A stretch of 64,000 nucleotides of DNA from Rhodothermales bacterium (GTDB taxonomy: Bacteria; Bacteroidota; Rhodothermia; Rhodothermales; Bin80): NCBI GenBank assembly GCA_958296045.1, contig CATQHT010000003.1, positions 1,871,246 through 1,935,245 of the forward strand, in the 5' to 3' direction. Of this stretch, positions 1 to 64,000 are shown piece by piece. A program made the position numbers and the translations under genes. The notes under the pieces are model-generated. The model was not told the DNA's origin, searched no databases, and worked only from the letters and a program-made list of their open reading frames with translations. Positions within the stretch are counted from its first letter, which is position 1. Every line of letters starts with the position of its first letter.

Positions 1-531
1 GTCTCCACACCCTCTTCTGCCTGTTGCGTCTTTCGGGTGGCCATGGCTGACCCGCTGAAAGAACGCCTTGATTGTACTCACGAAGTCTTTTCCGGTGGTT
101 CTCGCTGCCGGTGCGCGATGACGCCGCACTGCCCGGGGCAGCCCTGGGTTCCAACCCGCACGACGCCTGAGGTGCGCGGCCATCCCCCAGATTGCCCGCG
201 GTCGCGCTACGTTCAACAAGCGCTGGAAGCGCACCCACTGCATTCTGCGCATAATGCCCGTTCTTTAATGCCTTCCTTCGTGAGCACCCGGTGCTCTCGC
301 CCGCGCCGGGTCTATGGAAACCCGCAGGCGGATTGTAGATCCGTGTCCGGGCACATTAAGCGTCGCGTTGTTGGTCAACAGGATAGCCCGTCGGGATGGT
401 GCCCCAAAATATGCCGAAATGGAATGCGAAGTCACGCTGCTCCCGGTAACGCTCGCGGCCTTCGCCATTCCGATCTTGCCCATACCGATAAGGATACGCA
501 TTCGCGCCACCCCGGCCATCGGACGGATTCG

Positions 532-1095
532 AACCTGCTCCTGATTCTCGTGCTGGTCCCATTCTGGACCTCGCTTCTGGTACGCACTACCGCATGGATC
601 GTGTTGCTTCAGACCCAAGGGGTGCTGAATGACCTTATGGTTCTTATTGGCCTGGTAAGCGACGACGGGCGACTGGCCATGGTGTACAACATGACCGGAA
701 CGATCGTGGCCATGACCCATGTACTGCTGCCGTTTATGGTCCTGCCGCTCTATTCGGTGATGCGCGGGATCCCCTCGACCCATATGAATGCCGCGGCCTC
801 GCTCGGCGCTACGCCGCTGCAAGCCTTCCTGCGCGTGTACTGGCCGCAGTCGCTTCCCGGTGTGGGCGCCGGGGCCCTCCTGGTATTTATCCTGGCGATC
901 GGTTATTACATCACCCCCGCACTGGTCGGGGGCAGTGACGGGCAGCTGATCTCCAATATGATCGCCTACCATATGCAGACCTCACTGAACTGGGGGCTGG
1001 CCGCGGCGCTGGGCGGCGTGCTGCTCGTGGGCGTTCTCGTGCTGTACGCGGTGTACGATCGCTTGGTGGGCGTCGAGCGGATGGGGCTGGGGTGA
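532..1095 (+). pseudogene. potB: PotB-type ABC permease, 3' part only
   Basis: The last ~187 codons encode a PotB-like inner-membrane permease of a spermidine/putrescine-type ABC importer, with the family signature [15 protein letters not shown] followed by hydrophobic segments and the EAA-like loop [18 protein letters not shown] that docks the ATPase. The reading frame stays open upstream to position 37, but that stretch (polar, Arg/His-rich) does not look like a permease and lacks the first transmembrane segment. Hydrophobic codons in another frame at about 420-540 suggest a frameshift near 530. The stop overlaps the start of the next permease (ATGA), so the two formed an operon. A PotB normally has about 280 residues, so roughly a third is lost or scrambled. 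I infer a dead gene; family assignment is firm. Confidence 0.75.
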
Positions 1096-1913
1096 TGAAA
1101 AGCACCATCCATCTGAGCCCAGCCCGAGTCGTCTACCTGGCTTTCTGCACACTCGTCTTCGTATTCCTGCTGGCTCCGATCATTGTGATCGTTCCACTCA
1201 GCTTCAATGCAGAGCCGTATTTCACCTTCACCGAAGCGATGCTCCGTCTTGATCTGGAGGCCTGGTCCCTGCGGTGGTACCGCGAGATCGTCGAAAACGA
1301 GACCTGATCGGCGAGTCTGGTGAACAGCCTCGTAATCGGGGCCAGCGCGACGGCACTGGCCACGGCACTGGGCACGCTGGCGGCGTTGGGTCTGGCGAGT
1401 CCAGCCATGCCCGGTCGACGGATGGTCATGGCGGTCCTTATTTCGCCAATGGTGACGCCGGTAATTATTGCAGCGGCCGGCATGTTTTTCTTCTACTCCG
1501 GGCTTGGGCTTGGGCAGACGCATCTTGGCCTCATCCTTGCGCATGCGACGCTGGGCGTGCCCTTTGTGGTCGTTACAGTCACGGCAACGCTGGCCGCGTA
1601 CGACCGCAACCTCACGCGGGCAGCCGCGAGCCTGGCCGCGGGCCCCTGGACCACCTTTCGGCGTGTGCAGCTACCCCTGATTTCACCCGGAATAATCTCC
1701 AGCGCACTCTTCGCCTTCGCCGTTTCGTTTGACGAGGTTGTCGTGGTGCTGTTCATGGGCGGCGTCGACCAGCGCACGATCCCGCGCCAGATGTGGTCAG
1801 GAATTCGGGAACAGATCAGTCCGGCGATCCTGGCCATTGCGACGTTTCTGATCGTGTTCGCCGCGTTATTGCTCCTTACGGTGAACTGGTTACGGCGGCG
1901 GAGCAACACATAG
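1095..1913 (+). pseudogene. potC: PotC-type ABC permease with in-frame TGA
   Basis: This is the second permease of the polyamine-type importer. Residues 1-70 hold the first membrane segment (FVFLLAPIIVIVPLSFN), then a TGA at 1305-1307 interrupts the frame where PotC proteins carry Trp (ENET-stop-SASL). The same frame continues without further damage for about 200 residues, including the EAA loop RAAASLAAGPWTTFRRVQLP and a C-terminal membrane segment, to TAG at 1911-1913. A TGG-to-TGA change explains it. Other genes here end in TGA normally, so recoding of TGA to Trp across the genome is unlikely. It overlaps the upstream permease by ATGA. No substrate-binding protein follows, so the importer is probably non-functional. 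Confidence 0.85.
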
Positions 1914-2244
1914 TCGGTGACCGAAATACGTGTGGCGAAGCATTCCGGGCGCGAGGTAGGAACGACATATGCACTGGGCCCTCCTACCGGCGACGGGCGC
2001 GCTTCTGACTGCGTGCGCTTCAGGAGTCAATTCCGGGGGACTACAGGCATGGATAGCCGGCGATGGCTGCTCCGCGCATTGGTAATGTGCATTCGGGAAA
2101 ACGTTGCCGCGGAAGGAGCAATCCGCTGACCTTGGTACCGGACCCCTTCGTCCGCTCAAGCTGATTGGAATCCCGCCTCGTGTTAAGCCACCTTTATAAG
2201 CCCCTTCTTAAAGGGTGTCAGGCGTCATCCCAACTCAACTTGGT
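1914..2244. other. Intergenic, no gene seen
   Basis: Between potC and the intron fragments I see no credible coding sequence or structured RNA. Short open frames here have no family resemblance. Confidence 0.6.
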
Positions 2245-2350
2245 CGTGCGCCGTAGGAAGGGCGCGTCCCTGTGGCGGGTGCGAATCCCGCCCAACACAT
2301 GGTCGCTCCGGTTGGTAGTGGCCTCAGCCTATCGTGGAGGGTACGAAATG
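2245..2350 (+). mobile_element. Possible 5' end of a second group II intron type
   Basis: The segment starts about GTGCGCCGTAGGAAGGGCG and continues with a G/C hairpin resembling the first stems of domain I in bacterial group II introns (stem GGCGGG with CCCGCC around a GTGCGAAT loop). It ends where a different intron 5' end begins at 2351. It could instead be an unrelated hairpin or a degenerate tRNA T-arm; no complete tRNA cloverleaf can be built around it. Confidence 0.3.
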
Positions 2351-2612
2351 GTGCGCTAGGCTAACCGGCGTTAGTACAGGGGGTGCAAGTCGCTCGTTGT
2401 GAAATGAATAGCCAACAACGCAACTCCTCGAGCCGTGCGCCTGTACCCGTGAGAGTACAGGCGAAGCGTCGGCAGAGGTGCGTGTGGGCAGGGCAAATGA
2501 GCACCGAAAGAACAATCGTCCGGGATGCCGAGGTTTTCATTTCGGCCAGAGGCAACATCTTCTTCGCCGCTCGCGGCTCAGCCCGGGAGTCTCCTCCTCC
2601 TCCTCCTCCTCT
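2351..2612 (+). mobile_element. Group II intron fragment, 5' domain I only
   Basis: It begins GTGCGCTAGGCTAACCGGCG, matching the 5' end of the intact intron whose 5' end is at 27465 on the minus strand. Homology (AGTACAGGGGGTGCAAGTC and GCGAAGCGTCGGCAGAGG among shared blocks) runs to about 2580-2612, then stops at a CTC-triplet microsatellite. The reverse transcriptase and domains V/VI are absent. Losing the 3' part while keeping the 5' end is the opposite of the usual 5'-truncated retro-insertion, so this is more likely a full insertion later cut by deletion or by the adjacent IS1634 piece. Confidence 0.8.
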
Positions 2613-2625
2613 CCAACCTCAATTC

Positions 2626-3108
2626 TAATTGTCGTTGGACAGTTGAGATCGAACGCACGTTCCGCACCATGACATCGGATCTTGGATTACGTCCGATCTA
2701 CCACAGTCGGGACCTTCGCATAGAAGCCCACCTCTTCCTGTCCATTCTCGCCTTTCACGCAGCGCATCTGATACGCAGCCTATTGAGAACCGTCGACATC
2801 CACAGCAGCTGGGGCACACTCAAGGTCAAGCTCAACCAGATGCATCGTGTAACAACCGTGCTCCCACAAAACGCAACCCATTGCACCCTGCTCAAGAAAG
2901 ACCAGGACCTCAAGCCGTTCCACCGTAAAGTCTTCCGCGCGGTGGGGCTCAAAACCGGCACGTACACCCGCAGAATGAAAGCAAGACGCCCCTCTCAAGG
3001 GCACGCGAACATGTAAAACACACCGGTAAAACCCGCCCTTCTCACCATCCCTGTATGTCAGGGATGTGTTACCTCACGTAAAAAATCCACTACATTGACA
3101 AACTTGGG
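2626..3108 (+). mobile_element. IS1634-family fragment: transposase C-terminus and right end
   Basis: Codons from about 2640 to 3016 encode the C-terminal part of an IS1634/IS1549-type DDE transposase. The recognisable motif is VEIERTFRTMTSDLGLRPIY, holding the catalytic Glu, followed by the Y2-like ILAFHAAHLIRSLLR segment. After the stop comes about 90 bp of non-coding end sequence with an 8-bp stem (CATCCCTG/CAGGGATG, 3046-3066), finishing in ATTGACAAACTTGGG at 3108. The same end, in the other orientation, forms the MITE-like element at 47922. The N-terminal two thirds are absent; an N-terminal piece of a related transposase lies at 7001-7426 on the minus strand. Confidence 0.8.
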
Positions 3109-3126
3109 TTGAGCCTGTCCGTCTGG

Positions 3127-3660
3127 TCAGGCGCGTTGGCCGTGAGGGATAGCATCGGCGTAACAGGCCGTGTCGTTTGGTAGAACGCCAACCATGCACG
3201 CTCTGGACTGCTCAAGGTGCAGCGGCCCCGCACCAAAACGGCTCAGACACACCACACGAGGCAGGCAGGCCTGCCACTGGGCGTCGGACCAGGCCATCCA
3301 GGGCTCGCAGACGGCCAAACGAAGTGCGGCCGCCAACCGCCGCAGCCAGGTAGTCATGCGCGCGACAGATCAGATAGCGTATCTGCGCGCCGAAAAACGT
3401 TGTAGTACCGCACGGATGTTTATGAAGCAAGAGCGTGCTCCAGACTGCGTGCTGCGCGTCGTCGGTCACGTGCCCACGGCCAAGCTCTGCACATCTTGCA
3501 TCCTATCTGAATCCGCGCGCAGCGTGGGCACCGGCGCTGGCAGCAGGCGTGTAACGACACCGGCGGCATACGCGTTCGTCGGCGCTGGCAGCGCCACGAG
3601 TTGTACCACCCAAGATATGCACAGAGGGATCAATGGCTCGACAACCACCTCCGCGCGGCA
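3127..3660 (-). pseudogene. Decayed DruA-like/Tn5-type transposase N-terminus
   Basis: On the minus strand, pieces in two or three frames align in order with residues ~65-200 of the intact transposase at 31846-34158: VALPAPTNAYAA, then DDAQHAVWSTLLLHKHPCGT with FGAQIRYLI, then WMAWSDAQWQACLPRVVCLS. These fall in the DUF4338 (DruA-like) domain. Several frameshifts separate them and no DDE domain follows, so this is a relic. It is much more diverged from the intact copy than a recent duplicate would be. Confidence 0.65.
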
Positions 3661-3711
3661 CTAATCAACTGACATGTGCTCAAATAACCGGATTTCCGAA
3701 TGGGTACTTCG

Positions 3712-3768
3712 TGGCATCAAGTCCCCTCGGGAGTGGTTTGGCAAAAGGTTGCCGCGGCTGGCACGTCC
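3712..3768. repeat. Direct repeat copy 1, flanking small peptide cluster
   Basis: A 57-bp segment made of two exact blocks (TGGCATCAAGTCCCC... and TGCCGCGGCTGGCACGTCC) separated by 17-18 variable bases. A second copy lies at 5747-5802 in the same orientation. This copy sits a few bases beyond the stop codon of the thioredoxin-like gene, the second just before the Cys-rich peptide gene, so the pair brackets the three-gene cluster. Confidence 0.75.
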
Positions 3769-3773
3769 AAGGG

Positions 3774-4355
3774 TCACTGCAGCACCGGTGATCTGAACTC
3801 CGCTCGCTGATCGAACACATGCGTGATGACCTGCGACTCGGCCAAGACCACCTGCGGCGTGCGGATCCCCATGGCCCGCGGGTTGAACTCCGGGTCTTGT
3901 GATACGAGAAAGGGAAAGGTCGCCTGGCTTACGCGCCGCAAGAGCAGCGACTCATAGGCGCCCTGCTCAATTCCCACGAGGGGATCGGCATAGATAGCCA
4001 GCACAGGAAGATCGCGCAGACCAGTCTCCTCGCCCTGCTCCGACCAATAGCGGAGCAGCTTCACCTGGTTGTCCGAGCATCCCACACCCCCCAGCAGTAT
4101 GACTACCGCCGTATCGGGTATGGCCAACCCCAGTTCTGCGGCCGGAGCCTTGGATTGCACTTCGAGGAGCGCCGCTGCGGGGAGCGGCTGCCCCACAAGC
4201 ATTGAATGGTCCGGGACAAGCGCCACGTCACTGACCGGTGGCGCCGGACTGTTGTCGCCCGCAAACCAGAACCGCAGGCCACTGAGCGCAACCAGAGCTG
4301 CCAGAAATGGCACGCCAAACCACATGGTGTACTGCAAACGACTATTCATCCGCAT
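3774..4355 (-). CDS. Membrane-anchored thioredoxin-like protein
   Basis: A 193-residue protein with one N-terminal membrane anchor (about residues 10-31, FGVPFLAALVALSGLRFWF) and a periplasmic domain that looks like a reduced TlpA/redoxin fold: a beta strand TAVVILLGG, then GCSDNQVKLLRYW at the place where thioredoxins carry CXXC, and a later region with TPQVVLAES like the cis-Pro loop. Only one Cys is present, so ordinary disulfide exchange is doubtful; it may be a carrier or scaffold. It overlaps the upstream lipoprotein gene by 14 bases and is the last gene of a three-gene minus-strand operon. The exact function is unknown. Confidence 0.7.
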   Translation of the reverse strand: MRMNSRLQYTMWFGVPFLAALVALSGLRFWFAGDNSPAPPVSDVALVPDHSMLVGQPLPAAALLEVQSKAPAAELGLAIPDTAVVILLGGVGCSDNQVKLLRYWSEQGEETGLRDLPVLAIYADPLVGIEQGAYESLLLRRVSQATFPFLVSQDPEFNPRAMGIRTPQVVLAESQVITHVFDQRAEFRSPVLQ

Positions 4356-5445
4356 CCTGAGGTGGAATAAAGCGGTACCGGAAGATCAAAGGATTGCCTA
4401 CATCACCATCAGCCAATGGCTCATGGTCTCCCTGGCTATAGATGTAACCATTGCCAGCGGCATCAGGCCAGACAGGAGAGATCGTACTGCGAGGGGGAAA
4501 GCGACCGACATTACTGGCAACGCTGATGCCATATTGGCCCCCGGTACCTTCTATCCCCTCCAGCCGCCACCGATCGGCCAGGTGGCTATACACTACCATA
4601 CGAGTCTGACTGGTGAGCGCAAAGACAGCGGAGGTCGTGAGGTACTTGTCGTACTCCGCTCTCATCTCCTCTCGAGACATATGTCGCTGCAAATCCTGTG
4701 GTCGCGGTGAATAAAACTCTGGACGCTGTTGTGCTGCCTTCGCATCGAAGCGCACAGGAATGGCGTCCATGGACTCTAGGTACGTGAAGTACGGTCCATC
4801 ACCAAAACAGTCTATGCTACGGTCCCACATCGCGCTAAAGGGGACGTTTAGCCTGGGGAATTTAGGCCACTCCACAGGGATGTCCCGCAGCACTTGTAGT
4901 TCAGGCGAATACACCACTACGCTATTATGACTTGATGACGAGGTCCAAGGGTTAGGCCAGACAAGAAAGAAGAGGGAATCGCCGCTCGCACAAAATCCCT
5001 TAGCGCGGTGGAGCATCCGCCGGGTGGCGCTAACACAGCGGCCATCTGCGGTGAGAACCACCACCTTGTCCCCAAGGTCCTTCGTAACTACGTGACCCCT
5101 ATCCGCGAAGCGAGCGCTAAAAGGAGTAAGGTCCTCGTCATCGGGCAAACACTCCTGCGGCGAGTAGGTCCTGATATGTTCCCCTGACGACGCAAACAGG
5201 TTAACGCCACCCCCTATGAAATCCGTCACCAAAAGGTCTCCCTCCTGATTGACATCCAGGAACATGATCGCGCCTATGATGATGGACGGATCCAGACGGA
5301 CGGTGTCCGCAGGAGCAAACAGCTCATCAAATGGCAATACCGGTGCGTCTAGGATCTGACTCTCCTGGGGAGCGGCAGTACATCCAACCGAAAGCACAGC
5401 CACCAACAGCCACAGCCTCATAACCACGACATGCTGGTCAGTCAT
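4342..5445 (-). CDS. Six-bladed beta-propeller lipoprotein
   Basis: The 367-residue product begins with a lipoprotein signal (RLWLLVAVLSVGC, lipobox LSVGC at about residues 19-22), so it should be anchored in a membrane facing the periplasm or outside. The body has repeated strand-turn units such as FLDVNQEGDLLVTDF, GHVVTKDLGDKVVVL and TISPVWPDAAGNGYIYS, typical of the 6-bladed NHL/TolB-like propellers common in Bacteroidota. Its ATG overlaps the TGA of the upstream Cys-rich peptide (ATGA) and it overlaps the next gene, which implies translational coupling. In Bacteroidota such propellers are often found next to small secreted peptides; the role is unknown. Confidence 0.75.
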   Translation of the reverse strand: MTDQHVVVMRLWLLVAVLSVGCTAAPQESQILDAPVLPFDELFAPADTVRLDPSIIIGAIMFLDVNQEGDLLVTDFIGGGVNLFASSGEHIRTYSPQECLPDDEDLTPFSARFADRGHVVTKDLGDKVVVLTADGRCVSATRRMLHRAKGFCASGDSLFFLVWPNPWTSSSSHNSVVVYSPELQVLRDIPVEWPKFPRLNVPFSAMWDRSIDCFGDGPYFTYLESMDAIPVRFDAKAAQQRPEFYSPRPQDLQRHMSREEMRAEYDKYLTTSAVFALTSQTRMVVYSHLADRWRLEGIEGTGGQYGISVASNVGRFPPRSTISPVWPDAAGNGYIYSQGDHEPLADGDVGNPLIFRYRFIPPQDADE

Positions 5446-5705
5446 GGGCCGCCATACAGGCAGAACACGTATTCGTTCGCTCCAGGGTCACAGCACTTCT
5501 CGCCAGCCAGCACATGGAACGTAGTGCATGGGCCAAGACAACCCACGACATAGCAGTCTTCACCACACGCATCAAAAGGCAACCTATGCCAAATTAATTG
5601 CGGCACCGTACTGCCCTGCATGTTCTCAGGATGTGGCACGATAAATGCGGACACAAGGACAACACAGACTAGGCCCCCGAGCGCGCACAGGATGCGGGCT
5701 TTCGT
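5442..5705 (-). CDS. Small secreted Cys-rich peptide
   Basis: From about 5705 the frame encodes ~87 residues: a hydrophobic signal segment (ILCALGGLVCVVLVSAF) followed by a short mature region with eight cysteines in ACGEDC, VGCLGPC, EKCC and FC patterns. The organisation resembles the NVEALA-type secreted peptides of Bacteroidota that precede beta-propeller lipoproteins, but the sequence itself is not one I recognise. The frame is open upstream to 5984, yet that part covers the direct repeat at 5747-5802 and has no protein character. The natural first codon seems to be ACG (5703-5705) where ATG is expected, so initiation may be weak or lost. It is coupled to the propeller gene by ATGA. Confidence 0.6.
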   Translation of the reverse strand, partial: TKARILCALGGLVCVVLVSAFIVPHPENMQGSTVPQLIWHRLPFDACGEDCYVVGCLGPCTTFHVLAGEKCCDPGANEYVFCLYGGP

Positions 5706-5746
5706 AGCAGAGATAGCCGGGAGCGAAAGGTTAGGAAAGGTCTTCC

Positions 5747-5802
5747 TGGCATCAAGTCCCCTCGGGACTGGCTGGTAAATGGGTGCCGCGGCTGGCACGT
5801 CC
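5747..5802. repeat. Direct repeat copy 2, flanking small peptide cluster
   Basis: Same two conserved blocks as at 3712-3768, with 16-18 variable bases between them. The block containing CCCCTCGGGA could form a short hairpin. It lies just upstream of the Cys-rich peptide gene. Confidence 0.75.
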
Positions 5803-6237
5803 CGTGGCACGACGCTGTGCGGCGACAGGCACTTCGGCGAAGCTCCCACCGCCTCACCTGTACTGCAAAGCATAGGGTCAGTATATGCAATCTGTGAGCA
5901 AGAATCTCGTACCTCGCTGCCTCGCAGACCTACGCCTGCCCAGTTCCACGTCCGATGACCTGACAACGGTCGGATCCAACGCATCCGTCAGGTATCGCAT
6001 GCCGTCTTGCCTTGTGATGTTCTGACAGGTGAAGCGGCAGTCTTTGGAGCAGGTAGCCTGCTGGATCATGGGGGAGATGGGCAGGCCTACGCAGCGGCCC
6101 TGTTTCTGATGACAGTGTCGCAGCTATCCGTGTCGAGTATGGTCATTTGGTGGCGATCGTGATGCCCGACAATCGGTCCGCACGCCCAGAAGCCTCAGCG
6201 GCCATCAGGCAGATACAGCCGCGCCATAACCAGCGCG

Positions 6238-7014
6238 TCAGGCCAGGTATGGAATCGTCAGCGGCCCCTCGGGCATGATCGCTACACGCGCTTCCCTATC
6301 TCCCAGCCGGAGAAGGTCCCGGTCGATCGCTTCGCGCACCCCACGCGCAGGCTCAATGTGCGCCCGGCGTACCGCCTCGGGGCGCAACGTGCTGAACACC
6401 TGAACGCGGCAGCGCTCCAGAACCTGATTCAAGTTCTGCGTCTGCCACTGGTCCGGTTCGGCAGCCGAATGGCGGATCGCACGCCTACGAGCGGCGGACG
6501 AAGCGTAACGAAACAGCTGCCGCTTGAATGCTCCATGGTCCAGAAACCCATGCGCACACTGGGCAGCAGCCACAATCGGGCCGCCCGGTAAAGTGATCGC
6601 CGCAGCGGCACACATACCCTTGATCCTCTGGTACAGATTCCAATCCAGAGGATATCCGCTGTTGGTCGTCACCACCACCGGAAAGGGCGCCTCCACCGGA
6701 GCCATGGTACGCCGCTAGGTATAGGCACAACCGGCCTGGTGCACCACCCGCACGGCGCCGCAGAAAAACCCCGCAATCGCCTGGTCATCATTCAGCATCA
6801 CGTTGATGAGAACGGCGGCGGGCACCAGTTTACCTCCTGCGCGCACATGCGCCTGCGTCGGGTTGCCTTCCAGGATTCCCCATGTGCTCAGTGGGTGGGC
6901 GACGGTGTCGTATCCATGGTAGCGCAGGATAGCGTCCATGCCCGCAATGCCCGGGAAGACAGCCGTGTAGCCGCCAGAAAAGCCTGCCATAAAGTGTGGC
7001 TTAATGCAGTTCAC
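6238..7014 (-). pseudogene. larA: Nickel-dependent lactate racemase LarA, truncated
   Basis: The frame encodes the central and C-terminal part of LarA (DUF2088 family), which interconverts D- and L-lactate or related 2-hydroxyacids with a nickel-pincer cofactor. Recognisable stretches are KPHFMAGFSGGYTAVFPGIA, HPLSTWGILEGNPTQAHVRA, PVVVTTNSGYPLDWNLYQ and the C-terminal MPEGPLTIPYL. An in-frame TAG at 6715-6717 divides the gene; both halves are in the same frame. The N-terminal ~170 residues are missing because the sequence switches to an IS1634-type transposase fragment at about 7014. No lar maturation genes (larB, larC, larE) are nearby. The gene is certainly inactive. Confidence 0.85.
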
Positions 7015-7426
7015 GCAAGAGGTCTTCCATGCCCAGCAGTTTCAGCGCTTCCAGCGCCAGGCGCTGGTCTCCGACGGTTCTTGCATCGAGATGTTCGACC
7101 TTGTCCGTGAGAATGGTGTCGCGAGGATCCGGGGGTCTTGCATGGATGTCAAAGCCTTGGTCCAGGAGCCTTTTGACGATGTCATCCACCGCGTTCCGGA
7201 AGTGTTCATCAAAGTCCGTCAACAGGATGCAGGTTTGTCCTCTCCGGCGCGCGGCAACCTGGTTGGCGAATTCGGGCCAGTCCTGCTTAGAGATACTGAA
7301 AGTCTGTGCGAGGTTGAGCAGGATTCGCTGTGTGGATTCTCCACCGATGCGTCGGGAATGAAGGAGGGCGAATGTGGGTCGTACCTGGCCGTTTCTGAGG
7401 CGGTATTGAGAGGCTTGTACGAAGAT
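7001..7426 (-). pseudogene. IS1634-type transposase, N-terminal fragment
   Basis: About 140 codons from an eroded start near 7426 (FVQASQYRLRNGQVRPTF) to a stop at 7001-7003. They match the N-terminal region of IS1634/IS1549 transposases, where a strand-rich start and RRIGGESTQRILLNL precede a conserved LDARTVGDQRLALEALKLLG segment that positions the catalytic core. The catalytic domain is replaced by larA sequence at the junction near 7014. It is a deletion relic; the matching C-terminal type of fragment is at 2626-3108. Confidence 0.6.
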
Positions 7427-7794
7427 GACGCTGCACGTGCGTCTGGGCCGGGGTTGTGTTACGGGTGCTCCGGCGGCGAGGTCCCGTATCACTGTCCATT
7501 TCCCTACAACGCCAATTAGAGCGAAACCGCGCGACTTCGATAGGAACAAGGGCCTAAGACGTCCTGACATCGGTCCCCCAGGAGGACAATGAGGACGAAC
7601 GTGACCACTGAGCCAGGAGACTCTCAGCCCGAGTGACGAAGATGGGCCAAGCCCGCGCCAGCGGCATCCAGCCGCATCGCCGACCCGCACAGGTCAAACC
7701 TCTCCCCAGCCTGTGGCCACACACGTGACCCCTTTTTGCCGCATGTGGAATGAGGCAAGGAATGAGAACCCATAGGACATTGGTCAATGGCCGG
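7427..7794. other. Intergenic, no gene seen
   Basis: The stretch upstream of the transposase fragment and downstream of murQ carries open frames on both strands but none with family character. No IS1634 terminal repeat was found here. Confidence 0.55.
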
Positions 7795-8727
7795 CTACTC
7801 GGCAGCGTCTGTCATGGCGATCGCCGCGCGGACAAAGCCGTTAACACGCTCCAGCCGTCGCTGAGCCTCTTGCCGGTCCACGCTCGCCAACACCATGACC
7901 AGCGCGGTCTTTACGTGGCCGCCCGCCGCCCGCAGCGCCAAGGCCGAGTCATGGTAATCCAGACCCGTCACAATCATCACCGTACGACGTGACCGCTCCA
8001 CCAGCTTCCTCGCGCTCATCTGAAGGTCAACCATCATGTTCTCATACACCTTGCCCATGCGCACCATCGCTGCTGTCGTGAGCATGTTGAGGACAAGCTT
8101 CTGTGCCGTCCCGCTCTTCATGCGTGTTGATCCCATAATGACCTCTGGACCCACGACCGGGCAAATAGCTATATCGACCTGGAGCGTAAAACTGCGGCGC
8201 GGATTGCACGTCACAAATAGCGTCTGGCAACCCAGCGTTCTGGCCGCCTTGACAGCGCCAACAACATATGGGGTACGGCGACTCGCAGCAATGCCGCAAA
8301 CGATGTCCCTGGCCGTGACGCCGTGCTCGGCAAGGGCCGCGGCACCGTCAGATTCCACATCCTCTGCACCCTCCTGAGACCGGAACACCGCATTCGGACC
8401 CCCAGCGATGATGCCTTGAACCATATCCGGCGCCGTTCCGAACGTCGGCGGACATTCCGATGCGTCCAGAATCCCAAGGCGCCCGCTCGTTCCAGCTCCG
8501 ACATAGAACAGGCGTCCCCCATTCTGAAAGCACTCCACAATGAGCTTCACCGCTTCGGCAATGAAAGGCAGCTCCTGGCGCACCGCTGCCGCTACGCCAA
8601 GATCCTCATCGCTGATGATGCGCAGAATCTCTGGGATTTCGGCCGTATCTATGTGTTGCGATCGTGGATTGCGCTGCTCCGTGACGAGTGATTGTAGCTG
8701 ATGATGAAGCTGCGTTGAACCGTGCAT
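7795..8727 (-). CDS. murQ: N-acetylmuramic acid 6-phosphate etherase
   Basis: MurQ cleaves the lactyl ether of MurNAc-6-phosphate to give GlcNAc-6-phosphate and D-lactate during cell-wall recycling in the cytoplasm. The 310-residue product has the SIS-domain phosphosugar site VGAGTSGRLGILDASECPP, including the catalytic Glu of DASECPP, then the hallmark GIAASRRTPYVVGAV and STRMKSGTAQKLVLNML. I chose the ATG at 8727 (MHGSTQ) because homologues begin shortly before TEQRNP; the frame is open to an ATG at 8811, but that would overlap recF on the other strand. It is divergent from recF with about 70 bp between. No amgK, murU or anmK lies nearby. Confidence 0.95.
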   Translation of the reverse strand: MHGSTQLHHQLQSLVTEQRNPRSQHIDTAEIPEILRIISDEDLGVAAAVRQELPFIAEAVKLIVECFQNGGRLFYVGAGTSGRLGILDASECPPTFGTAPDMVQGIIAGGPNAVFRSQEGAEDVESDGAAALAEHGVTARDIVCGIAASRRTPYVVGAVKAARTLGCQTLFVTCNPRRSFTLQVDIAICPVVGPEVIMGSTRMKSGTAQKLVLNMLTTAAMVRMGKVYENMMVDLQMSARKLVERSRRTVMIVTGLDYHDSALALRAAGGHVKTALVMVLASVDRQEAQRRLERVNGFVRAAIAMTDAAE

Positions 8728-8799
8728 AGGAATCGGGAGTAAAGGGCCGTCACGGGCAGTGTCCCGCAGGCTAATCTGATCAGGAAGTCGGACAACTGG

Positions 8800-9948
8800 A
8801 TGAAGATACACTGGCTCCGAATGCAGTCATTCAGGGCCCACACCGATACCCGTCTGGAGTTCGCGCCAAAACTCAATCTCATCTACGGACCCAACGGTGC
8901 CGGTAAGACGAATATTTTGGAAGCAGTTCACTACCTGTGCCTCACCAAAGGTTTTCTGACGAACACAGACCTCCATGCGCTCCAGAAGAATGCCCCGTTT
9001 TTTCAGCTGACCGGTGCCTTCGGCGGCACGCGCCGCCGAGCTGTTGAGATCCGCCTGACATTTGATCGGCGGCGGCGCAAGCAAATCTTTTCAAACGGCG
9101 CGCGCATCGAGCGCCGGGCAGATCTGGTCGGCATGCTTCCCGTGGTGGCCTTTGCTCCTAGTGATATCGCCATCACCGCCGGTGCGCCAACAGAACGGCG
9201 CCGGTTTGTCAATAACATATTGAGCCAGGAGCGGCCAGCGTACCTGACAACGCTTCTCCGCTACCGACGCGTGCTAAGCCAACGCAACAGAATGCTAGAC
9301 CAGGCACGACGCAAACGCGAGACGCCCGATGCCGCAATGCTGGATTCGTGGAATGCCTCCCTGGTGAATCTAGGAAGCCTGCTCATCAAGGCACGCAGCC
9401 GCTTCCTGGCGGATTTTGCGGGATTCGTTACAAAGGCGTATCAGCTTCTGAACGCTGTAACAGAAGAACCCGCCATGACCTACAAGTGCGCCATCGCTCC
9501 GCCGGATGCCGTCGACAGCCAAGACCAGTTGCATGACCTGTTTCACGAACGCCTAGCTTCTAGGGCACAACGTGAACAGAAAGTCGGCCGGACACTGGTG
9601 GGCCCACACCTAGACGACATACATCTTTCAATAGACGGCCTCGCGCTGCGCGACTACGGCTCTCAAGGCCAACATCGCACCTTCGGCATTGCTATCAAGC
9701 TAGCACAGTATCAGTACCTGAACAGTCGCCTGGAAGAATCACCCATCCTGCTGCTTGACGACGTATTCGACTCGCTCGATGCTAAGAGGGCCCGGGCCAT
9801 CCTGGCACTTCTTCAAAGTGACGAACTGGGCCAGACCCTGATCACCGCCGCAGAAAAACAGGCGATTAGCCGCTTTGTGCCATTCGCCTTTGAAGAGCAC
9901 CGCTGCATTCAGATTCGCGACGGGGCAGAGGCTGCCAACGGCCAATAA
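8800..9948 (+). CDS. recF: DNA replication and repair protein RecF
   Basis: RecF is an SMC-like ATPase that loads RecA at single-strand gaps with RecO and RecR. The 382-residue protein has the Walker A GPNGAGKTNILEAVHYL near residue 30, the ABC-type signature DYGSQGQHRT, and the Walker B ILLLDDVFDSLD, all in the right order and spacing. Length is normal. The usual neighbours dnaA, dnaN and gyrB are not here, so recF has left the ancestral dnaA-dnaN-recF order, as in many Bacteroidota. It ends facing the MaoC gene on the other strand, about 30 bp apart. Confidence 0.95.
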   Translation: MKIHWLRMQSFRAHTDTRLEFAPKLNLIYGPNGAGKTNILEAVHYLCLTKGFLTNTDLHALQKNAPFFQLTGAFGGTRRRAVEIRLTFDRRRRKQIFSNGARIERRADLVGMLPVVAFAPSDIAITAGAPTERRRFVNNILSQERPAYLTTLLRYRRVLSQRNRMLDQARRKRETPDAAMLDSWNASLVNLGSLLIKARSRFLADFAGFVTKAYQLLNAVTEEPAMTYKCAIAPPDAVDSQDQLHDLFHERLASRAQREQKVGRTLVGPHLDDIHLSIDGLALRDYGSQGQHRTFGIAIKLAQYQYLNSRLEESPILLLDDVFDSLDAKRARAILALLQSDELGQTLITAAEKQAISRFVPFAFEEHRCIQIRDGAEAANGQ

Positions 9949-9978
9949 GGCCGTCAGAGCTGCAGGGTGGGGGACACT

Positions 9979-10437
9979 CTATGCCGGACCCTCTCCCGTG
10001 GGCGGAATAAACACCGCCTCTCCTGCCATAGCGAGCTTGCCTGCATCGTTGTAAATGTACGTGCCGACCTTCACCTGCCGCCGCTTTTCCAGCTTTTCCG
10101 ACACCTTCACCTCCACCTTGACGCGGGAATTGATCGGGACGGCCCGCAAGAACCGGCAGGAAATGTTCGTCGCAACACACCCCGGCCCAGGAAAGTCGTG
10201 CCCCAGCACCTTCGAAATGAGTGCTAGAAGGAATACCCCATGCACTATCCGAAAGCCAAACGGCGTTTGTGCGGCATACTCCGCGTCCACATGGATAGGA
10301 TTGTCGTCGCCGGTGATCCGCGCGAAGGTTAAGACGTCCTCCTCGCTGACGAACCTGTGTGTTGCGAACGACTCGCCGATTTTCATCGACTCGTATGTGG
10401 GCAGCTCTTTGGACTGAGCTAATTCCGCCGCGCTCAT
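9979..10437 (-). CDS. MaoC-like (R)-specific enoyl-CoA hydratase
   Basis: This 152-residue hot-dog-fold protein belongs to the MaoC/PhaJ group that hydrates trans-2-enoyl-CoA or related acyl thioesters. The catalytic Asp/His motif is RITGDDNPIHVDAEYAAQTP, followed by the substrate-tunnel segment FRIVHGVFLLALISKVLG, which is the standard hydratase-2 layout. It stands alone, convergent with recF and divergent from the membrane gene at 10664, so the context does not reveal whether it feeds fatty-acid oxidation, polyester synthesis or another route. Start ATG is well placed for the family length of about 140-155 residues. Confidence 0.9.
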   Translation of the reverse strand: MSAAELAQSKELPTYESMKIGESFATHRFVSEEDVLTFARITGDDNPIHVDAEYAAQTPFGFRIVHGVFLLALISKVLGHDFPGPGCVATNISCRFLRAVPINSRVKVEVKVSEKLEKRRQVKVGTYIYNDAGKLAMAGEAVFIPPTGEGPA

Positions 10438-10663
10438 AAGGGCATTCAGAAGAACGTTCGACCGGGGCCCGTCTTAACAAAATGCGGTCTGATGTGTTTC
10501 TAACCTGCGCACACACCGGCAGTCAACGCTACTTCCGATTCCTCGATCGCCGCAAATACGCAGGCAGCTGGGCCTAGCGTTTGACGCCTTCTGGCGCAAC
10601 TGGCGGACGCTCGCCGCTTCTAGGCACGGTCGCAGCCTGCTCAAATGGGGGCGCAGGTCCCTG

Positions 10664-11521
10664 GTGGGCGCCATCGTCGCCTACCTGATCTGGGAGCTTC
10701 GGGACGTAGACCTCGCACAGGTCGTAGCGGGTCTGCCACTTCAGCCCCACTTTTACGCGCTGCTTCTGGTAGTGTACTTTGCACTGCCCGCATCACAGAT
10801 TCTGGCATATCGCATCACCTGGGAGTTCCGCGTTAGCGACGGCATTCCCGCATTTATCAAGAAGCGCATCCTGAACAAAGATGTGCTTGGCTATTCCGGC
10901 GAAGTGTTCCTCTTTTCATGGGCGTCGCGCCACGTCAGAGAGCCACCTGTAGAGCTGATGAAGACTATTCGGGATCAAAACATCCTCTCTTCGGCGGCCT
11001 CGACCTCGGTAGCCATTGTGCTAATCATTGTGTTCATTTTCACGGGCCAAGTCACACTGGCGGACCTGGTCGGAGAGCGCGCCCAGAGCACTTTGGTCGG
11101 CGGCGGCATCGGGCTGGTCGTGTTATTAGCGATCCTGGTGCGCGTATGGAAGTATGTGTTCGGCATGCCGTGGCGTCCCGCACTGGCCGTTTACGGCATT
11201 CATGTGGCACGACTGTTGCTGAGACAGTGCGCGGAGATTGCCATGTGGCATGTAGCCATGCCGGAGGTGCCGCTTAAAGTGTGGTTCACCTATGCGGCCG
11301 TGACGATCCTGATTTCGCGCATCCCGTTCCTGCCCGCGATTGATCTGGTTACTATGAGCGTTGCGGTAGGACTGTCCAGCGCACTGGAGGTCTCTGAAGC
11401 ACATATCTTCGCGCTGTTTGCCGCCATCGCCCTGGTGCAGCGCGGCATTAACCTACTGTTCTTTGCCGGCTTGCCAGCCATAGAGCGCGGCCGCACACAG
11501 ACTGCCGATGCCCCAAAGTAA
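10664..11521 (+). CDS. Lysylphosphatidylglycerol-synthase-TM-like integral membrane protein
   Basis: A ~285-residue protein with six to eight hydrophobic segments, related to the LPG_synthase_TM/UPF0104 family of flippase-like proteins. Typical features are the early NKDVLGYSGEVFLFSWASRH loop and a late hydrophobic half with AVTILISRIPFLPAIDLV. GTG at 10664 is used as the start; the frame is open back to 10493 with a plausible basic N-terminal segment but no ATG, so the true start may lie a little upstream. It overlaps the next gene by 14 bp and begins a three-gene operon with a DUF3047 protein and an RND/MMPL transporter, which suggests work on a membrane lipid. Confidence 0.75.
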   Translation: MGAIVAYLIWELRDVDLAQVVAGLPLQPHFYALLLVVYFALPASQILAYRITWEFRVSDGIPAFIKKRILNKDVLGYSGEVFLFSWASRHVREPPVELMKTIRDQNILSSAASTSVAIVLIIVFIFTGQVTLADLVGERAQSTLVGGGIGLVVLLAILVRVWKYVFGMPWRPALAVYGIHVARLLLRQCAEIAMWHVAMPEVPLKVWFTYAAVTILISRIPFLPAIDLVTMSVAVGLSSALEVSEAHIFALFAAIALVQRGINLLFFAGLPAIERGRTQTADAPK

Positions 11522-12299
11522 CCCGCGGCTCGTTGTGCGCGTCCTACGTGCAACCCTCAAAGGACCTTTCACTAAGCCTTTGCAATTCTCAAGGAGCGGG
11601 CTGTGCGGACTCGGACTGGCAGTCCTGCTGTCGTATTCAGGAGCCGGTGCAGCCAGCGCACAGCAGGTAACCGTGGAAGACTTCAACTACCCAGGCCCGG
11701 TCCCGTCCAAGTGGCGCACACTGGATCGACGGTCTCGCGAAGCCAGTCCGCTACCAGCGACGCTAGTACGGGACAACGACTACGTCGAGGTCGTGACCGT
11801 CGACGGCGAACAGATGCTCCGGGTATATACGCACAACGAAACCGTGCAGGTGGCCCGCCTCAATGGCGCCGAAGGATTTGACTGGGATACCAACCAGCAT
11901 CCGGTGATTTCGTGGCGATGGCGCGCGGAGCAGCTGCCACAAGGCGCTAAGGAAACCAGTAATGCAACCAACGACACCGGTGCCGCACTCTATGTGGCCT
12001 TTGACTGCAAAGACTGGCTCAGACGCCCCTGCGTCATCAAGTACACGTACAGCTCTACGCTGCCGGTTGGTACCACCGCACGGTTCGGCAGACTTCGCGT
12101 CCTTGTCGTATCAAGTGCGCTAGATGGCCTGGGCAGATGGCAACAGATCCGGCGCAGAGTGCGCGAAGATTACCTGATGCTGTTTGGCAAAGAGGCGCCG
12201 GCACGCCCGTTGTTCATCATGGTATGGGGTGATACAGACAACACGGAAGGCACTTCGGACGCATATTTTGACGCCATTGCTATTGGAGTAGAGGACTGA
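11508..12299 (+). CDS. Secreted DUF3047-family protein
   Basis: A 263-residue protein with an N-terminal signal segment (LCGLGLAVLLSYSGAGAASAQ, cleavage near residue 51 in this start choice) followed by a DUF3047 domain. Family marks include VTVEDFNYPGPVPSKWRT, HPVISWRWRAEQLPQGAKE and the end FIMVWGDTDNTEGTSDAYFD. The chemistry of DUF3047 is not known. It overlaps the upstream membrane gene and ends one base before the RND transporter gene, so the three should be co-transcribed and probably work together at the envelope. The start may be internal, since the 30 residues before the signal are unusually long. Confidence 0.8.
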   Translation: MPQSNPRLVVRVLRATLKGPFTKPLQFSRSGLCGLGLAVLLSYSGAGAASAQQVTVEDFNYPGPVPSKWRTLDRRSREASPLPATLVRDNDYVEVVTVDGEQMLRVYTHNETVQVARLNGAEGFDWDTNQHPVISWRWRAEQLPQGAKETSNATNDTGAALYVAFDCKDWLRRPCVIKYTYSSTLPVGTTARFGRLRVLVVSSALDGLGRWQQIRRRVREDYLMLFGKEAPARPLFIMVWGDTDNTEGTSDAYFDAIAIGVED

Positions 12300-12300
12300 A

Positions 12301-14838
12301 ATGGAGCACATTTTCAGGCTGCTGCACCCGTGTATCAGGGCCGTGGTGCGCCAGCCCATATGGGTGTTGGGTCTTGCGCTCTTGGCCACGATCGCCAGCG
12401 TGCATGTCACGCGCAACCTTGTCATTGATCCAGACTTTGCCAGCCTCATACCGGAGCAATACCCGAGCGTGCGGGCTCTGGAGCAGATGCGTGCCACGAT
12501 CGGGGGCGGAGATGTATCGGTGGATCTGGCCGTAGAGAGCCCCTCCTTTGAGGCCAGTCTGGCGTTCGCAGAGGAGATAGTGCCATTGGCGCTTGCCCTG
12601 CGTGACGAACGTTCCGAGGATGGAGAGTTGTTTTTCGTACGGGCGGAGCTGCGCCGTGAGACGGATTTTCTGCGAGACAACGCGCTGTATATCGCCACTG
12701 ACGCGGAGCTGGATCAGGTTGTGGCAGAGCTCGACGACGCCATCTACGAGGCGAAGCTGGAGGCAAACCCCTTCTTTTTCGATTTGAACGATGAAGAGGA
12801 AGAAGAGAATGACGCAGCAGATGAGCTGCAAGCCACTTTTGACCGCATCATCGGTAAGGAGTACTACGTGTCAGAGGACAGCATCACCCTTGTTGTGCGC
12901 TTCTTTACAGGGGGCTCGGTTACGGATGTAGGCTACATCGAGCATCTCTACGGCGCGATGGAGCGCACGATCGCGAGCTTGGAGCCCAGCTCCTTTCACC
13001 CGGAGTTGACCACGGCGTTGGCGGGACGCCTCTGGCGCCACCGGATCGAGGTGCGTACCGTCACGAATGACGTGATGGGCTCATTTGGAACGGGCCTGCT
13101 GTGCGTGCTCCTGGTGATAATGGTCTACTTCCTCTACAAGGCTGGCCAGGCACGAGGCTTTCGCCGTCTGAACCGCCGCGCCGTGCTGCTGGAATTGTTA
13201 CTGGCGCCAACCACGGCCCTCATTATCGGCGTCCCTCTGTTAGCCAGTCTGTGTTGGACGGCGGCCGTAGCGTGTCTTACGTTCGGCACGCTTAACCTCC
13301 TTAGCTCCACCCTTGGGCTGGTCCTGTTCGGTCTTGGGGTCGACTACGGCATCCACTTCTATGCAAGGTATGTGGAGGAGCGCACGGTGTACAGTCCGCA
13401 GGAGGCTGCGGTCCGCACCTTTATGTCCACAGGACAGGCGATCGCTGTCGGCGCGCTTACCACAGCCTCCGCGCTGTATGTGCTGGTCATTGCCGACTTC
13501 CAAGGCTTTAGTCAGTTCGGCTTCATAGCTGGCAGCGGCGTGCTGCTGGCGCTGGTCGCCATGCTCTTTGTACTCCCTTCGATGCTGGTGGCATTCGAAT
13601 GGGTGCTTGGCCGGACTGGATTCAGGCGTGACGGTGGAGCCATACGTCCTGGCAAGGGGCGTTTACCTGGCGCACGCGGGCTGCTGCTCGGCAGCATAGC
13701 AGCCGTGATGCTGGCCATGATCGTGGCCCCGTCGGTGCGCTTTGAGTATCGTTTCGGAGAGTTGGAGCCGGTATATGAGGAGTGGGTGGATGTTGCCACA
13801 AGAGTCGGGCGGGGGTTTTATGAAGCGGGGCGCCGCAACCCGGCCTACATAGTGTTGGACGACCCTGCCAAGACTCCGGTCGTTGCTGCTGTGCTGCGTG
13901 ACAAGATGAACCGCGATACCACGACACATGTGGTGGACACCGATACGTTCACTACTACGATTCTCTCTGTGGAAACGCTTCAGGAGCGGTTTCCTATGAC
14001 GGCGCAGCAGCAGCAAGACAAGCTAGCCCAGATCGCCTACATACGCGACACGCTATTGGCGGACCCGATACTCCCGGATAACAGCGATATGGCCACGCTC
14101 AGGCGCGCGGCGCAGACGCGCGCTCCCATCGCTTTGGAGGAGTTTCCTGGTGAGTTGCGCAAGCGTTTCACTTCGAAGACCGGGGAGTTGGGGACCTTTG
14201 TCACCATCTATCCGGCTGTTGGACTTTCTGATGGTCGCAAGTCCATGGCATTTGCCGACGATGTGGGTGAGGTGGTCCTGCCGGATGGGGAGACCTATTA
14301 TGCGGGATCCTCGTCGATTGTAGCTGCGGACATGCTCCGGCTGATGCGACAGGAAGCACCGTACATGGTCATAGCCAGCCTGATAATTGTGATGCTCCTG
14401 ATGTGGGCCAACTTCCTGCGTTTCAGACTCGCTTTTCTCGCTTTTCTGCCGATGGTGGTAGGCGTGCTGTGGATGTTGCTGGTGATGAAGGGGATTGGGC
14501 TCAGGATGAACTTCTACAACATGGTAGTATTACCGGCGGTGATCGGGATCGGCAATGATGCCGGAGCCCACATCGTCCACCGGTACCGCGAAGAAGGGCG
14601 TGGTTCGCTGCGCAGAGTGTTGCGTTCCACGGGCGAACATGTGGCCATTAGCGCTGTGACCACCATGGTAGGCTTCTCGGGACTTCTGCTGAGTTTTCAT
14701 CCGGGCCTTAACTCTATCGGCGCATTGGCGCTGATCGGTATTGGGACCACTCTTCTTGCTGCGCTGCTGTTTCTGCCGGCACTGATTCAGGTGCTGGAGA
14801 GCCGCGCTGACCGCCAGTCAGTATCCAGCAACCCGTAG
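12301..14838 (+). CDS. MMPL/RND-family lipid-type exporter
   Basis: An 845-residue RND-superfamily membrane protein of the MMPL/HpnN type: one N-terminal helix, a large periplasmic domain with a very acidic loop (FDLNDEEEEENDAADEL near residue 165), a five-helix bundle with LFGLGVDYGIHFYARYVEE (the proton-relay region of this family), a second periplasmic domain, and a second bundle with VIGIGNDAGAHIVHRYREEG. Such proteins move lipids or hopanoids across the envelope using the proton gradient. With the flippase-like protein and DUF3047 protein upstream it forms a compact operon. The substrate cannot be told from sequence. Confidence 0.85.
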   Translation: MEHIFRLLHPCIRAVVRQPIWVLGLALLATIASVHVTRNLVIDPDFASLIPEQYPSVRALEQMRATIGGGDVSVDLAVESPSFEASLAFAEEIVPLALALRDERSEDGELFFVRAELRRETDFLRDNALYIATDAELDQVVAELDDAIYEAKLEANPFFFDLNDEEEEENDAADELQATFDRIIGKEYYVSEDSITLVVRFFTGGSVTDVGYIEHLYGAMERTIASLEPSSFHPELTTALAGRLWRHRIEVRTVTNDVMGSFGTGLLCVLLVIMVYFLYKAGQARGFRRLNRRAVLLELLLAPTTALIIGVPLLASLCWTAAVACLTFGTLNLLSSTLGLVLFGLGVDYGIHFYARYVEERTVYSPQEAAVRTFMSTGQAIAVGALTTASALYVLVIADFQGFSQFGFIAGSGVLLALVAMLFVLPSMLVAFEWVLGRTGFRRDGGAIRPGKGRLPGARGLLLGSIAAVMLAMIVAPSVRFEYRFGELEPVYEEWVDVATRVGRGFYEAGRRNPAYIVLDDPAKTPVVAAVLRDKMNRDTTTHVVDTDTFTTTILSVETLQERFPMTAQQQQDKLAQIAYIRDTLLADPILPDNSDMATLRRAAQTRAPIALEEFPGELRKRFTSKTGELGTFVTIYPAVGLSDGRKSMAFADDVGEVVLPDGETYYAGSSSIVAADMLRLMRQEAPYMVIASLIIVMLLMWANFLRFRLAFLAFLPMVVGVLWMLLVMKGIGLRMNFYNMVVLPAVIGIGNDAGAHIVHRYREEGRGSLRRVLRSTGEHVAISAVTTMVGFSGLLLSFHPGLNSIGALALIGIGTTLLAALLFLPALIQVLESRADRQSVSSNP

Positions 14839-15373
14839 CTGGCGAAGGCACCAAAGGGCTGGTGGCAGGACGGGCGTGGCGGCTGGTGTCTTGCCTCATG
14901 CCGGGCTCTCATTCGCCCGAGCTAGGACACTGCCAGGTCGCTGCCGCTGCCTTCCCTCGGTGAGCAGTCCACCGTACTGGACACGGAATGCCAGCGCGCA
15001 TTCCTGGGCCAATACGCGTTGCTAAGCGAGCCCTGCACCAACGAGCCCGCCGTCCATACTGTTAGGAAAGCTGCGCCCTTCCACCCTTACGAAGCTGCAG
15101 AGCGTGAACGAAGCTGCCATCCATGTTGCCTGGCTATTCGCACACACTGGGTCCGTCAGAATGCCTGGAAACTTTGGGTCAGAAAACGCGCACCTACCAG
15201 TGTTACCGGACCGCCAATCCAGCTTACGACCCGGAAGCCTGCTGCGCCCTTTGAACTGGACCTGACAGCAACGGGGGACTTAGTGGAACGCACACACGAC
15301 TCACGGAACGACCTTGAAGATCATGTGTATATTGTAACCTGTTGTTCCCGCATCACCCGACCACCTTCCGACC
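14839..15373. other. Intergenic, no gene seen
   Basis: About 530 bp between the RND transporter and the TPR gene. A 156-codon open frame here overlaps the start of the TPR gene in another frame and shows no family features; I regard it as chance. The last 60 bp are AT-richer and probably hold the TPR promoter, though no clear boxes can be named. Confidence 0.6.
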
Positions 15374-16651
15374 ATGACACGGACGGCGACCATCTTGGCT
15401 TTTATTGTAGCGGTGAGCGCGATCGCGCCCCATGCGCTGGCGCAACGGCGCCAAGCGGAACGTGCGCTCAAGAACGGCGAGTTTGCTGAGGCGCGCGCGC
15501 ACGTGGAGGAGTTGTTAAACGAGCGGCCAGACGACTATCGAGGGTACGACCTGTTGGCGCGTATCCACGCACAGCAGATGACCGTGAGTGAAGGGGATGA
15601 GTATCTCATGCATGTCGAAGCAATGGCCACTGCCTACCGCAGAGTTGTTGAGCTCCGGGCTAGAAGCAGCAACGAGGTGAACCACACGTTGCTGCAAGCC
15701 TACCAAAACGCTTTCATGGGCGGCGTTGGACTTTACCAAAATGCTGCAGAAGTTTCAGCCGACAGCGCGGATGCCCAATCCGACCTCTACGTGCAGTCCA
15801 GCCAGCAGTTTCAGGCCGCCGCGCTGATCATGCCTGACTCCTTGGACCCTTACCTCAACTGGGCATTTGCTGCCATCGCCGCTGGACGCGACCTGGGTGC
15901 CGTCGTACCCCTTCAGAATGCCATCATGCGGACTGCAGGTGCCGTGCCAGGGGCCGACAGTCTAGAATACTTCGATCAACTTCGCCTGGCGGCCGAAATT
16001 GGTACGCTGGAAATAGACTGGTACGATTACATCGGAAGGATATATATGAGCAGTAACCACGCCGAAGAAGCTGTGGCAGTGCTCGAAGAAGGGACCAAGG
16101 TGTTTTCTAATAACGAAGAGCTGCAAGGCCTTCTACTGAACGCCTATGCGGTCGCTGGCATGAACGACCTTGCCATAGAGCGCTACCGTGAGCGCGTCGA
16201 AGCGCTTCCCAGTGACAGAATCACCCGCTACAACTTGGGCTCACTACTCCTTCAGGCAGAGGAGTATGAAGAAGCCATCGTCCACCTAAAGGCCGCAGTA
16301 GAGCTTGATAATAAACATACCGACTCCTTCTACAACTTAGGGGCGGCATATATCAACCAAGCCACGGATCTTCAGGCCCAGGCGAGTGCTTTGGATGATT
16401 CCCTTCGGGCCGTACGCGATACGCTGGAAGAAGAAGACATTGATCGTAGAGAGCAAGAGATTTTTGAGCTGCAGGATGAAAAGATCACGCTAATGTCCAT
16501 GGCCATTCCATATCTCGAGCACGCACTGGCACTTGCCGAGATTGACGAGAGCCGAGAGTCTGTAGACATCTGCAGGGCTCTCTACCAGGTATACGCACAG
16601 AATGATCAGATGGACAAGGTGGAGGACGTCAAGGATTGTGCCGGATTCTAG
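15374..16651 (+). CDS. Secreted tetratricopeptide-repeat protein
   Basis: A 425-residue protein with a signal peptide (TILAFIVAVSAIAPHALAQ, cleavage near residue 23) and TPR units through most of its length. Clear repeats are ALKNGEFAEARAHVEELLNE, ITRYNLGSLLLQAEEYEEAI and DSFYNLGAAYINQATDL, the last followed by a charged coiled-coil-like helix (VRDTLEEEDIDRREQEIFEL). It probably acts as a periplasmic scaffold. Such signal-bearing TPR proteins are common in Bacteroidota with no set function. It stands alone between long gaps. Confidence 0.85.
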   Translation: MTRTATILAFIVAVSAIAPHALAQRRQAERALKNGEFAEARAHVEELLNERPDDYRGYDLLARIHAQQMTVSEGDEYLMHVEAMATAYRRVVELRARSSNEVNHTLLQAYQNAFMGGVGLYQNAAEVSADSADAQSDLYVQSSQQFQAAALIMPDSLDPYLNWAFAAIAAGRDLGAVVPLQNAIMRTAGAVPGADSLEYFDQLRLAAEIGTLEIDWYDYIGRIYMSSNHAEEAVAVLEEGTKVFSNNEELQGLLLNAYAVAGMNDLAIERYRERVEALPSDRITRYNLGSLLLQAEEYEEAIVHLKAAVELDNKHTDSFYNLGAAYINQATDLQAQASALDDSLRAVRDTLEEEDIDRREQEIFELQDEKITLMSMAIPYLEHALALAEIDESRESVDICRALYQVYAQNDQMDKVEDVKDCAGF

Positions 16652-16748
16652 GCGAGTAAACCCTCGGCATCACAGCATTCCCCAGCGGACACGCCCAGAA
16701 AGATTCGATCGGCGCCGCGCTTCAGGGCGACCATGCCGCAACGGGGCT

Positions 16749-17852
16749 TCACGTACGCTGGACCGCCTTTAGTGCCTTAACGTAACGCGCGGACACGGCC
16801 TCCCATCGAAAATGGCGGAGCGTGTGATTGCGCGCGCTTATGCCAAGGTCGCGCAGAGCTTTGGCGTCCTCATGCAGGCGTGTGACCGCATTCACAAAGC
16901 CTGCCGCGTCGCCGCTGGCAATCAGGTGGCCATTCGTGCCTTCGGTGATCACATCCTGAATGCCTTCTAGCCGCGCTGCTAAGGCTGGCGTCCCGCAGGC
17001 CCCCGCCTCAAGCATTACAATCCCGAACCCCTCCATGTCGCCGGGAACTGGGATATTTGGCACTATCAGAAGGTCTGCCTGCCCGTATAAGCGCACCAGC
17101 GCGGATTCGGAAAGGCGTCCAAGCAGCCGCACGCGATCACCCAACCCGCGCTCCTCAATGGCGCGGGCTATGCTGCCGCGCTCGGGGCCGTTTCCACCGA
17201 TCTCGTAATGCACCCTGGGCGGCAGCTGCGGCATCACTGCACGCACAAACCACGCGAATCCTTTGCGCCGCACCAAGCGCCCTACACTGCAGAGAAGGAG
17301 CCGATCCACCGGACCCGCAGCTGCATTGCCCGTGCGCGTCGCCGGCGCCTGGAAACGAGCTGCCTGGACCCCATTAGGGATAACATGCACATGCGACGCG
17401 GGCATGCCGCGCCGTATGCACTCGGCGCCCGTGGCTTGGCTAACCGGCATCACCACGTTAAGGGCACGCAGGATATGCCGCACAAGCAGCCACTGGTAAA
17501 GGCCCGGCTGGGTCACATCTTTGCCGTGTACAATGGCTCCTGCCACCACATCGCGGCGCGCCAGGGCCCGGCGCAGAAACAGCACAAGCGCACCCGTCAC
17601 CATGGAAGAAAACAGGATCGCGTCCACCTCCCCACGCCGAATCTTGCGCCAGATACGCCACAGCGTCGGCCACAGCCAGAGGGCGCACTGCAGGTGATGC
17701 CAGCGCCATGCGCTACGCAGCACTAAAAAGGACACATCCGCATGAGCCGGCAAGGCCTCCGCCAGCTCTACCGCCACGCGCTGCATGCCGCCAATACTGG
17801 CCAGCGGGCGATCCTTCGGAGGAAAAGAGTGCGAAACAAACAGGAGCCGCAT
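16749..17852 (-). CDS. GT4-family glycosyltransferase
   Basis: A 367-residue retaining GT-B glycosyltransferase. The N-terminal domain opens with RLLFVSHSFPPKDRPLASIG and a GGMQRVAVELAEAL acceptor loop; the C-terminal nucleotide-sugar domain has LLLCSVGRLVRRKGF and the EX7E motif EGFGIVMLEAGACG. Sugar donor and acceptor are not predictable. It lies 8 bp after a second GT4 gene on the same strand, so the pair is an operon, perhaps for a glycolipid or short surface glycan. Confidence 0.9.
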   Translation of the reverse strand: MRLLFVSHSFPPKDRPLASIGGMQRVAVELAEALPAHADVSFLVLRSAWRWHHLQCALWLWPTLWRIWRKIRRGEVDAILFSSMVTGALVLFLRRALARRDVVAGAIVHGKDVTQPGLYQWLLVRHILRALNVVMPVSQATGAECIRRGMPASHVHVIPNGVQAARFQAPATRTGNAAAGPVDRLLLCSVGRLVRRKGFAWFVRAVMPQLPPRVHYEIGGNGPERGSIARAIEERGLGDRVRLLGRLSESALVRLYGQADLLIVPNIPVPGDMEGFGIVMLEAGACGTPALAARLEGIQDVITEGTNGHLIASGDAAGFVNAVTRLHEDAKALRDLGISARNHTLRHFRWEAVSARYVKALKAVQRT

Positions 17853-17860
17853 GGCGGAGC

Positions 17861-19132
17861 CTACGCCGCCGCGCGGGTCACAAGCGACTTGGTCCCGTTG
17901 GCAATAAGGCCTGTCCCAACGGAAGAGGGCGAGCTGTGCCAGATGTCACGGTAAAAGGCGGACATCTGTGCCATCACCTGGTCCCAATCGAATAGTCGGG
18001 ATCGCGCCAAGGCTCGTGCGCCCATAGATCGCCGCAACGACGCGCTACTGAGCAGGCGCTGGACTTTGTGGAAAAAGTCTTCGCTGTCGCCTGGGCTGGC
18101 GAGAAATCCTGTTACGTTGTTAAGCACCAGAGCGCTGCTGCCACCGGCATCCGCGCAGACGGCGGGAAGACCGCTGGCCATAGCCTCGAGTGTGACGTTG
18201 CCGAAAGTCTCCGTGTCGCTTGGAAAAAAGAAGATGTCCGACGAGGCGTACGCCTTGGACAATTGGTCTCTGGAAAGGCGGCCGGTAAATAACGTGCGCG
18301 GAAGCCGCTCCCTTAGACGTTTGCGCGCCGGGCCGTCTCCTACCATGATGCTGCGATGTGCGATACCGCTGTCTTCTAGGCGACGAATCACTTTGGCAAA
18401 CACGTTCAGACCCTTCTCCCATACCAGGCGGCCAACATAGGTAACCACGAGGTCGTCAGCTGCTAGACCATGGTGTTGGCGCCATGCTTCGCAGCGCCAC
18501 CTCGGATGGAATCGCTCCTGATTCACTCCCCGCGGCCAGAGCCGCAATCCGTTGGAAATGCCCCGCCGCCGCAACTCGTCGACCATCGCTTGCGATGGCA
18601 CATAGATGTGCTGGCACTGCGGATAGAACCATCGGCCGTAGCGCCAACAGGTGCCCTCGAGCAGATCCATCCGGTAAAGCCGGTTGTACGTAGGGAAATA
18701 CCTGAGGTAGGCTCCGAAATGCGTGTGAAAGGAGGTTACCACAGGGACACCCTGGTCATTGGCCCACAGCAGAGCCTGCGCTCCCAGGTAGTCCGGTGAA
18801 GCGATGTGTACCAAGTCCGGTGCAAACGCCTTAAGGCGCTGGCGTGCACGACGCGATAACCCGAGCGAAAGGCGGTAGTCACTGCGCCCCGGCCAAGGTA
18901 AAGACGGGATGGTGACAAGCGTCCCGGCATGCTTAATTGCTGGCGCCGACTTAGCAGTCGGTGCAAAGACCAGCACCTCTGCGTCGCGACCCTCCAGATA
19001 GCCCACCAGGCGATTGAGCGTAAGCGTGACACCGTCAGAGATGTGGTTGTACGCGCCCGCAAAAAGCGCGATGCGCCTGCCAGCAACATCGCCATGCTCG
19101 ACATTACGTGCCTGACTCATAAGATCACGCAT
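17861..19132 (-). CDS. GT4-family glycosyltransferase, MgtA/SQD2-like
   Basis: A 423-residue GT-B enzyme resembling lipid-glycan transferases such as MgtA and SQD2. Telling motifs are GAYNHISDGVTLTLNRLVGY, the TSFHTHFGAYLRYFP segment typical of this branch, LVVTYVGRLVWEKGLNVF and the EX7E motif ETFGNVTLEAMASGLP. The likely job is to add a sugar to a lipid or lipid-linked acceptor at the inner face of the cytoplasmic membrane. It is first in a two-gene operon with the GT4 gene downstream. The donor sugar is not evident. Confidence 0.9.
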   Translation of the reverse strand: MRDLMSQARNVEHGDVAGRRIALFAGAYNHISDGVTLTLNRLVGYLEGRDAEVLVFAPTAKSAPAIKHAGTLVTIPSLPWPGRSDYRLSLGLSRRARQRLKAFAPDLVHIASPDYLGAQALLWANDQGVPVVTSFHTHFGAYLRYFPTYNRLYRMDLLEGTCWRYGRWFYPQCQHIYVPSQAMVDELRRRGISNGLRLWPRGVNQERFHPRWRCEAWRQHHGLAADDLVVTYVGRLVWEKGLNVFAKVIRRLEDSGIAHRSIMVGDGPARKRLRERLPRTLFTGRLSRDQLSKAYASSDIFFFPSDTETFGNVTLEAMASGLPAVCADAGGSSALVLNNVTGFLASPGDSEDFFHKVQRLLSSASLRRSMGARALARSRLFDWDQVMAQMSAFYRDIWHSSPSSVGTGLIANGTKSLVTRAAA

Positions 19133-19224
19133 TCTTGACGCTGCTGTGGGCCTACCTCTCTGAGAATGAGGCAGGTGTCTACCGGTGACGGATACCTCCC
19201 CCAGAGTATGCTAGACGCCGCCAG

Positions 19225-22065
19225 TTACGGCAAAGTAACAGCAGATGCTGCATTCGCTTGTCCGAGGACCGAGCGGAGATGTCGTCCGGTGTGGCTGTCA
19301 GGGTGCGAGGCAATGGATTTCGGGGTTCCCTGCGCCACGATGCGCCCTCCGGCCGAGCCGCCTTCGGGGCCAAGATCGATAATCCAGTCCGCAGCCTTAA
19401 TAACATCGAGGTTGTGCTCTACGATTAGCACCGTGTGCCCCATATCGACCAGACGGTTAAAGGCGTCCAGGAGCTTGCGAATATCATCGAAGTGCAGCCC
19501 TGTAGTCGGCTCATCGAAGACGTACAGTATCCGATATTCCAGGCTCCCGCCCATGTGGGCGGCCAGCTTAATCCGCTGCGCTTCGCCGCCAGAGAGCGTG
19601 GTCGCCGGCTGACCCAGGCGCAGATAGCCAAGGCCAATCTCGCTCAAGACGCGCAGTCGCCGCGTGATTCTCTTCGCACCGTCAAAAAAGTCCAGCGCCT
19701 CATCAATGGTCAGCTGCAGGATGTCATCTATATTTTTGCCTTTGTAGCGGACCTGTAGCACCGACTCTTTGAAACGACGACCGCCGCAGGCTTCGCACTC
19801 TAGGTGAAGATCTGCCAGGAACTGCATCTCCACCTTGGTGGAACCCTCACCGCGGCACTGGTCACAGCGTCCCCCGTCTACGTTGAATGAAAAGAAGCCC
19901 GGCTGAAAGCCGCGCATCCGCGCCGCATCAGTCCCTGCTAGCAGCTGACGGATCCCGTCAAACGCTTTCGTATAGGTCGCCGGGTTGGACCGGGACGAGC
20001 GCCCGATCGGGCTCTGGTCCACCATCTCCACACGGGTAATGAGGTCATACCCGGTAATCTCTTTGTGAGCTGCTGGCGGCATGGCATTAGTCGACAGGCC
20101 CATCAGGCGCCGGAGCCCGCGGTAGAGCGTGTCATGGACCAGCGTGGACTTGCCCGATCCGCTGACGCCTGTGACAACGGTGATCACGCCAAGCGGAAAC
20201 ACTACATCCAGCTCTTGAAGGTTGTGCGCCCGGGCGCCTTGTACGGCCACAGCCTGCGACCAGTCGGGCTGTCGCTGCGATGTGGGCACCGCTATTGATC
20301 GCCGCCGACTCAGGTACTGACCAGTCAGCGAAGTCTCGCTCTGGAGCATGTCCTGAAAACTGCCCTGAAACGATACCTCGCCGCCATGGGCGCCGGAGCC
20401 CGGACCCAGGTCAACAATCTCGTCCGCATGGCGCATAACCTCTGGGTCATGCTCCACCACCACCACGGTGTTGCCCAGATCGCGCAAGCGCTTCAGGGTG
20501 GTAACCAGACGAAGCGTGTCCCGCGGGTGCAACCCCACCGTGGGCTCGTCTAGCACATACAGCGAACCCACCAGGGAACTGCCAAGAGAAGATGCCAGAC
20601 TAATGCGCTGGCTCTCACCACCCGAAAGCGTACGCGAAGGGCGATCAAGCGTGATATAGCCCAGCCCGACCTCCACCAGAAAGTGGAGTCGTTTGCGAAT
20701 TTCGCTGAGCAGGACTGCGGCCACCTCTTCCTGAAACGGCGTCAGCACCAGATCCCGAAAGAACGCTTTAGCCTGGACCGTAGTCATCTCCAGGACCTGG
20801 CCGATATGTTTGCCCCCAATCTGTACATATAGCGCCTTGCGACGCACCCGGTAGCCTTGGCAATCGGAGCATTTCCGGGTGCCCTGGTAGCGTGCGTAAT
20901 AGAATCTGTAGTGTTTGCGATGCAGGTTGGACTTTAGATGCTCGAAAAACGGGTTGATACCGATGTAGTCGTGCGTAGGGATACTATTCCAGATGAGGTC
21001 GCGGCACTGTTCATTCAGTTGGCTATACGGGCATCTGGTATCGACACGCGACTGTATGCACATGGCAATCAGGCACTTCTGATGCACATGCCATTTCTTG
21101 AGTCCCTGGAAGCATGCCACGGCCCCGCTCTCTAGTGACCGCTCTGGATCTGGAATGATCAGGTCGGGATCCAGTCCCTTGATGTGCCCGAATCCTTTGC
21201 ATGCCAGGCATGCACCCACCGGGCTGTTGAATGAAAACAGGTGCGGAGTCGGCTCCATAAACTGGATGCCGTCTCGTGCGAATTGCTCACCGAATTCCAG
21301 CGACTCTTTGCCAGGTGCTGCCTGCTGAGCTCTTGCCTCACCGCTCCCTTGCAAAAAAGCCTGCTGCACCGAGTCCGCGATGCGAGTTGCGTTGTCTTCG
21401 TCCCCGTGGCGGATCACCAGGCGGTCCTGCAGGACCCAAGCACCGCTGGGAGGCTTCTCGCTATCCTCGGCGCTTATGTCCACCAAGCGCTGCTGACGCG
21501 GCAGGTACAATCGGAAATACCCCAATCGCCGAAGCTGCGCCAGGGTGCGGTCTGAGGGCTTGGGAAACATAAGATAGAACCGTGTGCCATCCTCCCAGCG
21601 CTCGGTCAGCGTCCGAGCTACGGACCGCGGCGTGTCTCGCCGTACCGGCTCACCGCTCACAGGCGAGATAGTGATGCCCGCCTGCGCGTAGAGAAGACGC
21701 AAGTGGTCGTAAATCTCGGTCTGGGTCGCTACCGTGGAGCGGGGGTTGCGGGCCAGTGCCTTCTGCTCAATAGCGATCGCGGGTGCCAGTCCTCCCAGAT
21801 AATCCACGTCTGGCTTGTCCATCTGGACCAGAAACTGGCGAGCGTACGCGCTGAGGCTTTCCATGTAGCGACGCTGCCCTTCTGCAAAGATCGTGTTGAA
21901 TGCCAGGGTCGACTTGCCGGAACCGGACGGTCCGGTGATGACGTTGATCCGATACTTGGGAAGGTCCAGATCAAGGTTCTTCAGGTTGTGCTGCCGGGCA
22001 CCTCGGATCACAATGAATTGGCGCGGATCTACTCCGTGCGCGAACCCCGACTCACTCATACGCAT
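19225..22065 (-). CDS. uvrA: Excinuclease ABC subunit A
   Basis: UvrA finds bulky DNA lesions and loads UvrB in nucleotide excision repair. The 946-residue protein is full length with two ABC ATPase modules: Walker A GPSGSGKSTLAFNTIF near residue 45 and GVSGSGKSTLVHDTLY near 650, signatures LSGGESQRI and LSGGEAQRI, and the zinc modules CLACKGFGHIKG, CDQCRGEG and CEACGGRR. The insertion for UvrB binding is present. It is divergent from the BatA-like gene with about 100 bp between; I see no LexA-type palindrome there. uvrB and uvrC are not in the window. Confidence 0.95.
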   Translation of the reverse strand: MRMSESGFAHGVDPRQFIVIRGARQHNLKNLDLDLPKYRINVITGPSGSGKSTLAFNTIFAEGQRRYMESLSAYARQFLVQMDKPDVDYLGGLAPAIAIEQKALARNPRSTVATQTEIYDHLRLLYAQAGITISPVSGEPVRRDTPRSVARTLTERWEDGTRFYLMFPKPSDRTLAQLRRLGYFRLYLPRQQRLVDISAEDSEKPPSGAWVLQDRLVIRHGDEDNATRIADSVQQAFLQGSGEARAQQAAPGKESLEFGEQFARDGIQFMEPTPHLFSFNSPVGACLACKGFGHIKGLDPDLIIPDPERSLESGAVACFQGLKKWHVHQKCLIAMCIQSRVDTRCPYSQLNEQCRDLIWNSIPTHDYIGINPFFEHLKSNLHRKHYRFYYARYQGTRKCSDCQGYRVRRKALYVQIGGKHIGQVLEMTTVQAKAFFRDLVLTPFQEEVAAVLLSEIRKRLHFLVEVGLGYITLDRPSRTLSGGESQRISLASSLGSSLVGSLYVLDEPTVGLHPRDTLRLVTTLKRLRDLGNTVVVVEHDPEVMRHADEIVDLGPGSGAHGGEVSFQGSFQDMLQSETSLTGQYLSRRRSIAVPTSQRQPDWSQAVAVQGARAHNLQELDVVFPLGVITVVTGVSGSGKSTLVHDTLYRGLRRLMGLSTNAMPPAAHKEITGYDLITRVEMVDQSPIGRSSRSNPATYTKAFDGIRQLLAGTDAARMRGFQPGFFSFNVDGGRCDQCRGEGSTKVEMQFLADLHLECEACGGRRFKESVLQVRYKGKNIDDILQLTIDEALDFFDGAKRITRRLRVLSEIGLGYLRLGQPATTLSGGEAQRIKLAAHMGGSLEYRILYVFDEPTTGLHFDDIRKLLDAFNRLVDMGHTVLIVEHNLDVIKAADWIIDLGPEGGSAGGRIVAQGTPKSIASHPDSHTGRHLRSVLGQANAASAVTLP

Positions 22066-22171
22066 GATGCGAAATGCACCGTGCTTGAACGCCCGAAGAT
22101 CCCGTTAGAGCCCCTACGTGGAACAGCTCGGTAGGGGGCTGGTAGCAAGTAGGCCTCACTATGCGTCCGCC

Positions 22172-24205
22172 ATGGCATTTCTGAATCCGCTGGTGCTTAT
22201 TGCTCTGGCGGCGGCAGCCATCCCGCTACTGATCCATCTGTTCAACTTCCGGCGGGCGCGACGTGTCGATTACAGTTCGCTGCGTTTTCTCAAGGAGCTG
22301 CGCCGCACCACTTTGCAACGTGTTCGTGTAGAGCGGTGGCTGCTGTTATTGCTCAGAGTGCTGACCGTACTTTGCCTCGTTGCGGTTTTTGCCCGGCCCA
22401 TCCTAGTGGGGAGCGCGTTTACCGGCGATGCAAAAGTTTCGGCGGCCATCGTGATGGACAATTCGCTTTCGATGACGCTGCGCGACCAGGGGGGCACGTA
22501 TCTGGAGCAAGCCCGCACCTTAGCGCGGACGCTGGTGCAACAATCCGACGAGGCCTTCGTCTTGTTGACTTCGCCCGAGCCGGTTCTCAGCGGCGTCGCG
22601 GCGCTCGACCAGATTGACAATGCGGTAGCAAATGCTCGCGCGGAAACCGCGCTGGAGGCCATCGCGCGTGCCGCCACGCATGTGACCGAGCACGGCATGC
22701 ACTCGAATCAGGAAGTGTATTTCGTCGGAGATCTCCAGGAGAGTATGCTCGCCGACACCACGAGCCCAGTCATCCCTCCCGTTACGCATGTCACGCTGGT
22801 CCCAGCAGGCAGGCGTGGCCACGACAACGTGGCGGTGGAATCGGTGAAAATCAAAAGCCGCATCATTGAGGCAGGCGCGCCCGTAGAGATTGAGGCTACG
22901 CTCAGTAGCCACCAGGAGGCATCCGCCCTAGGCTATGTCGCCAGTCTGTACTTGGAGGGCGAGCGCGTTGCGCAGCAGAGCGTGGATTTGGTGCGGGGTG
23001 CTCGCACGTCGGTGTCATTTACGGTTCGGCCTGCCCAGCGCGGCTGGCTCAGCGGACGGGTCAAGGGTGAAGACGATGCCTTTGCGCTCGACGATGAGCA
23101 CTACTTCACGCTTCTGGTGCCGCCGAAGCGCCGCGTGCTGGTTGCGCATGGACCAGGCGCTACTACAGAGTTCGTGACGGTTGCATTGGCTGCCGCCAGG
23201 GATTCCATGGAGGTGGATGTCATTGCGGACGCGGCGCTGACCCAGGGCACCCTGCCGGGCTATGACGCCTTGCTGATGGTGGCTCCTTCCCGGCTGCCTT
23301 CGCAGGTGGTAGTAGCGCTGGAGCGCTTCGTCTCCGGTGGCGGCGGCCTGATGCTGTTTCCTGACGAGGACCTTGCGGCGACCAATGCTATCCTTACGGC
23401 TTTGGGGGGCGGAGCGGTCAGCGACATGATGGCGGGCACGCCCGCGGCTACGGTTACGGGACTGGATCCAGAGCATCCTCTTTTCGAGGGCATCTTTGAT
23501 GATGCCGACCGCATGGAGGAGCCTGTGGTGTTCAGGGCTGCCACCTATGTGCCCAAAGCAGGTACGGAGCAGACGCTGCTTTTTCTTTCTAACGGGCGCC
23601 CGTTTTTGCAGGAGCTCCGCCGCGGCCAGGGGCAGGCCTTGTTTATGGTTGCGGGGCCAGACCCAAGCTGGACCGATCTTCCGGTCCGCGGCCTTTTTGT
23701 GCCGTTGATGCACCGTGCGGTGCTTTACCTGTCGTCCACCGAGTCCGTACAGGGGGACCGGTTGGTCACCGGGCAGCCCGCGCAGATCCGCCTGGGTGGC
23801 GCATCTGGCCCATTTCGGCTTCGTACGCCCGACGCAGAAGAAGCAGTTCCAGAGCAACGTCAGCTTATTGGCGCCACGCTGGTGACCATCAGTGAGTCGC
23901 ATGGTGCACCTGGCATCTATGACCTTCTTCAAGGCTCCTCTGTTGTCCGCCGCATGGCGATGAACACGGATCCTAGGGAGTCGCAACTGGCGCTGGCCTC
24001 CTTTCAGGAGGCGGCGCGCACGCTTTCTGCGGCTACAGGACTCCCGGTAGAGGTGGCCAGTGCGGGCAGCGCGGTCGAGCTTTCGGAGCGTCTGCGAGAG
24101 GATCGTGTAGGCGTAGAGCTCTGGCGCACCTTCACAGTGCTGGCGCTGATATTTCTCGGCTTGGAGATGCTGGTGTCAGCGCGGGGCCGGCCGCAGCCGG
24201 TGTAG
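22172..24205 (+). CDS. BatA-type aerotolerance protein with vWA domain
   Basis: A 677-residue membrane protein typical of Bacteroidota-like bacteria. It begins with the BatA N-terminal signature MAFLNPLVLIALAAAAIPLL then FNFRRARRVDYSS, continues with a second helix at residues ~60-80, and has a von Willebrand A domain whose metal site is MDNSLSMTL. The later part has Ig-like and ThuA/glutamine-amidotransferase-like strands (PGYDALLMVAPSRLPSQ) and a C-terminal helix. ATG at 22172 is preferred over 22118 because families start at MAFLNP. It is followed after 3 bp by hflX. The exact role in stress tolerance is unknown. Confidence 0.9.
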   Translation: MAFLNPLVLIALAAAAIPLLIHLFNFRRARRVDYSSLRFLKELRRTTLQRVRVERWLLLLLRVLTVLCLVAVFARPILVGSAFTGDAKVSAAIVMDNSLSMTLRDQGGTYLEQARTLARTLVQQSDEAFVLLTSPEPVLSGVAALDQIDNAVANARAETALEAIARAATHVTEHGMHSNQEVYFVGDLQESMLADTTSPVIPPVTHVTLVPAGRRGHDNVAVESVKIKSRIIEAGAPVEIEATLSSHQEASALGYVASLYLEGERVAQQSVDLVRGARTSVSFTVRPAQRGWLSGRVKGEDDAFALDDEHYFTLLVPPKRRVLVAHGPGATTEFVTVALAAARDSMEVDVIADAALTQGTLPGYDALLMVAPSRLPSQVVVALERFVSGGGGLMLFPDEDLAATNAILTALGGGAVSDMMAGTPAATVTGLDPEHPLFEGIFDDADRMEEPVVFRAATYVPKAGTEQTLLFLSNGRPFLQELRRGQGQALFMVAGPDPSWTDLPVRGLFVPLMHRAVLYLSSTESVQGDRLVTGQPAQIRLGGASGPFRLRTPDAEEAVPEQRQLIGATLVTISESHGAPGIYDLLQGSSVVRRMAMNTDPRESQLALASFQEAARTLSAATGLPVEVASAGSAVELSERLREDRVGVELWRTFTVLALIFLGLEMLVSARGRPQPV

Positions 24206-24208
24206 CTG

Positions 24209-25525
24209 ATGCACTCCACGGAAGTACCACAGGAAGCTGCCGTCCTTGCGGGCGTGGTGCGCCCCAACGGCAGCGACGCGGAGCTAGCAGACTCACTAGA
24301 TGAGCTGACTTTATTGGCAGTGACGGCTGGGGCGCGCGTAGTTGGACGGATGACACAGACGCGAGCGCGCCTGAACCCTGCCACCTATATGGGATCAGGC
24401 AAGGTAGTCGAGTTGCGCCAGATGGCTCAGCACCACCGGGCGGACCTAGTCATCTTTGACGATGACCTGAGTCCCGTCCAGATGCGCAACTTGGAACGCA
24501 TCATCGGTTGCAAGCTTCTGGACCGATCCGCTCTCATTCTGGACATCTTTGCGCGACGCGCCCGCACCGCGGTTGCTAAGACGCAGGTCGAGCTGGCGCA
24601 GCTGGATTACTTGCGAACGCGGCTGACACGGCACTGGACGCACCTTTCGCGGCAGCAGGGCGGCATCGGGACTCGTGGTCCGGGCGAGACGCAGATCGAG
24701 ACAGACCGACGTCTTATTGGCAAGCGCATGGCCACACTCCGGCAGCGCCTGCGACGCATTGACCGTCAGCGTTCCACGCAGCGGCGCAGCCGGCGGCGCC
24801 ATCCGACCGTGGCGCTGGTGGGTTACACCAACGCTGGCAAATCCACACTACTTAACGCGCTTACCGGCAGTGACGTGCTCGCAGAGGACCGCTTGTTTGC
24901 CACGTTGGATTCTACGACGCGTCTGGTCACGCTGGTGCCAGGCCAGGAAATCTTGCTATCTGACACAGTAGGGTTTATCCGGAAGCTGCCGCACAAGCTT
25001 ATTGAGAGCTTCAAGAGCACGTTGGACGAGGTCCGCGAGAGCGATATTCTGGTGCATGTCATCTCTGTCACGCACGCAGCATATGAGCGCCACATCCGCG
25101 TGGTCAATGAAACGCTGGAGGAGATTGGAGTGGCCAGCAAGCCTACATTGCTGGTATTCAACAAGGTGGATGCGTTATTGCTGACGGACCAGATCGCAGC
25201 GCTTCGCGCATCGTGGCCAGGGAGCATGGTGATTTCGGCGCTAAGGGGTACGTGCTTGCCCGAGCTCCGGGAGCGTCTGGCCCAGATGGTGGGCGGCGCC
25301 ATGGTGGAGCGTACTGCGTATGTGCCGGTCACCGAGGGCCGCGCGTTGGCGCGCATTCACCATGGCACCACGGTGTTGGCGGAAGATTATGTCTATGCCC
25401 AGCGCCCAGGCCGCGATCCTGAGCTGGTCACTAGGGTGAGGTTTCTTGCCGCGGACCGGGATGGTGCCGAGCTGCGGGCTGTCTTGCGCCCATTTGAGAG
25501 TTACCAGCCCGCGGAAAAGGACTAA
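24209..25525 (+). CDS. hflX: Ribosome-associated GTPase HflX
   Basis: HflX is a GTPase that splits stalled or hibernating 70S ribosomes under stress. The 438-residue protein has the HflX N-terminal domain (NPATYMGSGKVVELRQMAQH), the coiled linker with GGIGTRGPGETQIETDRRLI, and the G domain: G1 GYTNAGKSTLLNALTG near residue 205, G3 DTVGFIRKLPH, and G4 NKVD. Length is normal. It follows the BatA-like gene after 3 bp, probably co-transcribed. A group II intron lies just downstream on the other strand. Confidence 0.95.
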   Translation: MHSTEVPQEAAVLAGVVRPNGSDAELADSLDELTLLAVTAGARVVGRMTQTRARLNPATYMGSGKVVELRQMAQHHRADLVIFDDDLSPVQMRNLERIIGCKLLDRSALILDIFARRARTAVAKTQVELAQLDYLRTRLTRHWTHLSRQQGGIGTRGPGETQIETDRRLIGKRMATLRQRLRRIDRQRSTQRRSRRRHPTVALVGYTNAGKSTLLNALTGSDVLAEDRLFATLDSTTRLVTLVPGQEILLSDTVGFIRKLPHKLIESFKSTLDEVRESDILVHVISVTHAAYERHIRVVNETLEEIGVASKPTLLVFNKVDALLLTDQIAALRASWPGSMVISALRGTCLPELRERLAQMVGGAMVERTAYVPVTEGRALARIHHGTTVLAEDYVYAQRPGRDPELVTRVRFLAADRDGAELRAVLRPFESYQPAEKD

Positions 25526-25540
25526 TTTGTCTGGGCATCC

Positions 25541-27465
25541 TCGCGGTAGGGACCCGGGTTTCCCCGGGCCCCCCGCACAGATCCGGACGGGCGCGTTAAC
25601 GCATCCGGCTCCTCCCTTGGGTCGCACCGGCGTGCATGGCGACATATCGTTGATTAGGCCAGGGGTGTTTGATCTTGAGCGCAGGCCAGCACCATGTAAT
25701 CATGGTCTCCAGCTTACTCCATGTCATGCGATCCTTCTGCGAACGTCTGCGGATTATTTTCATCCATTCACGCTTCAGGCGGGTAAAGAACCTTCGTAGG
25801 AACACAAAGCTGGTGGGAACAGCATAGTAGTTCAGCCATCCCCGAAGTACGCGCCCCAGCCACTGGGCTGTAGCGTGTAACGGTGCATGCATCCTACGGC
25901 GAAGCTCCTGACGCAGGCTTTTCAGCTTTCGTGCCATTCGCTTCCCCACCGGTTTCCGTCCCAATCCGAAACGACCGCGGCGGTCCCTTCGGCAATAATG
26001 CGTAAAACCCAGAAAGTCAAACGTCTCGGGACGATCCTCACCTCGGCTGCGGCGATTCACCGCCGCAAACCGCCCAAATTCCAACAAGCGAGTCTTCTTC
26101 GGATGCAGGGATAAGCCAAATTTGGCCATCCGCTGCCCTAGATCTCTTAGAAAACGCTGCGCGTCGTGCTTCCGCTGGAAGCCTACCACAAAGTCGTCCG
26201 CATAACGGACAAGGCAGGTTTCCCCCCACGCCACCCGCACGCGCCATCGCTTATCGTACCACAGGTCCAGAACATAATGCAGGTACACATTCGCCAGTAT
26301 CGGCGAAATTACCGCGCCTTGTGGGGTGCCCATCGGACTGTCCCGCAAAACACCGCCCTCCATTACGCCTGCCTTGAGCCATTTGATGATCAGCCGAATG
26401 ACCCGTTTGTCCGCTATGCGGTGCTCCAGAAACCGAATCAGCCAGCCCTGGTCCACCATGTCAAAGAAAGAACGTATGTCCGCATCAACAATCCAGTTGA
26501 CCTTCGTACGCTCGATCGCATAGGCCAACGCGTCCAACGCATCATGCGCCTTCCGCTTGTACCTAAACCCATAGCTGAAGTCAAGAAACTCCTCCTCATA
26601 GATCGGGAGCAGGATACAGATCGCCACCGCAGCCTGGACAATCTTGTCCTCCAGTGCCGCAATGCCGAGCGGTCGTGTACTGCCATCTGGCTTGGGTATC
26701 TCAACCCGCCTGGACGGCATCGCCCGGTACGCTCCGCTGTGTACGCGGTCGTGTAAGTCAGCCAAACGCGCTGTCAATCCAACCTCGTACTCCGCCCATG
26801 TCACGCCGTCCACGCCGGGCGCTGCCTTCCTCTTTAAACGATAGAAGGCATGCCGCAGCGATTTCACCGTGATATGGTGCAGAAGCGTCGTGAGCTTCTC
26901 CTTGGGTTTCCGCTTCACGAATTGTCGCAACCGGTCCGCTCCTTGTTGCACCGCGACCCGATCCCGCGCCCGGACAGTGTTAGAGTTTTCCAGTTTCCCC
27001 TCAGGTACAGGACTTGGCTCCGGCAGCTCCGCCGGGCGGCTACGCCCCTTGTTCGCTGCTTTCTTAGCTACTATTCCTGTATCGGACTTCTCCATGTCGT
27101 TCATCTCCAGTTACGGGGATTAACCCTCTCTTTCGCGACCCTGAACGACTCCAGGGTGACACGGAGACCTCCCAGGTCCCGGCGTAGTACATACGTGCGT
27201 GCCTGGGTTCTTGGACACCGCGGGACCCTCCTCCGCCTCACCATTAGCGGCAAAGAAGGTGTTGCCTTCGGCCAAATGCAAAGCCTCGGCATCCCGGACG
27301 ATGAAGCTTTCGGTGCTCATTAGCCCTGCCCACACGCGCCTCTACCGACGCTTCGCCTGTACCCTCGCGAGTACAGACGCACGGCTCGAGGAGATGTGCA
27401 GATGGTTAGTCTTTCACAACGGGGGACTTGCACCCCCTGTACTAACGCCAGTTAGCCTGGCGCAC
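25541..27465 (-). mobile_element. Group II intron, complete
   Basis: Read on the minus strand the element starts GTGCGCCAGGCTAACTGGCG at 27465, has ~360 bp of domain I-III sequence, an intron-encoded protein in domain IV, and then domain V (GAGCCGGATGCGTTAACGCG... through CGTCCGGATCTGTGCGGG) and a GC-rich domain VI hairpin (CCCGGG-GAAA-CCCGGG) that ends near 25541-25550. The exact 3' base is uncertain by a few bases. The intron-encoded protein's stop codon (TAA) lies inside domain V. It sits ~15 bp beyond the hflX stop and disrupts no recognised gene. Two 5' fragments of the same family are at 2351-2612 and 30507-30815. Confidence 0.85.
25596..27104 (-). CDS. ltrA: Group II intron reverse transcriptase/maturase
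   Basis: A 502-residue intron-encoded protein that folds and mobilises its host intron. The RT domain runs from about residue 85, with LKRKAAPGVDGVTWAEYEVG (RT1), SPMGTPQGAVISPILANVYL (RT4) and the catalytic YADDFVVGF (RT5). Domain X follows (WLGRVLRGWLNYYAVPTS), then a short basic tail (HPWPNQRYVAMHAG). There is no HNH endonuclease domain, so any retro-homing would rely on another primer source. The C-terminus is encoded partly by domain V sequence. All catalytic residues are present, so the protein may be active. Confidence 0.9.
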   Translation of the reverse strand: MNDMEKSDTGIVAKKAANKGRSRPAELPEPSPVPEGKLENSNTVRARDRVAVQQGADRLRQFVKRKPKEKLTTLLHHITVKSLRHAFYRLKRKAAPGVDGVTWAEYEVGLTARLADLHDRVHSGAYRAMPSRRVEIPKPDGSTRPLGIAALEDKIVQAAVAICILLPIYEEEFLDFSYGFRYKRKAHDALDALAYAIERTKVNWIVDADIRSFFDMVDQGWLIRFLEHRIADKRVIRLIIKWLKAGVMEGGVLRDSPMGTPQGAVISPILANVYLHYVLDLWYDKRWRVRVAWGETCLVRYADDFVVGFQRKHDAQRFLRDLGQRMAKFGLSLHPKKTRLLEFGRFAAVNRRSRGEDRPETFDFLGFTHYCRRDRRGRFGLGRKPVGKRMARKLKSLRQELRRRMHAPLHATAQWLGRVLRGWLNYYAVPTSFVFLRRFFTRLKREWMKIIRRRSQKDRMTWSKLETMITWCWPALKIKHPWPNQRYVAMHAGATQGRSRMR

Positions 27466-28235
27466 GCACATGGGTACTCACCCGCTGCATACCAGACTTT
27501 GACGACTCCTCTAGTGCCGAGGGTATGTATTCCGACATCAATCGAGCATCGAATCCGACCCAAACTGGACAGTCATTTGACGGCAACCGGGCTCACAGGG
27601 GGACTCATATACGCAGGCTACCTGGACCATGGACATCCGGTGCGATGTGATGGTCGGATATCTTAGCATGGTGAAGACGCAGACTGTGGTGTCAGCAGAC
27701 TGCACAAGGCCATCGAGTCGAGCTTTGCCATTACTGGCGGCACCTGAGGTGGCTGCGCAATCAGGTGATGGGGTATTGCTGGGCCCGGTACACGCTTGGC
27801 GAGAAGCATCCGAGTTATTGTGACTAGTACTAGTGGCTTACGGCATTGGTCAAACGGACGGACTAGGAAACCCGTTTCGCTCGTAGGCTGCAGCGGAGTG
27901 TGATTTATCGGGTCTGGAGGGACTTCCTATTATTTAAGCAAGGCCATTTCAGGGAAAGAGTGGGGCTCAGTGGGCAATCGATTCATCCGTGACCGGGGTC
28001 TTTATCTGGGCACACGGGCTGGATGATTGGCGCCTGGTGGAAGCGATCAAGGCTAAATGGAGACGGGTGAATCGGGAGGCGTAGCGAGTGACCGGGTCGG
28101 CAGATTGACGCGCAAGGTCTGCAGTTGGAAAACTCGGCACAGGTCCACCGCTGGATGACGCTGGTACTCATGTTTGCAGAACCCAAACTGAAGACGAATT
28201 CCAACCACCACGCCTGCCCAAGCTCTACAAGGCAC
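27466..28235. other. Accessory spacer with short peptide relic
   Basis: About 770 bp upstream of the group II intron with no complete gene. A short coding relic at about 27625-27690 (plus strand, MDIRCDVMVGYLSMVKTQ) resembles another at about 30190-30310 on the minus strand. The rest looks like degraded sequence. Confidence 0.5.
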
Positions 28236-28541
28236 TTATGGATGCCAGGACGCGACTACGAAATCCCAGAATCCCCTTCTAGCCCTCTTCCCACCAATAT
28301 TGGCCCACTCCCCAATGATCAAGGTAAAGTGGCCAAATGGCCCAGGCAGCAGCTGAGCCTGGCTGGTCTTGTGCCGAATCAGCCGCTGTAGGCCGCTGCG
28401 CACACCAGTATCCCCTGGATCGGTGAGAAATCTACTCCGCATCAAGCCCACCTCCTCACCACGCAAGCGCAGCACCTCGAGAGTCACCCTGTGGCTTTTG
28501 CGTTTGCTGCACAGACCACATACCGGGATGCGTTTATCCAT
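28236..28541 (-). CDS. Hypothetical protein next to DNA methyltransferase
   Basis: A 101-residue open frame with a CGLC knuckle near the start (RIPVCGLCSKRKSHRVTLEV) and coherent codon choice (GEEVGLMRSRFLTDPGDTG, GPFGHFTLIIGEWANIGG). I do not recognise the family. It overlaps the stop of the small open frame 28534-28755 and lies in the same direction downstream of the methyltransferase, where a partner restriction enzyme would be expected. It may be such a partner or its remainder; that is inference from position only. Confidence 0.45.
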   Translation of the reverse strand: MDKRIPVCGLCSKRKSHRVTLEVLRLRGEEVGLMRSRFLTDPGDTGVRSGLQRLIRHKTSQAQLLPGPFGHFTLIIGEWANIGGKRARRGFWDFVVASWHP

Positions 28542-28755
28542 AGTGTTGGGTACCAGGAACCACCTGTGTGCACGACTCGGCTAGATTGGATCCAGCAGCA
28601 TCCACGTCACCTGGAGTGTCCCAGCGCACCCCGCGCACACGATGAATCCGGTATCCAACTGCCTTCGCCAGTCTGTCAGCAACCCCTTCATTTGAGACTT
28701 CGGAATTCACTGCTAAGACGTGCTCACCACGTTCGAGCAGGTGCTGGTGCGTCAA
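28534..28755 (-). CDS. Small ORF overlapping methyltransferase 3' end
   Basis: A 73-residue frame (MTHQHLLERGEHVLAVNSEV...) that overlaps the methyltransferase gene by 32 bp and the next downstream ORF by 8 bp (ATGGATAA). The tight overlaps suggest translational coupling, but the sequence is not recognised. It may be the first part of a restriction enzyme broken by a frameshift into this frame and the one at 28236-28541. Confidence 0.35.
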   Translation of the reverse strand: MTHQHLLERGEHVLAVNSEVSNEGVADRLAKAVGYRIHRVRGVRWDTPGDVDAAGSNLAESCTQVVPGTQHYG

Positions 28756-29821
28756 CGGTACCCTCTTTGGTGTCGGTCCGAATAGGCAGGTCGCTATAGG
28801 ACCACACGGTGCCCGCCACGGATCCTTCAGCGAGTTCGCTCTCTTGGCCGTCTATGTTGAATCCCAGGCGCCGAAAGCGCTCAAGAGCAACCTCATGAGC
28901 TTTTAGACTGCTATCTATGCCGATCCACTGACGACCAAGGTGCTCAGCGGCTATGCATGTGGTGGCACATCCGGCAAAAGGATCAACGACCATGTCACCT
29001 TCATTCGAACTGGCCGCGACAATACGCTCATACAGTCTGACTGGCTTCTGGGTAGGGTACCCCGTTCTTTCTTTGAGCATTGGAGAATTAGATGACATGG
29101 ACGATACATCATTCCACAGATTGCCTATGAATCGACCCTCGTCTGCAAAATAGATATACTCCTTGCTGCCGATTCTCCGCTTGCGATACCTGCGACCATG
29201 TTCGTCGGTATGCGTGAAATGCATATCCAGGCTAAGGTCGGCGTACGGCTTCCGGCACAGTGGATGCACCACATCAAACACATGCTTTCCGCGGTCAGCG
29301 GCATAGCATAATATCACGTCATTCTCATTGCCCCAGTGTCTTTTGGCCTTCACCCCATTCTGCTTGTTCCACACAATCTCACCTAGAAAATTCCTCCATT
29401 CGAATACGGCATCCATGCACGCCTTCAAGTAATGCGATGCCGTCGGGTCGCAGTGCAGGTAGATGCTGCCCGTCGGCTTAAGCAGACGACGCATCTCCAG
29501 TAGTCGGATCGACACAAAACACAGATACGCACCCATCGGCTCCGAGTGCACGGCACGAGCACTTTCAATGGCCTGCATCACTAGCGGGCTAACATCGGAT
29601 AACTGGTCTATCCATTCCGGCTGCACATCATCATCCCAGCTCCACCTGTCGCGAAATGTGGCACCACTGGCCAGGCTGTCAGGCGCAGCACAGAACTCCC
29701 TACTCTTGTTAAATGGCGGATCCGTTGCAATCAGATCCACGGTCTCGGCGTTCATGCCACGCATCACGTCCAAATTGTCGCCGTGAATCAACGTTCGGTT
29801 CTTCCAATTGGGCTTGGCCAT
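28724..29821 (-). CDS. Beta-class DNA methyltransferase (N6_N4_Mtase)
   Basis: A ~365-residue DNA amino-methyltransferase that transfers a methyl group from SAM to adenine N6 or cytosine N4. The catalytic motif IV comes first (DLIATDPPFNKSREF), and the SAM-binding motif I comes near the C-terminus (DPFAGCATTCIAAEHLGRQW), the order that defines the beta class. A target-recognition region lies between (about residues 170-260). The ATG at 29821 (MAKPNWKNRT) is preferred; an in-frame ATG at 29845 is also possible. A complete restriction partner is not evident, so it may be an orphan or half of a broken restriction-modification system. Confidence 0.85.
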   Translation of the reverse strand: MAKPNWKNRTLIHGDNLDVMRGMNAETVDLIATDPPFNKSREFCAAPDSLASGATFRDRWSWDDDVQPEWIDQLSDVSPLVMQAIESARAVHSEPMGAYLCFVSIRLLEMRRLLKPTGSIYLHCDPTASHYLKACMDAVFEWRNFLGEIVWNKQNGVKAKRHWGNENDVILCYAADRGKHVFDVVHPLCRKPYADLSLDMHFTHTDEHGRRYRKRRIGSKEYIYFADEGRFIGNLWNDVSSMSSNSPMLKERTGYPTQKPVRLYERIVAASSNEGDMVVDPFAGCATTCIAAEHLGRQWIGIDSSLKAHEVALERFRRLGFNIDGQESELAEGSVAGTVWSYSDLPIRTDTKEGTVDAPAPARTW

Positions 29822-29845
29822 AGGTTCAGCACCCAGCTGTGTCAT

Positions 29846-30475
29846 TTCGCCCGGTCAATCCTTGCCAGCATCGCAGCCGAACGTTTCCGGCTCTTGGGCT
29901 GCCGGGCTTAATGATGGCTCGTATGCGAATGATGCGGCCGACTGAAGGCGGGAACAAGATATCCGTCTGGAAGTGAGCGCCCGTTTCGGGCATCATGCAC
30001 GCTGAAGCTTAAAGGGGACCTGATGGACCTCGACAATACGCTCATAGATTGGGGGAGGGGAGTGGATCACTGAAAAAGCATACGATGACAACTCATGAGC
30101 AAAACACGTACGAACACGATCGGGCCCGGCGCTACCCCAGCACTAGAATGCGCAACCACCTCTGGTAGCGCCAGCTCGGACCAAGCTCGGTTCACTTGGC
30201 CTCGCGTAGTTCAAGGATATGATATGACTGCGTCTTCACCATATCAAGGCAGCTTACCATAACATCACACCTGAGTTCCACATCCTTATCAACTATCACG
30301 AATAAGTCTTGATCTGTTCAGAGAAAAGCCTGCGGACGTACAGACCATAGTGGCAGTCGAGGAGGAGGCGAATGGCACACCTAATAGGTGTCCTCATGAT
30401 TCGAAGCAAGCCGGGCCGAGCATTGTCCTGCGGCTGACCCCACCTACCATTAGGCGCCACTGCCAGCCGGTTCCC
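29846..30475. other. Intergenic with short coding relic
   Basis: No complete gene. On the minus strand about 40 codons from ~30311 to 30190 (DLFVIVDKDVELRCDVMV ... MVKTQSYHILELREAK) end in TGA and look like the C-terminus of a lost protein, similar to the relic near 27625. Confidence 0.45.
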
Positions 30476-30500
30476 GCCGGATCAGGTGGTCGATTTGCGT
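30476..30500. repeat. IS21-type terminal repeat scar
   Basis: The reverse complement reads AAATCGACCACCTGATCCGG, matching the terminal repeat unit of the IS21 element at 49325-52117 (left unit 6 and the right end). No transposase genes follow. The scar abuts the truncated intron copy and may mark a deletion that ended at an IS21 end. Confidence 0.55.
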
Positions 30501-30506
30501 GGGATA

Positions 30507-30815
30507 CACAGACTCGGAGGCCTCCCAGGTCCCAGCTTAGTACGTGCGTGCCTGGATTCTTAGACACCGCGGGATCCTCCTCCGCCTCACCGTTAGCGGC
30601 GAAGAAGATGTTGCCTTCGACCATGGCAAACGCCTCGGCATCCCAGACTACAGCTCTTTCGATGCTCAATTGCCCTGCCCACACGCGCCTCTGCCGACGC
30701 TTCGCCTCTGTACCCTCGCGAGACAGACGCACGGCTCGAGGAGTTGTGTGGTTGGTTACTCTTTTCACAATGGGAGACTTGCACCCCCTGTACTAAAGCC
30801 AGTTAGCCTGGCGCA
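30507..30815 (-). mobile_element. Group II intron fragment, 5' part only
   Basis: On the minus strand this begins GTGCGCCAGGCTAACTGGCT at 30815 and follows the intact intron (5' end at 27465) through the GGGACCTGGGAGGYCTCC block, stopping near 30507. The maturase gene and domains V/VI are missing. IS21-like end sequence directly follows. Divergence from the intact copy is moderate, so the two are not a very recent duplication. Confidence 0.8.
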
Positions 30816-31701
30816 CTCCCGGCTCGCTCACCACCATGTCTCTTAAGCGCAGCAGCGGTGCACGGCTTGCAGCCTCCACCTGACTGGCGGCTGCGGGGGC
30901 CTTCCCCATCCCCCATGTCGTTATCAGGCTGTTCCTCTACCTCATGCCCTCGCCTCCATGCCTGTACGTGACACACAGCGCGGCTATCTCGGCCACTGAA
31001 TCACCTGTTCAGGGGCAAACTGCCGTCGACAATCAAAGTCTCCGCACCCGTGGTGAAGTAACCCGGCTCGTGTACGCACCCCTGCTGGTACCACCGACCT
31101 GTTCAATCAAGAATCAGGCCGCTTATTGCTGAAGACTTGTGAGGCGGTCTGCCCTTCGTAAACACTGGTCGATCCCAGCGCGATGTACTTCATATACAGG
31201 CACCAACTTGCCTTCCATCGTTTGGATAAAGGGTCGGCATCTTCCACTGGAAGGCCGAAGCCCTTCGCATCCGCTGCGGAAATCACTGCACCGTGGCTCT
31301 TTGATTTTATGAGTGTTTCCTTGAGGGCGGCACACAGGGCTTCCACTTTATCTTCGGGGCGACACGGCACCGACGTTAAAGCCTCTGTGATCAGATCTTT
31401 GGTTCGGGCAAGCTGTTACGCGCCTGCTCCACCATCAGCGCGGTCACCGGCTCTAGTAGAAAGCCATGAAGCGGGTAGGGTTCGGGATTCTTCCAGATTC
31501 TCTTCTCCGCCCATTTAACGGCACTGATGATAGCTCGGGCGGAAATAAGCGATCCGTTAGCGAGCTGAAGCTGAGGATCCACGGGGCCGAGATCACTAGT
31601 TGGCCCCATGTAAATGGAGTGGGCTCCCAACACGAGGAGCGTGCCCGCGCTCTTGGCCTGATCGGGTACAATGACCGTGAACTTCCGACACCGGGCTTAG
31701 A

Positions 31702-34424
31702 CTGCCCGTTACCCATATAGCGAACTAGTCTGACGACTCTGCGGGTGTATTGGACCTATCTTCAGGCCCAGCAATAGTGCTCAGGTCTGCCCCCGGCGCA
31801 TAAGGACCACTTAACTTTCTAAGTCGTGCTGCTTACCATAGCAGCATGTTCGAGCAGAACCAGATTTTGCGGACTCTCAGTGCTCCCCGGGGGCGCATTC
31901 GCTTGAAGAAGAGGCTCTCTGACGAGAGCCTTCCCAATCGCACCGCGATTGCGCGCCGTGTATGTGAGGACTTTGGATTTGTAGATGCCAAAGGCAGGGC
32001 ACAGGTAGCTACCTGCGCGAAAGCTCTCTTGAAGCTGGAGGCACGGGGTGAGATCACGCTGCCAGCACCGCTCAACAATCATGCTGCGCAGGCGTCACCC
32101 CGCCTGTTGGACGAGGCGGTTGCTCCACCGGTGGCGATGCCAGCGACTTTGGATGAGGTGGAAGGTCTTGCACTGGTAAGAATTCGGACCGCAGCACAGC
32201 GTGCGGTGTGGAATACCCTGCTGCACCATGAGCATCCTCGTGGTACGACCACCCTTGTTGGTGCCCAGCTGCGGTACCTGGTAGTGAGCGCACATGGATA
32301 TCTGGGCGCGGTAGGTTTTTCCGCCCCGGCCTTGCGCTTGGCCGCAAGGGAACACTTCATGGCATGGAGCGATGCCCAACGCCAAGCGCACCTCCACCGC
32401 ATCTTCTGTTTGAGCCGCTTTCTGATACGCGGCACCTGCAAATACCTGGCCAGTCATGTACTCAGCAGGGTGTTGAAGCAGTTATCTGACGACTGTTATG
32501 CGCTTTATGGATACCACCCCTGGTTGATAGAAACGTATGTGGAACCTCCATGGAAAGGTACCTGCTTCAAGGCGGCCAATTTTCTGTCCATCGGCTATAC
32601 TGCTGGGGGCAAGCGCCACGCACATTCCAAAGAAGAAGCGCCGAAGGCCTTGTTCATGTACGCAGTGGACCGCCGGTGGCGCTCGTACTTGGGCGTACCC
32701 GAGGTGGCGCTGCGTCCGGTCAGGCAACCGCACGAAGGCATGGACGACTGGGTTGAGGCAGAGTTCGGAGATGCTCCGCTGGGAGACCGGCGGCTGTCCA
32801 CGCGGCTGGTGAAGAGCGCATCGTTGTTGGCCGATGTGATAGGAAAGCCTATATGCTCCCATATAAGCCATGATAGGGCGGCGGTGAAGGGCCATTACCG
32901 GCTTCTGAGCAGCAAGCAGACCGACGTAACGCCCGAAAACATGCTGGCACCGCATCGCAAACGTACGATTGAGCGGATACGGAGTCAGAAGGCGGTACTC
33001 TGCATACAGGATACCACCAAGCTGAATTTCAGCACGCGACCCGCCTGTGAAGACTTGCAGGTCATAGGTACCAACCAGACGAAAGCAACATCCCGTGGGA
33101 TGCCCCTTCATGCCACGCTGGTTACTACTACCGATGGCCTGCCCCTGGGGATATTACGTTGTAGTTATCGGGATCCAGATACGGGACCGCTCAAACCTCG
33201 ATCGCAGCAGTGGTTAGACGGATTTCTGGACATCTGCGAAGCAGCAGAGGAGATTCCCACGGAGTGTCGCCTCATCTGCGTGATGGACCGGGAGGCGGAT
33301 AACTTTGCGCTATTTGCCGCCCAGCAGGCACAGGATCGCGTGGAACTCCTGGTCCGCGCCCGTCATGACCAGAGACTGGCGAAGAATACAAAGCTGTTTG
33401 CGACGCTTCGCAGCGGTCCTGCCGCTGCGAAGGTGCAAATAGAGATCCAACGGGTCACGGCGCGTCCGAAGTCTTCCAGGAAGAAGGTGCGCCGCGGGCG
33501 CAGTCACCGTATTGCTCAAGCCGAGGTACGCTACCATTGCGTAAAGCTGCCCGCCACGCAGCAGCAAGTGGGATCCGTAACGATGTACGGCGTGCATGTC
33601 CGGGAGATCGCGCCCCCGAAGGGAGAGAAGACGGTGGAATGGTATCTGCTGACCAGTATGGCGGTGCACAGCGCAGAAGAAGCGGTGCAGATCCTGACTT
33701 ATTATACCCGGCGATGGCGTGTTGAAGACTTTTTCCGCGTGCTCAAGAGTGGTTGTAAGGTGGAACGCATGGCGATGCGTTCGGCAGCGCACCTGGAACG
33801 TGAGTTGGCGGTGTACTGCGTGATCGCCTGCTATGTCATGATGCTCACCTTACTGGGGCGTGCCGTCCCTGGATTAGACGCTGAGCTGATATTCTCCCCG
33901 ATACAGTTGATTGCTCTCTCCATTTATGCTAAGAACGTGAAGCTGCCGGTACCCCGCACCCTGGAAGCGGCGCTTCTGCTAGTAGCAGTAATGGGCGGCT
34001 ATCAGAATCGAACCGGCGATGGACCGCCCGGCTTTCAGATCATGTGGCGCGGATTAGAGCGTCTATCCATTTTTTGCATTGCGTACGAAATGGTGTCGGC
34101 AACGTATCGAGAAGGGCTTGGTTGCGACTATGGCCATGGGAGCAGCATACCTTCTTGACCCTGTCGCGCAACGGCGCACGAGCCAATGGCACGCCACCAC
34201 GGAGCAGCACTGGCATCGTAAGCAGCGGATACCCCTAATGCAAGTCTGAACGCACATTGAGTGACGGCATGTCGAAACCTTACGGACGGCGAAGTGCAAA
34301 AAGTCAGCAAGGGAGCTCCGCATGATCACTCATCGCCGCGAACTGAGCACTATTGCTGGGCCTGAAGATAGGTCCAAGGCACCCGCTGAGTCGTCAGACT
34401 AGTTCACTATATGGGTAAACGGCA
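31702..34424 (+). mobile_element. Tn5/IS4-like insertion sequence with DruA-like domain
   Basis: A 2,723-bp element carrying one gene. Its ends are long imperfect inverted repeats of about 75 bp that contain ACCCATATAG, GAACTAGTCTGACGACTC and the shared block GACCTATCTTCAGGCCCAGC. It is flanked by identical 9-bp direct repeats, GGGCTTAGA, at 31693-31701 and 34425-34433, the target-duplication length known for Tn5/IS50-type elements. It sits inside the SDH-type protease gene. Ends, duplication and gene are all intact, so it is probably young and possibly active. Confidence 0.9.
31846..34158 (+). CDS. DUF4338 (DruA-like) domain fused to Tn5-type transposase
   Basis: A 770-residue protein. Residues ~75-290 form a DUF4338 domain, the family of DruA from the Druantia defence system (LRYLVVSAHGYLGAVGFSAP, SRFLIRGTCKYLASHVLS, WKGTCFKAANFLSIGYTAGG). 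Residues ~300-345 match the Tn5 DNA-binding domain (DDWVEAEFGDAPLGDRRLST). The DDE nuclease follows: first Asp in LCIQDTTKLNF (~389), second in CVMDREADNFALF (~481), and a perfect YREK signature in YTRRWRVEDFFRVLKSG (~620-633). It is the only gene of a complete IS and should catalyse its transposition. What the N-terminal domain does is not known; Tn5 transposase itself lacks it. Confidence 0.85.
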   Translation: MFEQNQILRTLSAPRGRIRLKKRLSDESLPNRTAIARRVCEDFGFVDAKGRAQVATCAKALLKLEARGEITLPAPLNNHAAQASPRLLDEAVAPPVAMPATLDEVEGLALVRIRTAAQRAVWNTLLHHEHPRGTTTLVGAQLRYLVVSAHGYLGAVGFSAPALRLAAREHFMAWSDAQRQAHLHRIFCLSRFLIRGTCKYLASHVLSRVLKQLSDDCYALYGYHPWLIETYVEPPWKGTCFKAANFLSIGYTAGGKRHAHSKEEAPKALFMYAVDRRWRSYLGVPEVALRPVRQPHEGMDDWVEAEFGDAPLGDRRLSTRLVKSASLLADVIGKPICSHISHDRAAVKGHYRLLSSKQTDVTPENMLAPHRKRTIERIRSQKAVLCIQDTTKLNFSTRPACEDLQVIGTNQTKATSRGMPLHATLVTTTDGLPLGILRCSYRDPDTGPLKPRSQQWLDGFLDICEAAEEIPTECRLICVMDREADNFALFAAQQAQDRVELLVRARHDQRLAKNTKLFATLRSGPAAAKVQIEIQRVTARPKSSRKKVRRGRSHRIAQAEVRYHCVKLPATQQQVGSVTMYGVHVREIAPPKGEKTVEWYLLTSMAVHSAEEAVQILTYYTRRWRVEDFFRVLKSGCKVERMAMRSAAHLERELAVYCVIACYVMMLTLLGRAVPGLDAELIFSPIQLIALSIYAKNVKLPVPRTLEAALLLVAVMGGYQNRTGDGPPGFQIMWRGLERLSIFCIAYEMVSATYREGLGCDYGHGSSIPS

Positions 34425-34577
34425 GGGCTTAGATCTGCCGAATAAGCCGAAGTGCGGTTTCACCGTCGCCGCCCTGTGTACTCAGTATCAGGTGGAGGTC
34501 CTGATTTGGATTGGCATCAAAGAGTGTCTCCTCGAGAAGGCGTACGCTATGCGGAAAGACCGAATCGCGCATAACTA

Positions 34578-36480
34578 GTGCTTGTCCGAAAAACAGGGCC
34601 TGCCTTGCGTAGATGGCTACATGGGGGTCAGCAGGGGGAGAGGTACGCCAGAAATAGGCGTTTTTGCGGGCTAATGGTCGGTCTAACTCACTCTGGACCC
34701 ATTGTGGACCCATTCCTGCCAAGAGCTTGAATCCGCGAATGTTGGCTCAGATTTAGCTTTTCTCAGCGTAAAGCACGATATTGAGCTCTGAACCCGCCTA
34801 CATTCGCCCGAGTCATACACATGAGAGCGGTCATTAAGTCCCAGTCGGATCTGGGGGTCACGCCGATTGAGCAGATTGAGCTGAACCCCAAGTCAAGGGA
34901 CGATACCCCCGCGGTGTTGCGCGGCCTGCAGTCCCTGTATATGGATAAGGATGTGCGCGAACAGGTGCTGGAGGTCCTTTCGCGCAGGATTCTTCCCGAC
35001 GTAGATCGGACGAAGGGTCGCCCTGGCATGGATTTCTGGCAGATCTTTGTGTTAGGTGTAGTGAAGTACGCACTCAACTGTGACTATGATCGTCTGGAGG
35101 ATCTGGCCAACCACCATAGGGCGCTGCGTCAGATGCTCATGATTAGCGACGTCAGTAAGAAGCGGTTTTCTGTGCAAACACTGGTCGACAATGTGTCCCT
35201 GCTGACGAAGGAGGCGCTCGACGAGATCAACCAAGTGGTGGTAGCAAAGGGTCATAAGGAGCGTAAGCATGGCGCCAACGATGCCTTGCGCTGCCGCGCG
35301 GATTCGGCTGTGGCGCGTACCAACGTGGAGTGGCCCACGGACGTACGACTTCTCTGTGATGCATTGCGCAGTCTGGTTAACGGGTTGTACGGACACTGCA
35401 AGTCGCTAGAAATGAAGGGCTGGCGCAAGGCCCGCTGGTGGGTGAAGAGATTAACGAAAGCGTATCGCCGTTGCCGTAAGGCCCGTAAGAATGGCTTCCT
35501 CGACCGCGTACGTCAGTTCCTTGCGGTTGCGCGCCAGATCATCACAAAGGCGTTAGGGACGGTGAAGACGCTGAAGGAAGTGACCGACAAGATGGCGTGG
35601 TACCTGGAAGCCAGCGAAAAACTGGTAGACCAAGTGGACCGTCGCTTGCTGAAAAAGGAAGAGATTGACCACAAAGAGAAGATATTTTCTGTTTTCGAGC
35701 CGCATACGCAGTGGGTCAGGAAAGGAAAGGCCGGTGTGTTAGCTGAGCTCGGCATTCCGGTCTGCGTGCTGGAGGATCAGCATCAATTCATCTTGATGCA
35801 CCACGTGCAGCACGACGGGGGCGATAAGGCCATGATCATGGGTTTCATAGACGAAGCAAAGAAGCGCTATCCGTCGCTTACGTCCTGCAGCATGGATAAG
35901 GGCTTCTACTCTGCGAAGAATCGCGACGCCTTGGATGAGCTGCTGGACTTGAACGTCATGCCCAAGCCTGGTTACCGCAATGCGAAACAACGCGAGCGGG
36001 AGTCTCATCCCGATTTTGTCAAGGCGCGTCAACAGCATCCTGCGATCGAGTCCGCCATCAACAACCTGCAACAGCGGGGGATGGGGCTCATACGTACCCA
36101 CGGAAAGGAGGGCTTCGATCGGTCGGTAGGGCTGGCGGTGCTGTCGGCAAACATTCACCGACTAGGCAAAGTGGTCAGGAAAAAAGAAGCGAAACGACGA
36201 GCCTGGCATGCCGCTCGCGCGAAGGCCACTTAAGGCTCGCCCGCTCCAGCTTCGACTGAGCCCTTCTTTTTCTGTCTCCGACAAGCCCGCGACGGGTAAG
36301 CTGTATCCACTCTGCGCCGCCAGGAGCTAACGAAGCCCGGTTGAGGGTCAGAAATGGCCGTGCAGCGCTTCTGTTACCCTTCCCATCGCTCAGACCAGCG
36401 TCCCTATCGGGCCCCCAGCGTGCCCCCGACCTTGCTCCAGCCAGGCAGACGCCCAAAATGCCCTATTTTCTGACAAGCAC
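34578..36480 (+). mobile_element. ISNCY-like insertion sequence
   Basis: A 1,903-bp element with inverted ends (left GTGCTTGTCCGAAAAACAGG, right complement GTGCTTGTCAGAAAATAGGG) and a perfect 6-bp target duplication TAACTA at 34572-34577 and 36481-36486. It carries one transposase gene on the plus strand and sits in the 5' part of the SDH-type protease gene; removing it restores the reading frame exactly. The element looks complete. Confidence 0.85.
34821..36233 (+). CDS. ISNCY-type transposase
   Basis: A 470-residue transposase whose N-terminal part has the layout LSRRILPDVDRTKGRPGMDF then VLGVVKYALNCDYDRLEDLA and NHHRALRQMLMI, seen in the ISNCY/IS1202-like group. A DDE-type C-terminal half contains SCSMDKGFYSAKNRDALDEL (a D-x-G-F-Y motif) and HPAIESAINNLQQRGMG with the likely catalytic Glu. 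It is the only gene of the IS at 34578-36480. Family naming is moderately certain; its identity as a transposase is secure from the element ends. Confidence 0.75.
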   Translation: MRAVIKSQSDLGVTPIEQIELNPKSRDDTPAVLRGLQSLYMDKDVREQVLEVLSRRILPDVDRTKGRPGMDFWQIFVLGVVKYALNCDYDRLEDLANHHRALRQMLMISDVSKKRFSVQTLVDNVSLLTKEALDEINQVVVAKGHKERKHGANDALRCRADSAVARTNVEWPTDVRLLCDALRSLVNGLYGHCKSLEMKGWRKARWWVKRLTKAYRRCRKARKNGFLDRVRQFLAVARQIITKALGTVKTLKEVTDKMAWYLEASEKLVDQVDRRLLKKEEIDHKEKIFSVFEPHTQWVRKGKAGVLAELGIPVCVLEDQHQFILMHHVQHDGGDKAMIMGFIDEAKKRYPSLTSCSMDKGFYSAKNRDALDELLDLNVMPKPGYRNAKQRERESHPDFVKARQQHPAIESAINNLQQRGMGLIRTHGKEGFDRSVGLAVLSANIHRLGKVVRKKEAKRRAWHAARAKAT

Positions 36481-36582
36481 TAACTACCAATCGGCAGTCG
36501 TACTCTTCTTGATACTCGCGGATCAGGGATTGACGCTCGTAACACGCAGCGTGGAAAGCCTCATAGAGGGGGCTGCGGTCAC

Positions 36583-36819
36583 TCACGGTCGTGGTGGGTG
36601 TGACGGCGCTGAAATTGGAAACTCTGGATGCTGAAAGACGACTGGCTTGTTTTTGCGCATTTTGCGGGCTTGGTCCCGTGCCGCTAAGGCGATTTCGATC
36701 CGCTCACGCCAATTCGGGTCGTAGCCGACAGGGGGCTGCAGCACGCGAGATTCCTTGGAATTGGGGGATTTCATCTGGGTGTCGGGGTGTTTTCCCGCAG
36801 CAGGTCGTGACTTAGCCAT
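36583..36819 (-). CDS. Small hypothetical protein upstream of SDH-type protease
   Basis: A 78-residue charged protein (core NWRERIEIALAARDQARKMR, Pro-rich tail) on the minus strand. Its TGA overlaps the GTG start of the protease gene (GTGA), so the two were translationally coupled. I do not recognise the family. Being intact while its partner is wrecked, it may now be an orphan. There is no signal peptide or membrane segment. Confidence 0.5.
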   Translation of the reverse strand: MAKSRPAAGKHPDTQMKSPNSKESRVLQPPVGYDPNWRERIEIALAARDQARKMRKNKPVVFQHPEFPISAPSHPPRP

Positions 36820-38151
36820 TTCGCGTCTTGTCTTGTCGTGGTTGTTATCTCAATGTAAGCACTTCTTCGGACTCAACCGTGAATCGTCTGGGTGGGACGT
36901 ATATGGGGTGGAATCGCTCCAAGTCTGCACCAACGGGCTACGACCGTAACGCAAGTCAGGCTGCAATTGAATGCGCGCGATGGGCGACGCGCCCATCATC
37001 GGACTCCCAAATACCGCAAGTGCCGACAAGCCGTTTCTGGTATTCCTCCGCAGTCCGCAGCAATACTTTCCTCAAGAACCGCGCCAAATTGTCGCTTCAT
37101 GTCGGAGCCCTTCTGACGAGACGAAATGTGTCAACAGTTATGACACACGTTTTGGAATCGGCGTAAGGTGGCATTCCGGGCGAGACGACGCATTGTATCG
37201 CGATAGGTTCGCTCCTGATGTCGTCGTCTCCAGGTTGTGACGGTATGCATTTGGCTTGTTTATCCAGGCGGACTTTAGCGACATTTCGGCCGTGCGTGAT
37301 CCGTTGGCAAAGCGTTCGGATTGATCGTCGTAGACCTTGTTGAGCTGGCAGCGGTAATGCGGGTGCAGGCGATACTGCATGATCGTCCACGCAAGTGCTT
37401 GGCATACCGCACACGGACAGAGGTGTTTTTGGTGCACGATAGGCAGCTGCAGCAGTCGCTGCGGATTGTGTATCCAGTGTTAAAGTCAGACTGCCAGCAA
37501 GAACCGTTGCAACCGGATCAGTTGCTCTCAGCAGTCCCGCGTATGTTGATGGCCTGATTCGGGCAAGTCACCAGAAGGACCTGTAGGTCACGGTGTCGTC
37601 TACAAACAGCATCGTGCGTGCCTGCACGCATGGGACGGAGTACGTCCGCCCCGCTGCCGTCAATGGTCTTGGGGCCTAAAACGCTATTCCGCCCCGCTCG
37701 AAGCAGCTATATCTCCGGTCGGGCTTCGCCCTCCGTTCGATGGAACGGCTTCTTCCTGCTTTCCGCACTATCGACAGCCTCCACTTACAAGCACACTGTC
37801 CTACTCTGCAGACGTTGCGCCGCAGAATTAAGGCGACGTATCCAGATTACTTTCGAAATCGGCGATAGTCATGCCACCCACCCCCGCTCCACCTTGGTTG
37901 CTCTTCACTCTTCCCCACGTCTCCCTGACCTGGGCCTTGGGCGCTGAAAACGGCTTTGCCTTCGTCACCTGAGTCGTCCCCGATTGAGTTGCCCCCGATG
38001 ATTTCAGCAGCACGAGCAGCCCCCTTCGCTCCGAGCCCATTACAGGATCTTCGTCGCTGTCGGGTCGGAGGAAGCGCCCCGAAAGGCTAACCCTCCCATG
38101 CAACCACATTCTGGACTTCACAGTGGCCTTTGTGACGGTTAGTTTACCTGT
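36820..38151. other. Long degraded accessory stretch
   Basis: About 1.3 kb with no gene I can support. Open frames at 37138-37437 (minus) and 37321-37557 (plus) are short and lack family features. Base composition resembles the neighbouring relics, so this is probably eroded coding or transposon sequence. Confidence 0.5.
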
Positions 38152-39361
38152 ATGCACGCTCAGCACCGGGTTCTAACAACGCTTCGCCGTACTATGCCAG
38201 CCCTGTCGGCAACTGTAGCGGCTCACCGGGACAGGAGCCAGTCGGCTCTCGGTCGTCTCGTATGTGAACAGTGTGGCTTCTTCGATGCCCGTGGCCACGA
38301 ACAGCAGGCCAGCTGCATGATTGCGCTTTGGGTAGTGGCGGCTGACGGCCACATCACCCTGCCCTCGGCGGAGCCTGCGCTGCCGTTCACCGGCCCGCGT
38401 GTTCTGGAGGCACCGGTAGCCACGCCGGTGGATATGCCCGACGGCATGCGGGTCACTGAGGGGCTTGAGATTGTTCTGGTCACCGGCGAAACAGATCGTG
38501 CGATCTGGAGCACACTCCTGGACCGGGAGCATTCTCGGGGTGTGATCACGTTTGCCGGGGCGCAGCGGCGCTACCTGATCAAGAGCGCCGCCAGCTATCT
38601 GGGGGCCGCCAGGTTTTCTGCCGCTGCGCTTTTTCTGAAGGCCCGGGACATGTGGATGGCGTGGGATCATGATCAGCGTGGTAGCAACCTTAAGCGCGTA
38701 GTGAACCTGAGCCGATTTCTGATTCGGCCAAGTGTTCGGTGCCAGAATCTGGCGAGCTTCGTGTTCCGGCGACTCCCCTCTGACTTCAGAGCCCGGTATA
38801 AATATGCGCCTTAACGTAGTGAAGACCTTTGTGGGTCCGCGCCATGAAGGAGCGTGTTTCAAGGCAGCAGGTTTCCGATATTTGGGTTTAACCCAGGGGC
38901 GAGGTCGGCATGCGCCGAACGGCGTGGGCAGGCGTTCACGGAAGAAGGTGTTCGCTTATGAACTGGTGCCTACCTAGCGCGAGCGTCTGGGCGTACCACA
39001 TGTGGAATGGCGCCCCCGACTGGAGGTGGGAGTGGGGCTGGACAGCAACTCTTGGGCAGACCAGGAATTTGGCGGTGCATAGTTAGGTGACCTGCGGCGT
39101 ACCGCGCGTCAGGTGAAGAGCACGACATAAATAGCAAAAACGATGGGGAAGCCAGTGACTGCAGGGCCTGCGCTGGATATGGCGGTGGTACGAGGATATT
39201 GGCGGTCCATAGAGAAGGCCGATAAGTTCGGCATAACACCGGAGAAGATACTGGCGCCGCACCGGCAGCGGACCCTTGAGCGGATGCGCACACAGGAAAC
39301 GGTACTGTGCATCCAGGATGGTACAGACATTAGTTACTGCACGCCGCCACTGCTCGATTAG
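38152..39361 (+). pseudogene. Second DruA-like/Tn5-type transposase, broken
   Basis: A relative of the 31846-34158 transposase in at least three pieces. The first (38152-38814) covers the N-terminus and most of the DUF4338 domain (DRAIWSTLLDREHSRG, AQRRYLIKSAASYLGAARFS, VVNLSRFLIRPSVRCQNLAS). A frameshift leads to GPRHEGACFKAAGFRYLGLT, then stops, then GITPEKILAPHRQRTLERMR with LCIQDGTDISYCTPP up to a stop at 39361. The rest of the DDE domain is missing. Sequence identity to the intact copy is modest, so it derives from a different element of the same family. Confidence 0.8.
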
Positions 39362-39363
39362 CC

Positions 39364-39381
39364 CCGGATCAGGTGGTCGAT
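39364..39381. repeat. IS21-type terminal repeat scar
   Basis: The reverse complement reads ATCGACCACCTGATCCGG, identical over 18 bases to the scar at 30476-30500 and nearly identical to the right end of the IS21 element at 52030. It sits exactly where the broken DruA-like transposase ends, so it may be a deletion endpoint. Confidence 0.55.
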
Positions 39382-39415
39382 GCAGGCCGGATTACGCACT
39401 GAGCAGGGACACGTT

Positions 39416-39763
39416 TAAGCTCAGCTCGTTCTGTGCCAGCACTATAGGAATGGCGAGGGTGCCAATCGCAACTACGCGGAGGATTTCAAATGGGCCATCC
39501 GCGCCGCCAGACAAGACAACCACACGGCACAGATCATCGCCGGTATCATGCTAAAGAATGGCCAGGGAGTACAGATGAACCCGACAACGGCCGCTAAATG
39601 GTTCAAGGCGGCTGCAATGCAGGGCAACCATGTAGCTCAGTTCAACCTGGCGTTCACATATTTTGCAAGCGGCGTTTCGCTGGATGAACTGGTTTCGGCG
39701 TATGCTTGGGTATGGCTGGCTGCGTCGGAGCTGCACGCTCCAAGCCGTTCATTGCTAGACTAG
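39416..39763 (+). pseudogene. Sel1-repeat protein, C-terminal remnant
   Basis: About 115 codons in frame with the ATG at 39548 encode Sel1/TPR-like repeats: YRNGEGANRNYAEDFKWAIR, IAGIMLKNGQGVQMNPTTAA and WFKAAAMQGNHVAQFNLAFT. An in-frame TAA at about 39413 and transposon relics upstream mark the lost N-terminus. Sel1 proteins usually act as solenoid scaffolds. The rest of the gene is not in the window. Confidence 0.65.
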
Positions 39764-40073
39764 ATTCGCCGCCACATTACGCTTGCCCAAATAACATAAG
39801 GGCGGCGCATGGCAAACAAACTGGCCCAGCGCATCAAGGCACCATCGCCTGCGTAAGAGGGCGATTCTGCTCCGCCGTCTTGCACGCACAGACCCGGCCG
39901 CGCCTTAAGGGATGCGCGGCCGTATCAGTGCCGCCCCATATCGATGCCGCCAGGCTGCACTTTGTGACTCTAGATACGATGCACTCGCCTAAAGACTCTG
40001 GCACCGTCTGGGGCGGACACACATATGTGCAAACCGCACCTGATCGCTACCACCTGGAAACCAGCATTCTGCT
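39764..40073. other. Intergenic, no gene seen
   Basis: Upstream of the glucan phosphorylase gene. A plus-strand frame ends with a TGA overlapping its ATG (ATGA), which hints at a lost upstream gene, but the encoded residues are not recognised. Confidence 0.5.
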
Positions 40074-42650
40074 ATGAAGCCACGCGCCCTGCGCACCTTT
40101 ACCGCCGTGCCCGCCTTACCACCCGCGCTGGAACGGCTGCGGGAACTCGCATATAACGTACGCTGGGCATGGCACGAGGACACGCTGGACCTGTTTCGGC
40201 GCCTGGGCGCCAGCCTGTGGAACGATACCGGCAACAACCCGGTGAAGCTACTGGGCATGGTGCCCCAATCCCGACTGGAACTAGCTTGCCAGGATGAAGG
40301 CTTCATGGCGCACTTCGAGGATGTGTGCGCCAACTTTGACCGCTACATGAACGCCACATCCACCTGGTACAGCCGGCATTTTGGCCACGAGCACGCTCCT
40401 TTGGTCGCCTATTTTTCCGCGGAATTCGGCGTTACCGAATGCCTGCCGATCTTTGCAGGTGGTCTGGGGGTGCTAGCGGGTGACCACCTTAAGAGCGCCA
40501 GCGACTTGGGGCTGCCGCTCGTCGGCATCGGGCTGTTGTACCAGCACGGATATTTCGGCCAGCGCGTAGGCGCAAGCGGGTGGCAGCACGAGTCCTATGA
40601 GGCCAACGATCCAGCGGTGCTGCCGCTAAGGCCAGCACTGGATACCGAAGGCCAGGCCTTGACCGTATCAGTGGAGCTGGCTGGGCACCTCGTGCACGCA
40701 CGCGTGTGGCAGCTGCAGGTCGGACGCGTACCGCTGTACCTGTTGGACACCAACTTTGCGGCCAACGCACATGATGAGGACCGCGACCTGACGGATTACC
40801 TGTACGGGGGTGGCAACGAGGTGCGCATCCGGCAGGAGGTGATGCTGGGCATCGGCGGTTATCGTGCACTGCGTGCATTGGGCATCCGGCCTCTTATCTG
40901 CCACGTTAATGAAGGGCATTCCGCATTTCTGACGCTTGAGCGCATCAGTGAGCTGATGGCAGACGAGGGTCTGAATTTCTTCGAGGCGCGTGTGGTAGCC
41001 TCCGCCGGCACGGTCTTCACGACACACACGCCCGTAGAGGCAGGCCATGACCAGTTTGGGACGGACCTGATGGACCGGTACCTGACCCACTACGCCCAAC
41101 GCGCGCTGGGGCTCTCACGCCACGACTTTCTGGCGCTCGGTCGCGAGAATCCTCACAACGGAAGCGAGCCCTTCAACATGACGAAGCTGGCGCTCCGAAT
41201 GAGCGCATCCAGCAATGGTGTAGCCAGTCTGCATGGCGCCGTAAGCCGCAGCATGTGGCAGCGGCTGTGGCCCCAGGTGCCCGAGGATGAGGTGCCTATC
41301 CGGCATATCACCAACGGCATCCATCCCTCGACCTGGTGTGCCGCGCCTCTGAAACGCCTGTTTGAGCGATACCTGGGCCCCAGGTGGAACGAAGCGTCTG
41401 GCAATGATCCGATGTGGCAACGCGTGGATGACATCCCCGACCAGATGCTCTGGCGAACCCATGTCAACAGGCGCGAGCGTCTGGTCACAATTGCCCGCCG
41501 GTACGTTCGGCAGCGGCTCGCACGCAACGGCGCGCCCCCTTCACAGCTCGCCGAAGCGGCCCATGTACTTGAAACGCACGCGTTGACCATCGGGTTTGCC
41601 CGCCGCTTTGCGACCTACAAACGTGCGACGCTCCTCTTTCACGACACCGAGAGGCTCGCACGCATCCTCTGCAACAAGGAACGTCCGGTGCAGATCATCC
41701 TTGCAGGCAAGGCGCACCCTAAAGACAATCCCGGCAAGCAGCTAATACAGCGGATCGTTGCGCTATCCGAGTCAGAACCGCTGCGCGGACACATCGTGTT
41801 TCTGGAGAATTATGACATGAACCTAGCCCGCTACCTGGTACAGGGCGCGGACCTCTGGCTCAACACGCCACGGCGTCCACGTGAAGCCAGCGGTACCAGC
41901 GGGATGAAGGCAGCTGCGAATGGGGTGCTTAACTGCTCTATCCTGGACGGCTGGTGGGACGAAGCCTATGATCCGACGCTGGGATGGGCCATCGGCGGTC
42001 GCGAATTGTTCAACGACCACGCGTACCAAGACCGGCGAGAAGCGGCGGCCCTATACGACATCTTAGAGCGCGAGGTAGTGCCGATGTTCTACTCCCGCAG
42101 CACGGACAACCTTCCCCTGGACTGGATTGCTCGCATGAAGGGGTCCATCAAGATGTACAGCCCCCGCTTCAGCTCCCCCAGGATGGTACGGGACTATGTT
42201 GAGGAGGCCTACCTGCCCGCGGCCAGACGCTACCAACACCTTAAGGGTAACAGCATGGCCAAGGCGCGCACGCTTGCAGCTTGGTGGGAACACGTACACA
42301 CCCAATGGCCTCACGTCCGCGCCGAACTTCCGCAGGAACAAGCTGCAAGGGAGCGCACAGTGGGCACGTCATTTACTGTGCGAGCCCATGTCACGCTTGG
42401 CGCGATGGGTCCAGAGGATGTCGACGTTCAGCTTTGTATGGGCAGCGTCACGGCTTCTGGAGAGATCGAGGACTTCGTGCTCGAACCCATGCGGATGCGC
42501 GGCTCTGTGGGCCAGGGCGCCTACGCCTACGAGACTGACGCTGTCACCTGTCTGCACAGCGGCTTTCGCGGGTATACTGTCCGCGTGCTTCCTCGCCACC
42601 AGGATATGGGGACGCCATTCTTGCCCGGCCTGGTGGTGTGGGGAACCTAG
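40074..42650 (+). CDS. glgP: Alpha-glucan (glycogen/maltodextrin) phosphorylase
   Basis: A GT35 enzyme that releases glucose-1-phosphate from alpha-1,4-glucans with pyridoxal phosphate. The 858-residue form belongs to the TIGR02094-type bacterial/archaeal branch, which starts LPALPPALERLRELAYNVRW-like (here with the tryptophan-rich WAWHEDTLDLF). Visible hallmarks are YFSAEFGVTECLPIFAGGLG, HVNEGHSAFL, FARRFATYKRATLLFHD and the cofactor site EASGTSGMKAAANGV with its PLP lysine near residue 612. The C-terminus ends by overlapping the convergent secreted-protein gene by 4 bp. No other glycogen genes are nearby, so it may serve storage-glucan breakdown. Confidence 0.93.
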   Translation: MKPRALRTFTAVPALPPALERLRELAYNVRWAWHEDTLDLFRRLGASLWNDTGNNPVKLLGMVPQSRLELACQDEGFMAHFEDVCANFDRYMNATSTWYSRHFGHEHAPLVAYFSAEFGVTECLPIFAGGLGVLAGDHLKSASDLGLPLVGIGLLYQHGYFGQRVGASGWQHESYEANDPAVLPLRPALDTEGQALTVSVELAGHLVHARVWQLQVGRVPLYLLDTNFAANAHDEDRDLTDYLYGGGNEVRIRQEVMLGIGGYRALRALGIRPLICHVNEGHSAFLTLERISELMADEGLNFFEARVVASAGTVFTTHTPVEAGHDQFGTDLMDRYLTHYAQRALGLSRHDFLALGRENPHNGSEPFNMTKLALRMSASSNGVASLHGAVSRSMWQRLWPQVPEDEVPIRHITNGIHPSTWCAAPLKRLFERYLGPRWNEASGNDPMWQRVDDIPDQMLWRTHVNRRERLVTIARRYVRQRLARNGAPPSQLAEAAHVLETHALTIGFARRFATYKRATLLFHDTERLARILCNKERPVQIILAGKAHPKDNPGKQLIQRIVALSESEPLRGHIVFLENYDMNLARYLVQGADLWLNTPRRPREASGTSGMKAAANGVLNCSILDGWWDEAYDPTLGWAIGGRELFNDHAYQDRREAAALYDILEREVVPMFYSRSTDNLPLDWIARMKGSIKMYSPRFSSPRMVRDYVEEAYLPAARRYQHLKGNSMAKARTLAAWWEHVHTQWPHVRAELPQEQAARERTVGTSFTVRAHVTLGAMGPEDVDVQLCMGSVTASGEIEDFVLEPMRMRGSVGQGAYAYETDAVTCLHSGFRGYTVRVLPRHQDMGTPFLPGLVVWGT

Positions 42651-43417
42651 TGCCCCAGGTCTGAGAGCTCGATGCGCGCGCCGTCCTCAAAAACGCTGTC
42701 TGGCAGCTCGTCATAAACACCGACGTTGGGCAAGCGAAAAGGCTGGTCTTGGCGCATGCCGCGGCCGTCAGAAAGCATGATGTTGCCGTGCCACTGCCAG
42801 TTTTCCCACGGACGCGTAAATCCCGGTTCCGGGTCGGACGCGTTGCGGTAGTACGACCACTGGGTCACTAGGCTTGACTCCTTGTCGACATACACCTCGT
42901 AGCGGTTGTCGGGCGTGAGGCCTACGTTGTCGAATGTGAGCGTCAGTATATGGGCAGCGCGCCCGTCTTCGGTGGTGCCTTCGCCGCCATACCCCAGCGT
43001 TACACCCGAGTCTTTGAGCTTGTACGGCATCAGCAGCCAGTACCCGCTGTTGGCCCAGTCCCCATAAGCACTCTGAAGGAGCGCTTCCACTTCCTGTTCA
43101 GGTACCGCCTCGCCGTTCGCAAAAGCGGCGCCTTGCTGGGACGTGATATTCATCAACACCACCAGGCTGTCCCGCTGCCACCTGAACCGGCCCGTCCATT
43201 TGTCCCAGACCTGATCGTCCTCAAAAAAGGTCCACGTCAGATACCGGGTGTTGTCCCAGTTGGTCCGGCCTCCCATCGCCTCCATAACCTGATCTGCGAT
43301 CTCTATTGCAAGCGGGTCGGATCCTTCCTGGTCAAAACCCTCCATAGGCGGGTTGTCCTGCGCCTGCGCCGCAGCGGCAAAAAGCAGCAGGCTCAGCATG
43401 TGGACAGCGTGCTTCAT
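42647..43417 (-). CDS. Secreted protein of unknown function
   Basis: A 256-residue protein with a clear signal peptide (MLSLLLFAAAAQAQ, cleaved near residue 20). The mature part starts with an IADQVMEAMGGRTNWDNTRY helix, then beta-rich stretches such as LTWTFFEDDQVWDKWTG and YEVYVDKESSLVTQWSYYRN. This resembles the LolA-like, DUF6503-type periplasmic proteins of Bacteroidota, but I am not certain. It is convergent with glgP, overlapping by 4 bp, and divergent from the S9 peptidase gene. Confidence 0.75.
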   Translation of the reverse strand: MKHAVHMLSLLLFAAAAQAQDNPPMEGFDQEGSDPLAIEIADQVMEAMGGRTNWDNTRYLTWTFFEDDQVWDKWTGRFRWQRDSLVVLMNITSQQGAAFANGEAVPEQEVEALLQSAYGDWANSGYWLLMPYKLKDSGVTLGYGGEGTTEDGRAAHILTLTFDNVGLTPDNRYEVYVDKESSLVTQWSYYRNASDPEPGFTRPWENWQWHGNIMLSDGRGMRQDQPFRLPNVGVYDELPDSVFEDGARIELSDLGH

Positions 43418-43493
43418 TTGTTACGTCAGAGGGTGGGCGAGATACTATCGACGGCCAGGGAACGGGATCACCTTGTAGCTGCAGAGAGTTTGC

Positions 43494-45863
43494 ATGAACC
43501 GCAGCACCAATGGTATTCCTGTTATGATGCAAGGGTTCCGATTTGCGCTCCTGGCGCTGACTCTGTCAATCCCACTGGCGCTTGCCCAGGCACAAGTGGT
43601 CCCGGTCACGGAAGGGGACTATGCGCGTGCCGAAGCCACGCTTGGCCAACATACCAGCGGACTCGTATACGGCGCCACCGTTCGCCCCTTCTGGCTGGAT
43701 GGGGACCGCTTCTGGTACCTCCAAGAGCTGCGCGGCGCTTCGGCCGTAATTGTAGTGGATCCGGGTGAAGGGACTACCGAAAGCGCCGTGGATCTCGGCC
43801 GCTTGGCTGAGGCCGTGGAGGCGCTCACGGGCGAAGAGATCTCCATGGGCGACTGGGCATCTGCAGGCCTTTTCCTTTCAGAAACAGAAGGTTCGGTTAC
43901 GCTGCGGGCAGCACGGCAAAGCATACAGTGTGACCTCACCACTTATGCGTGCACGGAAGCCAAAGAGGTAGCCAGACGGCCGCGCAGCAGTGTGCTGTCC
44001 CCCGACGGCACGATAGCAGCGTACATAGAAGGACACAACCTCTGGGTCGAAGAGCTCGCCAGCGGACGGCGGACGCAGCTTACCACCGATGGCGTCGAGG
44101 ATTACGGGTACGCGACCAACAATGCCGGCTGGACGCGCAGTAGCACACCCGTGCTACTCTGGTCACCAGACTCCAAAAGGATCGCCACATTTCAGCATGA
44201 CGCTCGCGGTGTGGGCGAGATGTACATGGTAACGACCGAGGTGGGACACCCGAGCCTGGAATCGTGGAAATACCCGCTGCCCGAGGACAGTGTCATCTTT
44301 CGTATCAGCCGTGCGGTGATCCACGTTGATCTGGACGAGCCGCATGTAGTGCGACTGGACATGCCTCCTGATGCGCATCGGAGCACGACGACGGATCATA
44401 TCGCCGACTGGGACGGCACCTTTCTTGATGTACGGTGGAGCGAAGATGCCAGTCAGCTGGCCTTTGTGTCCTCTTCGCGTGACCACAAGGATGCTTGGCT
44501 ACGGGTAGCGGACCCGGTCACAGGAGCAGTCCAGACGGTGCTGCATGAGCATGTCGACACCTACTTCGAGTCAGGGGTCGACGCAGAAAACTGGCATGTG
44601 CTATTCGACACGGACGAGGTGATTTGGTATTCGGAGCGTGATGACTGGGGCCACTTGTACCTTTATGACTTACACAGCGGCGAGCTCAAGCACCAGATAA
44701 CTCGCGGCGAATGGGCGGTACAGCAGCTGCGGCGCATTGATGAGCTCGAGCGCATGCTGTACTTCACCGCCAAGGGGCGCGAAGCCACGGACCCATACTT
44801 CGATCACCTCTATAAGGTGGGTTTTGACGGTGAGGGCCTGACACTGCTGACGCCGGAGCCGGCGCACCATACGGTAAGGATCGCGCCCTCAGGCAGTTAC
44901 TTTGTCGACACCTGGTCCACGCCGGTGACGCCTCCTGTGAGCGTCGTTCGCGACATGACGGGAAACGTGTTGGTAGAACTGCAGGAGGCGGACATTTCCG
45001 AGCTCCTTGACGCAGGGTGGGTGCCGCCTGTGCCGTTCACTGTTAAGGCGCGCGATGGCGAGACGAATCTGTACGGTCTGATGTACCAGCCGTCGCATTT
45101 TGACTCTACGCGGTCGTATCCGGTGCTGAACTATTTGTACCCGGGCCCGCAGTCTGGAAGCGTGGGGAGCCGTTCGTTTCGGGCTTCGCGCAGCGACAAA
45201 CAGGCGCTAGCAGAGCTGGGCTTTATCGTGGTTGAGGTGGATGCTATGGGGACACCCGGGCGCTCCAAGTCTTTTCATGACGCCTATTACGGCAACATGG
45301 GGGACAACGGCCTGCCGGACCAGGTAACGATGATCCAGCAGCTGGGCGAACGCCACGCGTGGATGGATCTGGACCGCGTGGGCATCTGGGGGCATTCTGG
45401 AGGTGGTTTCGCCTCAACCGGCGGCATTTTGCGCTATCCCGACTTTTACAAAGTCGCGGTATCGGGCGCGGGCAACCATGACAATCGCAACTATGAAGAC
45501 GACTGGGGCGAGAAGTGGCAGGGCCTGCTGGTAGAGAACGAGGATGGCACCACGAATTATGACAACCAGTCCAACATCCTTCTGGCGGAAAACCTGAAGG
45601 GCAAGCTCCTTCTGGCGCATGGCCTGATGGATGGTAACGTGCCAGCATCGAACACGCTGCTTATGGTGGAGGCGCTGGTGGCGGCCAACAAGGATTTTGA
45701 TCTGATTGTGTTCCCCAATGGCAGCCATGGCTTTGGTCGCGGCCGCACGTACTGGATGCGCAAACGGTGGGACTACTTCGTGCGGCATCTTCTGGGCACC
45801 GAGCCGCCCAAGGAATTCGAGTTTGGACGCGAGCGCGTGCGCGTAGCGGAGCCTTCGGGTTAG
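43494..45863 (+). CDS. S9-family (DPP IV-like) secreted peptidase
   Basis: A 789-residue prolyl-oligopeptidase-type serine peptidase. A signal peptide (FRFALLALTLSIPLALAQAQ) sends it across the inner membrane. The N-terminal half is a DPPIV beta-propeller (LSPDGTIAAYIEGHNLWVEE, WSPDSKRIATFQHDARGVGE). The C-terminal alpha/beta-hydrolase holds Ser in GIWGHSGGGFAS (~633), Asp in HGLMDGNVP (~711) and His in PNGSHGFGRGR (~744). The nucleophile elbow is GHSGGG in place of the usual GWSYGG. ATG at 43494 is used; an ATG at 43524 just before the signal core is also reasonable. It probably trims peptides in the periplasm. Confidence 0.92.
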   Translation: MNRSTNGIPVMMQGFRFALLALTLSIPLALAQAQVVPVTEGDYARAEATLGQHTSGLVYGATVRPFWLDGDRFWYLQELRGASAVIVVDPGEGTTESAVDLGRLAEAVEALTGEEISMGDWASAGLFLSETEGSVTLRAARQSIQCDLTTYACTEAKEVARRPRSSVLSPDGTIAAYIEGHNLWVEELASGRRTQLTTDGVEDYGYATNNAGWTRSSTPVLLWSPDSKRIATFQHDARGVGEMYMVTTEVGHPSLESWKYPLPEDSVIFRISRAVIHVDLDEPHVVRLDMPPDAHRSTTTDHIADWDGTFLDVRWSEDASQLAFVSSSRDHKDAWLRVADPVTGAVQTVLHEHVDTYFESGVDAENWHVLFDTDEVIWYSERDDWGHLYLYDLHSGELKHQITRGEWAVQQLRRIDELERMLYFTAKGREATDPYFDHLYKVGFDGEGLTLLTPEPAHHTVRIAPSGSYFVDTWSTPVTPPVSVVRDMTGNVLVELQEADISELLDAGWVPPVPFTVKARDGETNLYGLMYQPSHFDSTRSYPVLNYLYPGPQSGSVGSRSFRASRSDKQALAELGFIVVEVDAMGTPGRSKSFHDAYYGNMGDNGLPDQVTMIQQLGERHAWMDLDRVGIWGHSGGGFASTGGILRYPDFYKVAVSGAGNHDNRNYEDDWGEKWQGLLVENEDGTTNYDNQSNILLAENLKGKLLLAHGLMDGNVPASNTLLMVEALVAANKDFDLIVFPNGSHGFGRGRTYWMRKRWDYFVRHLLGTEPPKEFEFGRERVRVAEPSG

Positions 45864-46193
45864 GCGCTCCTCTTTCCTCTTTTTTGTAGTCTGGTCGCTT
45901 GCGCGGCAGGCCGCCGCTCCGGCACAGTGGGAATTACTTTATGATCTCCTGATTATACACGGTGGTAAGGGGCAGCTTTGCGGCGCAGTCAAGGCACTGC
46001 ACGTTGTCGCAGTACGGGGACAGGGGCCTGCGATGGGGCTGGCCAAGCGGCCGGAGGCGGTTTTCATTCCGGGCGCTCCAAGACCCGCCATACATCGCCA
46101 AGCAGCGTGCTTCCTTGCAGCTGATCCAATGCCCCGGGGTGAGGCCCACCGATTTGCCGTAGCTTTGCACGCGAGCGGCGTCGCAAGAAGGCC
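45864..46193. other. Intergenic, no gene certain
   Basis: Overlapping minus-strand frames (45934-46339) contain a few cysteines but no family signature. I regard the stretch as non-coding or decayed. Confidence 0.45.
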
Positions 46194-46391
46194 TTGCATT
46201 CGGAGCTGCTAGATATTCCGCGTATCGAGCCTAGACTGGCCCAGGCACCGGTCAGCAAGTTCGTTTCAGTGCGCACAGTCAAGCAGGCATCGCTGGTGGC
46301 ATTATCCGCCCTCGTAGGAATGCGCGTCGCGGAGTCCATCCAGCGATACGCTGCTGAGCACTCACCGTTGAATCAATCCCAGTCATTATGA
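46194..46391 (+). CDS. Small hypothetical ORF coupled to molybdoenzyme gene
   Basis: A 65-residue frame starting TTG (HSELLDIPRIEPRLAQAPVS) and ending in a TGA that overlaps the ATG of the sulfite-dehydrogenase-like gene (ATGA). A moderately hydrophobic helix, QASLVALSALVGMRVAESI, lies in its second half. The frame is open upstream to about 46143 with a basic N-terminal run. The ATGA overlap is the only support; no family is recognised. Confidence 0.35.
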   Translation: MHSELLDIPRIEPRLAQAPVSKFVSVRTVKQASLVALSALVGMRVAESIQRYAAEHSPLNQSQSL

Positions 46392-47530
46392 CCCAGGATC
46401 GACGCCGATTTTTGCAATTCCTGGCAGCGGCCAGCCTTGCTCAAGGCTGCGACAGGTCAACTTCAGAAGACGATGCCACCTTCTTCAAGGACACGACGCC
46501 CTTCAAGAAGCACGGCAGTACGAGTCTCGAAGCCCGATTGGAGAACCAGTCTGGGTTTCTGACGCCAACCGATGGCTTTTTTGTGCGCAATAATGACCGG
46601 AGCATGGATATCGATGTCAATACGTATCAGCTTACGGTAACAGGAGATGCAGTTGCACGTCCGCTGAGCCTCACGTTTGGCGACTTAGTGGCCATGCCCA
46701 GCCGAACGGTGTTTTCGTACCTCGAATGCGGCGGTAATCAGCGGGCATTTTTCAGTACACTCCTGAGCAGGCCAGCAGCGGGGACCCAATGGGGACGGGG
46801 CGGTGTGGGGATGGCCGTCTGGACAGGTGTACCGCTGGTAGAGGTGCTGATGCGGGCCGGCGTCACCGACGACGCGTATGCGTTGCAACTGATCGGCTTG
46901 GACAGTGGCGCGCCAGAGGGTGGCTTTCGGCGACCGCTCCCAATTGCCAAGGCCTTGGATCCAGATACGCTTCTGGCCTATCGGATGAATGGCGAATCAT
47001 TGCCGCGTGACCATGGGTTTCCTGTTCGTGCGCTGGTCCCCGGATGGGTAGGCAGCAGCAGCATCAAGTGGCTCGGAGCCATTGAGGTCTCCTCGGAAGC
47101 GATCTGGAGTCGAAACAATACCACGTCTTATGTGCTGATCGGCGATGATTACCCACACGAAGGCGAAGCCCAAGGCCGCGTGGCGACCACTCAATCCATT
47201 AAAAGCACATTAGCACTGCCATGGCCTGCACGCCTGACACCAGGAGTGCACCGCATTCGCGGTTATGCCCATGCCGCGCGTGCACCCATAGCCCGTGTGG
47301 AATGGAGCACGGATGATGGTCAGACATGGGAGAACGCCACCCTTCTCGCCCCGGTCTTGCAGTATGCCTGGGCTCGGTTCGAGTTTACCTGGGAGGCGGT
47401 AGCAGGGAGCCACCGCCTGATGACGCGTGCGACCGACCTGGAGGGCGGTACGCAGCCGGCAATGGTGCCATTTAATGAGAAGGGGTATCTGTTCAATATG
47501 CCGCTGCCGCATCCCGTCATTATAGCATAG
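46388..47530 (+). CDS. Sulfite dehydrogenase-like molybdopterin oxidoreductase
   Basis: A 380-residue sulfite-oxidase-family protein: an N-terminal twin-arginine-like signal (DRRRFLQFLAAASLAQGC, with a possible lipobox), the Mo-pterin domain with the metal-ligand Cys in SYLECGGNQRAFFS (~113), GLDSGAPEGGFRRPLPIAKA, and the dimerisation domain with HRIRGYAHAARAPIARVEWS. It oxidises sulfite to sulfate, or a related substrate, in the periplasm and should pass electrons to the cytochrome c encoded 7 bp downstream. Length and domain order are normal for the SorA/SoxC branch. Distinguishing SorA from SoxC needs a tree; no sox genes are near. Confidence 0.88.
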   Translation: MTQDRRRFLQFLAAASLAQGCDRSTSEDDATFFKDTTPFKKHGSTSLEARLENQSGFLTPTDGFFVRNNDRSMDIDVNTYQLTVTGDAVARPLSLTFGDLVAMPSRTVFSYLECGGNQRAFFSTLLSRPAAGTQWGRGGVGMAVWTGVPLVEVLMRAGVTDDAYALQLIGLDSGAPEGGFRRPLPIAKALDPDTLLAYRMNGESLPRDHGFPVRALVPGWVGSSSIKWLGAIEVSSEAIWSRNNTTSYVLIGDDYPHEGEAQGRVATTQSIKSTLALPWPARLTPGVHRIRGYAHAARAPIARVEWSTDDGQTWENATLLAPVLQYAWARFEFTWEAVAGSHRLMTRATDLEGGTQPAMVPFNEKGYLFNMPLPHPVIIA

Positions 47531-47537
47531 TCGCGTG

Positions 47538-47897
47538 ATGCAGCGCGGCGCGGTCCTATTGCTGCTGTTGCTGGTGGTGGCCTGCCAGCGGGACACCGTT
47601 CCCGCGCAGCAGGCGCGTGGCGCGGCGACATATGCTGCGTATTGCGAGGCATGCCACGAGCAGAATGACGGTATTGGGCCCCGCCTGACCCCCACCGTGC
47701 TCGCATCGCGCATGACAGCCGAACGGCTCTTTGCATACAACCGAGACAAGATGCCCTATAATGCGGGCAGACTGCTTACAAATCAACAATACTGGGACAT
47801 CACGGCCTTCCTTCTGGCACGCAGTGGCCTGGCTTCGGGTAACGAACCGCTTCGGGCGGAGAACGCTGATTTTCCGTTATTGCAACGTACGCAGTAG
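47538..47897 (+). CDS. Lipoprotein cytochrome c
   Basis: A 119-residue class I cytochrome c. It begins with a lipoprotein signal (GAVLLLLLLVVAC, lipobox VVAC), then the haem site YCEACHEQNDGIGPRL (CXXCH) and the axial Met in NRDKMPYNAGRL. It follows the molybdoenzyme gene closely and is very probably its electron acceptor, equivalent to SorB. The ATG at 47538 is preferred over GTG at 47535. A MITE-like element begins about 25 bp after its stop. Confidence 0.88.
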   Translation: MQRGAVLLLLLLVVACQRDTVPAQQARGAATYAAYCEACHEQNDGIGPRLTPTVLASRMTAERLFAYNRDKMPYNAGRLLTNQQYWDITAFLLARSGLASGNEPLRAENADFPLLQRTQ

Positions 47898-47921
47898 GCC
47901 AACAGGCTATGCTGCACTACA

Positions 47922-48216
47922 CCCAAGTTTGTCACTGTAGTGAAGTTTCTTGGGTGAGGTAACACATCCCTGACATACAGGGATGGTCAGAAGGGCGGGT
48001 TTTACCGGTGTGTATTACATGTTCACGTGCCCTTCAGAACGGTTTGGCAGCGAAATGGTTGAGGAACATCGCACTAGATAACACTACATTGGCTACTTGA
48101 AAAACAAGAGGTGTCAAAGTTATATGGAGCATATATATAACATATGTCTTGAGACTAAATTATCAGAAAACAGACCCCGATTTCGCTGCGATTGGGGCGA
48201 CATTGAGAAACTTGGG
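47922..48216 (-). mobile_element. IS1634-derived MITE
   Basis: A 295-bp element with inverted ends CCCAAGTTTGTCACTGTAG and, in reverse complement, CCCAAGTTTCTCAATGTC, flanked by direct repeats TACA (47918-47921 and 48217-48220). The first ~130 bp is the reverse complement of the IS1634 right end at 2989-3108, including the 8-bp stem CATCCCTG/CAGGGATG. The middle is AT-rich and has no transposase gene. It is therefore an internally deleted, non-autonomous derivative that could be moved by an IS1634 transposase supplied elsewhere. Confidence 0.75.
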
Positions 48217-48221
48217 TACAG

Positions 48222-48895
48222 TGGGGCGGGCTGATCGTCGTAAGCCTTGCCGTTGCACTTGTCAGTGATAGCCGGGGTTTCGCGCAAGACACGTTAACCA
48301 ATGGACGGATCCTTTCCCCCACTGTAAACGTGCCAAGTGGTTACAGCGCGCGACCGTGGAGATTGCAGCGAAAGACTTCCAGGCACACTTCAAAGTTGAA
48401 TTCGGCGTCCGGCTTGCATTCAGCGCGGAGCTGATTCAGTTTCAACAGGACTGGCAGCTTCTGTTTGCCGAAGGCATCGCAGTTGCGGGGCCCCTCGCTA
48501 CAATATGCAGCACGAATTCGCGCGACGACGACTGCCGCGCCACGCTTGCAGGCTGGCCCTCCTGTAGCACTCTTGCAGCGCCGCTTACCTTCAGCCCAGT
48601 GTATTGGGTGAAGATGAATGCCATCGCCGGGGCTGCGCTGGACTTTGTGCAGACTGCCGTTACTATCGTCTTGGGCCCTCTTGGCGGGTTGGCGCCCTGG
48701 ATGGGATTGCTCAGGATCGCGGAAGCCTCTGGCATCCGGTATTTACTGATTCGAGTGACGCTACTGCGCCTTCGCCCACTTTTTCCTGAAGTGTTTCGTA
48801 ACCATCTGGCACTGGGTATGATCGTGTTAGATATGGGGGATTATAAAGTTAACTTAACAAGACGCCTGAATCCTGTCAGCACCGATGCGTGGTAA
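48222..48895 (+). pseudogene. Unrecognised secreted/membrane protein gene, frameshifted
   Basis: A first frame from about 48222 encodes a signal-like stretch (LIVVSLAVALVSDSRGFAQD) and TLTNGRILSPTVNVPSGYSA, then coding character moves at about 48350 to the frame open to 48895 (EIAAKDFQAHFKVEFGVRLA, hydrophobic MNAIAGAALDFVQTAVTIVL). A frameshift near 48350 would unite them. The MITE inserted directly upstream probably removed the start. I do not recognise the family. Confidence 0.45.
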
Positions 48896-49339
48896 GATAA
48901 ATCATTGTAAGGCGTTACGACATGGGGAAGAAGGCACCTGACAAGGATCCCTGGCGTGGGATTGGCGTCACGGTGGTAGCGGGATGTTTGCCACCGAGGA
49001 CGACTTTGTCCAGTGGTTCGAGGGCTGGCATTGGCTGACCAGCGAGTTGTCGTGCACGCGGTGCGGTAGCCTGAACACCTACCGGGTCAAGGCTGGCAAG
49101 CCGATGCCGTATCTGTGCTAGGACTGCAACGGGTGCTTCAGCCTTAGGACCGGCACTGCGATGGAATCGTCGAAGCTTCCGCATCGGATGTGGGATTGGG
49201 CGATCTGCCTCTAACTCACCGACCTCAAGGGCGTCTTTGCGATAATACTGCACCAGGATCTCGGCATCCCGTACCCGTCGGCTTGGTTCATTCCGCACCG
49301 GATCCGAGAGGCGTTCGCTGGTGTTGCGTATTCCGCTTC

Positions 49340-49471
49340 AAATCGACCAGTGGTTCCACGGGAAATCGACCAGTGGTTCCACGGGAAATCGACCAGTGGT
49401 TCCACGGGAAATCGACCACCGATTCCACGGGAAATCGACCAGTGGCTCCACGGGAAATCGACCACCTGAGC
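49340..49471 (+). repeat. IS21 left-end 23-bp tandem repeats
   Basis: Five full 23-bp units of the form AAATCGACCAGTGGTTCC+ACGGG and a partial sixth (AAATCGACCACCTGAGC) run head to tail; unit 4 has ACCGATTCC and unit 5 GTGGCTCC. About three diverged units occur in reverse at the right end (52025-52110). In IS21 elements such arrays are binding sites for the transposase. Confidence 0.85.
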
Positions 49472-49641
49472 TGGCGCGCGCCGACCGGTGGCGGCGGGGT
49501 GTAGGAGGTCGGTTAACGGGCCTGCCAAATTGGCAGTCTGGCGGAGTTAGAAACGGGTTATTGTTGCCTGTCGCGGGTGATGGCGGCAGGTCAAGCGCAG
49601 GTGGTATCGTACCCTCTTTACTTACCAAAAGAGGGGTACTT

Positions 49642-51204
49642 ATGCCAAACAAGAGGGTTGTTATGCGTGTTTTGTGGGACGTTCTGCGGTTGTCTGCGGA
49701 GTCTGATTTGAGCGTACGTGGTATCGGTCGTGCGCTGGGAATATCGCACAGCACGGTACTTGGTTACTTGCGTCGTGCTAAGGCAGCGGGTGTGCATTGG
49801 CCTTTGCCCGAGGGTATGCCGGAGGCCAAGTTGAAGGCATTGCTTTATGGTCCGCCGGAGGTTGCCAAGGAGACGCGTCCGTTGCCGGACTGGTCCGAGG
49901 TGGAGCGTAAGATGCAGGTCAAGGGGTTCACGCGGCGCCTGATGTGGGAGCGGTACAGGCGGGACCACAGCGATGGTTACGGCTACAGCAAGTTCTGCGC
50001 TCTTTACTCTGCCTGGAAGAAGGAATTTGGCCAGGTGACGGTTCCGATGGATCATCCTGCGGGTCATTCGGCCTTCGTGGACTATGCAGGCATGCGCCTG
50101 GAGGCGATAGACCAGCTTACGCGTAAGCGGCGTCGGGTGGAGATCTTTGTTGGTGTGCTGGGATTCTCCAATTATCTCTACGTTGAGGCGACGTGGACGC
50201 AGCGTCTTGGGGACTGGCTGGGCTCGCATCGTCGCATGTTCGAGGCTTTCGGGGCGGTGCCTTCCTATGTGGTCTGTGACAATTTGAAGAGTGGCGTGCG
50301 CAAGGCCCACCGATACGATCCGGAGATCAATCCGTCGTATCAGGACCTTGCGATGCACTACAAGACCGTGGTTGTGCCTACGCGTCCCGGGAAGCCCAGG
50401 GACAAGGCCAAGGTCGAGCAAGCCGTGTTGCATGCAGAGAGGCGCATTCTGGCTCCGTTAAGCGATAAGCGTTTCATCGGTCTAGCGCACGTGAACCGGC
50501 ACATTCGTGTCCATCTGAAGGAGCTTAACGAGCGGCCTTTTCAGAAGCTGGAAGGCAGTCGTAAGAGCTGGTTTGACACGTGGGAGCGATCAGCGATGAA
50601 GCCCTTGCCAGCGGAGCCGTACGAGCACGCGGAGTGGCGCAAAGCCAAGGTGCACAGAGATGCGCACATCGAGGTGCGCTGGCACCGTTATAGCGTTCCT
50701 TATCGATATGTAGGTCGTTCGGTACAGGTTCGCCTTACAGATACCACCCTGGAGGCATTATGTGACGACAAACGGGTGGCGACGCACCCGCGTAGCCACC
50801 AGAAAGGGGTCACCACCAAGGATGAACACATGCCGGACGCCCAACGCCAAATGAACGATATGAGCCGCTTCGTAACCGAGGCAGAACGTATCGGGCCGGA
50901 CACACACAATATCGTGCGGCAGATCATCGATGCTGAGCGGCACCCGCTGATTCGTTACCGCACGCTCATGGGCCTGCTCCGCTTGGCTCGCATCTACGGT
51001 AAGAGCCGCATGGAAAACGCGTGTACGCGGGCAATCGCTATCGGCACCCGCTCGTACAGGAGCATCGCGTCCATCCTGAAGAATGGACTCGACAAGCATC
51101 CGCTGGACTCGGAGTCTCCGCCTCCCATAGACCATGACAACATCCGGGGCCCAAGCTATTACGACACCAAATCGGATTCTCCTCACCAAACCTCGAAGGA
51201 CTGA
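49642..51204 (+). CDS. istA: IS21 transposase IstA
   Basis: A 520-residue IS21-type transposase. The N-terminal helix-turn-helix is LSVRGIGRALGISHSTVLGY; the integrase core has DHPAGHSAFVDYAGMRLEAI (first Asp), PSYVVCDNLKSGVRKAHRYD (second Asp) and PGKPRDKAKVEQAVLHAERR (Glu). The frame is open from 49321 through the terminal repeats, but the ATG at 49642, preceded by GAGGGGTACTT, is the sensible start. The TGA overlaps the istB ATG. Confidence 0.92.
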   Translation: MPNKRVVMRVLWDVLRLSAESDLSVRGIGRALGISHSTVLGYLRRAKAAGVHWPLPEGMPEAKLKALLYGPPEVAKETRPLPDWSEVERKMQVKGFTRRLMWERYRRDHSDGYGYSKFCALYSAWKKEFGQVTVPMDHPAGHSAFVDYAGMRLEAIDQLTRKRRRVEIFVGVLGFSNYLYVEATWTQRLGDWLGSHRRMFEAFGAVPSYVVCDNLKSGVRKAHRYDPEINPSYQDLAMHYKTVVVPTRPGKPRDKAKVEQAVLHAERRILAPLSDKRFIGLAHVNRHIRVHLKELNERPFQKLEGSRKSWFDTWERSAMKPLPAEPYEHAEWRKAKVHRDAHIEVRWHRYSVPYRYVGRSVQVRLTDTTLEALCDDKRVATHPRSHQKGVTTKDEHMPDAQRQMNDMSRFVTEAERIGPDTHNIVRQIIDAERHPLIRYRTLMGLLRLARIYGKSRMENACTRAIAIGTRSYRSIASILKNGLDKHPLDSESPPPIDHDNIRGPSYYDTKSDSPHQTSKD

Positions 51205-51983
51205 TGCTCCTACACCCTACCCTTGACAAGCTCGAGCAGATGCGTCTGCATGGCATGGCGCGCGCGCTGCGCGATCAGCTTACCCAACCGGAAATGGAAC
51301 AGCTCCCGTTCATGGACCGCCTGGGCCTATTGGTTGACCACGAGGAGATCGTGCGATACAACAATCGCCTGCGGTCGCGCCTACGCCGCGCCCGGTTACG
51401 CCAGGAGGCCTCCATGGCCGATCTGGACTATCGTCGCGGTCGCAATCTGGATCGGCGCCTGATGGCCTCGCTTTCCACCTGCGACTGGGTGCGCAAACAT
51501 CACAATGCGATCATTACCGGACCCACCGGTGTCGGCAAGAGCTTCGTGGCGTGCGCGCTGGCGCATAAAGCCTGCATGGAGGGGTTCACCGTACGCTACC
51601 ACCGACTGCATCGTCTTCTGGAAGATCTGCAACTCGCGCACGGGGACGGACGCTTCCTGAAACTGCTGAAGCAGTTGACGCGCTTCCACCTACTGGTTCT
51701 CGATGACTGGGGGTTGTCACGAATCAGTGCGCTGCACCAGCGGGATCTGCTTGAGCTCATCGATGATCGGTATCAGAAGGGATCCATCGTCGTTACCAGC
51801 CAGATGCCTGTGAGTGTGTGGCACGAAGGCATGGAAGACCCAACACTCGCTGATGCTATCCTGGATCGCCTCATTCACAATGCACACCACATCGCGCTGA
51901 AGGGAGAGTCCATGAGACAGCGTCTGCCAAAATGGCAGAACCTTCCAGAGAAGACAAGCGTAACTGACGCCAGACAGCCGTGA
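51204..51983 (+). CDS. istB: IS21 helper ATPase IstB
   Basis: A 259-residue DnaC-like AAA+ ATPase that chooses targets for IstA. It has Walker A ITGPTGVGKSFVACALAH near residue 110, Walker B LLVLDDWGLS, and sensor-like SIVVTSQMPVSVWHEG. Length is normal and it overlaps istA by one base (TGATG). It appears functional. Confidence 0.92.
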   Translation: MLLHPTLDKLEQMRLHGMARALRDQLTQPEMEQLPFMDRLGLLVDHEEIVRYNNRLRSRLRRARLRQEASMADLDYRRGRNLDRRLMASLSTCDWVRKHHNAIITGPTGVGKSFVACALAHKACMEGFTVRYHRLHRLLEDLQLAHGDGRFLKLLKQLTRFHLLVLDDWGLSRISALHQRDLLELIDDRYQKGSIVVTSQMPVSVWHEGMEDPTLADAILDRLIHNAHHIALKGESMRQRLPKWQNLPEKTSVTDARQP

Positions 51984-52745
51984 AAATGGTACCCAGAACA
52001 GTCACGATGCAGCGCTATCCAGCGCGGACTCAGCACGCCGAATCAGGTGGTCGATTAACCGTGGAATCGGTGGTCGCCATACCGTGGAACGAGTGGTTTT
52101 TTTCCGTGGAATATGCAGGTGTTGCGTCGGCGTTCACGAACCGGGGCGAGGTGGACGCCACCTTCATCGATGGCAAGTGAAAGAACATGAGCAGCAAAAA
52201 GAGGAAGGAATTCACGGCGTGGGCTGCGGTCCGCTAGGGAAGCCCGCGGCTGTCGGAATGAAGGACCAAGAGACTAGACAGGTGGTCGCGCGAGTGATCG
52301 AGCGGTCTGACAAGGAGACCGTACAGAGCCTCGTGGACGACTATACGGACCGGGATGTCACACTCTGCACTGATGACACTACCGCCTACAAGAGTAGCCG
52401 ACGGCCCCACCAATCGGTGCAACACAGCGCTGCCGAATATGTCCGTTACCTCGAAGGTGTGGTGAGCCACACGAATGGTGTCGAGTCCTTCTGGTCAATG
52501 CTGAAGCGGGCCCACAAGGGCGTCTGCCACAGGCTCTCGTCGAAGCAGCTGCAAGCCTACGTCAACACGTTTGGTCCCGGGCAGGATATCCATGAGTATG
52601 GCGCTGTCTCTCAGCTGCGACCCCTTACTCCATCCAGCCGCGGAATAGTCAGCCACCGCACACTGGGTGACGGCGTCCTTAAACGCTACTATAAGGAGGA
52701 CGTGATCCTTCTGGGATGTGGCGTCAGTCCATCCGCTTTCGTTCG

Positions 52746-52826
52746 CCTTTGACTATTACGCGGTCAGAGATTGATGAGGGCATAGCTCTGATGCGCCGCG
52801 CGCTCGCCGCAGAGCTCGGACAATAA
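52746..52826 (+). pseudogene. Class III aminotransferase C-terminal stump, copy A
   Basis: Twenty-seven codons (PLTITRSEIDEGIALMRRAL, ending TAA) match the extreme C-terminus of pyridoxal-phosphate class III aminotransferases, where PLxITxEEIDEGIxxLxxAL is standard. The rest of the gene is absent, replaced by IS1595 sequence. The same stump precedes the second restriction-modification gene. Confidence 0.55.
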
Positions 52827-53084
52827 CTGTCGCACCGACGGTATGCGTTTGCCAGAACTGCAGCCGGCGGGCTGGGCAAGCGTAATGCCATGAGCCGGTC
52901 TGGTCGGATCCATGTAGCCCCCCGCACACTGTTCTTAGCGCCAGCGCAGGGCATGATATCCCTATGCTTCCGGGTGGGAATCACGTACTATAGCACCGAA
53001 TGTCAACACCTGGGGAGCCTTTCTAACCCACATCCGTACACCGTACCTAGTAGAATACTACTGACCAAGTGATTAGCCTCCATA

Positions 53085-56000
53085 GTGGTAAAGAAGGATC
53101 AACCAGCGATTAGCATAGCCCGCAACGTTATTTCCGGGCATCTCACCAATGAGAGAGACATAGAGGGTGAAATACGGAAGTTGGTCTTTGCCTTAGGATT
53201 CAGAAACGATGTGAACGTACCCGTACGTGGGGAAGGGTTTGCGGACATCGTTGTACCTCAGTTCAGGGTTCTGATCGAGGTGAAGGCTCGTGGGCATGGC
53301 GATGATCCTTATGCGGTGAAGGGGAAGGAGAGCCCTTATGCACAAGCGCAACGCTATACGCGTGCGCTGCACAAGGCAGAACAGGAGCGGCTGGGTGGCA
53401 GCGCGGAGTTTGCCCGTCCATGGATCGGCATCGTGACCGACGGCGATACCTGGAACGCGTGGCCGTTTGATAGCGATGCTGATCGCTTCGGGGATCAGAT
53501 CGGGAATGTGCTGGAGATGCCTACCCCAGAAGAGCTGCTGGACTGGTTGGGGCATGTGTTCGGCGACGCGCCATTTCGGAAGCTGCCGGTCCCCGCCAAC
53601 CCGTCACGCAGGTTCAAGCGCTTACGCAATGAGCTGGGGAAGATTTACCGGGAGCTCTCTGGGAGCCGCTATACGCACACCAAGACCAAGTTCGAGCTCT
53701 GGGCGGACATTCTGGAAGCGTCCAGTATGCGCCCAGACAATCCTGCCGCTGCGCAGAGGCTGTTTGTGGCCCATTCGTTTCTGGTCGCCTTGGCGAAGGG
53801 GGTGATTCATGCACTAAACCATCCAGACACGACACCCGACTCGCAGGAACTTTTCAGTGAAGACTTTATTGCGTGGATAGTAAGCGACAAAGGCGCCGGA
53901 CATCAAGGGCGCCAATGGGCGGACGCGCTGCTGAAGAAGATCCACAGTTATGACTGGCGCAAGCGGAAGGGCGATGTGCTACGCCCCCTGTATGAGACGT
54001 TCGTTGATGCCAAGGACCGTGCCGACTTCGGAGAATTCTACACCCCGGACTGGCTGGCAGAAGGTATTGTGGCTGAAGTGCTAGACGAAGACTGGTGCGC
54101 AGTTGCCGTAGAGGAGACGCTTGGGGCACTTGCCGACGGCTCGGAGCTGAAGGGCCGAGGCGTGCTGGATCCCACGTGCGGCTCGGGTACGTTTCTGTAC
54201 CATGCTGCGCTTCGCATCCTGAACTCGGATGCCATAATCAGGCGCCACCTGTCGGATGTGCAGAAGGCAGATGTGGTGGTAAAGTTAGTAAACGGCATTG
54301 ACGTGCATCCGGTAGCCGTAGCGATGGCCCGTGCCTCCATATTGCGCGCCTTACCAACAGAACCCACCAATGGTCCCGCAGCCATCCAGGTATATGAAGG
54401 GGATGCCTTAATCGCTGGCAGCGAGCACAAGGGATCGTTGTTCTATGAGCACGGCGACCGTTATGTAGTGAAGTCCCCTGGGGGCAGAACGATCGTGCTT
54501 CCTGGCGCATTCGTCACCAGTCCGCAGGCAGGTCAGGCTTTCGGAAGCATCGTACGCGCAGCTGAGCAAGGGCATGCCTTACCCCGCGAGGCCGCGTTGC
54601 TTGTGCCTGCCAATGACGTGAAGCTGCTCGAAGAGGCCCTGAAGAGACTTTCCCAAATTATTGAGCGTGAAGGCGATTCCGTGTGGACCTGGTATGTGTC
54701 TAATGTGACGGGTCCGCTGCGGTTGGCTAGGCGCAAGGTTGACCGCATCGTAGCCAACCCGCCCTGGGTGTCCATGGCCAACATACAACCCAGCTCCAGG
54801 AAAAAGGGCAACCGGAAGGACGTTCTGGAACAACTGTTTCAGCGCGACGATACGTACATCTGGTCAGGCGGCAAAAATGCACCGCACAACGACATTGCCG
54901 CGCTGTTCATCATCCATTGCCGTCAGCTATACATGCAGAGCACCGAGAGCGACCCGGCGGCATGGCTGGTACAGTCGTCGGCGATAAAGTCAGAAAACTG
55001 GTCCAAGTTCAGAGAATTGCACGAGGACAGGCTGGCACAGTCTATCGATTTCCAAGCGGTCAAGCCATTCGGCGACTCACGCACCGGCGTCGTGTTGTTT
55101 GAGCACCGCAAAGCTCGCGTGTTTGGAACAGGTAAGCAAAAGCGGCTGGAGACTCATCTGGTTGCTGCTAAGAAAAAGCCAAGGACCAACATGTCGCTGG
55201 CCGAGGCAATTCCATTGATCAGGGTGATGCCGACGCCTGTGGGGTTTCCCAGGCTTCCCTCGGGCTATTGTGATGCTAAGGGTAACATGCCCGTCAGGCA
55301 GGGTGCCACCCTAGTACCGGATGTGCTCGTTGTAGCTGGCAGCTGGGATATCGGGGACGATGGCATCGCCAGCGTGACCACCACGCAGTCGATACAAGGG
55401 GTTTGGAGGTCGGTAACTGTGCAGCCTGGACGCTTTCCTGCACACTGGATACAGGATTTCCTAAAGAGCAAGTACATGCTTCCGTTCGGCGTTCTGCCGG
55501 GAATGCCCAAGGCTATCCTGCCATTGAATACCGATTGTCAGCTGCATGGCGATCCGAGTGCAGTCAACGAGTCGTGGGCAAAGCTGGATGCGATCTACCA
55601 ACAGTACCGTGGACAGGGCAGCAGCACCCCGAAGACACTGCGCAGGCAGATCGACTTTCACGGGAAGCTGTCGGCGTTGCTACTCCGACGACGCGCTTCC
55701 ACCGGGAAGGTCATGGTGCTGCATCCGTTATCTGGAAGCCTAATGCGGGCTTGCCGGATTGTGCCCACTTCCGCAGTAGTAGGTCACAAACAGTATTACC
55801 TCATGGCATCCAGCGAAGATGAGGCCGCTTACCTCGTTGGCATATTCAATGCGCCAACCATGCGGAAAGTGTTTGTTGAGCGAAAAACCAGCAAGATTGA
55901 CTTCAACGTTAGGATTATATGGACGACGATCCCGATTCCAAGGTACGATGCGCACAGCGCCCTGCACAGAGCTATCGCGGACATCGCTCAACGCGCAGAG

Positions 56001-56153
56001 ACGCTCGTGGAGCGTTGGCTGGCTGACAATTATACGCCTGCGCTGAAGCAGATCAAGGCATCCAACAGGATCCGGTCCATGCTGGATGCACACGGACTTA
56101 CCAATCAGCTCAATGCCGCAGTCCAGAAACTATTACCGAACCATACCACGTAG
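53085..56153 (+). CDS. Type IIG restriction-modification enzyme, copy A
   Basis: A 1,022-residue single-chain enzyme that both cuts and methylates DNA. A PD-(D/E)XK nuclease comes first (GFADIVVPQFRVLIEVKARG: Asp54, Glu65, Lys67). A helical connector leads to an Eco57I-type N6-adenine methyltransferase with FGEFYTPDWLAEGI, motif I LDPTCGSGTFLYHAALRI (~360) and motif IV IVANPPWVSMANIQ (~555). The C-terminal third should read the target sequence. It is almost identical to copy B in residues 1-590 (three substitutions seen) and after ~887, but differs in between. Both are intact, so two sequence specificities are likely. Confidence 0.85.
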   Translation: MVKKDQPAISIARNVISGHLTNERDIEGEIRKLVFALGFRNDVNVPVRGEGFADIVVPQFRVLIEVKARGHGDDPYAVKGKESPYAQAQRYTRALHKAEQERLGGSAEFARPWIGIVTDGDTWNAWPFDSDADRFGDQIGNVLEMPTPEELLDWLGHVFGDAPFRKLPVPANPSRRFKRLRNELGKIYRELSGSRYTHTKTKFELWADILEASSMRPDNPAAAQRLFVAHSFLVALAKGVIHALNHPDTTPDSQELFSEDFIAWIVSDKGAGHQGRQWADALLKKIHSYDWRKRKGDVLRPLYETFVDAKDRADFGEFYTPDWLAEGIVAEVLDEDWCAVAVEETLGALADGSELKGRGVLDPTCGSGTFLYHAALRILNSDAIIRRHLSDVQKADVVVKLVNGIDVHPVAVAMARASILRALPTEPTNGPAAIQVYEGDALIAGSEHKGSLFYEHGDRYVVKSPGGRTIVLPGAFVTSPQAGQAFGSIVRAAEQGHALPREAALLVPANDVKLLEEALKRLSQIIEREGDSVWTWYVSNVTGPLRLARRKVDRIVANPPWVSMANIQPSSRKKGNRKDVLEQLFQRDDTYIWSGGKNAPHNDIAALFIIHCRQLYMQSTESDPAAWLVQSSAIKSENWSKFRELHEDRLAQSIDFQAVKPFGDSRTGVVLFEHRKARVFGTGKQKRLETHLVAAKKKPRTNMSLAEAIPLIRVMPTPVGFPRLPSGYCDAKGNMPVRQGATLVPDVLVVAGSWDIGDDGIASVTTTQSIQGVWRSVTVQPGRFPAHWIQDFLKSKYMLPFGVLPGMPKAILPLNTDCQLHGDPSAVNESWAKLDAIYQQYRGQGSSTPKTLRRQIDFHGKLSALLLRRRASTGKVMVLHPLSGSLMRACRIVPTSAVVGHKQYYLMASSEDEAAYLVGIFNAPTMRKVFVERKTSKIDFNVRIIWTTIPIPRYDAHSALHRAIADIAQRAETLVERWLADNYTPALKQIKASNRIRSMLDAHGLTNQLNAAVQKLLPNHTT

Positions 56154-56216
56154 GTACCATTCTGAGCTCCGTGAAGAGACAGGCCGTGACGTCTACACCC
56201 GATATTGTGAAGGGGC

Positions 56217-56771
56217 TTAGTCCTTGCGCGGTGTCACGGTGGTCCACACACCCGGGACGCTCGCTTGGGCGGCGCCGTCATACATCGCCTCGACCCTTAC
56301 GGAAAGAAGGTAGTACCGACCAACGTATGCGGGGTGAAACTGTACCGGGATGGTAAGCGAATCGCCAGCCGGGAGCGAGAAGCATGAATGCACCCGTTCA
56401 TCATTGACATCCTGGCACTCTCGGTATCCGCGGCACCCAGCGAAGGCCTTCACCTGCGGGCCCTCATCTTGAATCTCCCATCTGGAAGGAGCCATAGCCA
56501 TTAGTGCACGGGCGTGCACCGGCCGGTCGGTGTCGTTGCGAATCGATACTGTGGCTGTGACGTCCGCGCCCTGCTCCAGAAATGCCAGCTCCATCGACCG
56601 ATCATCGCGGGTTGAGAAACGTATCCGCACATCCCATCCACTTAACGACACCTCTTCATCTCCCGGCGCTGGGGATCCGTGCTGGACGAGCGTCACGTAC
56701 AAAAGCTGCTTGGAAGTGTTCGCTACCGCCATGTGCCCGCCAGATCCCGCGATGTCAGCCAGACTCTCCAT
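56217..56771 (-). CDS. Hypothetical protein between the RM copies, 5'-truncated
   Basis: A 184-residue frame with beta-sandwich-like stretches (SLSGWDVRIRFSTRDDRSME, TATVSIRNDTDRPVHARALM, LTIPVQFHPAYVGRYYLLSV) and a CRGYRECQDVNDERVHSC cysteine loop. It may be an Ig-like secreted domain. The reading frame stays coding-like about 80 bp upstream of the first ATG (EAFTFERQAGSDTRFVSSD) before a TAA, so the N-terminus, perhaps with a signal peptide, has been lost. It is not part of the duplicated unit. Confidence 0.5.
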   Translation of the reverse strand: MESLADIAGSGGHMAVANTSKQLLYVTLVQHGSPAPGDEEVSLSGWDVRIRFSTRDDRSMELAFLEQGADVTATVSIRNDTDRPVHARALMAMAPSRWEIQDEGPQVKAFAGCRGYRECQDVNDERVHSCFSLPAGDSLTIPVQFHPAYVGRYYLLSVRVEAMYDGAAQASVPGVWTTVTPRKD

Positions 56772-57053
56772 GTGTAGAAGACGGTCGCTGCTGACAAAGC
56801 GGGTATCAGATCCAGCCTGGCGTTCGAACGTAAATGCCTCGGGCGCACTTTACTGCCTGTAGTAACGAGCCAGTGAATAAAGCGCATGCTCCAGACTGTG
56901 CATACAGTACCACTGATCGGAATGCATACGGGTGAAGATTGTCTGGACCAGCCGTCGGGCTCGGGGGTCCTGACCCAGCATTAGCAGGACATCTACGAGT
57001 ATCGCGCTGTCTCTTAGCTGCAACCCAATACTCCATCCATCCGCTTTCGTTTG

Positions 57054-57134
57054 CCTTTGACTATTACGCGGTCAGAGATTGATGAGGGCATAGCTCTAAT
57101 GCGCCGCGCGCTCGCCGCAGAGCTCGGACAATAA
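57054..57134 (+). pseudogene. Class III aminotransferase C-terminal stump, copy B
   Basis: Same 27 codons as at 52746-52826, one or two silent changes apart (PLTITRSEIDEGIALMRRAL then TAA). It marks the left part of duplication unit B. Confidence 0.55.
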
Positions 57135-57390
57135 CTGTCGCGCAGACGGTATGCGTTTGCCAGAACCGTTGCTGGCGGGCTGGGCAAGCGTAATGCCATG
57201 AGCCGGTCTGGTCGGATCCATGTAGCCCCCCGCACTGTTCTTGGCGCCAGCGCAGGGCATGATATCCCTATGCTTCCGGGTGGGAATCACGAACTATAGC
57301 ACCGCATTTCAACACCTGGGGAGCCTTTCTAACCCACATCCGTACACCGTACCTAGAAAAATGCTACTGACCAAGTGATTAGCCTCCATA

Positions 57391-60300
57391 ATGGTAAAGA
57401 AGGATCAACCAGCGATTAGCATAGCCCGCAACGTTATTTCCGGGCATCTCACCAATGAGAGAGACATAGAGGGTGAAATACGGAAGTTGGTCTTTGCCTT
57501 AGGATTCAGAAACGATGTGAACGTACCCGTACCTGGGGAAGGGTTTGCGGACATCGTTGTACCTCAGTTCAGGGTTCTGATCGAGGTGAAGGCTCGTGGG
57601 CATGGCGATGATCCTTATGCGGTGAAGGGGAAGGAGAGCCCTTATGCACAAGCGCAACGCTATACGCGTGCGCTGCACAAGGCAGAACAGGAGCGGCTGG
57701 GTGGCAGCGCGGAGTTTGCCCGTCCATGGATCGGCATCGTGACCGACGGCGATACCTGGAACGCGTGGCCGTTTGATAGCGATGCTGATCGCTTCGGGGA
57801 TCAGATCGGGAATGTGCTGGAGATGCCTACCCCAGAAGAGCTGCTGGACTGGTTGGGGCATGTGTTCGGCGACGCGCCATTTCGGAAGCTGCCGGTCCCC
57901 GCCAACCCGTCACGCAGGTTCGAGCGCTTACGCAATGAGCTGGGGAAGATTTACCGGGAGCTCTCTGGGAGCCGCTATACGCACACCAAGACCAAGTTCG
58001 AGCTCTGGGCGGACATTCTGGAAGCGTCCAGTATGCGCCCAGACAATCCTGCCGCTGCGCAGAGGCTGTTTGTGGCCCATTCGTTTCTGGTGGCCTTGGC
58101 GAAGGGGGTGATTCATGCACTAAACCATCCAGATACAACACCCGACTCGCAGGAGCTTTTCAGTGAAGACTTTATTGCGTGGATAGTAAGCGACAAAGGC
58201 GCCGGACATCAAGGGCGCCAATGGGCGGACGCGCTGCTGAAAAAGATCCACAGTTATGACTGGCGCAAGCGGAAGGGCGATGTGCTACGCCCCCTGTATG
58301 AGACGTTCGTTGATGCTAAGGACCGTGCCGACTTCGGAGAATTCTACACCCCAGACTGGCTGGCGGAAGGTATTGTAGCTGAAGTGCTAGACGAAGACTG
58401 GTGCGCAGTTGCCGTAGAGGAGACGCTTGGGGCACTTGCCGACGGCTCGGAGCTCAAGGGCCGAGGCGTGCTGGATCCCACATGCGGCTCGGGTACGTTT
58501 CTGTACCATGCTGCGCTTCGCATCCTGAACTCGGATGCCATAATCAGGCGCCACCTGTCGGATGTGCAGAAGGCAGATGTGGTGGTAAAGTTAGTAAACG
58601 GCATTGACGTGCATCCGGTAGCCGTAGCGATGGCCCGTGCCTCCATATTGCGCGCCTTACCAACAGAACCCACCAATGGTCCCGCAGCCATCCAGGTATA
58701 TGAAGGGGATGCCTTAATCGCTGGCAGCGAGCACAAGGGATCGTTGTTCTATGAGCACGGCGACCGTTATGTAGTGAAGTCCCCTGGGGGCAGAACGATC
58801 GTGCTGCCTGGCGCATTCGTCACCAGTCCACAGGCAGGTCAGGCTTTCGGAAGCATCGTACGCGCAGCTGAGCAAGGGCATGCCTTACCCCGCGAGGCCG
58901 CGTTGCTTGTGCCTGCCAATGACGTGAAGCTGCTCGAAGAGGCCCTGAAGAGACTTTCCCAAATTATTGAGCATGAAGGCGATTCCGTGTGGACCTGGTA
59001 TGTGTCTAATGTGACGGGTCCGCTGCGGTTGGCCAGGCGCAAGGTTGACCGCATCGTAGCCAACCCGCCCTGGGTGTCCATGGCCAACATACAACCCAGC
59101 TCGAGGAAAAAGGGCAACCGGAAGGACGTTCTGGAACAACTGTTTCAGCGCGACGATACGTACATCTGGTCAGGAAAGAAGTCCGCATCGCACAACGACA
59201 TTGCCGCGCTATTCATCATCCATTGCCGTGAGCTCTACCTGCAGTGCAAAGAGCGTGACCCAGCAGCGTGGCTGGTACAGTCCTCGGCGATAGAAGGCGA
59301 AAGCTGGGCCAAGTTCAGGGAAGTACACGAGGACAGGCTGGCACAGTCTATCGATTTCCAAGCGGTCAAGCCATTCGGCGACTCACGCACCGGCGTTGTG
59401 CTGTTTGAACACCGCATGGCCCGTGTGTTCGGAACAGGTAAGCAAAAGCGGCTGGAAGCGCATCGGATCCATGCCAGTAATAAGCTTAGGACCAACATGT
59501 CGTTGGCTGAGGCAATTCCATTGATCCAGCTGGTACCAACGCCCGACAAGTTTTCAGAGTGTCCGTCAGCTTACCTTGACCGAAAAGGCAATATGCTGGT
59601 CAGGCAGGGAGCCTGCCTAGTGCCTGACGTGCTGGTTGTGACTCACTCTTGCAAAGCTGAAGATGGCGGAATGGTTCGTGTTACGACCACGCGATCAACA
59701 CAAGGAGTCTGGAAGACGGTGCATGTTCAGCAGGAATGCTTTCCTTTACACTGGATGCATGATTTTCTGAAAAGCAAGTACATGCTTCCTTTCGGCGTAT
59801 TACCGGGTATGCCCCAGGCTATCCTGCCATTAAACGCTGACGGGCAGGTTCATGACGATCCCTGCGCAGTCAGCAAGTCGTGGGCTAGGCTGGATGCCAT
59901 CTATCGGCAGTACCGCGGACAAGGTAAGAGCACTCCGAAGACGCTGCACGGCATGGTGAACTACCAGAATTACCTTTCCATTCTTCTGTCCCGCCGCCAT
60001 TCCATCAACGAAAAGGTCATGGTGCTGCATCCACTCTCAGGGCAAATCATGAGAGCATGCCGGATTGTGCCCACTTCCGCAGTAGTAGGTCACAAACAGT
60101 ATTACCTCATGGCATCCAGCAAAGATGAAGCCGCCTACCTCGTTGGCATATTCAATGCGCCAACCATGCGGAAAGTGTTTGTTGAGCGAAAAACCAGCAA
60201 GATTGACTTCAACGTCAGGATGATATGGACGACCATCCCGATTCCAAGGTACGATGCGCACAGCGCCCTGCACAGGGCTATCGCAGACATCACTGTACGC

Positions 60301-60459
60301 GCAGAGACGCTCGTGAAGCGTTGGCTGGCTGACAATTATACGCCTGCACTGAAGCAGATCAAGGCATCCAACAGGATCCGGTCCATGCTGGATGCACACG
60401 GACTTACCAAAGAGCTCAATGCCGCAGTCCGGCAGCTATTGCCGAACCACACCACGTAA
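57391..60459 (+). CDS. Type IIG restriction-modification enzyme, copy B
   Basis: A paralogue of copy A with the same length (1,022 residues) and all nuclease and methyltransferase motifs kept (GFADIVVPQFRVLIEVKARG, LDPTCGSGTFLYHAALRI, IVANPPWVSMANIQ). The first 590 residues differ at only about three positions (Arg48Pro, a Lys/Glu near 180, an Arg/His near 530). From ~590 to ~887 many residues differ (for example IQLVPTPDKFSECPSAYLDR in place of IRVMPTPVGFPRLPSGYCDA), then identity returns. Divergence confined to the putative recognition domain suggests a changed DNA target. It has its own copy of the upstream leader and is probably expressed separately. Confidence 0.85.
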   Translation: MVKKDQPAISIARNVISGHLTNERDIEGEIRKLVFALGFRNDVNVPVPGEGFADIVVPQFRVLIEVKARGHGDDPYAVKGKESPYAQAQRYTRALHKAEQERLGGSAEFARPWIGIVTDGDTWNAWPFDSDADRFGDQIGNVLEMPTPEELLDWLGHVFGDAPFRKLPVPANPSRRFERLRNELGKIYRELSGSRYTHTKTKFELWADILEASSMRPDNPAAAQRLFVAHSFLVALAKGVIHALNHPDTTPDSQELFSEDFIAWIVSDKGAGHQGRQWADALLKKIHSYDWRKRKGDVLRPLYETFVDAKDRADFGEFYTPDWLAEGIVAEVLDEDWCAVAVEETLGALADGSELKGRGVLDPTCGSGTFLYHAALRILNSDAIIRRHLSDVQKADVVVKLVNGIDVHPVAVAMARASILRALPTEPTNGPAAIQVYEGDALIAGSEHKGSLFYEHGDRYVVKSPGGRTIVLPGAFVTSPQAGQAFGSIVRAAEQGHALPREAALLVPANDVKLLEEALKRLSQIIEHEGDSVWTWYVSNVTGPLRLARRKVDRIVANPPWVSMANIQPSSRKKGNRKDVLEQLFQRDDTYIWSGKKSASHNDIAALFIIHCRELYLQCKERDPAAWLVQSSAIEGESWAKFREVHEDRLAQSIDFQAVKPFGDSRTGVVLFEHRMARVFGTGKQKRLEAHRIHASNKLRTNMSLAEAIPLIQLVPTPDKFSECPSAYLDRKGNMLVRQGACLVPDVLVVTHSCKAEDGGMVRVTTTRSTQGVWKTVHVQQECFPLHWMHDFLKSKYMLPFGVLPGMPQAILPLNADGQVHDDPCAVSKSWARLDAIYRQYRGQGKSTPKTLHGMVNYQNYLSILLSRRHSINEKVMVLHPLSGQIMRACRIVPTSAVVGHKQYYLMASSKDEAAYLVGIFNAPTMRKVFVERKTSKIDFNVRMIWTTIPIPRYDAHSALHRAIADITVRAETLVKRWLADNYTPALKQIKASNRIRSMLDAHGLTKELNAAVRQLLPNHTT

Positions 60460-60743
60460 TCGCTCTGATGAGCACTGTGAAATGGTAGCATGTGGAGCAC
60501 TGTGGAGATTGACAAGACATTATCCATGGCACTATTGCCTGGCAATCCAGCACTCCCAACTTGTATCTTGAGATCCGTAGACTTCTAGCTACACCCGGCT
60601 TTCGGCACATTCGACCTGTAGGCCGCATCGCCTGAGGCTGGCCTCTGCTGATCGCACAGACTTTCGCCCCCCAATGCTGTTAATCGCTACCAGAGTTTAA
60701 CCGTACCTTACAGCTGGCAAAAGAACACTGGTCCTTCTGGAAA

Positions 60744-62930
60744 ATGCCCCGACGCGTTGTCCTCGCCCTCGCATGCCTGATACCGCTTGGTGCCCAGGCA
60801 CAACATGCAGGCATCTTCCTCAATCAGCAGGAAGCCGAAGCCATCCGAAGCGCACAGGGGCGATACAGCCTGATGGATCACTCCCTCGCGCTGGCCGCAG
60901 CGACTATGAAAAATGCATTCGCCCAGCCCCTGGAAGTGCCACCACCTGGAGAGGCAGGAGGCTACGAGCACGAACGCCATAAGCAGAACTACCGGGAGAT
61001 GCGCCTAGCCGGACTGCTCTTTGCCATCACACAGGAAGAAAGGTACGCGACATTCGTTCGCGATATGCTGGAGCTGTATGCCGTAATGTATCCGACGCTC
61101 GGACCTCATCCGCTGGCACACCATCAGCGACCAGGCAAGATTTTCCACCAGACACTGAATGAAGAGGTTTGGCTGGTACACACCAGCGTTGCCTACGACT
61201 GCGTGTACACCTGGCTGTCCGAAGAGGAACGCGAGCGCTTCGAAGCCAACATTTTTCGTCCCATGGCCGACTGGTTCAGCGTCCAGAACGAGTCGGAATT
61301 CAACCGTATCCATAACCATGGCACATGGGCCGTCGCCGCGGTCGGGATGATCGGCTACGTGATGGGAGACCTGTCACTCGTAGAAAAAGCCCTGCACGGA
61401 TCCAGGCTCGACGGCCAAGGCGGCTTCCTCAAACAGTTGGACCTGCTCTTTTCGCCCGACGGCTACTACATGGAGGGTCCATACTATATCCGCTATGCGC
61501 TCATGCCCTTCTTCTATTTTGCAGAAGCAGTAGAGCGCATGCAGCCGGAGCAGGAGATCTACGGCTATCGGGATCAGATCCTGCGCAAAGCCTACTACGC
61601 CGCAGTGCAGACGGCCTTTCCCAACGGCATTTTCCCACCCATCAACGACGCCTCGCTGACGATGGATGTGGCTGCACCTGAGGTGGTGCTGGCCAATGCG
61701 CTTACGTATGACCGGTACGGTGCCGACGACATCCTGCTCGGTGTAAGCCGATTTCAGGGGCGTGTACCCTTAAACGGTGGGGGCTTGGTGCTGGCTCGGG
61801 ACTATGATGCGTCAGAGCATGAGCCCGTCATGTCGTGGCCCTCCCTGGAGCTGCGCGACGGGTACGATGGCCTCCGCGGCGGGTTGGGCATGCTCCGGAC
61901 CGGTGACGGCGAGTCCCAGTCTATGCTGCTGATGAAGTACGGCGTGCACGGCAGCGGGCACGGACACTTCGACAAGCTGCACTTCATCTTCTTTGATCAG
62001 GGACGCCAGGTGATTCGGGACTACGGATTCGGCCGGTGGATCAATGTCGAGCCGAAGTTCGGCGGGCGCTACCTGCCAGAAAACGACTCGTACGCCATGC
62101 AGACCGTGGCGCACAACACCGTGGTCGTAGATGCTACGACGCAAAACGGGTTTGATGAGGACGCCGCAGAAGTCACCTCAGGGCAACGCCACTTCTTTAA
62201 CAGTTCCGACCCGGCGGCACAGATCGTCAGCGCACGGGCAGACACCTACTACGATGGCGTGGAAATGCAGCGGACCATGCTGCTGCTGCGCCACGAATCG
62301 GTGCGGTGGCCGGTCGTCCTCGACCTTTTTCGCCTAACCAGTGATTCGGCTCACAAGTACGACTACCCGCTCCACTATCGCGGACAGCTGATCTCCACAA
62401 ACCTGGACCTGGAGACGCACACCACGGCCCTAACACCGCTCGGCGAAGATTATGGCTACCAACACATATGGAAGACAGCCGAGGCGGCAACAGACTCCAC
62501 GATACGGATAAGCTGGCTGGACGGAAGTCGCTATTATTCCGCGATCAGCGCTGGCGCAGATGGAACGATCGCGATCCTGGGCAGAACGGGCGCCAACGAT
62601 CCTGAATTCAACCTTCGGTCTGAGCCGCTGATAATGCTGCGGCGCCAAGGCGCCGACCATCTCTTCGTAACAGCCATCGTCCCCCACGGGTACTTCAACG
62701 AAGCACGCGAGCGCTCCGACGGAGCACGTCCGGAAATCGTCGATGTGCGCGTGGCAGGCCACAACGATGACGGCAGCGTTATAGAGGTTATAGGTATCCA
62801 AGGCCTGCTTTGGCGCGTAATGGTGACCAATCACCAACCTGCTGACAGCACTCGCACCCACACGCTGACGTTGGACGGCGTGACCCATGAATGGACCGGA
62901 ACACATCACGTCGAAACTTTCCGTTACTGA
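60744..62930 (+). CDS. PL17-type oligoalginate lyase
   Basis: A 728-residue secreted polysaccharide lyase with a signal peptide (RVVLALACLIPLGAQAQ). The N-terminal alpha/alpha-toroid has the PL17 catalytic Asn-His in NRIHNHGTWAVAAVGMIGYV (~191-192) and the Tyr region DGYYMEGPYYIRYALMPF (~240). The heparinase II/III-like beta-sandwich follows with GVHGSGHGHFDKLHFIFFD and VAHNTVVVDATTQ. Length fits exolytic Alg17C-type lyases (about 730 residues), which release unsaturated monosaccharides from alginate oligomers. It heads an operon with an SDR reductase and a TRAP binding protein, consistent with alginate use. Confidence 0.88.
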   Translation: MPRRVVLALACLIPLGAQAQHAGIFLNQQEAEAIRSAQGRYSLMDHSLALAAATMKNAFAQPLEVPPPGEAGGYEHERHKQNYREMRLAGLLFAITQEERYATFVRDMLELYAVMYPTLGPHPLAHHQRPGKIFHQTLNEEVWLVHTSVAYDCVYTWLSEEERERFEANIFRPMADWFSVQNESEFNRIHNHGTWAVAAVGMIGYVMGDLSLVEKALHGSRLDGQGGFLKQLDLLFSPDGYYMEGPYYIRYALMPFFYFAEAVERMQPEQEIYGYRDQILRKAYYAAVQTAFPNGIFPPINDASLTMDVAAPEVVLANALTYDRYGADDILLGVSRFQGRVPLNGGGLVLARDYDASEHEPVMSWPSLELRDGYDGLRGGLGMLRTGDGESQSMLLMKYGVHGSGHGHFDKLHFIFFDQGRQVIRDYGFGRWINVEPKFGGRYLPENDSYAMQTVAHNTVVVDATTQNGFDEDAAEVTSGQRHFFNSSDPAAQIVSARADTYYDGVEMQRTMLLLRHESVRWPVVLDLFRLTSDSAHKYDYPLHYRGQLISTNLDLETHTTALTPLGEDYGYQHIWKTAEAATDSTIRISWLDGSRYYSAISAGADGTIAILGRTGANDPEFNLRSEPLIMLRRQGADHLFVTAIVPHGYFNEARERSDGARPEIVDVRVAGHNDDGSVIEVIGIQGLLWRVMVTNHQPADSTRTHTLTLDGVTHEWTGTHHVETFRY

Positions 62931-62952
62931 CGCACATTAGAACTTCACCCAC

Positions 62953-63717
62953 ATGACACGCATACAGCAATTCGAGCGCAAGGCAGCCCTGGTAACCGGA
63001 GCAGGGCGAGACATCGGGAGAGCCATCGCCATCACACTCGCCAAGGGCGGGGCCTCGGTAGCCGTGAACTACAATTCCAGCGCGACAGGCGCTCAGGCCA
63101 CGGTAGACTACATTCACAGCCAGGGAGGCCAAGCGGTGGCCATCCAGGCCGATGTCACGCAAGCAGATGAAGCACAAAGGCTCGCCCAGGAATCGGCAGC
63201 GGCCTTCGGAGGATCGCTGGACATTCTCGTCAATAATGCCGGCGGACTCCTAGCCCGCAAAAGGATTGACGAGATGGACGAGTCCTTCTGGGATGCCGTG
63301 ATGGCCGTCAACCTTAAGAGCGTGTTTCTGGTGACCCGTGCCGCCCTGCCGCTAATGACCGGTGGCGGATGCATCGTGAACGTGGGATCTCTGGCGGCGC
63401 GCGACGGCGGCGGCGGCGGCTCCGTCGCATACGCGACAGCCAAAGGAGGCGTACTCACCATGACACGCGGAATGTCCAAAGAGCTGGCAGGGCGCCGGAT
63501 CCGCGTCAATTGCGTCTCACCAGGACTCATCAACACGACGTTTCATGACACCTTCACGCCCGCTGCGGTGCGCAAAATCGTGGCAAGCCGGACATCGGTA
63601 GGTCGCGAAGGAGAGTCAGTAGATGTGGCACGCGTGGTGGCCTTCCTGGCATCGGACGCTGCGGCCTACATCAACGGTGAGTCGGTTGAGGTCAATGGCG
63701 GCCTGTATTTTACCTGA
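62953..63717 (+). CDS. SDR-family reductase of uronate catabolism
   Basis: A 254-residue short-chain dehydrogenase/reductase with the NAD(P) site ALVTGAGRDIGRAIAITLAK, the NNAGG motif (DILVNNAGGLLARKRID), catalytic Ser in VNVGSLAARDG, YxxxK in VAYATAKGGVLTM, and the end AAYINGESVEVNGGLYF. Between a PL17 lyase and a TRAP component it most likely reduces 4-deoxy-5-hexulose uronate (DEH) to 2-keto-3-deoxygluconate. That assignment is by context; sequence alone gives only the SDR family. Confidence 0.85.
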   Translation: MTRIQQFERKAALVTGAGRDIGRAIAITLAKGGASVAVNYNSSATGAQATVDYIHSQGGQAVAIQADVTQADEAQRLAQESAAAFGGSLDILVNNAGGLLARKRIDEMDESFWDAVMAVNLKSVFLVTRAALPLMTGGGCIVNVGSLAARDGGGGGSVAYATAKGGVLTMTRGMSKELAGRRIRVNCVSPGLINTTFHDTFTPAAVRKIVASRTSVGREGESVDVARVVAFLASDAAAYINGESVEVNGGLYFT

Positions 63718-63763
63718 TCCTGGGCGCTGCCACCGCCTTGAGAAGGTCCCTGATCCCAGTACC

Positions 63764-64000
63764 ATGTCATGGAGGTCCCTGACGCTGCTGGCGGCTCTGG
63801 TGCTCCTGGCGACGCTGTCGGGTTGTCGCGACGCCTCTGACTCCGTAGAGCTGCGGCTAGCCCACATCCTCGACGCTACGCATCCTGTGCATCAAGGGAT
63901 GGCCTTCCTGGGCGAACGCCTAGAAGAATTCTCCGAAGGTACTATGCGGGTAAAGATCTATCCGAGTGGCCAACTGGGAAACGAGCGGGAGTCCGTAGAA
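63764..64000 (+). CDS. dctP: TRAP transporter solute-binding lipoprotein, 5' part
   Basis: The window ends inside this gene after 79 codons. A lipoprotein signal (LTLLAALVLLATLSGC, lipobox LSGC) precedes the DctP-type start VELRLAHILDATHPVHQGMA and EFSEGTMRVKIYPSGQLGNE, which is diagnostic of TRAP binding proteins. Together with the lyase and reductase it points to uptake of a uronate or alginate fragment. The permease genes should follow outside the window. Confidence 0.9.
   Translation, partial: MSWRSLTLLAALVLLATLSGCRDASDSVELRLAHILDATHPVHQGMAFLGERLEEFSEGTMRVKIYPSGQLGNERESVE

What the first reader, a model, noticed from the sequence alone, without database searches (positions are those of the whole stretch)
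3712..5802. Three-gene Cys-rich peptide cluster bracketed by direct repeats
A secreted peptide with eight cysteines, a propeller lipoprotein and an anchored single-Cys thioredoxin-like protein overlap one another in an operon, and ~57-bp direct repeats sit exactly at both borders. This looks like a compact cassette for making, oxidising or displaying a small disulfide-rich peptide. The role (signal, toxin, bacteriocin-like or surface) is open. The start codon of the peptide seems eroded to ACG.
Basis: partly seen in the sequence, partly recalled or inferred. Interest (0 to 1): 0.55.

Follow-up and report, generated by a model that had tools for sequence, protein, structure and literature searches.

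The report
Multi-copy exported cysteine-rich peptide operons
The spot is one partly decayed copy of a three-gene unit (a small exported cysteine-rich peptide, a propeller-shaped lipoprotein and a membrane-tied thioredoxin-like protein) that its bacterium carries many times over, with the peptide's core changing faster than the sequence around it.

Summary
The cluster is real. The 61/62-nt repeats (3707-3768, 5742-5802; 89% identical) are not cassette borders. Each is the 3' end of a ~185-nt leader that starts a unit; the downstream copy is the stump of a lost tandem neighbour (a true tandem survives elsewhere in the genome). The genome, of the order Rhodothermales, holds six close copies and at least six more peptide-propeller units, some with other cysteine-rich peptides. 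Across 94 distinct propellers from this genome and relatives, a peptide homologous to one from another locus lies upstream in 38, and in 0 on the reverse strand. The propeller models as an NHL-type propeller closest to Bacteroides proteins (4raa, 3s9j); the third protein has a TlpA/ResA-like thioredoxin fold. A Bacteroides-like genome shows the same layout: 6 of 6 NVEALA peptides are followed by a propeller lipoprotein. The peptide core is locally hypervariable in two unrelated unit classes while the signal segment is conserved, and one core was recently exchanged between copies. The window's own peptide is probably dead (AGG at the start position, one conserved cysteine lost). Most likely role: export, disulfide handling and surface binding or display of a variable peptide. 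The biochemistry is untested.

The parts
5740..5925 (-). Leader in front of the unit, shared with seven other full-leader loci of the genome; its last part is the upstream direct repeat
   Evidence: 221-nt query, 11 places at E up to 4e-5 in the own genome; alignment
5742..5802 (-). Upstream direct repeat: 3' end of the leader, ending at the peptide start-codon position
5442..5747 (-). Peptide frame with hydrophobic signal segment and Cys-rich core; codon at 5747-5745 reads AGG where siblings have a start codon; probably a dead copy
5442..5642 (-). Peptide core with its stop codon; about 5515-5595 is the hypervariable part between copies
4342..5445 (-). NHL-type beta-propeller with lipoprotein-like signal (LSVGC)
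   Evidence: open frame; profile to TRIM2 NHL 4.1e-10; model pLDDT 87.8, nearest 4raa 4.9e-10
3774..4355 (-). Membrane-anchored thioredoxin-fold protein with one conserved Cys (GCSxNQ)
   Evidence: alignment A4; model and fold searches
3707..3768 (-). Downstream direct repeat: start of a lost next tandem unit, broken at the start-codon position
   Evidence: same junction as in tandem L020 and stump L019

Best explanation
The block is one copy of a multi-copy, fast-evolving three-gene unit of this Rhodothermales lineage. Shown: a common leader precedes units; each full unit encodes a short peptide with a hydrophobic signal segment and a Cys-rich core, an NHL-type propeller with a lipoprotein signal and a membrane-anchored thioredoxin-fold protein; copies arise by tandem and dispersed duplication; the core is locally hypervariable and one core was exchanged between copies; the window copy has a broken peptide. 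Inferred: the leader co-expresses the units; the peptide leaves by the Sec route and is cut at a V-x-A site; the thioredoxin-fold partner oxidises, isomerises or holds its cysteines; the propeller binds the folded peptide and carries or displays it on the outer envelope. The direct repeats are unit starts, not recombination sites.
For: Cys-rich open segments upstream of 41 of 92 propellers, 5 of 92 on the reverse strand, thioredoxin-like gene downstream of 28 of 87; peptide homologous to another locus upstream of 38 of 94, reverse strand 0 of 94. Folds. Same layout with NVEALA peptides in G314, 6 of 6 followed by a propeller, one array with signal peptidase I and a CxxC thioredoxin-like lipoprotein. 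Some unit classes of the own genome have CxxC in the thioredoxin-fold partner. Hypervariable core in two unrelated classes. Trx-like plus NHL propeller precedent NHLRC2 (PMC6107167, passages).
Against: No binding, export or redox activity is shown. 40 of 85 propellers with full flanks have neither partner and 17 have a peptide candidate but no detected thioredoxin-like gene. In the window class the thioredoxin-fold partner has one Cys only, so it cannot be a classical CxxC oxidoreductase. Five of the six close copies, the window's included, have a broken or unusual peptide start or frame.
Confidence: 0.5

Rival explanations
1. Bacteriocin-like system: the peptide is released to act on neighbouring bacteria, the propeller lipoprotein is the immunity protein, and orphan propellers are kept as protection against other strains' peptides.
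For: Hypervariable core; propeller open in 8 of 8 leader-marked units while the peptide is intact in 2 of 8; 48 of 85 propellers with full flanks have no Cys-rich segment upstream.
Against: No toxin-family match and no PADLOC match; no dedicated exporter next to the units; a thioredoxin-fold partner is not a usual part of such systems (recalled).
Confidence: 0.2
2. Redox or metal unit: the Cys-rich peptide is a metal or electron carrier and the partner is a ResA/CcmG/Sco-like assembly protein.
For: Nearest folds of the partner include CcmG, ResA, TlpA and Sco1; one peptide (L018) has a CxxCH motif.
Against: A metal or haem site should not be hypervariable between neighbouring copies; CxxCH was seen in one peptide only; Haem_bd is far below cut-off (E 0.058).
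Confidence: 0.13
3. Mobile cassette: the repeats are recombination sites and the block moves as a unit.
For: Direct repeats at both ends and dispersed copies; transposase genes near several copies.
Against: Downstream repeat at 2 of 6 close copies only as a stump, and as a true next unit in one; 3' ends differ between copies; the leader also stands before other genes.
Confidence: 0.04
4. Decaying duplication debris: the window block has no present function.
For: AGG at the start position, one core Cys lost, 5 nonsynonymous to 1 synonymous change against L020A in the core.
Against: Propeller and thioredoxin-like frames are open, and propeller dN/dS against the other copies is 0.38-0.55; the family is kept across genera.
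Confidence: 0.13

Closest known systems
Bacteroides NVEALA peptides (PF14055) with DUF4221, DUF5128 or TolB_like propeller lipoproteins
   Same: Short exported peptide directly followed by a propeller lipoprotein, in arrays; in one array a thioredoxin-like lipoprotein follows. Nearest solved structures of the window propeller are 4raa, matched by a DUF5128 partner, and 3s9j, a DUF4221 protein.
   Different: No PF14055 match in the own genome; more cysteines; homology of the thioredoxin-like proteins and of one propeller pair not shown; no signal peptidase gene seen in the units read.
NHLRC2 and its bacterial homologues
   Same: A thioredoxin-like domain paired with an NHL propeller, with an unusual active site (PMC6107167, passages).
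   Different: There fused in one protein; here separate genes, with a peptide gene in front.
TlpA/ResA/CcmG-type anchored thioredoxins
   Same: Fold and N-terminal membrane anchor.
   Different: Window class keeps only one Cys (GCSxNQ); no Pfam match.
Conotoxin-like precursor families (recalled)
   Same: Conserved signal region, hypervariable mature part, conserved cysteines.
   Different: Pattern only; no sequence relation claimed or tested.

Membership tests
NVEALA peptide family (PF14055) | Match to the PF14055 model above its cut-off | tested here: not met
   Own genome no match at E 0.01; six intact peptides of own genome and relatives no NVEALA match at E 1
NVEALA peptide family (PF14055) | Directly followed by a propeller lipoprotein gene (layout seen in G314) | tested here: met
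DUF5128 propellers (PF17170) | Match above the gathering score | tested here: not met
   Window propeller 0 Pfam families; 9 of 12 other hits in the own genome are above cut-off
NHL-type beta-propeller | Sequence profile and fold | tested here: met
   TRIM2 NHL 4.1e-10; model pLDDT 87.8, Foldseek 4raa and NHL propellers
NHL-type beta-propeller | Exactly six blades | tested here: inconclusive
   Blades were not counted on the model
Thioredoxin fold | Fold | tested here: met
   Foldseek FetE 1.7e-5; VIA-align best Z 9.3, rmsd 3.7, 129 aligned
TlpA/ResA thiol-disulfide oxidoreductases | CxxC active site | tested here: not met
   Window class has one Cys, invariant in 16 of 16 rows of A4; other classes of the genome have CxxC
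TlpA/ResA thiol-disulfide oxidoreductases | Thiol-disulfide exchange activity | not testable with these tools
   needs an assay
NHLRC2 family | Thioredoxin-like and NHL domains in one protein | tested here: not met
   separate genes
Repeat-bounded mobile cassette | Same site on both sides of copies, fixed ends | tested here: not met

The most novel reading that the evidence does not exclude
Bacteroidota carry a widespread, undescribed class of peptide display or signalling units (exported Cys-rich peptide, propeller carrier or receptor, thioredoxin-fold partner), of which Bacteroides NVEALA clusters are one branch. In this lineage the peptide cores form a repertoire diversified by recombination between leader-linked copies, with start-less copies serving as silent donors, in the manner of antigenic variation.
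Probability: 0.2. Interest if true: 0.85.

Novelty: new variant of a known kind. Interest (0 to 1): 0.6.

Why it matters
NVEALA peptides and their partner propellers are database families without a stated function; the held library has no paper with the word NVEALA, and no listed title concerns the pairing. A second, distant lineage with the same layout, more cysteines and a thioredoxin-fold partner makes one question testable: does the propeller bind its own peptide, and does the thioredoxin-fold protein act on its cysteines? A repertoire of hypervariable disulfide-rich peptides in one bacterial genome would also be a new source of small folded scaffolds. If it serves contact with a host (that several related assemblies come from sponges is recalled, not from a call), it would be a new layer of symbiosis.

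Tried and rejected
Mobile cassette with repeat borders: rejected on the copy structure. Structured RNA in the leader: no Rfam match up to E 5 in window 3500-6200; folding z-scores -0.26 to -2.33 in six copies, so no structure claim. Recoded stop codons in the peptide: in-frame stops in signal segments are TAA, TAG and TGA in different copies, so decay, not recoding. Viral origin: the thioredoxin-like profile finds no relative in viral contigs. Defence system: no PADLOC match for four proteins. Homology of the Bacteroides thioredoxin-like protein and of one partner propeller to ours: hhalign probability 5.7 and 0.1, so not claimed. Thioredoxin-like profile A4 in 296 phylum genomes: 6 with a match, all of the own family, own genome included, so the window-class partner is narrow. 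Leader in other genomes of the family: matches of 20-32 nt only, in 3 of 15. PDB by sequence for A4: none. Papers: searches gave nothing on topic (86 was swamped by unrelated matches).

Counting notes. The 94 propellers are what is left of 121 open-frame hits after dropping frames under 300 aa and identical copies. The Cys-rich segments include noise (for example L017, L161, L163); the homology count is cleaner. The 39 regions hit include one (L043) that matches only itself, hence 38. Breaks in peptides: the excess in start or signal segments over cores is suggestive only, since fragments with a broken core are harder to detect. The p of 5e-4 (breaks in peptides against propellers) rests on my own count of five independent breaks and on uniform chance per base; I do not lean on it. 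One search stopped on an internal stop codon in L022 and was replaced, which skips such codons.

Full report
What was checked. The window lies in a 4.78-Mb, four-contig genome. Relatives found with the thioredoxin-like profile are 17 loci in assemblies titled Rhodothermales, Rhodothermaceae, Bacteroidota or Bacteroidetes; that several of these are sponge samples is recalled, not from a call.

The repeats. A 76-nt query around the downstream repeat has 10 matches in the genome. Aligned copies show that the repeat is the last part of a longer conserved leader that ends at the peptide start codon. A 221-nt leader query gives 11 places at E up to 4e-5: upstream leaders of the window, L019, L020A, L022 and L023; two before the divergent units L024 and L079/L217; one before the gene of a 2065-aa protein (L021/L218) with a T9SS-type sorting domain (Por_Secre_tail 1.6e-8); and three short ones just behind a thioredoxin stop. 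One of these three starts a real second unit (L020B); the other two (window 3707-3768 and L019) break off at about the start-codon position. So the repeats are unit starts in an eroded tandem array. Other genomes of the family show only 20-32 nt matches, in 3 of 15, so the leader belongs to this genome's lineage.

Copies. Six close units exist: window, L019, L020A, L020B, L022, L023; the five other propellers are 68-87% identical to the window's. L023 is a recent duplicate of L020A (98.6% over 2086 nt). Transposase genes stand near several units. Peptide frames: L020B intact from ATG; window AGG at the start position; L019 ATT at the start position; L020A and L023 an early in-frame stop; L022 a frameshift and a stop. 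Further units with other peptides are L018, L024, L202, L210, L213 and L217; L015, L203 and L206 have a propeller and a thioredoxin-like gene without a clear peptide of this kind.

Recurrence. The propeller has matches in 14 of 15 other genomes of the family and 6 of 83 in the rest of the order. From these and the own genome I took 94 distinct propellers of at least 300 aa. Cys-rich open segments upstream: 41 of 92; reverse-strand control 5 of 92; downstream control 7 of 87. Thioredoxin-like gene downstream: 28 of 87. With both flanks at hand: both partners 20, peptide only 17, thioredoxin-like only 8, neither 40 of 85. By homology, 38 of 94 upstream regions match a peptide of another locus at E 0.01, and 0 of 94 do so on the reverse strand. 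The class-1 peptide has a hydrophobic segment, often a V/I-x-A site, four spaced cysteines, a CC pair and a final C-x-x-C.

Folds. The propeller model has pLDDT 87.8; nearest solved structures are 4raa (Bacteroides fragilis BF0058, 4.9e-10), Brat NHL and 3s9j (a DUF4221 protein); a sequence profile finds TRIM2 NHL at 4.1e-10. The third protein has a thioredoxin fold: pLDDT 77.2, FetE 1.7e-5, CcmG, ResA, TlpA and peroxiredoxins, VIA-align best Z 9.3, rmsd 3.7 over 129 residues. Its single Cys is invariant in 16 of 16 rows. Other unit classes of the same genome have CxxC in the partner (L024, L210, L217), which supports a thiol role for the position.

Same layout elsewhere. PF14055 NVEALA is over its cut-off in 1 of 296 phylum genomes (G314, six copies) and, among 14 control genomes, in Bacteroides ihuae. 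In G314 all six are directly followed by a propeller lipoprotein, and all six of these match DUF4221, DUF5128 or TolB_like above cut-off. One array continues with a signal peptidase I (1.8e-29) and a CxxC thioredoxin-like lipoprotein. A DUF5128 partner matches 4raa at 2.7e-5. Sequence homology of that thioredoxin-like protein, and of one partner propeller, to the window's is not shown. So the Rhodothermales unit looks like an NVEALA unit in layout but is not a member by the PF14055 test.

How the peptide evolves. Between L020A and L020B the signal segment differs at 4 of 105 sites, the core at 45 of 198, the propeller at 108 of 1095. One 80-nt tile in the core differs at 29-31 of 77 sites in four of five pairs tested, against 10-13% elsewhere (p 1e-8 to 5e-10; the tile was picked from the 27 tiles); in the fifth pair (window/L020A) it differs at 1 of 77. 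The unrelated pair L210/L213, with two peptide genes, repeats the pattern: cores 24 of 168 and 23 of 141, propeller 61 of 1188, p 5e-5 and 6e-6. Between window and L020A the core region is nearly identical (8 of 306) while the rest differs at 143 of 1328, p 1e-6: a recent exchange. dN/dS is 0.56-0.94 in cores of diverged copies and 0.38-0.55 in propellers. dS is raised in cores too, so recombination of old alleles is as good a reading as positive selection.

What stays, what breaks. Among the 8 leader-marked units (window, L019, L020A, L020B, L022, L023, L024, L217) the propeller is open in 8, the peptide intact in 2 (L020B, L024) and the thioredoxin-like gene full length in 4 (window, L020A, L024, L217). 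Breaks seen in peptides fall in the start, in the signal segment or at its junction with the core; no stop was seen inside an alignable Cys core. This fits a propeller with a role beyond its own peptide, such as receptor or immunity.

Mechanism. Most likely the units export, fold and bind or display variable disulfide-rich peptides. Shown: gene order, folds, recurrence, hypervariable core, one core exchange. Inferred: Sec export and V-x-A cleavage, action of the thioredoxin-fold partner on the peptide, binding by the propeller, co-regulation by the leader. Pairing of a thioredoxin-like domain with an NHL propeller has a precedent in NHLRC2, where the two domains form a cleft and the thioredoxin-like domain showed no activity in an insulin assay (PMC6107167, passages).

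Literature. NVEALA: 0 papers. Six names of propeller and peptide families: 74 papers hold at least one, 25 listed, none on the pairing by title; PMC10434189 lists BT0664, a 6-bladed propeller, in its B. thetaiotaomicron iron-stimulon section (one passage). Combined terms: 7 papers. These are held open-licence papers only.

Noticed in passing
L218:33-6230 (G000:C3, about 2493932-2500129): The same leader and first codons stand before a gene for a 2065-aa protein with DUF4397 and a T9SS-type sorting domain, as if the leader drives a set of envelope genes.
   Followed up: partly
window 5740-5925 and aligned copies (A2): The leader holds a palindrome-like element (about TGTAC-N6-GTACA) upstream, and a GTGCCAGCCGCGGCAA stretch that resembles the universal 530-loop sequence of 16S rRNA (the rRNA sequence is recalled); a possible regulator site, not tested.
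   Followed up: no
L022 6612-6656 and L023 reverse complement 6890-6933: Two copies that are only 87% identical are cut off within 3 nt of each other in the thioredoxin-like gene.
   Followed up: no
L171/L172 (G314:C2): NVEALA array with signal peptidase I, thioredoxin-like lipoprotein and a transglutaminase-like protein nearby.
   Followed up: partly
L208 reverse complement 34-1053 (G000:C3 near 1222k): An open frame of many near-identical repeats (LGDMSAHELLVLAQNGVDPEQVRAFQAAG) lies just upstream of a DUF5128 propeller gene.
   Followed up: no
window 49340-49464: Tandem array of a 23-nt unit, 5.4 copies.
   Followed up: no
peptide genes upstream of propellers in own genome and relatives: Breaks cluster in start or signal segments while Cys cores stay open; silent donors or detection bias, not resolved.
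   Followed up: partly
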